This document shows positions 1 to 64,000 of a DNA stretch of 64,000 bases, in pieces. The notes under the pieces are model-generated. The model saw only the letters and a list, made by a program, of their open reading frames with translations. It was not told the origin of the DNA and did not search any database. The translations under genes were made by a program, and so were the position numbers. Location: positions 11,069,191 through 11,133,190 of the forward strand of contig NC_088300.1 in assembly GCF_032854445.1 (NCBI RefSeq), given 5' to 3'. Numbering within the stretch: position 1 is the stretch's first letter; every line of letters begins with the position of its first letter. The stretch is from Liolophura sinensis (taxonomy: Eukaryota > Mollusca > Polyplacophora > Chitonida > Chitonidae).

Positions 1-590
1 TGTGTAACGTGAGACAAGGTCTGTGAGATCTGGCACAAAGTCTGTGTGACAAGAGACAATGTATGTATGATCTGAGACAATGTCTGTGCAACCTAGGACA
101 ACATCTATGTCACTAAGCACAATGTCTGTGAGACCTGAGACAAGGTCTGAGACTAGGGACAACGTGCGACCTGAGACAATATCTGTGTGACCTAGGACAG
201 CATCTATGTGACCAAGCACAATGCCTGTGAGACCTGGGACAAAGTCTGTGTGACCAGGGACAAAGTCTGTGTGATAAAGGACAACGTCTGCATGACCTGC
301 AACAAGGTCTGTGAGACTAGGGACAATGTGCGACCTGAGACAATATCTGTGTGACCAGGGACAAAGTTTGTGAGGCCTGAGACAAAGCCTGTGAACAGGG
401 ACAATGTCTGCGTGACCTGGCAAAATACTTAAAACCTGAGACAATGTCTGTCTGACCATGGATATAGTCTGTCTGACCTGGGACAATGTCTGTGCAGCCC
501 GGGACAACGTCTGCGTGACCTAAGAAATGGAAAGATGCCTGTGTGATAAGGGACAACATCTGTGTGACCTAGGACAACAACTGTTGAATA
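1..590. repeat. Minisatellite, unit about 21 bp
   Basis: A tandem array of a degenerate unit of about 21 bp built around 'gtctgtgtgacctgggacaa'. It runs into the left edge, so its full size is unknown. Open frames inside it encode only repeats and are not considered genes. Confidence 0.9.
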
Positions 591-1735
591 TCTATTTTAA
601 TTTAATTCTTTATTTGTTAACTGAAGATATCCCACAACCCATGGGTCACTAGGGGGTCTCCTCAAACTTATATACATCATACATTTATATAATCAAAACT
701 TGATAGTGAAGAATAACATATTTGCAATACACATAGGCGTCCAATACTGCACACACTCATATACTTCATTAGGTACCGATTATATAACTGATTTAAGAAT
801 GGGTTTCAGTCTTAGCACTTTGTACCACAAAAGGAGCTTGTTTGAACTACTTGGTGAGTACGATGGATAAATCTTCGAGTATCTTGAATGAATTTGTGCA
901 CAGAACAGAATATGGTTTTATTGTCTTCAAGAGATAGGTCATTTGATCCAAAACGTAAAATATTTGAGATATGTCTTGAGCAATGCGGAAGGAAAATAGA
1001 TAAGTGAGCATTTGGAGAAATCGTTTTAGTAAACCTGTCGAACATGTGCTTCCTTTGAGCGGCATATGCGGGACATTCAATAAGAAAATGATGAGAATTT
1101 TCACATTTGTAATTACATTTATGACAAGACTGGTCATATGAAAGGCCATTGGTAAATAAGTCTGCGTGAAGAGCGCTCAGTCCCATCCGTATCCTACAAT
1201 GCAGTATCAAGGAAAATGTTACAAAAGAATCGTACAGTACGGAAATAGTAATGCTGTCAACAAAACTAGGTTTGAGATAGGATTTAAGCTTTTCTAGAGT
1301 CGTGACGAAAGTGGGGAGGTATTGAATTCCAATCTTTAATTGTTTGGGGAATAAATGATGACATGTACAACTGGATACGACCTTTGGGAAGACGGATGTT
1401 GTGCTTATTTCGTAGATTGTATGTACTGGCGACAGCTTCATTTCCGCATGGTAGTAATGTTTTCAAATAAGGAGGCGATAGCCCATTTATAATTTTATGG
1501 AAGAGAAGAATTCTGTGGGATCTACGTCTCACATAAAGCGGTTCCCATCTTAGTTCATATCTAGGCCAAGTCTACATCTCACACAGAGGAACAATATCAG
1601 GGAAATGACATGTCCATACGTAATGGCAAGTTTTGTATCCCAGAATACAGCTCTACAAAAGTTATACCCTAATTCTTCTAATTTTTGGGACGCCCGTTCT
1701 GCTCTGTCTACCAAATATACATATAATTGTATCAT
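591..1735 (-). mobile_element. Decayed non-LTR retrotransposon, 3' part of RT ORF
   Basis: Minus-strand frames give the C-terminal part of a LINE reverse transcriptase in at least two broken frames. From about 1735 down to 1550 there is a stretch ending in 'ELRWEPLYVRRRSHRIL', then 'LFHKIINGLSPPYLKTLLP' and 'YNLRNKHNIRLP' (about 1530-1330). After that comes a second frame (1441-812) with a Cys/His cluster (CHKCNYKCENSHHF..EC) typical of the region downstream of the RT in CR1/L2/Jockey-like elements. Stops and frameshifts separate the pieces and no RT catalytic core remains, so this is a 5'-truncated dead copy. 591-811 would be its 3' UTR. The family assignment is by motif memory only; clade not resolved. 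Confidence 0.75.
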
Positions 1736-1739
1736 GAAT

Positions 1740-2275
1740 ATTTAGATTCTCTTTTTTTGCATGGTTAGTCCATCTAATGAACAACAGATTCATATGTTTA
1801 CACCACAAATGTGCTGGAAAAAGACACACCAGTCTAGGTGAAATGATCACATACTGTACTCTACATGTACAAAGGCTTGTGTTGAAGTATACGGTCTCCC
1901 TGACAGCTGAACATGAAAAGGTGAACACAGGTCATTTATCACCCTTACATGCACACATCAAGTGTGATGCAAAAGAAGCGCAGACGAAAGCGACATGTGT
2001 GTGTACATGTATGTGTACTGTGGAAGTAAAAAATGTATGAAAAGCAACATGTCTGATTTCAATGCTTAAACACTAAGGTCATGAGAACAAAATACCAACC
2101 CTGAGTGTTAAATTAAAGGACTGGAAGATAAGGAATACATGTACAATACAGGTGGTCTGTTACAGTCATACCTGTAGATTACCTGTTTATAGCTGATCCC
2201 TGGTAACATTTCATTTTCACATTTAATTGTCAAGCTCCTCTGCTTCAAAAGATATGCACCCTGCATTACACTATC
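1740..2275. other. No gene recognised
   Basis: AT-rich sequence with scattered short open frames; nothing coding was recognised. Confidence 0.4.
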
Positions 2276-2278
2276 CAT

Positions 2279-2490
2279 AATTCAGTCCAAAGCAAATTCA
2301 CTCTTCAAATTGAATCTACGTTTTTTATGGTTATCGCTATCATCAACCAAGTTTACACATACATCATCATCACTCAGCTTGCCTACTTTCCTAAAGGTAC
2401 CTTTTACATGGTTATCACTCACTCTGTCTTGTTCTGCCTTATCTAAGTTTACATGTGGGTTTTTCATACCATGGTTCTGCTATGAGCTAA
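2279..2490 (-). CDS. Possible terminal exon of an unrecognised minus-strand gene
   Basis: On the minus strand a plausible acceptor (pyrimidine-poor tract ending in 'ctcatag', about 2491) is followed by about 68 open codons. They are strongly charged and low in repeats, contain 'DNHVKGTFRKVGKL' and 'SDDDVCVNLVDDSDNHKKRR', and end at a TGA. The composition looks coding and two segments (VNLDKAEQD... and VNLVDDSDN...) resemble each other. I do not recognise the protein. No upstream exon could be joined with confidence, so this may be chance. Confidence 0.25.
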
Positions 2491-2929
2491 ACTTTAACAC
2501 CTATGTCTTAATCTCTCTCCTCCACATGTGAAAAATCACTGTCTCTGTGTAACCAGTACATGCTGGCAACCCTTTCAGCAGTCTAACAGCTTACTAGCCT
2601 TATTCATTTACAATTACAAATGTCTATAATTAGATTGCCATGGATCAAGCTTCAACATTTCCTGCAGAACTAATTGGATGATGTCATGTCAGACTTGTCA
2701 AAAACTATAGACATAACAATTTGTAAAATAGCCTATTATACAGGTGAAGTCTTCTAATTAGTACTGCCTTCACCACACATGAATATGTAAAGTTCTACAG
2801 GCCACTTGACCACTCAGTACTGCCATCACTGTACATGTGCAATTAGCTAATATTACAGCAGACCAATACATATCCCCCTGCTTTCCGTAGAAGCTGCTTG
2901 CACACACAGGCATAACAATACTGCAATAT

Positions 2930-3235
2930 ACCTGTATAAGGCACATCTGTTATACATGTACATGTACCAATAACCTTATGCACATGTACCAATAACCTTA
3001 AGAAATACAGTACATATACCAATAACCATATGTACATGTCCCAATGACCTTAAGAACTACGTGTACATGTACCAATAACCTTAAGAAATATGTGTACATG
3101 TACCAATAACCTAAAATACATGTACATGTACCAAAACCCTTAATAATTACATGTACATGTACCAATAACCTTATGTACATGTACCCATAACCTTTACAAA
3201 TACATGTACATGCACCAATAACCTCAACAAATATA
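2930..3235. repeat. Short tandem array 'acatgtaccaataacctt'
   Basis: About ten degenerate copies, 25-30 bp each, of 'acatgtaccaataacctta' separated by short variable tails. The palindromic core acatgtacatgt recurs through the whole window, for example near 9580 and 48420. Confidence 0.85.
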
Positions 3236-3239
3236 TAAA

Positions 3240-4210
3240 TGTGCGTTTAAATTAGTAAATTCTGCACTGAGATGGACAGCAGAGACCTGGGCATTGCCCC
3301 TGTGGGACCACACTGACAAAATACCCAGTTATTTTGAGACACAGTCAAGGAAAAGATTAACAGCATCCTCCATAATGTAGATGTAATGTGCTCCAGATTT
3401 GTGAAGCTTTCCCCCACCCAAAGGCAGATAAGGGTGGGAGGCTAGCAAAACACTGTCACTTATCCACTAGACCCTCCTTACTCAAACCAACCAGGCTTTG
3501 AGGTCACCCTCTAGACCCTCACAAATTTGCAAACTACTACTGATAAATTTCATCTCTAGTTACATGTTGGGAGAGGAAAAAGGAAACTAAACCTGTAAAG
3601 CTGGACTGGAAAACTTTGGCTAGGGTCAACAAAATAGTTCTGTACAAACATCTCAACACAAACAGTAGATATCAATGCTTCTCGGGTCTCCCTCAATGCA
3701 GCAGTTTTTCTTGATGTCAGAACAGATTTACCTTGATCTCTCTCCAAGGGCTGCTGCAGATTAAATTCCAACGAAAAAACAGCCTGTTTGTGACTAGTAT
3801 ACTAAAGCTGACAGTACACAAGGAAGGTAAAACGAGCAGCCTTATAGCTACTTCTGGAAAATCCCATCATACCATCACGAAAAAGAATGTTCAGGCAGTT
3901 CACTTCCAGTACCCTTGGTGTATAATCTGTATATCAGGTCACATACTCAGATGGAGGAAGTATGTAAATCATATCCTACAGACACTTGCTTATCTAATAA
4001 TAAATATGCTTTTATGCACCCACAAGGTGTGAAATTAATCACAAGCATATGCACATCTTTTAATAATTGCTCATGGTGTGTTATGTAGTCATATACATCA
4101 TGTAGAGTACATCTAGTGCCATAAGAGAGTTAGTCACATAATGCATGCCCTGACCTGGTGGACTACATCATTGGTAACAGAACACCCAAAACATACATGT
4201 ACGCTTAATT
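3240..4210. other. No gene recognised
   Basis: AT-rich sequence. One 52-nt minus-strand interval (3732-3783) is flanked by splice-like signals and is open (AVFSLEFNLQQPLERDQ), but it could not be joined to anything. Confidence 0.35.
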
Positions 4211-4214
4211 AAAA

Positions 4215-4500
4215 CCACCTTGCCTTCAGTAGTTCCAATGACTACATGGGAAGAATTTTATTCTATACCTATATATGTATATAGGCTGAAGGCACTTAAG
4301 AATTTTTCATTCATGATACGAGGAGAGTCATTAGATGTGTGTGTGTATGTATTGTGTCTTCAGGTCGCAGGGCACACCCATGTCGCTGGATGCCACTGGG
4401 GTGCCATGCTAAAGACAACAGACATGAAACCCCAATGGGTCACATTATACTGACACCAGGCCAACCAGTCATGTTTCCTCTTGGTGTTGAACCATAAGTA
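4215..4500 (+). mobile_element. Old SINE-like remnant (family 2)
   Basis: Contains 'aagaatttttcattcat' and 'cattatactgaca...ccaaccagtc', which also occur in the better preserved minus-strand element at 57273-57639. Head and tail are eroded and no target duplication was seen. Confidence 0.5.
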
Positions 4501-6139
4501 AGGCAGTAAACAGAAAAAAAATCATCCCTTATATGCAAGAAAGACAAAGAAGCAAAATTAAATTCTTTAATTCTCATAAACTTAGAGAAAAAAATTATAT
4601 CATAAGTTTTAATTAATTTTAATCATTGTCTAATGAGATGCTGTCTTCTCATTCCCATCAACCTTTGGCATACTTAATGAATTTTGTCACTGATTCTGAT
4701 ATTTGTTATTTAGTATTTGTTATTTAGAAACTGCTGACTAAATGGTAAAATGAACGACAAAAAATGTCTTTGTACAAGATGAACGACATGTCTTTAGTAG
4801 GCCTTAGGTCTACTGAAGAGACTGATTTGAGCTGAGAGTATGTTACTGTCTGAAATGATATGTGAAACCGTCGTTGAATATTACAGTGCTTGTACATGTA
4901 CATCAACTAATTTTATGTCTGTGATGGTCCGTAAATGATACAGACCTGTCCAACAACACTGTGTGAAATGGCTCCCTGGCTATATGTAACTAAATCATTG
5001 CATCTCAAAATGATGCAGCAGTTCTGTGTTAAATGTACCTTATGTCACTTCATGGAGTGAATGGGTAAAGGCTACATCACAGCTTAGGCCATGCAATCTC
5101 ATTGCAACGCGTTTGATAGGGTAAAATTCTCAAAATGTCTGCTGCGATTCACACCAGTCATTTGCGCAGAACTGACATTTTGTTCCATATGTTATTTGGT
5201 GAAATCTCATTAAAATAATAAAGTATGATACTTTTTAAAAGTCTTGAGAATCCTGCTTTTGACTGAAATATGTTTTAGCCAGGTGCTGTTTTGTCCCTTA
5301 ACTATAATGATCTGTAAATAGAGAGACTACATATTTAGACAGATAAAATACACTGCTGTCACATTTTCCACTATAAATATGGCTGGATCTCAACGGCCTG
5401 AAGTCCTGTCTGGTACACATCTCCATGTTCAGTCTTTGAACAAAAAATATGAACAAAAAACAAATGCTGGTAAATGTTCATATATATGGCAAAGAAGGTT
5501 TTAATTTCGCTCAATCTTCTGACTCTCAAAAACGAAACCTGGAAGCAAACTGCGTGCTTGACTTGACAAGAACTGAAGATATTAGCACCACTTGACGTCA
5601 GGGGGAGGAAGCCAGCCTGACCATTTGCGCTCACATGCAGTCATTCGCGCTACGTTATTGTCAAAAACAGAGAGATCGGAACCTGAAGTAGGTTAAATTA
5701 TTCGTGTGGATCGGCAGAGAGCAAAGAATCCTAATACTTGATTTCATATGCCCTTCCATTTACAAAAATAGCTTTCTTAAATCTAATAACACAGAGGGTA
5801 AAGAAGATTTCCATAAAAAGGGAGGTAACTCGTAACACTAACAGGTTGTTTCGCAGAACTTTGGATATCTCCAAATTGAGTGTATGTACAATTTTGAATA
5901 TTTCTTTCCAAAAACAACCTCAAATTCAATAAACATAACCAGTATTGAGTTTTTTATTCAACTGAGAGACCGAAAACCGGCTTGTACAGACTTTTTCTAT
6001 GAATCCCTGATGGCATACGCACTATAGATCTAGCTCTTTTAAACACTGCACAAAGGTCTAACGGTTTGAAGAAGTGCCATACAAAAGAATGGTGCACACC
6101 TGCAAGCAGTTGTAGAAAGTCTTTCTACAGCTCTGCTAA
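4501..6139. other. No gene recognised
   Basis: AT-rich intergenic or intronic sequence. No splice-supported exon, RNA gene or repeat array was recognised. Confidence 0.4.
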
Positions 6140-6510
6140 AAGCCACTTAACAATGCACACACATCACATCACTGCTATAAAGGCCACTGAACAATGCACA
6201 CACATCAAATCACCGTGATAAATGCCACTGAAACAATGCACGCACATCAATTCACCATGATAAATGCCACTAAGCAATGCACACACATCAAGTCACCACT
6301 ATAAAGGCCACTCAACAATGCACACACATCAAGTCACCCCTATAAAGGCCACTGAACAATGCACGCACATCAATTCACCATGATAACAGCCACTGAACAA
6401 TGCACCCACATCAATTTGCCATGATAAATGCCACTGAACAGTACACTGACATCAATTCACTGTGATTAAAGCCACTGAGCAATGCATGCACATCGATTCA
6501 CCACGATGAA
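6140..6510. repeat. Minisatellite, unit about 41 bp, about 9 copies
   Basis: Tandem unit beginning 'gccactgaacaatgcacaca' followed by 'catcaattcaccatgataaa'. The copies differ by a few substitutions each. Confidence 0.9.
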
Positions 6511-6689
6511 ACATTATGCTTCATTTCCAAACATTCGTGAAAATACTGCTATTTTACCGATACACTATACTTCATTATGTAAAGCTTATTATGTGCATAC
6601 CGTCTGCAATGTCCTTACGCCACAACTTCTTACACTGTGAATAGGAAGAAAAGTAACCTTGTCCTGAGAAGGGGTAAGGCTTTTGCATT

Positions 6690-8195
6690 TGGAATGCATC
6701 ACAAAGTTGTGTAGTTGTGGGATCATCACATGGTGGTGTAGTTGTGGAATCCATCACATGGTGGTGTAGTTGTGGAATCCATCACATGGTGGTGTAGTTG
6801 TGAAATCATCACAAGGTGGTGCAGTTGTGAAATCCATCACATGGTGGTGTAGTTGTGGATTCAATCACATGGTGGTGTAGTAGTGGAATCCATCACATGG
6901 TGGTGTAGTTGTGGAATCATCACATGGTGGTGTAATTGTGGAATCATCACATGGTGGTGTAGTTGTGGAGTCCATCACATGGTGGTGTAGTTGTGGAGTC
7001 CATCACATGGTGGTGTAGTTGTGGAGTCATCACATGGTGGTGTAGTTGTGCAATCATCACATGGTGGTGTAATTGTGGAATCATCACATGGTGGTGTAGT
7101 TGTGGAATCCATCACAAGGTGGTGTAGTTGTGGAATCAATCACATGGTGGTGTAGTTGTGGAGACCATCACATGGTGGTGTAGTTGTGGAGTCCCTCACA
7201 TGGTGGTGTAGTAGTGGAATCATCACATGGTGGTGTAGTTGTGGAATCCATCACAAGGTGGTGTAGTGGAATCATCACAAGGTGGTGTAGTTGTGAAATC
7301 CATCACATGGTGGTGTAGTTGTGGAGTCCATGACAAGGTAGTGTAGTTGTGGAGTCCCTCACATGGTGGTGTGGTTGTGGAATCCATCACAAGGTGGTGT
7401 AGTTGTGAAATCCATCACATGGTGGTGTAGTTGTGGAGTCCATCACATGGTGGTGTAGTTGTGGAGTCATCACATGGTGGTGTAGTTGTGAAATCCATCA
7501 CATGGTAGTGTAGTTGTGAAATCATCACATGGTGGTGTAGTTGTGAAATTCATCACATGGTGGTGTAGTTGTGAAATCATCCAGTGGTGTAGTAGTGGAA
7601 TCATCACACACTGGTGTAGTTGTGAAATCATCCAGTGGTGTAGTTGTGGAATCATCACATGGTGGTGTAGTTGTGGAGTCCATCACAAGGGGGTGTAGTT
7701 ATGGAATCATCACATGGTGGTGTAGTTGTGGAGTCCATCACATGGTGGTGTAGTAGTGGAATCCATCACATGGTGGTGTAGTTGTGCAATCATCACATGG
7801 TGATGTAGTTGTGGAATCATCACATGGTGGTGTAGTTGTGGAATCCATCACAAGGTGGTGTAGTTGTGGAATCCATCACATGGTGGTGTAGTTGTGGAAT
7901 CCATCACATGGTGGTATAGTTGTGGAATCGTCACAAGGTGGTGTAGTTGTGGAATCCATCACATGGTGGTGTAGTTGTGGAATCCATCACAAGGTGGTGT
8001 AGTTGTGGAATCCATCACATGGTGGTGTAGTTGTGGAATCCATCACATGGTGGTGTAGTAGTGGAATCCATCACATGGTGGTGTAGTTGTGAAGTCCATC
8101 ACTTGGTGGTGTAGTTGTGGAATCATCACATGGTGGTGTAGTTGTGGAATCCATCACATGGTGGTGTTTAAGTTGAATCCATCACATGGCGGTGT
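6690..8195. repeat. Minisatellite, unit 27/28 bp, more than 50 copies
   Basis: A long array of 'atggtggtgtagttgtggaa' plus 'tc(c)atcac'. Units are 28 bp (tccatcac) or 27 bp (tcatcac), so no reading frame is kept across the array and its open frames are not genes. Sporadic variants (aaggtg, agtagtgg, gaaatc) are scattered rather than blocked. Confidence 0.95.
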
Positions 8196-8199
8196 AGTC

Positions 8200-10835
8200 C
8201 TATGTCATCAAGTGTGCGTGTGCGGGCATCTCGTGCTCATCCAGCATATTTTATGAGACCAGTCAGAAGTTGGAGGTCATGTGACCACCCTTTCATGTTC
8301 AAAACAAAAAGGCTGCCCAATGTTAAAGCATTGGGGAAAAGGTCACCCCGTGCCAATTCGCTGGCGACCACTAAGGCCAACAAAATAACATTCTGCAGAA
8401 ATAACCAGACAATCTGGAAAGCTGAAAATTGAACAACGGATACAAAATTGCTGACAGCGATTCAAAATTAGGCATTTTCCCATGCAATAACATTGGGAGG
8501 ATCATTTTCTTCACCCACACTGTTTGTCACTAAGCAGATCACATGGTCATTAGCTTCAGATCCAGCTTTCAGAATATACACAATGATGTTTTCCAGGCTA
8601 TGTTTCCACACAGATTTACATGCATGTAATCGGTGAGGGTGAGGGGGGGTGGGGGGGGGGGGGTGAGGGATAGTATCCATCTACATACAGGTGTACATCA
8701 CAAGTGTAAAATGTGACATACACCACACAACCATATCACCAGTGACATGCCTTACTAGCACACATGATGTACATACCACCACCCACAGTATCCCAGACGG
8801 CACAACAGACAAATCAACAGCTTGTACATGTACTTATCCAGAGTATAAATACAGAATCAGGACATCCAGTCAAATGAAGCTAGATGTGGAATCTTAACCT
8901 ATATCTGTGGGCTGTTTATGGGGTAAGAAATCAGGGTAACCCACCAACACATGCCATGTGTCTATCAGCACTTGACACTCTGCCAAATTCCACTGCCATG
9001 GGATCCAGGAGGGAGGGAAAGGGGGGGGGGAGCTGTAGTAGATATCATACACACCCCTCCTCACATATCACAGTTACTTACATCCTACTGACAGATATAT
9101 AGACCAACTCCTTCTCACAGCATTAGATAACCATAGAATTACAACACAGACATACACCCATCTCACTCAAGCTTGCAGGACAAAAAACAGGTAAAGGTTA
9201 CATGCTTTCCTACAAAAACACATCCTGTATTGTACAAGAGCTATCTCATGGTTTACATGTCACTGAACACAAAACACCTCTCCTACAAAGTCAAAAGTAA
9301 CAAAAATTTAATAAAATGCAAGTCTTCTGTGATGTTAGTTGATTAAAAAAATGCCTGCAATATACTAAAAATACACCGTTGTGTCATACATCCAAACTTA
9401 TCCTGTTTAAGTGCCTAACAGACTGATGATTCTCAACATCATCCGAATTACTGAGAATTCTTTGGCTCAGACACAGTGCATGTACAACACACATGTGACT
9501 CACCAGGTAAACCAACTGTTACTTGTAAATATACAATGAACACATGACATCTTGTGTTAGGATTCTAATCATACATGTACATGTAATCACACCAGTTTTA
9601 ATGTTGGCTACATCAATCACTCATCCATAATCTTCTCAGATATATATCTGATGAGAGATAAACCTTACCCAAGTGTCAATCAAAAATATGCACTGGACCA
9701 TTCACGATCAATGTGACTGCACTGACATTACAAGGGTCTCCAGAGTTCATGCAGGTTTGGAAGAAACAAGGTGGTGGGTCTCACAAACTAAAGGGGCTAA
9801 AAGGTGCGATTTTTCAATATCTGCTAAACTGAACACACATCTTGCATATTCAGGTATGTTGGCTCAGCGGCGCTGTTGGCAGCTACATTGTCGTTGGGGG
9901 GAATGTCGGTACCCCGAATGTTTCGGATCCAACCATTGGTCAGACCACTGAAAATCATCACACCAAGAATTGGAGGGGTTGGGAGAATGAAGGAAGACTG
10001 CATCTTTTAGGTTACTGTTACACTATAAATTTCTGCACTCCTTTTTTGCACCTAGTAAACTAAAATATATCAGAATTTTGCCAGATCTGAGTAGACCACA
10101 AAATGTTTGTGCAATCTCACAGCTCATCCCCTGGAGGTTACTTCACTTCCAGCAACCACAGCTGAAAACAAATGGTCATGCTAGGTTGAGGTTTTGACAT
10201 GTTGAATAGAAAATAATGCAAGCTGCATATGGCGGTATGGCACAGTACAACACCAAAGTACTACATGTAGTAAGGAAAATCTATGCCCCTAGAGCTTGGT
10301 CAAGGAGAGCAATGAGATCAGCAGACAGCCACCAGTCACCCACCCCCACTGATGCCCATGTGACAGCCAGACATCGATGCCCCACCCTTCACACACACAC
10401 AAACACCCAACTGCCTCACCTAATGCCAGGCAATAATGGGCATCCTGGATGGTCCCTGACCCTCCCACCCTTAGAGTGGTACTCTGCATGGCGTATTATC
10501 TGGTGAGTGTCCACACTTCTGGGTAAGTTGCAGCTGACCAGAACTAATAAATGACCAATGAAATATAATACATGTACTATGACTGTGCACATGTATCTTC
10601 AGTGTTCCACTCATCCAAACAGATCAAAGAACGATATTTTATTGTCCAACTCAACCTATACTTACATGTACATGCAAAAGTCAATTTAATTGCTTGGAAT
10701 TTTTCAGCAGAGCCGACAGGTTATAGCAGAGGCTTCATGGAAATAAACTTGTACTTTCTCTAATTCTTCAAACTTTTCCACCTCAACACCCAGCACACTA
10801 TTCCAGGCACAGCCCAAATGATCAGTTACGACGTC
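8200..10835. other. No gene recognised; poly-G tracts
   Basis: Intergenic or intronic sequence with G runs at about 8643-8664 and 9018-9031. A minus-strand interval at 10420-10499 has a good acceptor (actcaccag) and donor (gtgagg) and is open with 'GGRVRDHPGCPLLPG', but I cannot identify it. Confidence 0.4.
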
Positions 10836-10837
10836 AT

Positions 10838-12080
10838 CCACCTATTTCACGTGGGGGGATGACATATATAAACAACTCCACGGTTTACCGATGGGATCCC
10901 CCCTATCACCACTTATCTCCGAAATACACATGACAGAATTTGAGAACAAAGCCTTAGCTGCAAGCCCCATCAAACCGTTGTGTTGGTTCCGTAAGGTAGA
11001 TGACACATTCGTAGCACTAAACAAGACTGACAACCCCCAGTCCCTACTTGACCACCTCAACACCCAGAACAACAGGATACAGTTCACCATGGAACAAGAA
11101 TGCAACAAAACCATACCGTTTCTGGATGTACTTATTAGCAAGAGGAACCACAAACTCCTCACTTCAGTATATCGCAAACCCACACACTCAGACTGATACG
11201 TGAATTACTAATCTAACCAACCTAATCGGATCAAGAGAGGAATAATATCTACCCTAACAAAACGAGCCCTACAGATATCCAGCATCAACCTCCAAGAAGA
11301 AATAAATCACCTCAAAACAGCCTTCACCACCCAAAACCGATACCCCCCACAATTAGTGGAGAGAATGATCAGCAAAACCCTCAATCCGGCTAACAAGACC
11401 AGAGCAACGAGACCCGACCACCCCAATATATATATAACCATTCCGTATATAGGCACCCCAAGCTACCAGATAAGAAGACCCCTGCATGACAAACTGAACA
11501 TACAAACAACGCTTACCTCCGCCTCTAACCTTAAAACCCTACTCAAAGCCAATGGAAAGAAACAGCCAACCCATAGGCAAGAACCCAAAGGATCTGTGTA
11601 CTGCACTAATTGTGATTGTCAACAGCAATACATTGGAGAAACCGGTAGACCACTCAATATCAGAATTGCAGAGCACAAGGCCTCAGTAGAAAAATTAGAT
11701 GGAAAATCAGCCCTCAGTGACCACATCAGAGCCCATCCAGAACACCAACTCCAATGGAACACAGTTCATACCCTACAAAACAACCAGTCAGACTATAAAA
11801 GAAGGAAACTGCTGGAAGCCATCATGATCCGACGACACAATCCACAGCTTAACCGAGACAGCGGGTACCACCTACCGAGCGCCTACAATGACCTCAATAG
11901 ATTAGACAGTGACCGCCTTAAACCCTGAAGCCATTAATATCTATGTTACATTGTTGCCTGTTTTTAACACCACTCACTCTCTTATTGTATATATGTTGTC
12001 TTGTATCTCTGTATGTTCATATGGTTTGATAACGATGTAAGATCCTACATCGAAACGTCACCAACACAATAAATCCAGGA
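10838..12080 (+). mobile_element. Penelope-like element, 5'-truncated: RT plus GIY-YIG
   Basis: One frame runs from about 10850 to the stop at 11926-11928. It contains the RT motif 'LPMGSPLSPLISEI' (about 10885) and the catalytic motif in mutated context, 'FRKVDDTF' (about 10988), where Y/F-V-D-D is expected. Next come 'IPFLDVLI' and 'VYRKPTHSD', and then a GIY-YIG nuclease domain with 'YCTNCDCQQQYIGETGRP' (about 11597-11650) and downstream 'RIAEHK'. This domain order is diagnostic of canonical Penelope-like retroelements. The frame is broken by TGA at 11194 and TAA at 11209, and the N-terminal half is missing, so the copy is dead. The 3' UTR (11929-12080) holds a hairpin 'cgatgtaagatcctacatcg' followed by 'aaacgtc', near the element's end. 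Confidence 0.9.
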
Positions 12081-13974
12081 GTTGTTATCCATAAGTAATG
12101 CCTCTGTCAATCTATACCATCCCAATTCCTAAATGCCTCTGAAAGAAGAAACCTTTTCACATGTTTGCATGGTGTTTATTCAAGCACATTCTGAAGGCAT
12201 TATTGTGTGAATACTAATAAAATCATACTTTTCGTAAAGCCCTGAAGGTGGCCAATCCAACTAGTGTAGTTCTGTCTCTAAAAACTAATTATAAATGTGT
12301 ATATACTGCAATGAAAGTTGATTTTTCTTATGCAAAGATGTTGAGGCATCAGAATATCTGCGAAAAAAAAATATGGACATAGAATTTTCCAGCATTAGTT
12401 AGGCTTATCAGTTAACCTGTGTGCCTTGAGTAACTACCAGACTTGGGCAGACCTCCTGATTTAAGCCAGTCACCTCACAGGCCAGAGGCCAGCAGTTAGC
12501 CCAATAACAAGTTTAACTGTAAACACCAACATACATGTAACTTTATCTTATCCAGTTGAAATGCCATGCTTTGTGGTACCAATAATAAACAACAGGTCTA
12601 CAGAGCAGTACTTGGAGCAGAGCAGGGGACAACCTTCAAGCTGGAGAGTTCACAGTTGATATGTAAGCCATGCTACAATATGGCAACCACATAAATGACG
12701 CACAGGTGTGTACGATGAAACATGCCGTTTCAAACCACATACAAAGAATAACATTACAGGTAATCTTATGTGAACTTGCAGTAAAGTCACACTCTCTTGG
12801 AGCTGGATTAAACTGACTTTCAAATTTCAAGTCTTCTTACATTTAAAGCCACCCTTTCTGAGAAAACCAGAAAATTTGTGAACATTACCCCTTTATCTTT
12901 TTAATATGGTACATATAACACTAAATTCATTTTATTCCCCAATATGCTGCACGCACCATATTCCACAATCTCTTTTCTATAAGTAGCTAGAAGAGTCTTC
13001 TTATCACAGGTGAGGCTGATGACAAGGCTGCAATCACTTCATAATCACATGTGACATATCCAATGAGTAAAACAAAAGACAACAAAAAAGTTAATACCAA
13101 ACTAAAATACCTAAGTTATTTCAGGAGAGAGGTCCCTACAGATTGAAACTGGCATCTTAGCATTTTTTTATTACGTGCTTGGTAACTTTATGAATCAGAT
13201 TTTAATCTGGGATTCTCACGAATATGCCATTTTAGAGAAACCGGAAACATGATGTCGCATCATCCGTACCCTACGCTCTTCAGTACTAGAGGCGAGACAC
13301 TCTTTTGTTGTGCACACGAACAGTCCCCCACTATTATTACAACATTCCATGCATTTATACCTTGGGGACTCATGCCAGATGTGTTCCACTACCACTTTTT
13401 CATTGAGCATGGCTTTATATATCTGAATTGTTGCGGAATCAGAAGTGTCAAACGGTGGAATCTGATTAGATCATAAATCTCGTGTATTCATAAAGAAAAG
13501 CTCAAGGCTTTTAAAAGTTAATATGGTGCAGTAAATAAAGGCAGATGATGTTGGACATCTCTAGCCTGATTATTGAAGATGAAGTTGGATTTTCCATACA
13601 TTTGGATGTTTTGCTTACTTTCAACTACTTTCAACTATCTTGTTTATCCTCCATCACAAAATAAAAACTGGTGTTTTCTGAACTTTAAATATGACTCGTT
13701 ATCGATATTTTCTACTCTTGTCTTTTAACCTACTCACGAATAACACCTTACATACTGTACTACCTATATGATTGCCGGAAGCCTACAAATGCAAAACAAT
13801 CATTCACATGTAGCTTTGTTTTCTTACTGAACAAAACATTATGAAAGATAAAATTCACGTTGTCTATTAAATAACTTCTGGTGCTCTCAAGTATGTGTTC
13901 CTAATTCCTATCAACAACACATAATAAAGGCACGTGCAATTTGATGCGCACATATCATCATAATAATATTGTGG

Positions 13975-14086
13975 TGCAATGACCCAGATGTTTCCCATTA
14001 ATGTAGTCTCTGTGAGTTCAAACCCAGCTCATGCTGGCTTTGTCTCCAGCCGTAAGTGGGAAACACTAATCAAATAAATAAATCTA
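13975..14086 (+). mobile_element. SINE family 1 fragment
   Basis: Shares 'gcaatgacccag', the B-box-like 'gtgagttcaaacccagctca' and the 'atcaaataaataaa' tail with the full copy at 36915-37182. The central conserved part is deleted. Confidence 0.7.
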
Positions 14087-15184
14087 AATGCACCTGTTGG
14101 GACAAGTGTATGTATATACATGTACATAATACATACATGCACATCTGCATAGGTGCATGATGTGGCACCTCTGAATATTTATATATATTAAACTTCATGC
14201 ATGAGTACAATGTAAGTAACGCATGAACATATTAATTATTACATTATGAGCAATCTAGGCCTGAGAACAAAGGACACGGATCATGTGTGACACAGATGAG
14301 TGAGTTCAGAAGACATTTTAAGCTTGCTGCCTTTATATCTGATCTTAACTCCCAGGCATACCTGTACCTGTGTGAATAGTACGAACATGTAAGGAATGAT
14401 GGCAAATGTCGGGGGCTAAACTCTTGTAACATGTCTTACAAAGGATTTCATCAAGACATGGCACAAGTAAAATCAGTGCAGCACTAAATCTCATGACATT
14501 CTCATGTACAGGAGATATACATTATTACATGCATGTACCAGGTAAGCAAACGTAGGGCAATGTTCACTGATGGTGTGCCCCAAACTCAAAATGTAAGATT
14601 TTAGTCACGATTATTATACTTTCACATCAAAGTTAATACCTAAAACTGAATGAGACAATTTGAACAAATATACAAGATCTGGAAGGAACACTGTCTTGCA
14701 CAACTACTGTGCATAGACTAAAGTATGAAGTACTCATGTGAGTTGACAGCAGTGTTGTGGACACTTACATCTTCGTGTCCGTTGAAGAGGAATGTAACGA
14801 GCTGTCTCCCACTATGGCACTAACCGGTTTCATATGTCAGGGCTACTGGTTGCCACAGTTGCAGGATTGGCAGTCATATTTGTCCTTGGTATACTGTACC
14901 TTTTGCTCTAGATGTACACATTTTGTTTGTGATGGCCTGGGGTAAGAACAGTTTTCTTGTAAATTGGCCAAGTTTATACTTTGATAAACAAAGATACTAT
15001 ACATGTATATTTATATAATACAACTAAACCATTGTTATTCAAGAATGAAAGAAATTGTCATTCACTTTTTAGTGCTGTTCAAAGTTAGTTTCATGTCAGA
15101 AGGAAGACTGATGCTGGAGTTTCATACTACATCTATATGTCAATAGAGTCAACATTATTTTTAATCCACACCTACATGCACATA

Positions 15185-15300
15185 TTTATATGGATACTGC
15201 TTCTGTGGCTTAATGGTTATAGCATCCACCTCCCAAGTCAGGACAAATGGGATCAAACCCAGGTTGGGTCATAACAAAGACCCTGTAGAGAAGGCAATTT
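15185..15300 (+). mobile_element. tRNA-like SINE head (third type)
   Basis: An A-box-like 'tggcttaatggttatagc' lies about 50 nt before a B-box-like 'gggatcaaacccag'. There is no matching acceptor stem, so this is a tRNA-derived repeat rather than a tRNA gene. Confidence 0.4.
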
Positions 15301-17262
15301 CACACAGACCATGCATATTGCACTAAAATACCTGGATCATTTATCTTGACATCGGCAACTTTTTCGGGTAAAACCTTTAACAGCTGGATCGTAATAGTAC
15401 GCTGAATCTGGCAGTAAACCTGCATCTCCTCTCCTCTGCACAAACACCATTATACCCACAATCTTCCCTACTGCATGCACATCCACATCGCAAGGGCTGT
15501 AGTAATCATGTAGTGGTCTCTTAATGCAACAAAGGCAATGCCAAGGCAAATCATCCAAGCTCTTAACAAGTGTTATTTTGGTGCAATACCAAGTGGGGCC
15601 TGTAGTTGAATATACAGTACATCCTTCGAAGTGTAGTAACCTCTACAACCTTGCGAAGTGGCAGTGAACAGATATTTTTTTTTCCAAAATCGTGCACATT
15701 CGGGCATTTCTCTCACATGAGGGAGTGACAAGCAGACAACAAGGTGAGAGACCTAAATACTCTGACTGGTACCAAATGAAAATGACAGTATGTTTAATTG
15801 TTAGGCAACAAAACAATCTGCAAAGCTTACATGTACATGAATGTAAATTGTGAACGTGAACAAAACCTGGTTTAATGCTTATGAGTTTGAAAAGTAGAGC
15901 TTTGTATTAACTCACATGTTATTTAGACAATGAATTTACCACACTGTCTACTCCAGTAAAGCATACTGACAAGAGTAGAATGGCAAATACTTGGATGTCC
16001 ACGGTCTCAAATAGGTGCATGTTTAGTTCATCTTGATAAGTTTATCCCTATCTCTCAAAAAATTTGCCACACATTTCCAAACGCTGAAGTTTTAGCAGTT
16101 TATGTGACCACAATACAGCAAGCTAATTAGCGTGCGATGATTTTCGCGACAAGCTGGCTGCTAAGGAATAAAGGTGAGGCCGCCAAAATTGTAGAGCACA
16201 TATTTGTGCAGGTCACAAGGTAAGTGCCTGAGGTGTGAGGTAGCAAAAATGATATGAAAATTAAATAAAATGTTGTATACCTCTACTGGAGTGTTGGCAG
16301 TGGAAGAGCTATGTTGAGCCAAGAGTTGGCTCCCTGTTGTGGCATGTCAAACTTCACCACATGAGTTATTGTAGCACCACACTACACAAATTATAGCATT
16401 AAAATGCCTTATTTGAGTAATTTTTAAAAAGGAGAGAGAGAGAGAACACACCTTGTCTCACTGCAAATAAAACATTAAGTGGAAAAGATACATTACCCAT
16501 ACACATCATTAATTTCCAAAAGAGTAACCTCCCCTATTTATTATGTTGTGTACGTTTTCATGTCTTACAACTTATACTGAAAGACACGCAGGTTGATACC
16601 TTCGTGTGCTAGAAGGATATAACACTACTGTAGAGAGAAGAATAAAGGGTGCGCTATTAAATGCACCAAGAGCCCAAGTTACACTGTAATTTACCGCATC
16701 AATTGACTCAACTCGCACTTCTCTGCTGAAGTTGAAATAAAACTGAGCCTCCCCATCTACGCGAGTCACGCCTCGAGCACTTCATCAAAATGTCTGAAAT
16801 CTACAATTTTTACACACTAAGACGCAAAAGATTAGCACAAATCAAGCTCAAAGTACAATTGATATACATACCGCTGTTAGCTACGTTTCACCCATTTCAA
16901 TGTTTGTCGCTCTGAGTTCATTTTGTTACCTCCGGAAATTATCGCTGTCAAATATTGACTATCTGACGACATTAACCGCGAGATGGCGCTGCTTTCTTTC
17001 TTTTTTTTTTTTTACGAAGCCTCGTACATTTTCATGTTTGATGTCGAATCATAAATAAGTTTTTAACAGCTGTATGGAGTTAAATCATTTTTAATTGAAT
17101 TATATTTCACTAGTCCATTGAATTGATAAAAAAACCACACGTTTTCAACGATTTCAAATAAGACTTCCGGTTTGTGAAACCTGTTGTTGTTGTTAATTGC
17201 TTCACTCGACCTTTCGCCATTCGTATCTGCACGCTTGTGTATCCCTGAGGAAATTGGCAATC

Positions 17263-19291
17263 ATGTCAGCTACTCTGCGGGGAATTTCAAAAAGTTTGCT
17301 AGTCGTAAAGCAAACGGCTCAGCAAAAGGCTACAATTGTCGCCGGTCCACCGAGGAATATTGTAGGATGGCCTGTATGTAAAATTAAGATGCTTTCAATC
17401 TTGACCTTGATGGTTGAATTATTTGGCATGCTTAACTTAAGAAAGGCAAAGATCATTTCTACGAGTTAAATCGAAGAGCAGGTGGCTTCATGGCTTCATT
17501 GTAGATAGCTTTACCTAATGTTCTGTATATTCTATATTGCAATTGGCAAAGCTATATCATTAGATAACATTAAAACACATAGGCCTAGGTCAGTTAAATT
17601 AAATGTTGAGGTCTATTTTCAACAATCATCTAAATCTGGATGAACTCTTGAGTCCACTGGAATGCCAGCTTGACTTATAAAACTGTCTCTTGACATTTAC
17701 CACATCCTTTGTCTTTTAGAGTTCAAATATATCAAACGTTGCGGTCTATGTTCAACAATTTCTGATATTGACCTGCCTCAACGTTTAATCGTCGAATTAA
17801 AAAACCCAGTAGGTCCATTCCGCTAGGCATCTTGTGTCGCCTATGTCTGCATGAACGTACGAGACTTCAGAAATGCAGATTGGGTTTATCCGTACAATGA
17901 GTTGTCGCTAGATTTTTTATGTTATGGTGACTTGTGCATAACCAGTCCCATGCAAATCCAGTCTTTATTCCTATCCAGTCTGTTAATCCCATCCAGTCTA
18001 TTATTCCGGTCTTGAGGCCTACCTCAGCTGGAGCACGCAGAGCTGGATTTGAGCACATGATTTCAAAGGTCAAGAGCGCTTTAACCACATGAGCCAACGA
18101 CGGCCACCCCCTCAAAGTGGAAAATATATTTCACATCAATCAACAATTAAGGACTAGCACCCTAACCCAATAAACTAGACGTATACCACAGACTGAGAGG
18201 CTATGTCAGACTGGAGCCCTCCTACTTACTGAAGTTTATTCTTAGTTGTATACTGAAGCAGTATTTCCTACCCGATAGCTTTCTGATCATTGTTCAGAGC
18301 CAAGGGTATGGCAGAATGCTGCAACCAAAATCCAGTCGCAGTAAAACCAAACTGCGAGTTTAATATCATGGGGTAGGTTTCATGAAGATAACTTAGTGTT
18401 AAGTTGCCCTCAGCTAAGTGCATTTTATGTCTATACAACATACATTGTTATGGTAGTTAAGGGCTTACTTCGCTAAGTCAGCTTTATGAAACCGGCTTCA
18501 TGGTGTCTGCTAAGATTCCTACTGAAAGCCATGTCTGCTGTTTTGAAGAATTCTCCATGCTGTGGACATACCATCTACTGGAGGTTAGAAATTGTCTTGT
18601 ACATATTACAGCCGAAAACTCCTCAGCGTGCCTTGGGTAATGTCAGGAATTGCACCATACATGCAAAACTTTCCAAACAAAGCAGACATGGCTGGTCTAA
18701 AATGTTACCTCCATGGACGGTATAAGCCCACCAGTCAAATACAGGCTTCATTAGAGTGGGTATGGACCCCAACAATCTGGAATACGCTTATCTTTCATTA
18801 CTGTTTAAGGAATTAGGAGGTAGTTTCTGTATTGGGCTAGAAATGTACTTACTTAGTAGGAAATAGGGCCCTGTTTGGCTTATCTGGTACACAAAATCCG
18901 ATATATCAGGCTAAGGATTGCTTACCTTGGCTATGCTTAGTCTTTATTTTTATTTTATTTTTATTTTTATAGTTTTAACTTGATATAGTGATAGCGTTAA
19001 TGCTCTCCTAACCCGAATTATATTTCTCAGAGACTACAAACCTCAACAACAACTGTATAAGCCCAGGATATCCCCTTCATTGATATAATGTAGCACCTGA
19101 CATATCTAGTGTATCTATTTCTGTCCCGTATAGTGTAAATGTTTGAATTTAACTGACAGTTTTCTTACCACCACGTTTGTTATTTTCAGGAAAAGTTGGC
19201 CCTTGGTGCTGTGATGATTGTGGGAACTGTTGCTCCTGCTGCCTACATCTTAGCCAACTTGCAGGAGTACAAGAAGAGGGAAGGGGATTGA
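17263..19291 (+). CDS. Cytochrome c oxidase subunit 8 (COX8-like), 2 exons
   Basis: Exon 1 is 17263-17373 (37 codons, donor gtatgt). Exon 2 is 19190-19291 (acceptor ttattttcag, 33 codons plus TGA). The product is 70 aa. The N-terminus (MSATLRGISKSLLVVKQ) is basic and Ser/Thr-rich with no acidic residue, as expected of a mitochondrial presequence. The C-terminal half has one hydrophobic membrane span (LALGAVMIVGTVAPAAYIL) with the COX8 hallmark proline, followed by 'ANLQEYKKREGD', matching the family ending (pa.wiL.hLe.Y+). Known family role: a small nuclear-encoded single-pass subunit of respiratory complex IV in the inner mitochondrial membrane. Length matches vertebrate COX8 precursors (about 69-70 aa). 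ATG choice: it gives the presequence and stands in 'atcATGt' context. A polyadenylation signal AATAAA lies at 19625, inside the start of the duplicated block. The intron is 1.8 kb and contains a MITE. Confidence 0.88.
18372..18497. mobile_element. MITE with about 32-bp imperfect TIRs
   Basis: The left end 'ggtaggtttcatgaagata' and the reverse complement of the right end 'agccggtttcataaagctga' align over about 32 bp, continuing through 'acttag'. The element is 126 bp, non-coding, and flanked by 'tcatgg' on both sides (18366-18371 and 18498-18503). It lies in the COX8 intron. Confidence 0.65.
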
Positions 19292-19904
19292 TGATGGACC
19301 ACATTTAGAAGATATGCTGCCACTTCTTATTCCGTGTTCATATTGTGTGACGAATTTACACTTCAGACCGAACATTAGCGAACATTATTTCTGTGGCCAA
19401 GAGGCAGAAGCTATTCAGGCATGTGCTGCTATCTTCATTTGAAATGGAGATATGCAAACTAGACTTTCCATTAAAATGGAGTCCAAGGCAGTGGTGTGGT
19501 CTGGACAGGAGTGGGAGTTTATACAAGCAGCTCTACAACAGTTGTAGCCACACACCTCGAAAGAACTATTGAATTAATTGGTTTTATAGAACTAGCAGTG
19601 CATTCCTTTATAGCTTGAAAATGGAATAAAATAGCTATTTACAGAATTATGCAATGTGTACATGTGTATTGTGGGTGGGGGGTGGGGTGGGAGGGTTGAT
19701 ATAATGCATATGTTGTTCATGAGATGGACTAACCATGTAACAAAAAGAAACTGAATATTCCTGTTAAAATTAACATTAGCAAATTATATTTGCTAAAAAG
19801 AGCAGACCAGGTGTCCAAAAAAAATTAGAAGAATTGGTATCTCCCATTCTGCTTTATGGGTGTAGATAGATCAGCTGAAGGTCTTCATTTTTTAATGACT
19901 TGCC

Positions 19905-20205
19905 CGCTAGCACAGTTGGTAGAGCCTCCTCTTCGGGAGCGGTAGATCCAGGGTCAATCCTGGGTCGAGTCACACCTAAGACCTTAAAAGAGGAAGTTGC
20001 AGCTTCTCGCTTGGCGTTCAGCATGATGGGGATAGTGCAAGGACAAGGCTTGCTTGTCTTCGGTAAGGCGTCTCAGTGAAGCAGCACTAGATAAAAGAGC
20101 GATGGAAATCCGACCTGCTACAAGGAGACATATTACAAGTACTCTATGGACTCCTTCGTCATCATGTGACTGAAAAATTATTAAGTACGTTAAACCCAAA
20201 GCACG
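19905..20205 (+). mobile_element. SINE family 2 (tRNA-derived)
   Basis: A-box 'tagcacagttgg' (19918-19929) and B-box-like 'gggtcaatcc' (19951-19960), followed by a body shared with 26625-26925 and, reversed, 57273-57639. The 3' end is 'aagtacgttaaacccaaagc'. Confidence 0.8.
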
Positions 20206-21244
20206 CATGCACTTTTAACTGTACACCCACAGGACCACTGATAGTTTTGCCTTTAAAATGCATTCAAAAACTCAATATTTTTGTTAATAAAGATCATCAG
20301 CTAGTAAAACGTCAGGATACTTGGTATAGTTTTCCGGTTATGATAAAAAAAAAGGAGCTAAAGCAGGTATGCCGGAGTTCAAGCCGATATTGCCGGTCTA
20401 TGCGGTGTCACTTCAGGTTACCTTTATGGAATGCATGTATAGATACATAATCATCTTAATCAGAAAGCCTACATTCTTCATAAACATTAGTGCATTGTAA
20501 GTACACTGTACATCATATGTATGTAGATGTGCCAAACGGAGTAAATCAACCTTTGGGCAATATTTGATGGCATGCATGACTACTGGCATGAGCGATACAG
20601 GCCCGACGCCATCTACCTAATGTGAATTTTCCGATGTCAATCATCTTCGCCGTTCAACTGCCCGAGACACATCTGCGTCCAACTCTGTAGGGCTGTGTTT
20701 ACATATACTATCACAGTCCTGTCTTGTTCCATAAGCTTACCTTGAACACCTCTGTACTTTCCTTTGGGGGCTTTAATATATTACTGCTGGGCACCAAATA
20801 ATTTGTCTGTCAGTAGTCATAGTCGTCTCAGCTATCGGATCAAGGTAGGTGTTCCCATGTGTCATCACTAATAAATTCACACAAGCACGAAATTAGTGGA
20901 AACTGGATAAATTCTAACTCCAACCGCCATATTTGAATGCATACAGCACATATGACGGAGATAACTACTGACATCACCAGCAATTAGTATATTTTGTACA
21001 TTCTTTAATTGTTTGAGAAATTCTTTTGTTCATCACTGCTGAATATGGGTTCCCTCTGTTTCATTACTGGTGAGACTGATCCTAAACAATTATCCAGTAT
21101 GTGTGTCAAAAGGTCTAATTTGCCTAATAGTGGAATGATAATTGCATACATCATTCGCTTCACTCTGAGGAGTATGCATTCAAACATGGCGGTGGGTGTG
21201 TGGATGAGGTGGGGGGCGGGGGGGGGGGGGGGGGGAGTTCTCCA

Positions 21245-21385
21245 TGGCCGTAAATGGAAATGTCTGTCAACAATCTGTGGATAGTCGTGAGTGGGTGTGC
21301 CCAGTTTCCTCCCACCAATATGCTGGCCGCCATTGTATAAGTGAAATATTCTTGAGTACGGCCTAAGACATCAATCAAATATTTT
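21245..21385 (+). mobile_element. SINE family 1, 3' part
   Basis: Carries 'cagtttcctcccaccaatat', 'gtgaaatattcttgagtacg' and 'catcaatcaaat', which are the central and tail parts of SINE family 1. It follows a poly-G run. Confidence 0.7.
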
Positions 21386-22050
21386 TTTTCATTTGAAAAT
21401 ACATTTCTTGATTCTCAAATACAATAGACCAATATTAAGACATATAAGATTTATATTTTTACCAATTTTGTACTTGTATTTGTTTAATTACATCATTAGT
21501 CTTGGACACCATAGAGATGGCTGGGGTAAGCCATCAACCGTGGCAATTTAGTAATGAAATTTTAAAGTGAATAAATTTTTTGAAGTGATGTCATAGCTGC
21601 TAAGAACCAGTCGCCTGCACGCTCTTTAGTCACCTGACTATGGAGTATTGGCGGTGAAAACAAACCCAGTGTAATCCAGGCGAGGTAGGACTTGAATAAG
21701 ATTTTAGCATGAATAATAAAATTATGGCCTTTAGGTAAGATTTTTTTTTTTGATCAGAATGTGCCCAACCTTCAAATATGATAGCTTCATAGCCCTGTAG
21801 TGCTTTAAACTTTAGAAATAGAAAAAAATCTAGGTTCATATGTGATTTTCCACCTGGTCCTTGCGAAGAATCCAAACGCTATGAATGAGCGAGATATGTT
21901 GCACAACTGCTGGATTTCGATCTGTGTGTCACACGCTGAGGCCATTGGTTGTAAAAATCACGTGGTTGATAGTCATGCGCCATCGCTTGTCTTCTGGTAA
22001 GGTGTACAGCCATCAAGTACTACGCATAGACGGAAAGGATCCAGGAGAAA

Positions 22051-24486
22051 ATGGCAGTAAACAGGTATGATATTGTGTCATCTATTTATCCTGATTCTAA
22101 TTTAGGTGTTATATTATACATGGGATTTGATAATGATGGTGTCAAGTGGCGTTTTGAAAGAAATATGGATCAAGAAGGCTTATATTTTTAGAGGCCTACT
22201 GAAAAGACTGCAAACGAAAACGAAAGTAAATGGCAGTGGCTACGTGTAAACTTCCAGGCACACCAGAATGCTGTTTGTGTGTTGCAATATAGGGACAGCC
22301 AAGGGTCAGCTTATGCCAGGGAATCTCAGACAAAATAGCCTACATATTTGTCCTTTTAAACGAAAGGTCGTATATTTGGGGCGATAAAGCGGTGTCTCAC
22401 CAGTTTCGTGTTTTGCGTGTGTCACTCATTCCGGAAATTGTACGTGTGGTCTTTACCAGGGTTTGTGTGTCACCAGTTCTGTGGTTTCCTTGTGTCACAC
22501 ACTCAGGGATTTGTAGGCCCTATGTGTCATCTTCACCAGGGTTTGTGTGTGTCACCAGTTCTGTGGTTTCCTTGTGTCACACACTCAGGGATTTGTAGGC
22601 CCCATGTGTCATCTTCACCAGGGTTTGTGTGTCTCACCAGTTCCGTGTTTTGCGTGTGTCTTTCATTTCGGGATTTGTATGTGTCATCTTCACCAGGGTT
22701 TGTGTGTCTCACCAGTTCTGTGGTTTGCGTGTGTCACTCACGCACAAATTTGTATGTGTCATCTTCACCAGGATTTGTGTGTCTAACCAGTTTCGTGTTG
22801 TGCGTGTATCACTCCTTTCGGGATTTGTATATGTCGTCTTCACCAGGGTTTGTGTGTGTCGCCAGTTTGTGGTTTGCTTGTGTCACTCATTCCGGGATTC
22901 GTATGTGTCATCTTCACCAGGGTTTGTGTGTCTCACCAGTTTCGTGATTTGCGTGTGTCACACACTCACGGATTTGTATGTGTCATCTTCCCCAGACGAC
23001 ACATACGCGTGTGTACGCGTGTCACACACTCACACTCTTCACCAGACGACACTTACGCGTGTGTACGCGTGCCAGACTCAGGGATTGCTATGTGTCATCA
23101 CCAGTTTTGTGGTTTCGGTACGTGTGCCACTCACTCAGGGGTTTGCATGTGTAGTCTTTACCGGGGTTTGTGCGCTTTACCAGTTTTGTTGTTTGCCTGT
23201 GCCACTCACTCATTGATTTGTATGTGTCGCGTTCACCAGGATTTGTGCGTTTTACCAGTTTTGTGGTTTGTGTGTGCCATTCACTCATTGATTGGTATGT
23301 GTCGGCTTTACCAAGTTTTGTGCGTTTTACCAGTTTTGTGGTTTGTGTGTGCCACTCACTCATTGATTTGTATGTGTCGTCTTTACCAGCTTTTTTGACA
23401 GTCGTATGCTTCGGCTTGAATATTGATCAATATTCTCCGTTAAAGATCATTTCGCCGGTAAGATTGTTGGCTCTTATTTTGTTTTATTTTTGTTTCCTGT
23501 ACAGACAAGAGCTTCAGCGCATTCTTTCCGAATTGTCGGTGAAGATTCGAGTAGACGAGGAGGACTTGAAGAAATCAAGAAGAACAATGGAGGGTGTCAC
23601 CCAGACGCTGCTTAAAGGCTTACAAATGCAACATGGCATCGTCCGTAATTTTCAATACACCGGAAGCTCATATGAAGGCACCAAGATTATACAAGCTGAC
23701 GAGTTTGACGTGATGGTTCTACTGAATGGAAATATGGAAGGAGGTCTGCAGATTGAAACTAGGACGCCAGGTTACGCAACCTTGCAACCGAAGAAACCAT
23801 CGGCGGCTATATATTCAGATTTTTTGGTTTGCGACCATAGGTTTTTGAGTCCTGGAAAAGTGAGGCAGCGGTTCACAGGAATGGTGCAGACACAGCTGAA
23901 TAAGTTGAACTTCCCTGTACCAGTGAAACTGTTGGCTCACGGACCGGCTGTCATGCTCAGGATAGAAGACAAACACCATATCGTCGATGTGGATTTAGTC
24001 CCAACGTTTGTTGTAGACGACCAGTTCTATGTGGCCAAACCATACAAGAGTTACGCTGACAACCCAGAACGCAGTATTGGCGGGGTCTCTAACTCCCTAT
24101 TCTGGCGTCAATCCACATCCCTTGACGAGAAGAGCATGTTATCAACAATTGATCGCGACCAGGGCTGCCGACGTAAATGTTTGAAGATCCTGAAGTACAT
24201 GCGCACTAGGGATGCCACGCTGAGTCGCCTGACCTCATTTCATTTCAAGAACCTTGTGCTGCATCATGCCGCCGACGGGGACTGGAGGGACGCCAATATG
24301 GCGGAAAGGTTCCTGGGTTTGTTGCAGAGCTTGTGTACTTGTCTAGATGGCGGTAACCTGAAGCATTACTTCATACCCCCAGTCAACTTGCTAGACGGGT
24401 TCGGTGCGAACGTCATCGCCAACCTCAAAGGACGCGTAAGACGGCTGACGAGCAGTGACCAGGCAATTCGACATCTTCTACAGTAG
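22051..24486 (+). CDS. cGAS-like receptor (cGLR), copy 1, 2 exons
   Basis: CDS is 22051-22064 joined to 23505-24486. The 14-nt coding exon 1 (MAVN plus two bases, context gaaaATGg, donor gtatga) meets acceptor 'tttcctgtacag' in phase, giving 331 aa. The core is the cGAS/Mab-21 nucleotidyltransferase fold: G58-S59-S60 (TGSSYEGTK), then E71-x-D73 (ADEFDVMVLL), then the third metal ligand D168 (VDVDLVPTF). The helical half follows (CRRKCLKILKYMR, residues 226-238). All three catalytic acids are present. The zinc ribbon (H-C-C-C) of vertebrate cGAS is not seen. Family knowledge: cGLRs sense foreign nucleic acid or other ligands in the cytosol and make cyclic dinucleotides for STING. The ligand and product here are unknown. 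A polyadenylation signal AATAAA lies at 24666. An unspliced frame reads from the intron repeat into exon 2. Confidence 0.9.
22390..23400. repeat. Minisatellite in cGLR copy 1 intron, unit about 75 bp
   Basis: About 13 units containing 'caccagttctgtggtttgcg', 'tgtcactcactcagggattt' and 'catcttcaccagggtttgtg'. Stop codons are rare in several frames, giving misleading open frames of 150-195 codons. It lies wholly inside the intron. Confidence 0.9.
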
Positions 24487-24969
24487 GTGAGCTGGGTTCA
24501 GCACTCCAGGCACGATGTCAACAGAAATTATGTTAGGATGTAACGTGTGTTTCACATACTGTATCACCACACCACGAGCTTACAGTGTGTTACGGGAGAA
24601 CAGATCACGGGTTGATGTCAATATCAAATCAAGATAGGCCTGACGTGTTATATATAGTGGTCTTAAATAAACTTCAGATGGTGATTCTTCAATTTGTGCC
24701 TCTCCAATAGCACTAGCAAAACAGACTAACAGATTAAATTTATGTTACCGGAGTCAACCATGGCTGGACAGTTTGGTTAGGAATTACAGCAGTTTGCTTA
24801 AAGTTATGGGCTTCTTAACGCCCCAAAATACCGTTTTCTGTCCAGATATAAGTAATATTGAACAATAATATATATCTTGCTCCTTACTTGCAATTTATTA
24901 ACCAAATAAAAATGAATAAAATTATAGTCTGACTTGTATGGACAGGTGCTAATAATCTAAGGACGAATC

Positions 24970-25550
24970 TAACGCCAGGAAGTGTCTGCTATCAGCTAAT
25001 GACACAAGTGGATAACTTGTTGAACCAAAAGATGACAATCTTACCAGACAGACAGACAAGACAAGCGTTTTGGACCGACTGACAGTCCAAAAACATGACA
25101 CCCACACTAGATAGACAAACAAGCCAACAGAGATAGCGTGCTGGACTGACAGGTACTCAAAAAGTTGGTATTCATACCAGATGAACAGACAAGCCAACAG
25201 GAGCAACGTGATAGACAGGCAGTATACAAAACCTGACATTGATACCAGATAGAGAGGCAAGACAACAGAGACAACGTGATGGACAGACCGTTTACAAACC
25301 AGACATCCATATCAGACAGACAGAAAAGCCAACACATATAATGTTTTGGACGGACAAGGAGACAAGCCAACGCAGATAACGTATTGGACCGACAGGCAGT
25401 ACACAAGGCATGACCTCGACACCAGATAAACAGTCAAGACAACAGAGACAAGGTGGTGGACAGACAGTCCAAAATCACGATATCCATGCCAGACGGACAG
25501 ACAAACCAACAGAGATAACGTGTTGGACCGACATGGTTATTGCCAAACTC
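24970..25550. repeat. Minisatellite downstream of cGLR copy 1
   Basis: Degenerate units of about 65-75 bp around 'gacaagccaacagagataac' and 'gtgttggaccgacaggcagt'. The duplicate is at 31730-32300. Confidence 0.85.
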
Positions 25551-25899
25551 TGAATGGGAAAAATTTTAATGATTTCATCAGAGTAAAGCTCTGACTTGAT
25601 TCTCAGACTATACTGCAACTAACAACTGGTTCCTTCAATGAGTATCTGAACATGATGTACCGGTATCCACTCAGACTTTTATTTGACATCACCAGATGTC
25701 TCGATTTTTCTTGTGTGCAAGTGAGATTTCTTGACACGTGCATGTAGAAATTTGACAAGTGCACGTTCCAGGACACCAAGGGTCATGCAGTTGTTCAACA
25801 TTTGCGTTAGGACTTGGGATGAGCATAAACTTTGGCGCAAACTAAAGTAGCATTTACCTTATTTATTTATTTAAAACTTTAATGCAAACTAGAGTAGCA

Positions 25900-26010
25900 T
25901 TTATTTATTTATTTAACTGATTGGTGTTCTTAAGAATATATCATTTATATGTCGGCGGCCATTATTTTGGTGGGAGGAAACCTGGCCAATGTTCATGGGA
26001 AGAGAGCATA
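25900..26010 (-). mobile_element. SINE family 1 tail, degraded
   Basis: 'actgattggtgttcttaaga' and 'ggcggccattattttggtgg', the reversed SINE 1 3' end. The related sequence at 26095-26220 looks like the rest of the same insertion. The duplicate in copy 2 is at 32660-33005. Confidence 0.6.
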
Positions 26011-26624
26011 TAAACCCGATATCCTGCTTTGATAAAAGATACAACTTTTGTCAGTTTGGGGTGTGTCCATTTATTTATGTATTTGATTCTTGACTCAGCA
26101 CTGAGAGAGAGGAGACCGGGGAGAACCCAGAGAAAACGCACGCACTCCGCAGGTTGCTGGGAGACCCTCCACGTACATGCACTGCCGGAGAGACTCAACC
26201 ACTCGGCCTCAGACCTTGGTATGTGCGTTGCAGATTGGTATTAACTGCCAAGCCAAGTCAGTGATGCATGATACCAAGATCCTTTATAGCTTGAAAATGG
26301 AATAAAATAGCTATTTACAGAATTATGCAATGTGTGCATGTATTGTAATTGTCTTTGTAAACCCAGCTGTGAACAAGGTGTTATTGTGTGTGTATTGGGG
26401 TGGGGGTGGGGGTTGATATAATTCATATGTTGTTCATTAGATGGACTAACCATGTAACAAAAAGAAACTGAATATTCCTGTTAAAATTAACATTACCAAA
26501 TTATATTTGCTAAAAAGAGCAGACCAGGTGTCCACAAAAAATTAGAAGAATTGGTATCTCCCATTCTGCTTTATGGGAGTAGATAGATCAGCTGAAGGTC
26601 TTCATTTTTTAATGACCTGCCCGC

Positions 26625-26925
26625 TAGCACAGTTTGTAGAGCCTCCTCTTCGGGAGCGGTAGATCCAGGGTCAATCCTGGGTCGAGTCACACCTAAGACC
26701 TTAAAAGAGGAAGTTGCAGCTTCTCGCTTGGCGTTCAGCATGATGGGGATAGTGCAAGGACAAGGCTTGCTTGCCTTCGGTAAGGCGTCTCAGTGAAGCA
26801 GCACTAGATAAAAGAGCGATGGAAATCCGACCTGCTACAAGGAGACATATTACAAGTACTCTAAGGACTCCTTCGTCATCATATGACTGAAAAATTATTA
26901 AGTACGACGTTAAACTCAAAGCACA
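26625..26925 (+). mobile_element. SINE family 2, duplicate of 19905-20205
   Basis: The copy carried by the second duplication block. The A-box has changed to 'tagcacagtttg'. Confidence 0.75.
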
Positions 26926-28001
26926 CATGCACTTTTAACTGTACACCCACAGGACCACTGATAGTTTTGCCTTTAAAATGCATTCAAAAACTCAATATTT
27001 TTGTTAATAAAGCTCATCAGCTCGTAAAATTGCAATATCTCCTAAACCAGTAAAGATAGAAAAAACATCAGGATACTTGATATAATTTTCCGGTTATGAT
27101 AAAAAAAATAGCAGCTAAAGCAGATATGCCGGAGTTCAAGCCGATATTGCCAGTCTATGCGGTGTCACTTCAGGTTACCTTTATGGAATGCATGTATAGA
27201 TACATAATCATCTTAATCAGAAAGCCTACATTCTTCATAAACATTAGTGCATTGTAAGTACACTGCACATCATATGTATGTAGATGTGCCAAACGGAGTA
27301 AATCAACCTTTGGGCAATATTTGATGGCATGCATGACTACTGGCATGAGCGATACAGGCCCGACCCGATCTACCTAATGTGAATTTTCCGATGTCAATCA
27401 TCTTCGCCGTTCAACTGCCAGAGACACATCTGCGTCCAACTCTGTAGGGCTGTGGTTACATATACTATCACAGTCCTGTCTTGTTCCATAAGCTTACCTT
27501 GAACACCTCTGTACTTTCCTTTGGGGGCTTTAATATATTACTGCTGGGCACCAAATAATTTGTCTGTCTGTAGTCACAGTCGTCTCAGCTATCGGATCAA
27601 GGTAGGTGTTTCCATGTGTCATGTGGGTAAACCCACACAAGCATGAAATTAGTGGAAACTGGATAAATTCTAACTCCAACCGCCATATTTGAATGCATAC
27701 TCCTCACAGCACGTACGACGGAGATAACTACTGACATCACTAGCAATTAGTATATTTTGTACATTCTTTAATTGTTTGAGAAATTCTTTTGTTCATCACT
27801 GCTGATTATGGGTTCCCTCTGTTTCATTACTGGTGAGACTGATCCTAAACAATTATTCAGTATGTGTGTCAAAAGGTCTAATTTGCCTAATAGTGGAATG
27901 ATAATTGCATACATCATTCGCTTCACTCTGAGGAGTATGCATTCAAACATGGCGGTGGGTGTGTGTATGAGGTGGGGGGCGGGGGGGGGGGGGGAGTTCT
28001 C

Positions 28002-28137
28002 CATGGCCGTAAATGGAAATGTCTGTCAACAATCTGTGGATAGTCGTGAGTGGGTGTGCCCAGTTTCCTCCCACCAATATGCTGGCCGCCATTGTATAAG
28101 TGAAATATTCTTGAGTACGGCCTAAGACATCAATCAA
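28002..28137 (+). mobile_element. SINE family 1, 3' part (duplicate)
   Basis: The same fragment as 21245-21385, carried by duplication copy 2. Confidence 0.7.
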
Positions 28138-28809
28138 ATATTTTTTTTCATTTGAAAATACATTTCTTGATTCTCAAATACAATAGACCAATATTAAGAC
28201 ATATAAGATTTATATTTTTACCAATTTTGTACTTGTATTTATTTAATTACATCATTAGTCTTGGACACCATAGAGATGGCTGGGGTAAGCCATCAACCGT
28301 GGCAATTTAGTAATGAAATTTTAAAGTGAATAAATTTTTTGAAGTGATGTCATAGCTGCTAAGAACCAGTCGCCTGCACGCTCTTTAGTCACCTGACTAT
28401 GGAGTATTGGCGGTGAAAACAAACCCAGTGTAATCCAGGCGAGGTAGGACTTGAATAAGATTTTAGCATGAATAATAAAGTTATGGCCTTTAGGTAAGAT
28501 TTTTTTTTTTGATCAGAATGTGCCCAACCTTCAAATATGATAGCTTCATAGCCCTGTAGTGCTTTAAACTTTAGAAATGGAAAAAAATCTAGGTCCATAT
28601 GTGATTTTCCACCTGGTCCTTGCGAAGAATCCAAACGCTATGAATGAGCGAGATATGTTGCACAACTGCTGGATTTCGATCTGTGTGTCACACGCTGAGG
28701 CCATTGGTTGTAAAAATCACGTGGTTGATAGTCATGCGCCATCGCTTGTCTTCTGGTAAGGTGTACAGCCATCAAGTACTACGCATAGACGGAAAGGATC
28801 CAGGAGAAA

Positions 28810-31244
28810 ATGGCAGTAAACAGGTATGATATTGTGTCATCTATTTATCCTGATTCTAATTTAGGTGTTATATTATACATGGGATTTGATAATGATGGTG
28901 TCAAGTGGCGTTTTGAAAGAAATATGGATCAAGAAGGCTTATATTTTTAGAGGCCTACTGAAAAGACTGCAAACGAAAACGAAAGTAAATGGCAGTGGCT
29001 ACGTGTAAACTTCCAGGCACACCAGAATGCTGTTTGTGTGTTGCAATATATGGACAGCCAAGGGCCAGCTTATGCCAGGGAATCTCAGACAAAATAGCCT
29101 ACATATTTGTCCTTTTAAACGAAAGGTCGTATATTTGGGGCGATAAAGCGGTGTCTCACCAGTTTCGTGTTTTGCGTGTGTCACTCATTCCGGAAATTGT
29201 ACGTGTGGTCTTTACCAGGGTTTGTGTGTCACCAGTTCTGTGGTTTCCTTGTGTCACACACTCAGGGATTTGTAGGCCCTATGTGTCATCTTCACCAGGG
29301 TTTGTGTGTGTCACCAGTTCTGTGGTTTCCTTGTGTCACACACTCAGGGATTTGTAGGCCCCATGTGTCATCTTCACCAGGGTTTGTGTGTCTCACCAGT
29401 TCCGTGTTTTGCGTGTGTCTTTCATTTCGGGATTTGTATGTGTCATCTTCACCAGGGTTTGTGTGTCTCACCAGTTCTGTGGTTTGCGTGTGTCACTCAC
29501 GCACAAATTTGTATGTGTCATCTTCACCAGGATTTGTGTGTCTAACCAGTTTCGTGTTGTGCGTGTATCACTCCTTTCGGGATTTGTATGTATCGTCTTC
29601 ACCAGGGTTTGTGTGTGTCGCCAGTTTGTGGTGTTGCTTGTGTCACTCATTCCGGGATTCGTATGTGTAATCTTCACCAGGGTTTGTGTGTCTCACCAGT
29701 TCCGTGATTTGCGTGTGTCACACACTCACGGATTTGTATGTGTCATCTTCCCCCAGACGACACATACGCGTGTGTACGCGTGTCACACACTCACACTCTT
29801 CACCAGACGACACTTACGCGTGTGTACGCGTGCCTGACTCAGGGATTGCTATGTGTCATCACCAGTTTTGTGGTTTCGGTACGTGTGCCACTCACTCAGG
29901 GGTTTGCATGTGTAGTCTTTACCGCGGTTTGTGTTTGTTGCCAGTTTTGTGGTTTGCGTGTGCCACTCACTCAGGGATTTGTATGTGTCGCCTTCACCAA
30001 GTTTTGTGCGTTTTACCAGTTTTGTGGTTTGTGTGTGCCACTCACTCATTGATTTGTATGTGTCGCGTTCACCAGGTTTTGTGCGTTTTACCAGTTTTGT
30101 GGTTTGTGTATGCCACTCACTCATTGATTTGTATGTGTCGTCTTTACCAGCTTTTTTGACAGTCGTATGCTTCGGCTTGAATATTGATCAATATTCTCCG
30201 TTAAAGATCATTTCGCCGGTAAGATTGTTGGCTCTTATTTTGTTTTATTTTTGTTTCCTGTACAGACAAGAGCTTCAGCGCATTCTTTCCGAATTGTCGG
30301 TGAAGATTCGAGTAGACGAGAAGGACTTGAAGAAATCAAGAAGAACAATGGAGGATGTCACCCAGACGCTGCTTAAAGGCTTACAAATGCAACATGGCAT
30401 CGTCCGTAATTTTGAATACACCGGAAGCTCATATGAAGGCACCAAGATTAAACAAGCTGACGAGTTTGACGTGATGGTTCTACTGAATGGAGATCTGGAA
30501 GGAGGTCTGCAGATTGAAACTAGGACGCCAGGTTACGCAACCTTGCAACCGAAGAAACCATCGGCGGTTATATATTCAGATTTTTTGGATTGCGACCATA
30601 GGTTTTTGAGTCCTGAAAAAGTGAGGCAGCGGTTCACAGGAATGGTGCAGACACAGCTGAATAAGTTGAACTTCCCTGTACCAGTGAAACTGTTGGCTCA
30701 CGGACCGGCTGTCATGCTCAGGATAGAAGACAAACACCATATCGTCGAGGTGGATTTAGTCCCAACGTTTGTTGTAAAGGACCAGTTCTATGTGGCCAAA
30801 CCATACAAGAGTTACGCTGACAACCCAGAACGCAGTATTGGCGGGGTCTCTACCTCCCTATTCTGGCGTCAATCCACATCCCTTGACGAGAAGAGGATGT
30901 TATCAACAATTGATCGCGACCAGGGCTGCCGACGTAAATGTTTGAAGATCCTGAAGTACATGCGCACCAAGGATGCCACGCTGAGTTGCCTGACCTCATT
31001 TCATTTCAAGAACCTTGTGCTGCGTCATGCCGACGGGGACTGGAGGGACGCCAATATGGCGGAAAGGTTCCTGGATTTGTTGCAGAGCTTGTGTACTTGT
31101 TTAGATGGCGGTAACCTGGAGCATTACTTCATACCCCGAGTCAACTTGCTAGACGGGTTCGGTGCGAACGTCATCGACAACCTCAAAGGACGCGTAAGAC
31201 GGCTGACGAACAGTGACCAGGCAATTCGACAACTTCTACAGTAG
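28810..31244 (+). CDS. cGAS-like receptor (cGLR), copy 2, 2 exons
   Basis: CDS is 28810-28823 joined to 30266-31244, with the same splice sites as copy 1; 330 aa. The active site is intact (GSS, E71-F-D73 and the D in VEVDLVP). Relative to copy 1 there are 22 residue changes and one lost Ala codon: E24K, G35D, Q55E, I67K, N81D, M82L, A106V, V113D, G122E, D166E, D176K, N201T, S215R, R240K, R246C, H258R, G276D, K291E, P297R, A310D, S321N and H328Q. Only two silent changes were found. D166E sits two residues before the third catalytic acid, and I67K lies between the GSS and ExD motifs. No stop or frameshift, so it should be functional unless the duplication is an assembly artefact. A polyadenylation signal AATAAA lies at 31424. 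Likely role as for copy 1, possibly with a different ligand preference (inference). Confidence 0.9.
29149..30158. repeat. Minisatellite in cGLR copy 2 intron, unit about 75 bp
   Basis: The counterpart of 22390-23400, with unit-level differences near 29920-30060. Confidence 0.9.
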
Positions 31245-31729
31245 GTGAGCTGGGTTCAGCACTCCAGGCACGATGTCAACAGAAATTATGTTAGGATGTC
31301 ACGTGTGTTTCACATACTGTATCACCACACCACGAGCTTACAGTGTGTTACGGGAGAACAGATCACGGGTTGATGTCAATATCAAATCAAGATAGGCCTG
31401 ACGTGTCATATATAGTGGTCTTAAATAAACTTCAGATGGTGTTTCTTCAATTTGTGCCTCTCCATTAGCACTAGCAAAACAGACTTGACAGATTAAATTT
31501 ATGTTACCGGAGTCAACCATGGCTGGACAGTTTGGTTAGGAATTACAGCAGTTTGCTTAAAGTTATGGGCTTCTTAACGCCCCAAAATACCGTTTTCTGT
31601 CCAGATATAAGTAATATTGAACAATAATATATATCTTGCTCCTTACTTGTAATTTATTAACCAAATAAAAATGAATAAAATTATAGTCTGACTTGTATGG
31701 ACAGGTGCTAATAATCTAAGGACGAATCT

Positions 31730-32300
31730 AACGCCAGGAAGTGTCTGCTATCAGCTAATGACACAAGTGGATAACTTGTTGAACCAAAAGATGACAATCT
31801 TACCAGACAGACAGACAGAAAGACAGACGGACAAGCGTTTTGGACCGACTGACAGTCCAAAAACATGACACCCACACTAGATAGACAAACAAGACAACAG
31901 AGATAGCGTGCTGGACTGACAGGTACTTAAAAAGTTGGCATTCATACCAGATGAAGCCAACAGGAGCAACGTGATAGACAGGCAGTATACAAAACCTGAC
32001 ATTGATACCAGATAGAGAGGCAAGGCAACAGAGACAACGTGATGGACAGACCGTTTACAAACCAGACATCCATATCAGACAGACAGAAAAGCCAACACAT
32101 ATAATGTTTTGGACGGACAAGGAGACAAGCCAACGGAGATAACGTATTGGGCCGACAGGCAGTACACAAGGCATGACCTCGACACCAGATAAACAGTCAA
32201 GACAACAGAGACAAGGTGGTGGACAGACAGTCCAAAATCACGATATCCATGCCAGACGGACAGACAAACCAACAGAGATAACGTGTTGGACCGACATGGT
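31730..32300. repeat. Minisatellite downstream of cGLR copy 2
   Basis: The counterpart of 24970-25550, with small indels (an extra 'gacagaaagacagacg' and a lost 'cagacaa'). Confidence 0.85.
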
Positions 32301-33357
32301 TATTGCCAAACTCTGAATGGGAAAAATTTTAATGATTTCATCAGAGTAAAGCTCTGACTTGATTCTCAGACTATACTGCAACTAACAACTGGTTCCTTCA
32401 ATGAGTATCTGAACATGCTATCCGGTATCCAATCAGACTTTTATTTGACATCGCCAGATGTCTCGATTTTTCTTGTGTGCATGTGAGATTTCTTGACACG
32501 TGCATGTAGAAATTTGACAAGTGCACGTTCCAGGACACCAAGGGTCATGCAGTTCAACATTTGCGTTAGGACTTGGGATGAGCATAAACTTTGGCGCAAA
32601 CTAAAGTAGAATTTACCTTATTTATTTATTTAAAACTTTAATGCAAACTAGAGTAGCATTTATTTATTTATTTAACTGATTGGTGTTCTTAAGAATATAT
32701 CATTTATATGTCGGCGGCCATTATTTTGGTGGGAGGAAACCTGGCCAATGTTCATGGGAAGAGAGCATATAAACCCGATATCCTGCTTTGATCAAAGATA
32801 CAACTTTTGTCAGTTTGGGGTGTGTCCATTTATTTATGTATTTGATTCTTAACTTAGGGATATTTCACTTATGCGACTGTGGCCAGCACTGAGAGAGAGG
32901 AGACCGGGGAGAACCCAGAGAAAACGCACGCACTCCGCAGGTTGCTGGGAGACCCTCCACGTACATGCACTGCCGGAGAGTCTCAACCACTCGGCCTCAG
33001 ACCTTGGTATGTGCGTTGCAGATTGGTATTAACTGCCAAGCCAAGTCAGTGATGCATGATACCAAGATCTCCGCCACATTCTAATTACGAAGTTTATACA
33101 GGTGTAGTTGAGCGATATCACTTTATACAGAAACATGAATCGCCTGAAGGGCTGTTGCCAAAACAAAGTCAATTCGAATAGAACTTGTGTCTCTGTACAG
33201 GTGTACGATTTATATCTTGTTACAGTTACTTTGTCGTCAACAAGCTGAATCTGGTGACTGAGTTCGTGGGCAACGCCAATACCATCCGACAGCACAATAC
33301 CAATTTACACCTGTCCAAAGGTAATTTTAGTCAAGTAAAAGCTTGACGCTTTTCGTC

Positions 33358-33775
33358 ATGGCCGATCGGAAGTTAGAAACAATGCGGCGGAATGCTGCAG
33401 AGGAGAAGCGTCTGGAAACAAAGCAATAATCTCTGTACAGTAAGTACAAAAAGAAGGTGGATCGGCTAGACCGAAGACGGGCCTCGCTCATGACTGAAAT
33501 GGGCGAGTTACAACGTAGAACTCCGGACTTGGAGGAGCTAGATTCCGGCAGATTCATGTCACGACCACGATCATCATCTTTTAGAACAAAATCTCCGCCA
33601 TCTTTGTCGCCCGTTTCCCAGGACAATCAGAGACGCACCTCAGTTTAACTGGAGGTTCCTCATATGAGCCATCGACCAAGGAGCTCTGGAGAGCTGCACA
33701 CAAACAGCACCCGGCCCAAGACCGGGCGATAAGCGCATTCGTCAGTCAGAACAACAGTTCATTATAAGAGAAGTG
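33358..33775 (+). pseudogene. Decayed coding remnant, coiled-coil-like protein
   Basis: Starting at ATG 33358, a charged, coding-looking frame reads 'MADRKLETMRRNAAEEK', meets TAA at 33427, and continues in the same frame with 'SKYKKKVDRLDRRRASL', 'MTEMGELQRR' and a Ser/Arg/Pro-rich part to a stop at 33648. A second frame then continues with 'TGGSSYEPSTKELWRAAHKQ' to about 33770. One nonsense codon and one frameshift in an otherwise protein-like stretch suggest a pseudogene or gene fragment. I do not recognise the parent. Confidence 0.4.
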
Positions 33776-33904
33776 TTGTGGAAGTGTACGGGATACACCA
33801 ATCAAGCATCACAGAAGTTGAAACCAATATGAAAAGCTACAGCACACCACAGGGTAAATGTCAGAGAACACACTCCAATCATTCATGCATGCAATCAGGA
33901 GGTA

Positions 33905-34570
33905 CTGGTGACTGACATGGGAAACATGAACCTTAAATTTCCATGTGAAACTAGTGACAGACATGTGAAACATGAACCTAAGATTTCCAAGGTGGTACTG
34001 ATGACTGTGATATGTCCAACATGAACCTTAAATCACCAGTGTTAAACTGTTGACAGACATTTGAAACATGAACCTTGTATCTCCCATGTGAAACTGGTGA
34101 CCAGCATGTGAAACATGAACCTTACATATCCAAGGTGAAACTGTTGACAGACACGTCAAACATGAATCTTCCATCTACAAGGTGAAACTGTTGACAGACA
34201 TGTGAAACATGAACCATGTATCTGCAAGGTGAAACCGGTGACACGTCAAACATGAACCTTACTTCTCCAAGGTGGGTCACACGTAATATCTTAAAAAGGA
34301 TGTTGTAATTCCCTCGCTTGGCGTTCAGCTTTAAATATGAACCTTACATCTCCAAGGAGATATTGGACAGACATGTGAAACATGAACCTTACATCTAAGG
34401 AGGTTAACTGGACAGACATGTGAAATATGAACCTTACATATCCAAGGAAGTACTGGTGACAGAGATAAGTGACAGATATGTGGAATATGAACCGTACATC
34501 TCCAGTGTAAAACAGGTGACAAGCATGTGAAACATGCACCTTACATCTACAATGAGGTAATGGTGGCAGA
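33905..34570. repeat. Minisatellite, unit about 47 bp
   Basis: Units built from 'gtgaaactggtgacagacat', 'gtgaaacatgaaccttacat' and 'ctccaag'. A short SINE family 2 scrap ('ctcgcttggcgttcagc') interrupts it near 34313-34330. Confidence 0.85.
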
Positions 34571-34784
34571 CGTGTAACAAGACGCCTAGAAGATACCCGG
34601 GTTTTTCATCACTGAAAACTGTAAACTGCTTCTCTTAGCATGATTCCGTCCTATTTTCGTACTTAATATACTTTCTTAGTTTGTGTTATGCGTTGTTTTG
34701 GGAACTGACCTTGCGATTATTGACCTGAAATGCCCTTTTTGGTTGGCGGCTAGTATGCGAGGTGGTACTGGTGACAGACATGTG

Positions 34785-35305
34785 AAACATGAACCTTGTT
34801 TACAGAAGTACGAAAGATAACACCGTTACGGAAGTATTGGTGGCAAAGGTGTGGTACGGGGATTGCATGGTTACAGAAGTACGGGTGATAAAGGTGTGGC
34901 ACGTGGATTGCATGGTTACAGAGGTATGGATGATAAAGCTGTGGCACGTGGATTGCATGGTTACAGAGGTATGGATGATAAAGGTGTGGCTCGTGGATTG
35001 CATGGTTGCAGAGGTATGGATGATAAAGGTGTGGCTCGTCGATTGCATTGTTACACAAATATGGGTGATAAAGGTGTGGCACGTGGATTGCATGGTTACA
35101 GAGGTATGGATGATAAAGGTGTGGCACGTGGATTACATGGTTACAGAGATATGGATGATAAAGGTGTGGCACGTGGATTGCATGGTTACAGAGGTATGGA
35201 TGATAAAGGTGTGGCTCGTGGATTGCATGGTTACAGAAGAACGGGTGATAAAGGTGTGGCACGTGGATTGCGTGGTTGCAGAAGCACGAGTGATAAATTG
35301 TGACC
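34785..35305. repeat. Minisatellite, unit 45 bp, about 11 copies
   Basis: Unit 'ggtatggatgataaaggtgt' plus 'ggcacgtggattgcatggtt' plus 'acaga'. The 45-bp unit is a multiple of three and lacks stops in several frames. As a result, long repeat ORFs exist on both strands (about 207 codons on minus, 173 and 150 on plus) with 15-residue periods such as GYRGMDDKGVARGLH. No flanking domain or splice context supports translation. Confidence 0.9.
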
Positions 35306-35919
35306 CATGAGTATAGTAAATGAGCAAATGTGAGATATTGATCGAATTGCCATTTTGTTTTTGTATCAAACAATCGAAAAACAGAAGTTAACCGTTACAT
35401 ATATGTGAGCCTAATAATGCCCATATAAAATGATGTGTGACGAAGTGAGATACATGAATACATAACTTTACCTGCCTTTAACGGGAGCATATTGTTCTGT
35501 CTCTTTTTATGAATAAAGACTCGTTTAACTTTGAGATGACTTAATGGAGATGTCATTTCTTGTTTTCGGGCTGATCTATGCCCTAAGATCTGCTCTACGT
35601 CAGACGCTCGGAGCCTGGCCGAATGTATATAAGGACACTTAAATTATCAATGACTACACTTAAGAACTGAAAGATTGATAAGGTGCCTTTGGCCTGGTCA
35701 CACGAGACGTTGATTTAATCCCACTCCTGGACAAGGGATCTAGATTCCCCGGATTCGCCTATACATGTACTTCCATATTTCCCAGAGTGGCAATGGTGCT
35801 TGATCTTGTTTATGTACATCACATGCGACGTCGGTAACACGCCAACATAGGGCGGTTGTAACATCAAGTACGTGAATGTCATGCAGATTACACAGGAGGC
35901 CACACATTATGGGATTAGC

Positions 35920-36480
35920 TGCAACAGTTAAGAGTACACGAGAGTTACAGAGTACACAGACTGGATCGGAAAAAAACACAGTCTATGTGGATTATAGAAT
36001 ACAGTGATTGTTTTATCTGATTTTTTTGACTGGTGTTTTACGCCGTACTCAGAATATTTCTATTATACGACGGCCGCCAGTCATGGTGGGAGGCCGCCAG
36101 TCATGGTGGGAGGAAATAATACACAGATTTTGACCAGTTAAAGCAAACAGAGTATGTTGCAGAATACGCAGACTGGGACTGGTTGTAACACACAAAATAT
36201 GCTACAGAATACAGAGACTAGGATAGGTTGTAATAGGTAGGGTACGTATGTTACGGAACACATAGACTGAGGCGAGTTGCCGTAACAGACAGGGTAATGT
36301 TAAGTTACAAAATACGCATACTGGGACGAGTTGTAACAGACATGGTATGTTACAAGGTACACAGACTGGAGCCGGTTGTAGCACACAATGTATGTTGCAG
36401 AATACAGTGATTGGGACCAGATATAACATACAAGCTACATTATGTTACAAAATACACAGACTGGGTCCTGCTACAAAAAT
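35920..36480. repeat. Degenerate minisatellite, unit about 44 bp
   Basis: Recurring 'gttacaaaatacacagactg' and 'ggaccggttgtaacacac'-like units, interrupted by a SINE tail at 36028-36120. Confidence 0.75.
36028..36120 (-). mobile_element. SINE family 1 tail with internal duplication
   Basis: 'actggtgttttacgccgtac' is followed by 'ggccgccagtcatggtggga' occurring twice in tandem. It is the reversed 3' part of the element. Confidence 0.7.
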
Positions 36481-36774
36481 GTGAACCCCCGAAAAACAAC
36501 AAAACACAGCAATATTTTATTTGACAATCATTTCAATCAATAAACCAATATTTATACTGTAGCGAATCTTAATTTAAAATAAACGACTTAAAACAAACGA
36601 TATAAATAGCTCACCTGACATTTCTTAATGTGTGTACAATATTAAGTGTAAAGCACAAGGCAATTGTTTTGTCCCATATTCAGAGCTTGCAGGTTGATCA
36701 CAAATGCACTGAAACTGCTCTAAAGTTCCATTCCTTCTGAACTACATGCACAATAAGAATGTATTCATGCTTGG

Positions 36775-36890
36775 GCTTTAACGCTTGGGGCCTACTGAAT
36801 AATTTTTCAATCAAATTATAATGAGAAGTCATTAGGTGAGTGCACACTAGTTGTGTCTTGTGGCCCCCCCATATCCGTGCTGCCTAATAG
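36775..36890 (+). mobile_element. SINE family 2-like fragment
   Basis: 'gcttggggcctactgaataa' and 'tttttcaatc...gtcattag' resemble the 3' region of family 2 and the remnant at 4215-4500. Confidence 0.4.
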
Positions 36891-36914
36891 CTGAGGCAAC
36901 AACAAATGCAAGCC

Positions 36915-37182
36915 GAGGCCTCCGTGGCTCAGTTGGTTACCGCGCTAGCGCAGCGTAATGACCCAGGAGTCTCTCACCAATGCGGTCGCTGTGAGTTCAA
37001 GTCCAGCTCATGCTGGCTTCCTCTCCGGCCGTATGTGAGAAGGTCTGTCAGCAACCTGCGGATGGTCGTGGGTTTCCCCCGGGCCCTGCCCGGTTTCCGC
37101 CCACCATAATGCTGACCGCCGTCGTATAAGTGAAATATTCTTGAGTGCGGCGTAAAACACCAATCAAAAAAAAAACAAAAAA
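36915..37182 (+). mobile_element. Full-length SINE family 1 with 17-bp target duplication
   Basis: Perfect 17-bp direct repeats 'aacaacaaatgcaagcc' flank it (36898-36914 and 37183-37199). The tRNA-like head has A-box 'tggctcagttgg' (36925-36936) and B-box 'gagttcaagtcc' (36993-37004). A central domain ('cagcaacctgcggatggtcg') and the tail 'gtgaaatattcttgagtgcg' then 'gtaaaacaccaatcaaa' follow. The perfect target duplication marks a fairly recent insertion. It resembles molluscan V-SINE/DeuSINE-type elements, but I cannot name the family for certain. Confidence 0.92.
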
Positions 37183-37275
37183 AACAACAAATGCAAGCCT
37201 TACAATAAAGTCTTTGGTATGACCTGACCCAAGTTTGATCTCGGGTTTGCCGACTTCGATGTAAAAGAATACATG

Positions 37276-37276
<1 letters not shown>

Positions 37277-37327
<51 letters not shown>
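37277..37327. repeat. (TA)n microsatellite
   Basis: An uninterrupted run of about 24 TA dinucleotides after 'gtatgtgta'. Confidence 0.95.
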
Positions 37328-37330
<3 letters not shown>

Positions 37331-37937
37331 GTATGTACATAGATATATAAGCCATTAAGAATACACATAGCCACAACTTATACCTTATTGCCTACAAGAC
37401 ATCAGACAAGACTAACTAATATCACACAGGCACATGTGTAATATATATTTACAGGTATAAATGTGTTTACATTTTCATAATTTATACTACACATATTAAA
37501 TACTCTATCTGTATATTGGAATTAAAAGTACTCCACAGGTAATTAGAATAAATAGCTCTATAATAGGAAATAGATTTCTCCATACAAAAATAATCATCAT
37601 CAAGTGCAGCATAAGTAAGCCTACTATTTCTTTGGTTGAACAACTAAAAACACTTTTATTACTCTATATGTCTTCCCTAAAACATATAATAAACAAAGCT
37701 TCCAAGTAAAGTCAGACTCTACACGTATTACTGACAAAATACAAACCTGAAACTGACAGTAGACCAAACATCAATTGCACTCCCGACAATCAAATCTGGT
37801 CTGGGCATACATGCAGCCAGTGTTTACAAATACTAATTTTCCCGCATGTGACTGTACCACATGACCTGCATTTCCAAAGATTAAAAGGGAAACAAAGTAA
37901 AATGTTGAAATAAAGCAGCAAAAATCCTAAGAATTTT

Positions 37938-38165
37938 TTCATTTATTTGATTGGTGTTTTACGTGGTACTCAAGAATATTTCACTCATACTTCGGTGGCC
38001 AGCATTATATGGTGAGAGGAAACCAGGCAGAGCCCTGGGGAAATCCCATGACAACGCGCAGGTTGATAACACACCTTTCACCATGAGCTGCATTTGAACT
38101 CACAGCCACCACACTGGTCAGAGGCTGCTCTGTCACTGCGTTAGCACACTAACCACCAACACTGC
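37938..38165 (-). mobile_element. SINE family 1, diverged copy
   Basis: Reversed SINE: 'gattggtgttttacgtggta', 'ggtgagaggaaaccaggcag', B-box complement 'tgaactcacagcc' and head 'gcgttagcacactaacc'. Confidence 0.8.
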
Positions 38166-38516
38166 TGCAGAATGCTGTGTGACAATTATGCTCATTCTTT
38201 ATAATAGGCTTCATATTCTTACACCTCACTCAATCAGTTTCAAAATAGTATTTTCAAAATCAGTATTGCAAAATAATGCATAAGCTGGGATATATTAGTC
38301 CCAGGTGTAACAATCTAGGCCACCTTGAATTACATGCACAATACTATATTTGTATATCAAAAGCTACACTATAAAAGACCTCTCTAGAACCAGAATGTTA
38401 TATAACCATCTATATATAGGGTACATAGGATCTCTTTTGAATTACAACGTTATTACCATCTACATATACATTACATAGGATCTCTCTTGAACTGCAGTGT
38501 TATATAACAATATATA

Positions 38517-41500
38517 CTATATTGGATCTCTGTTTAAAATTTTTTCAATTTCTGGAACACCTTTCTTAATTATACTTTTGAGTCGTGTTCTCATGTTTTC
38601 CATTGCACTGTCTTTAATGTTTTCAAACACGTTTATGTCACCATCAATGCAGTGGGGAAGTTTTCTCTGCTCTAGATAGAGTGACAGCTGGTTGAGAAGC
38701 CCCCAGAACCGCTCCGCCAGCTGGTTGGCCGCCCATGTTTCTGAGGTCTGGGGCAGTCGCTGACACTCGTTCAGCAGTAGGATCTTGTAATGGTAGGAAT
38801 CCAATCCCTTCAGGGTAGACTCACGCAGACGGAAAAATTTGAGCAGCCTCAAACACTGTCTCCGACAGCCACCATCCTTGTCGATTTTGCTCAGCCTCTG
38901 CTTCTCCAGCAGTGAAAATGATTTCCTCCACAAAACTTCTTTTTGCGGCACACGACCTTTGATAGCCTTGGCTTCAACATCAGTCTTACATGATTTGGCT
39001 ACATAATTGTCATTCAACACTTCAAAGGCAGGAACCAGGTCTACATCAATCTTACCAAAGTCTGATTTCCGCTCAGATTTAATGGACAACTTGACAGCTG
39101 GTCCATTTTTGCTGATAGTTACTTGATATTCGTGGCCTTTGGGGAAAAGTTTATTTGCCGCGAGTTGAGTCCAGCCAAATATCTGAGATATGACCTTCTC
39201 AGGATCCAGGAAACCATCGGAGTCCAGATACTCTTTAAACTTATAGTTGTCAGGGTTACGGGGATGTAGGGATGCAAACTGGGGATGCTGTCGTGTTGGG
39301 TCCAGCTCCTTCCCATCCAGCATGAGTAGCACATCATATTCGTCAGCCGACTCGATCTTGGCTCCTTCAAAGGAGCTTCCGGCATACAAAGGGCGAAGGA
39401 CAAGCTCGTGTTCTGTCTGTAAAATATTCACAATCTTTCTGGTGACATCGTTCATCACCTTACTTGACTTAATCTTCTCTTTTCCAACTCCAAGGGGCAC
39501 CTTCCTCAGGAGTGCCAACAAGTCTTTTGGAGCCTCAGCATTGTTCATACTTTCAGATTGCCGTCTTTGTGATGGTATGGAAGGCGGGACGTTTGCATCT
39601 GGACTTCCAGATTGCCGTCTTTGTGATGGTAAGGAAGGCAGGGCATTTGAATCTGGACTTTTAGATTGCCGTCTTTGTGATGGTAAAGAAAGTGGGGCGT
39701 TTGCATCTGGACTTTCAGATTGCCGCTTTTGTGATGGTAAGGAAGGCGGGGCATTTGCATCTGGACTTTCAGATTGCCGCTTTTGTGATGGTAAGGAAGG
39801 CGGGGCATTTGCATCTGGACTTTCAGATTGCCGCTTTTGTGATGGAAAGGAAGGCAGGGCGTTTGCATCTGGACTTTCAGATTGCTGTCTTCGTGATGGT
39901 AAGGAAGGTGGGGCACCTGCAACTGGACTTTCATACTGTCGTCTTCGTGGTGTTAAGGAAGGTGGGGTGCCTTCATCGAAATATTCAGACTGCCTTTTTT
40001 GTGATGGAAAGGAAGGTGGGGTGTCTTCATCGGCACTTTCAGGTTGTCGTCTCAGTTCAGTCTCTGAGTCTACCTGATACCCTCTTCTGCGAGACCTGTC
40101 CTGTTCTAATGTAGTTTCATTGCTTGCACAACATGTTACTTCCTGGTTTGATAAACTATTTCTTGCGGGATCCATTAAGTGAACACTCTCTAATTGGCTC
40201 TCCAAACCTGCCTTTTTACGCTCATTGCTGTTTCTGAACAATGTGGTGAAGCTCCCCTGGTTATCGCTGGTCCAACATTTAAAGACAATAAATGAAACCG
40301 AATTAGTCATTATCAAACAATCTTTTACATACATGTGCACGTATATGGGTGAGATATCATTATTTACGATGACTTGAACATGAAATGGAAATAATATATT
40401 TCATAGTTATTTTGCAATAGAACATATTTGTGCAAAATTATGCTTAAGTCCAAAGGTTTTGCCCACCAGTACAGAGCAATGACCCAGGAGCCTCTCACCA
40501 ATGCAGTTTCTGTGAGTTGCTGCTGGCTTCCTCTCCGGCTATATGCAGGAAGGTCTGTCAGCAAAGTGCAGATGGTCGTGGGTTTCGTCCGGGTTCTGCC
40601 CAGTTTCTTCCTATCAGAATGATGGCCTCCGTTGTATACGTGAAATATTTTTGAGTACAGCATAAAACACCAATCAAATAAGTACATTAATACTCAAATA
40701 ACTCACTGGGAAATCTTCCAACCAATCAAAAGTCAAAATGGCATGTTACTTATTTCTTCACTCACCTTTGGTGTTCTTCCAAGGACAGTGAATCTATTAC
40801 ATTTGTCCGGTGGGATGCTGAGATGAAGGGCCAGAAGTTGATCTTTCTGATGTAGCACTTTAACTGTACACCTGACTGGTCATCTACACAGACCTCTGTC
40901 ATCAGGTTTGACAACTCCACCCACTCAAAGTCGCTCTCAGCTTTCACGCTGTTGACAGGGGTCAAGGTCATGGTAATGAGGCGGACATACTCTTCTTCAT
41001 TACAACCATCTTCTACAATGAGACAGTTTAGCTCTTGTACGACACGGCTTGCCAGGTTGTCACTCTGGGTTAAGGAGCATCTGACAAGCTGACAACCGTT
41101 TGATATGCTCCCTCCTCCTCCTTCTATTGTCTGGGACTGTACAACTTCTACCACAAACTCTACAAAATGTAAAACAAACATTAAACAATCACTTTTAGAA
41201 AATGGAGTTGAGAATAATGGCTGGACTGAGACTGAATGGTCAGCTTAAATCCAAATCAACTTGATACAAGGTCAATTTAATACCAGGTCAACTTAATATT
41301 TATTTATTTAACTGATTGGTGTTTTACGCTGTACTCAAGAATATTTCACTCATACGACGACGGCCAGCATTATGGTGGGTGGAAACCGGGCACAGCCCGC
41401 AGGGAAACCCACGACCATCCGCAGGTTGCTGGCAGACCTTCCCACGTACGGCCGGGGAGGAAGCCAGCATGAGACTTGAACTCACAGCGACCGCATTGGT

Positions 41501-43696
41501 GAGAGACTCCTGGGTCATTACGCTGTGCTAGCACGCTAACCAACTGAGCCACGGAGGCCCCTCAACTTAATACAATGTCAACTTGATACAAGGTCAACTT
41601 TATACAAGGCCAACATGACATGTACTGATATGATTGATGTTGTCTTGCTCTATTGGTACATCATCCTTTTCAATGGAAGCTGTTTTATGGTAATGTGTGA
41701 TGCATGAATATTATACTTTTGTAACATGTAGCTGAACTTGCTTGTCTCACTCATGCAGATATGGTTCCTGTAAAAGTTTTTGATACAGAGCAAGACATAA
41801 GGGGAAAGTATTTTCTAACCTGCATATTTTCCATATGATACATCATTTTGTGTTATACCTGTCAAACAAAGAGCAAAGAATGTGATAAGAAACAAAACAT
41901 GAAGTATCATATATATAATAATCACGATTAGCATTGAATACCATAAAATACTCTTCTACATGTGTCTGGATAACAAACAGATGAAAAAAAGAAATGTTTC
42001 TTAATACACATCAATAATGAACACTCCTTTCAAATATGGCAATTAAAAAAAAACAACACAAGAGCCAAACCTTTTAACCTTAAAGGAGAAGAAAACTTAT
42101 AAACATGACACAATAGGCTGAAAAGAGCACATTTTTTCTATCTGGTGGTGCCTGCTGCATAATTTTGCGACTTTTCTTTGCCACACACGTTAAGCTTGAA
42201 AATGGCACAGCTGGCATAAATCGCTGAATCCATTGCGTCCTACATCTTTAACACCCTGTAACTTGTGTGGTGGGTGTGTTGCTTCTCAGCCAATGAGAGT
42301 CGTTAAAACTGCCGGCTTGTTCGTGTAAACTCAGAACCTACGTCCAACATTCCGGTTTCTCGATCGTCAAGTGGAAGAAGAGTTCTATCAGAAATGAACG
42401 AACTGCACTTTGGCGGTTTCCGATGGCAATTTTCCTCCTAACACAGAAGACTTCAGGACTACTTCTTGGGCAAAATGGAGTCACCCACAGCGGATGTTGG
42501 CGCTGACTTTATTTATAATTTCTCAACTTGAGGTACATATATTAGAATTTTGTTTATGGCATGCACCTGCCAGGATATACATACTCTTTTCAATGGTATT
42601 TGATTGATATTTTCTTCTCCTTTAAAGAAAAAACAACACATGTGTCAAACCTTTAAAACTGTGCCCTGACTTCTCTGTTAGTTCACTTGACTGCATCTTG
42701 AGGGATTTGTACTCTGTGGATAGGAAGGAGCAAAGTTCAGTTCTGTAACACAATTCACAGTTTCAGGTTTATCCCTTTTGCTATCCCACAAGTAATACAA
42801 GATTGTTCAGAGTGCATCTCGATCTCTTCCCAATCTCTCTACCATGGCAATGTAATGTCTACAGGGCTGTTTGCCGTAGTAGTAAAGTGCTCTTAATGTC
42901 ATGAGGGCTTCCTGCAAATGAGCCCAGGAACAGATAGCCCTGGCTGATATCTCCTTGTCTGAACAGCTTTGAGAAAACCACTATATGTCTGGTTATTTAT
43001 TTCACTGGTCTTTCACATGGTAGTCAAGAATATTTCACTCACACAAAGGTGGCCAACATTATGGTAGGAGGAAACTAGGCGGAGCCCTCGGGAAACCAGA
43101 TCTGCTGACAGACCTTTACAAGTATATGCCATATGCCTGGAGAGGAAGAAAGCACGAGTTGGATTTGAACTCAAAACGACTGCATTGGTGAGTTACTCCT
43201 GGGTCATTGCTCTGAGCTGGCATGCAGAAGACAACTACAGTAGCAGTCTCAAGCAAGTGGGGGGTTATACATTGGCACATGTTTATGACGTACCTTTGAA
43301 CACTGTCACATACAGGTGGCGTTGACAGATATCTCGGTGTTGGAACAGCTCCATCATTACCTCACATCCCTCGTCTCGCTTCCAGACTCGTATCAACAGC
43401 TCTCTGGCCATGTCCTGAGCACTACCCTTAGATCTGATCCCGTCCATCACCCCCAAGTTGATCACTTCCCTCTGCACCAAATGGTCTAAGTAGTCCTCGA
43501 CGATGATGTTCTCTGTCAACTTTACGAATACTCGCTGGAAGGCACGCCGTAAGGTATGATGGTCAAACCGCAGGTAAGGCTTCTCCCCAGAGGTACTGGA
43601 CACCTCCGAGGAAGAGTAAACAGACTCTGAGAATGGAGTTTCTGGGTCCATCTCACTGAAGCCGTCCCCACTGAGAGATAAAAAATCCTCCTGCAT
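38517..43696 (-). CDS. CARD-cGAS-like receptor fusion, 3 exons
   Basis: Minus-strand exons: 43696-43294 (donor gtacgt), 41159-40766 (acceptor ttttgtag, donor gtgagt) and 40266-38517 (acceptor ttggaccag). Phases fit (1, then 2) and the total is 848 aa plus stop. Residues 47-128 are CARD-like: 'AFQRVFVKLTENIIVEDYLD', then HL..REV, then 'SAQDMARELLIRVWKRD' and 'CEVMMELF'. Residues 135-265 are an unassigned region. Residues about 338-508 are about nine 20-residue repeats (QKRQSESPDANAPPSLPS type). The C-terminal cGLR domain has G562-S-S (YAGSSFEGAK), E575-x-D577 (ADEYDVLLML) and D675 (IDVDLVPAF), so all catalytic residues are present. No cGAS zinc ribbon is seen. CARDs are known to nucleate death-fold assemblies and cGLRs make cyclic dinucleotides; joint signalling by one protein is inference. 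The 5' end is 1.35 kb from the divergent KCTD3 start. Weakest point: the exon-3 acceptor. Confidence 0.88.
39545..40077 (-). repeat. Coding minisatellite in CARD-cGLR, unit 60 bp, about 9 copies
   Basis: Lies in exon 3. Each 60-bp unit encodes 20 residues around 'RQSESPDANAPPSLPSQK'. The central units are nearly identical and the outer ones diverged, the usual pattern of array growth from the middle. Every unit keeps the frame. Confidence 0.92.
40440..40690 (+). mobile_element. SINE family 1 copy in CARD-cGLR intron 2
   Basis: 'gcaatgacccaggagcctct', 'cagatggtcgtgggtttcgt' and the tail 'gtgaaatatttttgagtaca' then 'aacaccaatcaaataagt'. The A-box region is eroded. Confidence 0.85.
41235..41630. 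repeat. Short tandem repeat 'caacttgatacaaggt' hosting a SINE
   Basis: Units of about 17 bp (gtcaacttgatacaag) lie on both sides of a reversed SINE insertion (41299-41571). Confidence 0.75.
41299..41571 (-). mobile_element. Near full-length SINE family 1, CARD-cGLR intron 1
   Basis: Reversed copy from 'tttatttatttaactgattg' to 'ctgagccacggaggcccc', with both promoter boxes preserved. An 11-bp repeat 'tcaacttaata' (41288-41298 and 41572-41582) fits a target duplication, although the site is itself repetitive. Confidence 0.88.
42990..43235 (-). mobile_element. SINE family 1, diverged, CARD-cGLR intron 1
   Basis: 'cactggtctttcacatggta', 'caagaatatttcactcacac' and 'tggatttgaactcaaaacga', all in reverse orientation. 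Confidence 0.8.
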
Positions 43697-45047
43697 CCTG
43701 TGCTGCTAGCTGATTGACACTAGATCGACGACGAGTGGGACACTATGCGTTACACTGCCAGCAATATTTACAACTCTTCCGATTTCAACCCACCCTGTCA
43801 CAAAAAATATAAAAAATAATTTTCACACTTTTTCAGACCAACCAAATTCTTTCAAACATTAATTACCAGGCTAAAATGAAGTGTTTATTTTCGTGTATAC
43901 CTATTTTCCCAGACATATATGTGTATGAAACAAACAATGTCTAAGGATGGTCTGGCCCTAATTAGATACTTACACACTTAGGCCTACATCACTGTATGTT
44001 GACTGCAGGGAACACCACAGCTGTACCTGTACCTAATACACAGGGACCTGTAACATTGGCCTACACTGGTGAAATGAGTAGGATACATGCATATTCCTAT
44101 AGGCCTTATGTACCAATAATATAAACTATTCATTTGCGCCTACTAAATTAATACACGTGATAGGCCTCCATAACACTACAGTATAGGCTACCATGTTGGC
44201 CTACGTAAATTTAGGTAGGCCTAATATATAGGCTACTGATGGCCTAGCACACAAGCGGTTAGGTATAAAGGCCTGCATTTATGTCTTCATATATTGCCGT
44301 TTATTCTTTTGTCCACGCGATGCCGGGTGAGTATACTTAATTACCCCACAAAAGACGTACCGACTGTCAGTGAGGAAACATGGCCGACCAGCTTGTCGAC
44401 CTCCCAGTCACGGCGTATGCAAACATGTGACTCAATGATTACGCTATCTAAACTGAGATAAGACAATGAGATCGGTATGTATATATGGACATCTATACAG
44501 ACATCTGTCAACACTACACGTTACCTGTTGTGACCTTAATTAGCAGCAGAGGGAACTTCACGGAATATATCCTACACACAACCACTCCAATCCACATAGA
44601 TATACGTCATCACTACGCGCAAAGAGAAAGCGAAAGTAAAACACACCGAGGGTCTGGACTTTCAACAAGGACCTGGATCTGAATGTATGGTGTATGGCCA
44701 AACACGATTATTCAGTTTGCTCTGTAACAAAATTCATTCATGTAAAAGATTCTGCTGTTGTTTAAATAGGCCTGTGTACACCTTGTAGGCCTACATGGAT
44801 ATATGTAGCTGGCTAACATAGGCCTACAAACTGACGCTGCTATGGCTGTGAAGGGAGACAAATATGGATAATCAGGGATAAGGTTGTCGGCCTTTGTGAA
44901 ACAGATGGCGCTTCAAAACCCATCATGGACGAAATTGTGTTGATGATGCACAAATGTATCATCGCACAAAATTAAACATTATGGCTCCTGTATTTAAATA
45001 ATTCGCTTAACGGTGAAACTGGGCAGAGCTCTGAGGGCCTCAGTAGG
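43697..45047. promoter_or_regulatory. Divergent intergenic region, CARD-cGLR and KCTD3
   Basis: 1,351 bp between two start codons pointing away from each other; it must contain both 5' UTRs and promoters. The KCTD3 side is GC-richer with several CpGs. No TATA box or known response element was recognised. A short ATG frame at 44382 (MADQLVDLPVTAYANM) ends at once and is not called a gene. Confidence 0.5.
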
Positions 45048-48000
45048 ATGGCCGCTCCTCCGTTGGCCGTGCAAGGTGACATTATCCATCTGAATGTCGG
45101 TGGCACACGGTAGGTCGGAGTGCACCATTCTTTCTGCTACGTTGTGTACACTAACAGCGCGTGATGATATTTGATTCCGTTGAGGTGTCTTTTTAATATA
45201 TTAGATTCCATGCTAAGAACTGTAGTGCTTTCATGTACACATTATCAGTCAGCACAGATTGATTTACACTTCGGATTTGCTTTTGCGCCCGCCGCCGGTA
45301 CCACGAGGAAAATCGTGGAACAATTTGATTTACAACATCAAGGAAATGTTTTGAGGATGCAGGGTTCTATCATGTCAGTCTGCTAATTAAATTGTTTACC
45401 TCTCTGATTAGAAATGATGGAGAACATCGAACTAAACCGCAACTTAAGTTGATTAACTTGGACTTGGCTGCAGTCCAAAAGTGGTGTCAACTTTGGCTCT
45501 TACCTCTCAGCTCACCCGCACACGCAGCATCCAAGATATATTCCATTTGGTAATGGCTCGGTGTATGGTTTATCATTGGTTACCTCTATAGCTACAATAC
45601 TCAGCCAGCCCAATATAAAGAGAGGAGTTGAAGGAGACACCTGGGGGCTACAATGACGGATGAATACAGCTAGGTGTATCTTACAAAAAAGTTGCACGAT
45701 TGAAATGTTTTATACTTTTTTTGTATTGGGCCATTCACAGAGAATGTTTGCCTACTCTGCATCACTTTTCTGGGTGCAAAACATTTACTCTTTAAAACGT
45801 AACACTTTTTTCTGGCCGTACATGTTTAGGTCTTCCGACAACCTGCGGATGGTCGTGGGTTTTCTCCCACCATAATGCCAGCCTCTGTTGTATAAGTGAA
45901 ATATTCTTGAGTATGGCATAAAACAACAATTAAATAAATAAGTAAAAACTTAACACAACCCATCAAAAGCATAAAACATCTTTATATTCCTAATGGATTT
46001 TATTTTGATTGAATTTTGTTGATAAGGATATTTATCAACTTTCCTCTATGATGTCTTGTACTTTTCGTAAATCTGAACATTTCTAAGTGAAGTACGCATG
46101 TTTTTTTCACATAGATTTGCTGCAAAGTTCTGCGTCCAACACAGGTGGCGCCTTTCTACCTTCTATTTTAAATTCTGATATTCAGCATTATATTGAGCTC
46201 AGTCATGTTGCGATTGCATGGTATCTCAGTTTCAAACATAGAGCTGCAGAATTGTGAGCTCTAACTCAGTTCATGCTTGTAGTGCATAAACTTTTAGCAA
46301 ACATACTGTCCTCTAGCTCTTGCTTTTTGCATAGATGCGTATTGCCTTTAATAGGTTTATGTGGTTAAATATTATTGAATTATTTCCATGTCTTTGTTCT
46401 GATAATATGGTACTCGAAGTGGACAGTTTTTGTCATCCACCTCACTGTTCACTTTTCTTGTCATTTAATATGTTTGTGATGTTTTATAAATCTCTTTTCC
46501 AGGTTTTCCACATCAAGACAAACATTGACATGGGTCACAGATTCTTTTTTTTCAAGGTGGGTAACTTTTGGTGTAAATGCATAATGTGTGAAGTTTAACT
46601 CTGAGAGCGAGTTCCAAAGTACCATGCAAATGTTTTGGCACTCTAGAATGATAAATGAAGGTTTACATGCATTAAAATTCCATTATTTATTTTCAAACCA
46701 GTTGGCTATGCCAGAGCCATAACAGCTTCTCTGGTATTAATTTTGACGACCATAGTAATGGTGTGTTACTTTGGAATCTATGGAAAGTGGAGATTTCTTT
46801 TAGTAAAACTTTGAACAGTAACCAGAACCTAGCATGGGTAAACCACCCCTGATGCTACATGTGAAACCCATTCTTTGATACAGACATGTAACAGTGGAAA
46901 AAATTAGGCTAATAAAGTTTTCTGTGATCTTATAAAATGTCTGTTGTTGATTTCAGCATGTTAAGTGGAAGGATATCCACTCTAAAGGATGAAACGGGTG
47001 CAGTAAGTTAAACTTGTTTTATAGTGTAATTTTATTCTGCTTTCTGTAGTGCTAGTTTTGTAGTTTTGAAGGGTTGGTAAGGGAAGCGAACGTGGTGATT
47101 ATTTTAGGAAAAAAAAATGCTAAAGCTATAAGTACAAATCTGTGTTCACTTCAGTTAAATGTATAATGGTAGATTTTTCTTAAGGCAGAATCTTGTTGCA
47201 GTACTGTGATGGTTTCTTAGTTCTTCTTTGAAAATTCATATTCACAAAGGCTAACACATACAAATGAAATTAGATTTGCACTGAGGTAACCTATTTGTGA
47301 CTTGTTTGTTTTTTGTTGCAGATATTTATAGACCGAGATCCAAAGTTGTTCTCTGTGGTTTTGAGTTTTCTGAGAACAAAAGAAATAGACCTCCAGTAAG
47401 TACTTGTAATTTGTGAAAGTTTTTTTTTGTAAATATATAACATATATGGAATTTTTATATTTTCCAAGGCTAGAGGTATTTTATTTAGATATATTTTCAC
47501 TTTTTAACATTTTCATTGTCTAATCATGGAGGAGACATGTAACTGCCACATAATTTCATATATCTGTTAGAGTAGGCCCCCCCTAACTGTGGCTCACGAT
47601 GACATTTACAGAGTACTCTGGGCTTTAACTACAAGGATTGACTTGAGATATTTTGTAATTTAGACATTTCTCTTTGTCAACAGAAGTGTGGATCTACATG
47701 CTCTGCGCCATGAGGCCGAATTTTATGGCATTTCTCCGCTGGGTAAGATTGTGTATATTATTGATCAATGTTTGAGGTATTGCATAGCACATTCCAGAAA
47801 TGGGGTGACATTAAAAGAGTCACAGACACGTCACAGTAGATAGTAATATTCTACATATTTAAAAATGAGAATGATCAACCACCCATAATACAAACTGCCA
47901 TTATATAAGTGAAAAACAGTCAAATAAATAAATATATTAATGGTGAAATATAGTGCTGAAAATGTTTTCATCTAGTATTGGTAATCCCTAAACTCTTCTG

Positions 48001-51000
48001 TTTTTACTCGTAAGGATGGGAAAAGACTTTGTAGTTACATATGTATGCATCTTTTTATTGTTTTTTATTGTTTTTTAATGTCATGCTCAAGAATTTTGAT
48101 ATCTCTCACCATGATATGACGTTAAAAAAAAATATTTTGTTTTATGATGTTTTAATCCAAGCTCAGTGGGACAACATCAACTTTAACATTCTTTTGTCAC
48201 GCAACCAGTCACAACATCCTACAAGACATCATGCACCACATCACAATGAAATCATAAGCCATTTCCACCTCTCATTCAAAAAATATTTATGCTATTCAAC
48301 CTTTACTATGCAAAATCCTCTGTATACAATTTGGAGTTACAACCATTAACATGGCATTGTTATGTTCTTATGAGTGTATCTCCACATCAAAAAATCTTCA
48401 TGGTAGAGTATACATGTACATGTATTCATCCTGCCTTTTGTGTGAGTAAAACTTTCTATGCTTTATGACAGTTCGGCGACTTGTGCTGTGTGAAGATCTG
48501 AATCATGCCTCATGCGGAGATGTGCTGTTTCACGGCTACTTGGGGCCTCCATGTATGTACACTACACCTGTGCACGTATTTAAGTGTATATGGGTCATAT
48601 CTCCCTCCAAGTGTGTGTATGCCATTATCTCTCTCCAAGTGTATGCTATATCTCCTTCCAGGTGTGGATGCTATATCTCCCTCCATGTCTGTGCATGCTA
48701 TATCTCCCTCCATGTGTGTATGCTGTATCCCCCTGTGTGTGCATGCTATACCCCTCTATGTATGCATGCTATATCTCCCTCCATGCTATATCTCCCTCCA
48801 TGTGTGTATGCTATATCCCCCTGTGTGTGCATGCTATTTCTCCCTTCATGTTTGCATGCTATATCTCCTCCATGTGCACATGCTGTGTCTCCCTCTATGT
48901 GTGTATGCTATTTATCTCTCCATGTGTGTGAGTAATATTTCTTCCATATGTCTATGCTATATCTCCCTCCATGTGTGTCTACAATATCTCCTCCATGTGT
49001 CTTTGCTATACCTCCCTGCATGTGTCTTTGCTATACCTCCCTGCATGTGTCTTTTGCTATATCTCCCTCCATATGTCTCTGCTATATATTGCCCTCCATG
49101 TGTGTTTGCTATATCTTCCTCCATGTGTCTGTGCTACATCTCCTATGTTTATTTATGTTTCTCTCCATGTTTGCATGCTATACCCCCCCTCCATATGTGT
49201 ATGCTATACCCCCCTCCATGTGTGTATGCTATGTCCCCTTCCATGTGTTATGTATGTCTCCTTCGATGTATGTGTGCTACATCTCTCTCCATGTGTACAT
49301 TCTATATCCCCTTTCTTCACAAAGGAAATTTTCTTGTTTGATTTTATTTTATCTACCTATTGCTGGGAAACAGTACGTGTGTAAAGTACTGTAGGCCACA
49401 TGTGTGTGAATCTGAAATATCTAGCTTACATACTGGATATTTGAGTTTTGCACACATGCAGCCTCTCTCTGGTATAGGTTATTAGAGGCCATATCATTGT
49501 GCCCAATGTCGTCTTGCCAGTTGATGATGAGGTGTAAACAACCACAGTTAAACTAGATGTATGACAAAGATGGATCTGTTTGCTTAGTGGCTCCTGCCCC
49601 AGAGGGAGGTGTTTTGGACAAGCGCCACTCACAGTCCATCAGCAGTCTAGACCTGGGAGCCAGCACGGAGACCAGCCGCCCTGGCACAGTCCTACGTCTC
49701 CCAGACACCGCCTCTTACAGAACTCATTCCAGGTAGGCATGACGTTTCTCATAAAACATGTGGCTCATTGTAACAGTACATTTGTGTATCTCATTACTCC
49801 TCCTATTATAACAGGACAGGACACTTGTGTACAGTACAGCTCAGGCTAAAGTCAATTGTTTACTGCTTGTATCGCACACCGAGATATTGAATAACACTCC
49901 ACTGACATGTGACAAACTCTCTACTAAGCTGTCTCTGAGACCTGCTGGGGGGCACAAGACACATCGGACAGTGTGAATATAGTTCCATCTACAGACATAT
50001 GCCTATCCTAGTTTGCAAGCAAAGGTGTAGTCCTCATGTTTCAGCTGTTTGAACATATACCAGCCATGAAAAGTGGAAAATTTATCTTGCACTATATAAC
50101 CTATCTTTGCTCAACAAAATCAGTTCATCAACTTCGTTAAGGGAGTAAATATGCGATCAGGGTCTCAGATTGATGTTGACAGTTGACACACTAATTTTGA
50201 TATAAAATTGATATAAATTTCACAAACCAATGCAACTTTCTCGTGAACAAAAGCACATCAATAGCACGCTTCCCACCTAGGACTTTGCTCAAACAGTGGC
50301 AGACAGCAGTCTCATATGGCCGTGCCTCTGCATGATCCTTCACGCTCATGCCTTACCATTTGTCGCGTTTGTATAAAGGTGACGTCTAAATAACATTATG
50401 TTTCATATCACTGCAAGGATCGCGTAAGCCTCATGTCAAAAGAATTAAGAAATAAAAAAATATAACCCAAAACATGTATGTTCGTGTCAGAATCGGGCAT
50501 CATCAGGCTGCAGGCCTTTCAATGTATGCTACTTCCGGTGGACGGATGTGTAGACCTCACCGCTGCAATCAAAGTAACCCGAAATGGCTGGTGTATTTTT
50601 TTTTTTAATCTGACTGGTGTGTTCCTGAAGCTTTCAAGATTAGCCTACATCGCTGATTGTCTGTACAGACTTGCTTAGTTGCTGACCAAATTGCCACCCG
50701 GGTAGTTGTACAGAAGGATGATTTACATAGAAACAGTGAATTTAGCCCCAGCAGCCAGGTTTGAGAGATTAATTTATTCCTACTGTTTATAATTTTCAAA
50801 ACCATACGGTGTGTTTCAGTTAATAAAGTTTGACACTTGTGGGTAGTATTTACTTACGCCAATATGACATGCCTATTATTCTTCAGTTTTGGCAAAGTGT
50901 CACTGCTGGACATTAAGCCTGCATGGATTCTTCCAGGTCTCTGCTTGACACTTTCGAATATTATACTTAAGCCTGGGATTAAGACAGGCATCTGTATTAA

Positions 51001-54000
51001 TCTCAGATTAATCCTACAATAATCTGCTTTGCTGTTGCTGCCTATTAAACACCCATGATTTTTTTTCACACAAGTATAGTGAATGCCAAAACAATACTGG
51101 TCAAACTGAAGAAACAAAAATAAAACTCATAATCATATGTTTATTGATACATGTAAAAGCTATTCAATACATTTTGCCTCAGGTTTTATTCAAGTTCACA
51201 AATAACATTTGACAACCCTGTCTAAATTCATCTGGGTGTTGGTGCAAATCATGTATTGTTAAGCATAAATTAACAGAATGGAATGAATTCCATGAAGACA
51301 TTTTGTAGTCACAGAGTCAGAAAAGAAAAGGTACACTGTGTCTGGTAGGCCAAAAATTCAAATAAACTGTATTGGTGTATAAAGTATTGTATTACTTTTT
51401 TGTGAGAAAAACCTTTCAAACAAATAATTTAATTTCCTTCATGGAATTGCTGTGTGGGTGCTTTTCCTACATGGTTTTGTATGAACTACAAATTCTCTAT
51501 AGTCATATAGTCAAAGTCTAACTTGTCCTGTATCATGCTTTAATTTTTTTTAACACTTCTGTTAATGAAATTCATATTGTTATACTGTGTTGTTGTTGTA
51601 CAGAATGTAAGCATCAAAATGTCAATTTGGTCTCCTAAATCACTGAGTGGCAGATAATTTTTCACTTGCAAATGACTCCCACATCAAGGAAAACCTTCTG
51701 TGGAAGAAACAAAAGATATTTGTCGATCCTTTAACATGAAGAATGAGATGAAGAATGAGCTAGTTTTAGTGCTCGTAGTGCTGCATTACAAATCTCACAC
51801 GGACGGGCTCATAAATTACTACTTAAAGGGGGATTGCCACTTTGCGGTCAAAAACACACACATCAGATATTATATTTCAGTTTCATGTATTGTGTTAGTC
51901 TTTCAAAAATCTTATTAATCATTCTAACAGAGTACTATATTTTCCGCTGTCAACTTGCCACAGCCAACACATAGGCCTACAAGTGCTCAGCCACGTGTGT
52001 GTGATCAGTCACAATGGACAGATCACGGACTCTGCAGATGACTGTTTGTCTACAGGCCCTCTACAAACTCTCTACAAGACCTCTTGGATTACGCTAATCT
52101 CCTGCCTGGTTTTGACTTTTAGCATAAGCTTTTCTGTACCTCTCGCCACCTGTTCTTGTCACATTTAATAGTTTGTCATATTCAACTATCAGTGCAAATT
52201 GCCCCACTGGATGTATTGCAAGGAAGAAAATCCATGGCTACAAACTGTGTTTTCTAAGCAAATAATGCATTGTGTTCCCAGCAATGACAGACAAACCTAC
52301 AACTGTTGAGAATCCACCAGGCAGTCACAATATGTATGCATACTGTAGTATTGCCTTATTTCCCATAGGAACTCCTCTGTTGATCTGCGCGTAAGCCACA
52401 CCCACTCCCGCCAATCATCCCTTGACCTGCGAAATCGGACACATTCCCGAAACTCGTCACTAGACCAGCGACACTCTCGCAATTCTTCCCTCGACCTCAA
52501 GAACAGTAAGTGTCTTGAAAGTGATTCATTTTCTGACAACAAATGCGTGCTGTTTTAAAGGAGATACATTTATCTCAGACCTCATTGCAGGATCAGAATT
52601 GTAGCACATAACACATGATGCTACTTGCTGACTGGATCTGTGTGATTTTCCACATGTGTCTTCTGTTGTCAGGAGACTTTATACCCCTAGATCTGTGTTG
52701 TTTACCACATTTGTGTGTTTCTGTCGGGTTGTCATACCTAGATCTGTGTGATTTACCCCATGTGCCTGTCAGGGGATATGGTAACTGAATCTGTGTGATT
52801 TACCCCATGTGCCTGTTTCTGTCGGGTTGTCATACCTAGATCTGTGTGATTTACCCCATGTGTCTGTTGTTGTCAGGGGATATGATAAGTGAAGCTATGT
52901 GATTTACCCCATGTGTCTCTTGTTGTCAGGGGACATCATACCCAGATCTGTGTGATTTACCACATGTGTCTGTTGGTGTCAGGGGATATGATAAGTGAAG
53001 CTGTGTGATTTACCCCATGTGTCTGTTGTTGTCAGGGGTCAGTACACATAGATCTGTGTGGTTTACCACATGTGTCTGTTGTTGTCAGGGGATGTGAGAA
53101 CTGAATCTGTGTGATTTACCCCATGTGTCTGTTGTCAGTCAGGGGATATGATAAATGAAGCTGTGTGATTTACCCCATGTGTCTGTTGTTGTCAGGGGTC
53201 GTTACACATAGATCTGTGTGGTTTACCACATGTGTCTGTTGTTGTCAGGGGATATGATAAGTGAATATGTGTGATTTACCCCATGTGTCTGTTGTCGGGG
53301 GACATCATAACCAGATCTGTGTGATTTACCACGTGTCTGTTGTGGTCAGGGGATATGATAAGTGAAGCTGTGTGATTTACCCCATGTGTCTGTTGTTTTC
53401 AGGGGACATCATACCTAGATCTGTGTGATTTACCACGTGTCTGTTGTTGTCAGGGGATGTGATAACTGAATCTGTGTGATTTACTCCATGTGTCTGTTGT
53501 TGTCAGGGGTCATTATACCTAGATCTATGTGATTTACCACATGTCTGTTGTCAGGTGGCATGGTAACTGAATCTGTGTGGGTTACCACATGTGTCTGTTG
53601 TTGTCAGGGGACATGATAACTGAATCTGTGTGGTTTACCACACGTGTCTGTTGTTGTCAGGATGTGATAACTGAATCTGTGTGATTTACCCAGTGTGTCT
53701 GTTGTCAGGGGACATGATAACTGAATCTGTGTGATTTACCCCATGTGTCTGTTGTTGTCAGGGGACATCATACCTAGATCTATGTGATTTACCACGTGTC
53801 TGTTGTCAGGTGGCATGATAACTGAATCTGTGTGTTTTACCACATGTTTCTGTTGTTTAAGGTGCTGCTGTCAGTAACTGCGTGGACCCCCTCCGTGTTA
53901 CCCTGGTCAGAGGACATCATAACTGGATCTGTGTGGCTTATCCCCATTTTGTCTGCTGTTTTAGGTAATATATTGTTAAATGTTTGTTTTCTTCCTTATT

Positions 54001-57000
54001 TCTTGGCTTAGTTTAGATTGTATTTTTTAAGAATATGGATTTCTCTTCACTTCATGAAAGGTATATGTAAATTGAGGATTATGACTTTGTGGGAAATGAA
54101 AAAATGGAAAAAAAAACAACAAAAAAACGTGCACATGCATCTAAAGAAATTGAAACCATTTGTTTCATGTATTATCCTGTCAAATTCCTTGTGTCTTTTC
54201 TGTGCCTGTTAGGATGAAGGACTCAACAGGCTGGTACCTGATCTGGACGAGTCCGTACATGGATAGTGTGGTAGAGAGAATAGCCATCAATGCCAAGGTG
54301 CTCAATCCAAGCCAGGACAACATCAACAACAAGATGGTGGCTGTGGCCCTGTGCAGTTTAATCCGTCTGTGGTCAATCAGCGATGACGGGGAGTGCCGGG
54401 AAATTGGTTAGTATATGTCAGACTAGTCACACAGCTCTTCAGGTGCATACAACATAGGCTCTTAACACTGATTACCTGTTTATACCAGAAAGGTGTCACA
54501 TTTCACCTTACAATCTGTTACAGTAGATATATCCTGGACAGTTCGATAGGAGCCCACTCACTAGTTCGGTCACTGTGAGTTCAAGTCCAGCTCATGCTAG
54601 CTTCCTCTGCAGTCGTACGTCATGGTTTCCCTTGGACTCTGCTCAGTTTCTCATCGTAAAGTGAAATATGCTTGAGTACATCGTAAAATCAAAGTCAATA
54701 AATAAATGGACAGCTCCGTATGGAGACATGCAGTTGCATCATACGGATTATTTGCTGATTAGCCCCTGCCTGCATCGCACACCCAACTGACAAAGATTGT
54801 TTCTTTTATCACACATGGATATAAGCTCATGAGGTTTGTATGTTTTCTTCCCAGGCACATTCAACCTGAATGTCTCCGTGGACTCGTTGTTCTTCATCGG
54901 CAGTCAATTAGTGGCTCTCAGCCAAACGGGCAAGGTGGGGGTGTGGCACGCGATGACACAGCACTGGCAGGTATGTACAGCACCTAACCTTCATCAGGTG
55001 TTAGTTAGTGGTTGTCAGTCAAACGGACAAGGTGGGGGTGTGGTAGTGATGGCAAGTTGGGGTGAGACGTGTGATGATATGACACCTAACCTTCATCAGC
55101 TGTCAGTTATTGGCTGTCCGTCTGAGTTAAAGTCCAGCTCATGCCAGCTTCCTCTCCAGCCATATGTAGGAAGGTCATCCAGCAACCTGCGAATGGCCGT
55201 GGGGTTCCTGGGCTCTACCCAGTTTCCTCCCACCATGATGCTGGCTGCCATCGTGAAAGTGAAATATTCTTTTGCACTGCAGAAAACACCAAGCAAATAA
55301 ATAAATACATCAAACAGGCAAGGTAGGTGTGTGGCACTCAGTGACATAGCACAGACAGGTAGATATACATACAGCACCTAACCTTTATCAGCTGTCAGTA
55401 TGGCGGAAACATGCACTGGCTCTGCAGATACATGCAAAGGTTCTGCAGATACATGCGCTGGTTCTGCACATACATGTACATGCACTACACGAGTACAGCA
55501 GGTACATGTATGAGACATAGTCATGCACAGTTTGTTTTTCTCATGATGTCATTTTGTCTAGCTGTAGGCTATTCATCTTAATCTGCTATTTCTTGACAGA
55601 TTCAAGATGTGGTTCCCATCACCAGTTATGACACAGCGGGTTCTTTCCTGCTCCTAGGTTGTAACAATGGTTCTATTTATTACATCGGTGAGTGTTAGCA
55701 GAATGTATGTAGTCAAGTTCATGTACGCTGTCACATAAAGATAACAGTGCTACCATGTGACTAGAAGTGGAAACAGTCTAAGTGATGGGGCTAGTTTATA
55801 CATTGTAACACTTTGTTGTTGACAATACTGGTGGATTTCACTCTGTGGCAATTGCTAAGTGTCCATCCCCAGAAATCGTTTGGTTCAGTTTGGTTAAAAC
55901 GAATGAAACAAAGGAATACTCAGAAAATGGGTGTCGAGTTGGTTAATTTTTTTCCTTGGAGTCGATTATTAGAAACAGCTGTTGAGAGAGCAGGCCTGGT
56001 GAAAGTAGTCCCACAAGCACAACAGGGAATGTTTACTACTACAATGACACGCTTCACCGATCAGAACTGTCATGATACCGCCCAGCTGTATTTACCATGT
56101 AAATCTTTTCTACATGAAACGTTGGCAACGCACTAAATTAAATACCCAATTAGTATAAAAATTAGTTTTCTTTTTTTTTTTAAAGCCTCTTAACAAATTG
56201 TCAGTTTACACAATATTGTTTAAATGTATCACTACTCAGTGGCCAACTGATAAAGGGATTCATTTGATTCGCTTAAATCGTTTTAACCGAATGGGTAAGT
56301 AAAGGCTGTAGATCAAGTTCGGTTTTCAGGGAAAAATAAAATAAATGAATGCAAACGATTTAAGGGAACGGTCACTTAATTTACTATTAAATGGTATTAT
56401 TAGCTGAGTACGTAGTGTGATAGCACAGCAAAATGTCTCGGGAGCCTACCACTAATGCAGCTGCTGTGTGTTCAACTCCAGTGTATGTGGGAAGGTCTGC
56501 CAACAACATGGAGATCGTTTCCCCAGGGCTCTGCCCAATTTTATCTCATCATAATGCTGTCTGCCGTCATATAAGTTAAATATTCTTGAATATGGCATAA
56601 AAAACCAATCAAATAAATGAATAAATAATGTCATTTTGGACAGTAGACTTGTACTAAAGATTTGTTGCAAAGCAACTGAGGAATAGTAAATAAAATTTGC
56701 TGTGTTTAACAATGTTTTGAATTATTGAGCAAAATTTTGCAAAATGCTACTGATAAGCAGAAAAATTGTGTTCAGGTCGAACATTTAATGAAGTTGAAAA
56801 CTGATTATTATCTGTTATTTTCAGACATGCAGAAGTTTCCATTACGAATGAAGGATAATGACCTGCTGGTGACAGAACTATACAGAGACCCCTCAAATGA
56901 CATGGTTACAGCCCTTAGTGTCTACCTTACCCCCAAAACCAGTGAGTAGCTCTGGCGTGAAGCAGTCTGACAAAGCACTGACACAGACGTATATTCTGTA

Positions 57001-60000
57001 TCAAAGCTCAGGCAATTCTTATCTGTCACAGAAAGTGAATCACAACATTGTTATTTGAATGGACCACTATTCTGAATGAAAACTTTGTGAAGCAGTTTTC
57101 AGGTATATGCAGTCTAAATGTCTTTGCCAAAATTCTGTTCAGAAGTTTATCTTTACAGTATGACTGTGGTTATAAGTATTGCAGTGTGTCTGTTTAAATA
57201 TATACTGCTTTTTCTGTGAGGATAGTGTAAAAGTAGAAAGACTTCTGATTTATTATTGACCTAAGTATTTGAATGAATGAATGCTTGGGGTTTAACGTCG
57301 TACTCAACAATTTTTCAGTCATATGACGACGAAGGAATCTTTAGGGTGCATGTACATGTAATGTGCCTCCTTGTAGCAGGATGGATTTCCACCGCTCTTT
57401 TATTTAGTGCTGCTTCACTGAGACGACTTACCGAAGACAAGTAAGCCGCACCCCCCCCCGAGCCATTATACTGATACGGGTCAACCAGTCGTTGCACTAT
57501 CCCCTTCATGCTGAACGCCAAGCGAGGAAGATACAACTTCCTCTTTTAAAGTCTTCAGTGTGACTCGATCAAGGATTGATCCTGGATCTACCGGTCCCGA
57601 AGCGGACGCTCTACCAACTGTGCTATCTGGGCCGGTCATCCTAAGTGTTTGATGTAATGGAAACCGGAAACCCATTTCATATGACAGTACTTGTGTGTCA
57701 TGTTCAAGTTGATGTAGTTCTGTCCCCTCTTTTGACAAAGATATGCCCCATTTGATACTAATATTTTGTATGCATGTGTTTAAAGTGTTAGACTTGTTTC
57801 AGGTATAAGTGGTAACTGGATAGAGATTGCTTATGGGACAAGCGCTGGGACTGTGCGGGTAATTGTGCAGCATCCTGAGACAGTGGGTCATGGGCCACAA
57901 CTCTTCCAGACATTCACTGTCCATCGCAGCCCAGTGACAAAGGTCATGCTCTCTGAGAAAAACCTTGTTTCCGGTAAGCATGCTAGAAATACCAACCTGG
58001 CTAATAACCTACTTGGTAATGATTATTGTGCAGTATGGTATCAGCCTGTCATAGCAACATCAGCAGTGTGAGAGTTGTGTGTAGAACAGATAGTCAGCTG
58101 ACTCTTAGTTTGCCCCTCAGTCTGCTCCAAGTACAACCGTAGTGTGTGAGAGTTGTGTGTACAACAGATAGTCAACTGACTCTTAGTTTGCCCCTCAGTC
58201 TGCTCCAAGTACAACCGTAGTGTGTGAGAGTTGTGTGTAGAACAGATAGTCAGCTGACTCTGCTCCTAGTACAACCATAGTGTGTGAGAGTTGTGTGTAC
58301 AACAGATAGTCAGCTTACTGTGTTAGTTTGCCCCACAGTCTGCTCCAAGTACAACCATAGTTTGTGAGAGTTGTGTGTACAACAGATAGTCAACTGACTA
58401 TGTGTTAGTTTGCCCCACAGTCTGCTCCAAGTACAACCGTAGTTTGTGAGAGTTGTGTGTACAACAGATAGTCAACTGACTGTGTGTTAGTTTGCCCCAC
58501 AGTCTGCTCCTAGTACAACCGTAGTGTGTGAGAGTTGTGTGTACAGCAGATAGTCAGCTGACTGTGTGTTAGTTTGCCACACAGTCTGCTCCAAGTACAA
58601 CCGTAGTTTGTGAGAGTTGTGTGTACAACAGATAGTCAACTGACTGTGTGTTAGTTTGCCCCACAGTCTGATCCTAGTACAACCGTAGTGTGTGAGAGTT
58701 GTGTGTACAACAGATAGTCAGCTGACTGTGTTAGTTTGCCCCTCAGTCTGCTCCAAGTACAACCGTAGTTTGTGAGAGTTATGTGTACAACAGATAGTCA
58801 ACTGACTGTGTGTTAGTTTGCCCCACAGTCTGCTCCTAGTACAACTGTAGTGTGTGAGAGTTGTGTGTACAACAGAAAGTCAACTGACTGTGTTAGTTTT
58901 CCCCACAGTCTGCTCCAAGTACAACCGTAGTTTGTGAGAGTTGTGTGTACAACAGATAGTCAACTGACTGTGTGTTAGTTTGCCCCAAAGTCTGATCCTA
59001 GTACAACCGTAGTGTGTGAGAGTTGTGTGTACAGCAGATAGTCAGCTGACTGTGTGTTAGTTTGCCCCACAGTCTGCTCCAAGTACAACCGTAGTTTGTG
59101 AGAGTTGTGTGTACAACAGATAGTCAACTGACTGTGTGTTAGTTTGCCCCACAGTCTGCTCCTAGTACAACCGTAGTGTGTGAGAGTTGTGTGTACAACA
59201 GATAGTCAGCTGACTGTGTTAGTTTGCCCCTCAATCTGCTCCAAGTACAACTGTAGTTTGTGAGAGTTGTGTGTACAACAGATAGTCAACTGACTGTGTG
59301 TTAGTTTGCCCCACAGTCTGCTCCTAGTACAACCGTAGTGTGTGAGAGTTGTGTGTACAACAGAAAGTCAACTGACTGTGTGTTAGTTTGCCCCACATTT
59401 TACTCCTAGTACAACCGTAGTGTGTGGGAGATGTGTGTACAACAGATTGTCAACTGACTGTGATAGTTTGCCCCACAGTCTGCTCCAAGTACAACCGTAG
59501 TGTGTGATAGTTGTATGGAGATCAAATATTCATCAGACTGTGTGTTAGTCTGTTCCACACTCTGCTCGTAGTACAACCATAGTGTCTGAAAGTTGTGTGT
59601 ACAAAGATAGTCAATTGACTGTGTTAGTTTGCCCCCCAGTTTGCTCCTAGTACAACTGTAGTGTCTGAAATTTGTGTGTACAACGGATAGTCAGCTGAAT
59701 GTGTGTTTGGTTGCCCCACAGTTTGCTGCTAGTACAACCATAATGTGTGAGAGTTGTGTGTACAACAGATTGTCAGGTGACTGTGTGTTAGTTTGCCCCA
59801 CAGTTTGCTCCTGGTATAACCATAGTGTCTGAAAGTTGTGTGTCAACTGAATGTGTGTTTGTTTGTCCCGCAGTGTGTTGGTCTGAGTACAACCATTGTG
59901 TGAGAGCTGTGTGTACAGCAGATAATCAACTGATTATGTGTTTGTTTGCCCCATATTCTTGAGCATGGCGTAAAACACCAGTCAAATAAATAAAACAAAT

Positions 60001-62169
60001 TGTTTGCCCCACAGTAGTAAAATGATAGTGTTTGAGAGTTGTGTATACAGCAGATTGTCAGCTGACTGTGTGTTTGTTTTCCCCACAGTTTGCTCTGAGT
60101 ACAACCACGTGAGGACGTGGAGCGTCACGCGGTTTAGGGGGATGATATCCACCCAACCCGGATCCACTCCCCTCGCCTCCTTCAAGATTGTTTCCTTAGA
60201 GGAGATGGACCCACACGTCAGTTACAGTGCAGGCAATGATTTTGGTGAGTACACTGGTTACAGCAGATGATCTAAGAAACATGAAAAAATCAGGAAAACT
60301 GTCAAAAAACAAATATCTTCTTGCATTTAACAGCTCAGCTTTCTGCATACATGTAGCACATTTTGGCTACACATTGAGTAGGCCTACTTTACATGTGACA
60401 CAGTTATTAAATAATGAAATAATGGTTTGTTTTTTGTTTTGTTTTTTTTTTTGGTTTTGTAATGTAACTGTCACCTTGAGGAAAGTTTGTTCATAACTCA
60501 GTGATGTACATGTATTAGTACTCTGCATGTAGGTCCATTTGGGGAGCAAGATGACCAGCAGGTGTTTGTCCAGAAGGTCGTCCCGGAGACTGACCAGCTG
60601 TTTGTTCGTCTATCCTCCACTGGACAGAGGTTAGTTTTGTATTCAGAATGGTTCATTGGCGAATGTATCATGCAACTTGATGGAAGATCTGTCTGTCCAT
60701 CTGTCCATGAATTGTTCTGAATTCCTATCCAAGTGGTTAATCACAGTAACTTGAAACTTGGTCCATAGCTTCATAATGACTGATCCACAAGTTACTGATC
60801 AAGTTGTAGTTTCGGACGATTTCGTTCATTTTTGATAAAATTATGACCGTTCTGCCCTGTTTTTGAATATAGAAGATGGAGATAGTAGTTTGATTTGATA
60901 TGTGTTCTTTTCATCAGCGTACATGTCAGCCTGTTACAGTGCTGGTATATTCTGTCACCTCTCGCAACCATTCAGTCAATCAACCAATCAGTTGCTCTGT
61001 CTTACCTGCAGGGTGTGTGTGATCCAGTCTGTGGACAGTAGCACAATCAGTGCGTTTTGCGTGCATGAGTGTGAGGGCTCAAGCAGGATGGGGTCACGCC
61101 CCCGACGCTATCTCTTCACGGGTCATTCCAACGGGAGCATCCAGGTAACTCAGGGGTAGCAGATTATAAAGGGACCTGTACTTTGCATAACTGAAAAATA
61201 CTCCCAGATTAAGAGGATAAGTCTACTGCAGCAAGCATGTTCTGTAACACCTGAACAGAAAGCCCTGTGCGCCAGTTCTGAACACTTGCTAGGAGAATAT
61301 TTAAAGTAAAATGTTAAGATTTTGAATTTCTGAGTAGTGCTAAAAGAACTCAGTGTGCCATTATTATGATGGGTGAGATTTGGAACACCTGCATCTGTGA
61401 TCTGCTCATTTATAGTATAGGTGACACCTGGTTTTATTTATATATTTACAGATGTGGGACTTGACTACTGCCATAGACATAATGAACAAGGCTGATCAGC
61501 GTGAGTATAGCCTCGCAAAAGTAGAGACAATTTTGTTTAAATAATGTAAACTTAATATTTAATTGTTTAAATATTTCATGCTTGCCTGTGCTTTGACTGT
61601 AGGTATTAATGTATGGCTAGATTTTGCCACATGTATTTAGGCCTGCAGTGAGTTTATTTCCATCCCAAGAGTTATCTGCAACATATATGTCACTTAAAGT
61701 AAAATATGTCTCCGTTATAAACACTTTATTGTTTTTTCTGACTGTTGGTTGGATATGGATGTTTGTGTGGACAACATTGCCAAAGAGTCATCTGTTCATT
61801 CAGTGCTCTTATCACAGTCCTACTTCATTCTCCATCTAATTATCTACCTTACTTTCTTACCTCATTCTCTGTCTGATTATCTCCCTTACAGCCTCGTCTC
61901 ACTCTAGCCCTCTCCCGGGTGGACCCACCGCCTCAGAACTGGTGAAGGTGTTAGATCAGTGTGACCTCATCAACTCCCGAGGCTCTACTCCCTGTGTCAG
62001 CCCTTCCCCCTCCATGATGCTCGCCCCTGGCTTTCTGCAGGGCCTTCACTTTTCACGCTCCAAGGGAATCCCACCGGGGGTGTGGAGTGGGGGCGGGGCT
62101 CAGCCTGGAGATATTCCCCATCTGGAGGGTGCTACTGCAGACACACGTTTTCAGATCACACGGTTCTGA
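45048..62169 (+). CDS. KCTD3/SHKBP1-type BTB-WD40 protein, 19 exons
   Basis: Exons: 45048-45109, 46503-46556, 46957-47002, 47322-47395, 47684-47742, 48472-48552, 49588-49732, 52369-52505, 53862-53964, 54213-54406, 54855-54970, 55600-55687, 56825-56941, 57803-57973, 60089-60244, 60533-60629, 61012-61144, 61452-61500, 61892-62169. All introns are GT-AG, all phases join, total 719 aa. Residues about 10-115 are the BTB/T1 domain ([31 protein letters not shown]). Residues about 130-219 are a Ser/Arg linker with HSRNSSLDL repeats. The remainder is a WD40-type region with family signatures ([76 protein letters not shown]). KCTD3 is reported as an accessory partner of HCN3 channels and SHKBP1 binds SH3KBP1; one invertebrate gene probably corresponds to both. 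The C-terminus after [13 protein letters not shown] is shorter than human KCTD3, and an alternative longer end is possible. Several introns carry exon-derived repeats. Confidence 0.95.
45828..45940 (+). mobile_element. SINE family 1, 3' half, KCTD3 intron 1
   Basis: 'caacctgcggatggtcgtgg', 'gtgaaatattcttgagtatg', then 'ataaataagtaaa'. Confidence 0.8.
47870..47940 (+). mobile_element. SINE family 1 tail scrap, KCTD3 intron 5
   Basis: 'accacccataatacaaactg', 'ccattatataagtgaaaaac' and a trailing 'aataaataaat'. Confidence 0.5.
48546..49320 (+). repeat. Minisatellite seeded at the exon 6 donor, KCTD3 intron 6
   Basis: Units of about 25-28 bp, 'tatctccctccatgtgtgta' plus 'tgc', repeat about 28 times immediately after exon 6. 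The exon 6/intron 6 junction itself reads 'cctccat|gtatgtac', matching the unit's 'cctccatgtgtgta'. The array therefore copies the splice donor region. Confidence 0.85.
49733..52368. other. KCTD3 intron 7, no embedded gene seen
   Basis: 2.6 kb, AT-rich. Short open frames only; no array or recognised element. Confidence 0.5.
52632..53858 (+). repeat. Minisatellite homologous to exon 9, KCTD3 intron 8
   Basis: About 22 units of about 53 bp, 'ctgaatctgtgtgatttacc' plus 'ccatgtgtctgttgttgtca' plus 'ggggacatgataa'. The coding sequence at 53908-53964 of exon 9 aligns with the unit over nearly 60 bp at roughly 85% identity, and the acceptor of exon 9 (tgtttctgttgtttaag) is itself the end of the last unit. 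Most units have a stop (TGG to TAG/TGA) in the exon's frame. Confidence 0.92.
54555..54710 (+). mobile_element. SINE family 1, shortened, KCTD3 intron 10
   Basis: 'cactgtgagttcaagtccag', 'ctcatgctagcttcctctgc' and the tail 'gtgaaatatgcttgagtaca' then 'aataaataaatgg'. Confidence 0.75.
54971..55400 (+). repeat. Two decayed copies of exon 11's end, KCTD3 intron 11
   Basis: Exon 11 ends 'caaacgggcaaggtgggggt' ... 'ggcag|gtatgtacagcaccta'. Similar sequence recurs at about 55016-55050 ('caaacggacaaggtgggggt') and at about 55310-55400 ('caaacaggcaaggtaggtgt', 'acagcacctaacctttatca'). A SINE separates the copies. Confidence 0.8.
55128..55310 (+). mobile_element. SINE family 1, KCTD3 intron 11
   Basis: 'tccagctcatgccagcttcc', 'cagcaacctgcgaatggccg' and the tail 'gtgaaatattcttttgcact' then 'caaataaataaat'. 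The tRNA head is missing. Confidence 0.8.
56405..56628 (+). mobile_element. SINE family 1, diverged, KCTD3 intron 12
   Basis: 'gatagcacagcaaaatgtct', 'gtgtgttcaactccagtgta' and the tail 'taaatattcttgaatatggc' then 'ccaatcaaataaatgaataa'. Confidence 0.75.
57273..57639 (-). mobile_element. SINE family 2 with 13-bp target duplication, KCTD3 intron 13
   Basis: Reversed tRNA-like head ('tctaccaactgtgctatctg', then 'gaagcggacgct') and tail 'gcttggggtttaacgtcgta'. It is flanked by 'cctaagtatttga' (57260-57272) and 'cctaagtgtttga' (57640-57652), one mismatch. Confidence 0.85.
58035..60088 (+). repeat. Minisatellite carrying the exon 15 acceptor, KCTD3 intron 14
   Basis: About 24 units of about 82 bp. 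Each contains 'gagagttgtgtgtacaacag', 'actgtgtgttagtttgcccc' and then 'acagtctgctccaagtacaa'. The real exon 15 boundary 'ttccccacag|tttgctctgagtacaacc' (60089) is the final unit. Units partly alternate between 'ctccaag' and 'ctcctag', hinting at a dimer of about 164 bp. Most keep the CAG of the acceptor. A SINE scrap interrupts near 59948-59995. Confidence 0.94.
59948..59995 (+). mobile_element. SINE family 1 tail scrap
   Basis: 'attcttgagcatggcgtaaa' then 'acaccagtcaaataaataaa', inserted near the end of the intron 14 array. Confidence 0.75.
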
Positions 62170-63110
62170 CAATCACAGAAGATGGATTCTTAATTTACAC
62201 AGAAGTAATCTTTGGTTTTGTTTATCAGCAAAGTCTCACTTCTTGCAAGAAAAAAAGAGCTCTCATCGTAGGTAATTACATCTGTCTGTGTCTGCCCATG
62301 TCGAAGTTCAAGGCAGGTAAATCTTAGAAATCCGACTGTAAACACTCAGATCTTCCAAACTCTATGACAGCACTGGGCATCATACATGTAGCTAGTGTCT
62401 TCTGCATGGTTTTCCATGTTAGACAACATTCAAATTTTTGAGAATTAAACCTATTTGCAACAAAGAGATAGCATCATCATATCAACAAAATAAGGGGCAA
62501 ATGATGATTTTTATTAAATTGATGCTGTATCTTTTTGATTGCTTGTTAGATGTTATGTAATCAGGCTTACATTGTGCAATGGGAAATTCTTCCACAAGCA
62601 TGTCCCTCGCTATATTCTCAGTAACTATGAAATTAAAGTTCATATTTTTATGCTGTCAGTCTTGTCTCTGAACGACATATGACATTTCTGCCTGTTTATT
62701 ATCATAGTATGCCCAAGGGTCTGAAAAGATGTGACTACAGTTGAATCCATCATGCAGATTTGACAATGGGTGACCATTCACTGAAAAAGTTCTTAGCAGC
62801 GTTTAAAGATGTCACTGAAGTGGAGCACTCATCAAAGGAGCTTTGGCGATGGAGTAGATGTTACACTGATAGACTAGTCACTGATGGAATCCATTACAGG
62901 CATGATAAGATAGACTTGAGACAGGATGAACCCATCTGTATCTACAGAACACTACAACACATGGACATGCAATTTTACTGTTGTTTGCATTTCTGGTGTG
63001 GAAAGAAAACAGCTGCCAGATAGATAGCCCTGAAGAATGATAACTGAAAGGTGAAAAAGGCTCAAAGTTTTCAAGTGAAATTGTCATTTTGATTTCTTAA
63101 TGGCGTGTGC
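62170..63110. other. KCTD3 3' flank, no gene recognised
   Basis: AT-rich sequence after the KCTD3 stop, presumably including its 3' UTR. No downstream exon with KCTD3 homology was recognised. Confidence 0.45.
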
Positions 63111-63114
63111 CTGT

Positions 63115-63310
63115 ACTTGATTGTTACACAGGTAGTGAGACCTTCCATGGCCTGTGACCATACTCAGATGTTAATTTACAGGTGAGACTTTCCATGGTCT
63201 GTGGCCATACTAAAGTGTTAATATATAAATGAGACCTTCCATGGCCTGTGGCCGTACTCAAGTGTTAATGTACAGGTGAGACTTTCCGTGGCCTTGGCTG
63301 TACTTAAATA
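63115..63310. repeat. Minisatellite, unit about 51 bp, about 4 copies
   Basis: Units 'ggtgagaccttccatggcct' plus 'gtggccatactcaagtgtta' plus 'atgtaca'. Confidence 0.85.
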
Positions 63311-63654
63311 AATGAAAGTGTATATACATTCATTTGTTTATATCACGTTGGTCCCCATACATTCGTCTGTTTTGTTGGCCTTACTGACCAAATGTATATT
63401 GCTATGTGTGGCAATTCATGTTTCCGGTGACTTATTTAGACTCAGTGGGAAATAGCTTTACCAGAACAGGGGTGACATCCAGTTAATATGCCTACCCTGT
63501 TCTAGCAGGATAGAGACTATGTGGATGTTTGGTGGGAGACAGAGTTAGTGTCGCTGGTATGCTGTGGAATAAAATGATAACTTAGATTGTGTTGTATGAA
63601 AGTCTTCATTGCCTGTTTATATTATAGGCAAAATTCTGATTTGTTCTCCTCAAC

Positions 63655-64000
63655 AGAATAGTAGTTATGGAATAGGTGTATACTGGGGTTATATGACCTG
63701 ACATACTTGTATGCTGGGCTCATGTGTCCTGACATAAGCGTATGCTGGGGCTGTGTGACCTGACATAGGTATATGCTGGGGTTATGTGACCTGATGTAGG
63801 TATATGCTGTGTTTATGTGACCTGATATATGTGTATGCTGGGTTTATTTGACCTGAGATAGGTATATGCTTTGGTTATATGGCCAGATATACATATATGC
63901 AGGGGTTATGTGACCTGACATACATATATGCTGGGGTTATGTGACCTGACATACATATATGCTGGGGTTATATGGCTTGACTTACATATATGCTGGGGTT
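63655..64000. repeat. Minisatellite, unit about 31 bp, runs off the window
   Basis: About 11 units of 'tatgctggggttatgtgacc' plus 'tgacatacata'. The array is cut by the right edge. Confidence 0.9.

Follow-up and report, generated by a model that had tools for sequence, protein, structure and literature searches.

Vertebrates keep cyclic-dinucleotide sensing apart from CARD-based sensing, with separate receptors for each. According to the available text of a 2023 preprint by Li et al. (PMC9980059), 87% of cGAS-like receptors (cGLRs) stand alone with no added domain, and one such protein, 8gjw, is a C. virginica cGLR according to a legend in PMC12424679. The same preprint text describes Stylophora pistillata cGLRs fused to death domains or ankyrin repeats, and the available text of Kaur et al. 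2021 (PMC8195603) describes oyster proteins of the composition HEPN-Ig-DED-TRADD-N-Mab-21-TPR, of which XP_011454060.1 is an example.

The chiton (Liolophura sinensis) locus analyzed here encodes a CARD and a cGAS-like domain in one predicted reading frame. As in the Stylophora proteins, a cGLR core and a death-fold domain would reside in a single animal protein, although the coral protein, as described in that text, has a death domain whereas the chiton protein has a CARD. The oyster type shares with it a molluscan origin and a death-fold domain N-terminal to the cGAS-like domain but has a DED plus additional HEPN, Ig, TRADD-N, and TPR segments, whereas the chiton protein has a CARD. With the stand-alone animal cGLRs, 8gjw included, the chiton protein shares both cGLR halves and the catalytic residues; those proteins have no added domain, whereas the chiton protein has an N-terminal extension of about 500 residues that contains the CARD, and a non-canonical residue before the Gly-Ser. 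The initial annotation did not place this architecture in an established receptor class. That statement appears to hold for the CARD version, of which no description was found among the titles, abstract openings, and main-text passages covered in a search of the open-licence PMC literature on cGLR, CARD, and related domains, but not for death-fold-cGLR fusions in general, which the available texts report from coral (PMC9980059) and oyster (PMC8195603). Hence CARD-cGLR appears to be a variant of the fusions already reported, in which CARD would be a third death-fold type, beside death domain and DED, in marine invertebrates.

The window is the whole 64,000-nucleotide stretch of DNA that was analyzed. 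Within it, three minus-strand exons (43696-43294, 41159-40766, and 40266-38517) join to give a reading frame 2,547 nt long, with 848 codons and a stop codon:

43294..43696, minus strand: exon 1, with the start Met, a Ser/acidic N-terminus, and the CARD; phase 1 donor AAAG/GTACGT
40766..41159, minus strand: exon 2, a 131-residue acidic region, phase 1 in and phase 2 out; donor CAAAG/GTGAGT
38517..40266, minus strand: exon 3, with a leader, the repeat linker, and the cGAS-like domain up to the stop codon

The three phase-matched exons proposed earlier were thus recovered and give a frame of 848 residues, the phases being compatible at both junctions (the first exon measures 403 nt, the first two together 797 nt).

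The explanation that we favor, with moderate confidence, is a single gene encoding an 848-residue cytosolic immune receptor in which a CARD is followed by an acidic region with no assigned domain, then by a long, flexible linker of repeats, and at the C-terminus by a cGAS-like nucleotidyltransferase. The ligand of the basic enzyme domain would be a foreign nucleic acid or some other molecule, and the product of this domain a cyclic dinucleotide that acts on the STING proteins of the genome. The CARD would pair homotypically, either with a second copy of itself or with a different CARD protein (a caspase, a BCL10-like, or an Apaf-like protein), and these contacts would bring the enzyme into a death-fold complex or raise its concentration there; the length of the linker would let both ends act without steric conflict. 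What the sequence shows is the CARD, the cGAS-like domain, and a gene model that keeps them in frame; the ligand binding, the product, and the CARD contacts are inferred. The genome has STING genes: exons matching the STING ligand-binding domain form a group on C12, between 21.31 and 21.37 Mb, with 11 matches at E 0.1 or lower, five of which exceed the Pfam cut-off. A more ambitious version, which we hold only tentatively, is that one receptor has two outputs, a ligand-driven cyclic dinucleotide for STING and a complex of the caspase or BCL10 type nucleated by the CARD. Both domain calls of the earlier one-receptor reading proved right, and the locus is most economically read as one gene. The catalytic motif departs in part from the canonical form. 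With a natural CARD-cGAS-like fusion one could examine directly whether a cGLR is activated or positioned by death-fold assembly, and whether a single sensor is able to drive STING and caspase/NF-kB outputs alike. If the two-output version is true, one molecule wires the cGAS and CARD pathways together; we know of no such single-molecule link for any chiton.

On profile and model evidence, exon 1 encodes a genuine CARD:

43295..43585, minus strand: CARD (AlphaFold2 model of residues 38-134, Foldseek and VIA fold matches)

The assignment of residues 47-128 or thereabouts to a CARD was borne out by a protein scan in which Pfam CARD (PF00619) scored 36.0 bits over residues 54-121, against a cut-off of 23.9, and the codon score of the exon, 26.7 bits, was equaled by none of 1758 noncoding windows. 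A structure prediction that could have placed the region outside the death fold returned the CARD fold. The AlphaFold2 model (pLDDT 91.1, pTM 0.81) is a six-helix death-fold bundle with a split first helix (model residues 9-18/20-26, then 30-38, 44-51, 56-69, 73-81, and 89-96), the split first helix being a mark of CARDs. Foldseek matched the model to the Apaf-1 CARD at probability 1.00 and TM 0.77-0.79 in the top three rows, although none of the CARD matches at probability 1.00 reached E 0.001 or better, and VIA gave Z of 13.8-14.4 against Apaf-1 CARD chains. Note that the alignment behind the model contained 19 other CARDs, so the model may be drawn towards the CARD fold and the fold test is not fully independent. 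Receptors of the RIG-I/MDA5, NLRC4, and Apaf-1 types combine a sensor with a CARD able to nucleate homotypic complexes, and their CARDs appear among the fold matches; their sensor is a helicase or a NACHT/NB-ARC ATPase, whereas that of the chiton protein would be a nucleotidyltransferase.

The C-terminal part of exon 3 matches both halves of the cGLR enzyme, at 60.1 bits for Mab-21 and 59.0 bits for Mab-21_C (Pfam cut-off 24.1 each), and has relatives in the window:

38892..39371, minus strand: Mab-21 nucleotidyltransferase domain (PF03281), Pfam, residues 565-724
38580..38867, minus strand: Mab-21_C helix-bundle domain (PF20266), Pfam, residues 733-828
23155..24486, plus strand: neighboring cGLR-like paralogue, an open frame with its enzyme exon from near 23503 and a canonical TGS
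29916..31244, plus strand: second neighboring cGLR-like paralogue, with a canonical TGS motif

The domain has a pI of 9.2. Its GSS is residues 562-564 (AGSS at 39383-39372, just upstream of the Mab-21 Pfam match), E575-Y-D577 lies at 39341-39333, and the third-acid candidates are D673 and D675, the latter at 39041-39039. The initial annotation called GSS, ExD, and third acid all intact. The Gly-Ser and the three acids are indeed kept, together with both Pfam halves, but the published cGLR motif, h[QT]GS X8-20 [DE]h[DE]h X50-90 h[DE]h in the available text of Li et al. (PMC9980059), requires Gln or Thr where the chiton protein has Ala (AGS), and allows 50-90 residues where the chiton protein has 95 before the third acid. 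An expectation of a fully canonical motif thus proved wrong. The strict motif fails on exon 3, and so we call the domain cGLR-like rather than a curated cGLR; both other cGLR-like frames in the window pass.

This departure raises the possibility, which we consider unlikely, that the gene is one fusion whose enzyme half has, like MID51 or Mab-21-like proteins, lost or changed its catalytic activity and serves as a ligand sensor or scaffold that signals only through the CARD. The failed motif favors this, as does the presence of MID51 and Mab-21-like chains among the PDB sequence matches of the domain. However, the catalytic Gly-Ser and acids are retained, and the closest solved chain by sequence is not MID51 but 8gjy (E 3e-22), which was deposited as cGAS-like receptor 1 and itself lacks Gln or Thr, reading KGS in the sequence alignment. 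Homology to known cGLRs spans both lobes: Pfam covers both and the 8gjy match consists of two stretches, one per lobe, at 65.3 bits for the C-terminal and a weak 15.7 bits (E 0.05) for the N-terminal. The best PDB sequence match of the paralogue at 23155..24486 is Mab-21-like 1, and with the Mab-21-like and MID51 matches this leaves enzyme versus pseudo-enzyme unsettled from sequence alone. We consider that the exon 3 cGAS-like enzyme probably makes a cyclic nucleotide signal.

Exon 2, weakly supported, is the least certain of the three exons. Its codon score of 3.5 bits is the best among its six frames, and 53 of the 1758 noncoding windows reach that value; the surrounding open frame (40765-41244), taken whole, scores -2.0 bits. 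No significant match was found in Pfam or among PDB sequences. The sole PDB sequence match, ribosomal protein S12 at E 1.1, is not credible, and the Pfam candidates were at chance level: OapB at E 0.03-0.04 throughout and, when the exon 3 leader residues were included, DUF2677 (E 0.02) and C2-set_3 (E 5.7). The AlphaFold2 single-sequence model is all-beta with pLDDT 48, and Foldseek recognized no fold, with probability at most 0.06 in the best 50 of 131 matches. Exon 2 occupies the position of TRADD-N in the oyster proteins, as described in the available text, and has no match to Pfam TRADD_N (the wider TRADD-N families of PMC8195603 lie outside this one model). Genome-wide, TRADD_N gave two matches, both below cut-off and both away from the CARD-cGLR locus, and UPA gave three within 4 kb on C1 and none at the locus.

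The repeat linker noted earlier in exon 3 was found:

39549..40052, minus strand: tandem repeat array, a 54-nt (18-residue) unit in 9.3 copies, forming a Ser/Pro/Gln-rich linker

The coding frame had 59/127 silent versus replacing changes among the copies; the two remaining forward frames had 35/144 and 57/126, and the reverse frames 33/153, 75/108, and 52/127. The coding frame thus shows no excess of silent changes, which neither supports nor refutes coding. The linker behaves as unconstrained, contrary to the expectation that it would be constrained.

The junctions bear on whether there is one gene. Splice sites were scored with generic metazoan frequencies rather than ones trained on this genome. 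By these scores the exon 1 donor ranks fourth and the exon 2 donor first of 534 GT sites, and the exon 2 acceptor 11th of 563 AG sites. Exon 3 has a weak acceptor at 40266 (84th of 563) and an alternative in-frame acceptor 33 nt downstream, at 40233, scores better, so 40266 is a provisional start for exon 3. The introns contain copies of an interspersed repeat, the pattern of which has four matches in the window (0.12 expected):

40457..40692, no strand assigned: inverted copy of the repeat, 236 bp, covering roughly half of intron 2
41291-41536 and 42980-43225, in intron 1: other copies of the repeat

We regard as unlikely the alternative of two genes or transcripts, in which a small CARD protein comes from exons 1 and 2 (or from exon 1 with read-through into intron 1), and exon 3 is part of an independent cGLR-like gene that, like the paralogues, has a promoter or upstream exon of its own. 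A stop codon lies in frame within four codons past the exon 1 donor, an in-frame TGA (40765-40763) overlaps the exon 2 donor, and AATAAA signals in intron 1 (at 43001, 42513, 41308, and 41304) make a short CARD-only transcript possible. The weak exon 3 acceptor and the weak codon statistics of exon 2 also favor it, as do the nearest relatives of the CARD-joined enzyme. These are four neighboring genes that are 39% identical to it and 93-98% identical among themselves, and genome profile searches placed no CARD match near any of them; none was found by either paralogue in the window. Against two genes, the phases fit at both junctions, the exon 2 donor is the best in the set, and intron 2 (40765-40267) is only 499 bp, of which the repeat takes up about half, and lacks AATAAA and ATTAAA. 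These features, together with the high rank of the exon 1 donor, argue for one gene, as does the finding that no phase 1 acceptor scoring above 1 lies in 39600-40400 to allow skipping of exon 2 from exon 1.

Exons 1 and 2 have no credible second copy in the genome (for exon 1 taken whole, no paralogue at E up to 1; for exon 2 only the self-match and one at E 2.4 containing stops), so the fusion is not confirmable from a duplicate. A whole-genome profile search gave at least 20 CARD matches, every listed one above the Pfam cut-off, among which the CARD exon ranks 13th (40.9 bits, E 1e-7). A Mab-21 match lies about 4 kb from it on the same strand; no other listed CARD match has one nearby, the next-closest being 666 kb from a Mab-21 match. 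About 0.002 same-strand CARD/Mab-21 neighbors within 5 kb are expected by chance, by simple arithmetic that ignores immune-gene clustering and uses match counts that are lower bounds. That the CARD instead inhibits its own protein, or acts as a decoy to block other CARD proteins, without nucleating assembly, seems very unlikely: CARD inhibitors exist (ICEBERG and ARC, so titled, are among the fold matches of the model), but no sequence feature favors block over assembly.

Returning to the single-gene model, intron 1 contains two candidate additional exons. A 63-nt candidate at 42713-42651 was spotted by eye and is absent from the splice-scan list. The sole cassette in that list is the following, the score of which is exceeded by two of 38 control segments:

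41820..41858, minus strand: candidate 39-nt phase 1-1 exon in intron 1, GITQNDVSYGKYA, combined splice score 9.9

The three minus-strand exons at 43696-43294 (CARD), 41159-40766 (an acidic region without an assigned domain) and 40266-38517 (repeat linker plus cGAS-like enzyme) join in frame to encode 848 residues and probably form one gene. Donor 2 ranked first and donor 1 fourth among the 534 GT sites on the same strand between 36.5 and 44.5 kb; acceptors 2 and 3 were 11th and 84th among the 563 AG sites there, and an in-frame acceptor at 40233 outscored that of exon 3. Splicing of exon 1 directly to exon 3 would disrupt the frame, because the splice-site scan gave no phase 1 acceptor in 39600-40400 a score higher than 1. 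Neither AATAAA nor ATTAAA occurs in intron 2; intron 1 contains four AATAAA and one ATTAAA. As judged from open-frame bounds, an in-frame stop precedes the start codon of the CARD exon, and there seems to be a divergent plus-strand gene about 1.3 kb upstream. It is plausible, therefore, that the coding sequence of the gene begins in the CARD exon, although there may be others upstream. Intron 1 also carries a 36-nt duplicate (42045-42080 and 42625-42660, 83% identical), the latter copy of which overlaps the end of a possible 63-nt exon. Features within and beside the gene were as follows.

40457-40692, in intron 2: interspersed repeat, inverted relative to its intron 1 copies (repeat comparison)
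44976-45113, plus strand: open frame of the apparent divergent gene, ending in a 12-residue stretch that we take to be BTB-like

Coding potential was scored with a codon model whose training set was 3,667 codons taken from matches at other places in the same genome (18 CARD and 10 Mab-21). Exon 1 scored 26.7 bits, a score that none of the 1,758 noncoding windows reached, and the enzyme core 56.2 bits. The 3.5 bits of exon 2 were reached by 53 of the 1,758 windows, and the whole open frame around that exon gave -2.0 bits. The statistic is imperfectly specific, since an open frame within a repeat array on the plus strand (34821-35300) reached 23.2 bits and the frame antisense to the linker (39247-40074) 18.2 bits. 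The window has more open frames of at least 160 aa than expected under a Markov model (18 versus 0.88); by eye, many of the long ones sit in minisatellites.

The CARD scored 36.0 bits in the Pfam protein scan and 40.9 bits when the whole genome was scanned, and all 11 PDB sequence matches at E ≤10 were caspase, BCL10 or CARD-only chains (E 0.013-0.28). A structure model built from an alignment of this CARD with 19 others from the same genome had a pLDDT of 91.1. The three highest Foldseek rows were Apaf-1 CARD (probability 1.00, TM 0.77-0.79), although no Foldseek match passed E 0.001, and in VIA Apaf-1 CARD chains (Z 13.8-14.4) effectively tied with a designed protein ranked first at 14.6. 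Identity to the 19 other chiton CARDs is 11-23%, and thus no particular partner can be named. The genome holds at least 20 CARD matches, several of which may come from one gene; two, L013 (C7:57618108) and L015 (C6:65215101), lie in long open frames of 643 and 497 aa and may be further multidomain CARD proteins.

Both Mab-21 halves of the enzyme domain were found by Pfam. The fused enzyme reads AGSS where its four closest relatives read TGSS, and it departs from the published cGLR motif (Li et al., PMC9980059) in the residue before GS and in a spacing of 95 versus 50-90; both window paralogues (23155-24486 and 29916-31244, plus strand) conform. That residue is V, I or R in several other Mab-21 frames of the genome, and it is not strictly fixed, as 8gjy, a chain whose deposited name is cGAS-like receptor 1, aligned with KGS. 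Mab-21-like 1 and MID51 chains also matched the fused enzyme in the PDB sequence search, and Mab-21-like 1 was the best match of the paralogue at 23155, with MID51 and cGAS behind. Judged from its sequence, the fused enzyme is likely but not certain to be catalytically active.

Searching the genome (632 contigs, 609,464,459 bases) placed the four closest relatives in the region of C6 around the window (C6:11069191-11133190): two of these frames fall inside it, and the others are at 11.187 and 11.195 Mb. They share 39% identity with the fused enzyme, and among themselves the four are 92.9-97.9% identical (326 aligned residues). These identities indicate a local tandem family of which the fused enzyme is an older member, the four others being recent copies. 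The match that follows in E-value is 27% identical, and the six left after it are weaker, most of them partial. Long degenerate minisatellite frames precede the enzyme exon in each of the four cGLR-like relatives, at about 22.4-23.4 and 29.1-30.2 kb for the two in the window (23155-24486 and 29916-31244), and likewise at the other two, L001 and L002. Genome-wide there are at least 17 Mab-21 and 27 Mab-21_C matches, lower bounds of which one gene can yield several. Ten other Mab-21 frames, drawn from 17 loci, were scanned with Pfam, and none had within its own open frame a domain (E ≤0.01) other than those of Mab-21/MID51 type; domains on separate exons would escape such a scan. A cluster of STING ligand-binding-domain exons on both strands of C12:21312077-21373090 (11 matches at E ≤0.1, five of them above the Pfam cut-off) apparently represents several STING genes.

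The analysis shows two domains, one in-frame model and a repeat linker. In the proposed mechanism the basic enzyme domain would bind ligand and make a cyclic dinucleotide, and the CARD would mediate assembly; such assembly is a reasonably probable role for the CARD. The initial annotation knew of no established receptor class with this architecture. The joining of a death fold to a cGLR is already known as a kind of molecule, since Li et al. (PMC9980059) and Kaur et al. (PMC8195603) describe such proteins: a death domain-cGLR in the coral Stylophora and a DED-TRADD-N-cGAS in oyster. Within the open-licence literature searched, what appears to be new is the fusion with a CARD, together with its repeat linker and its occurrence in a chiton.

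Dispersed plus-strand open frames at about 44.9-62 kb are divergent from the CARD-cGLR gene and presumably resemble a KCTD3/SHKBP1-like BTB/WD gene; the frame at 54833-55297 had no Pfam match. Two further open frames lie elsewhere in the window.

11212-11928, plus strand: 238-aa open frame with a YIGETGR motif
812-1462, minus strand: open frame with a zf-RVT match below threshold (E 0.016)

The first had no Pfam match, and its motif is one we take to be reminiscent of the GIY-YIG endonucleases of Penelope-like elements. The second is perhaps a LINE remnant.
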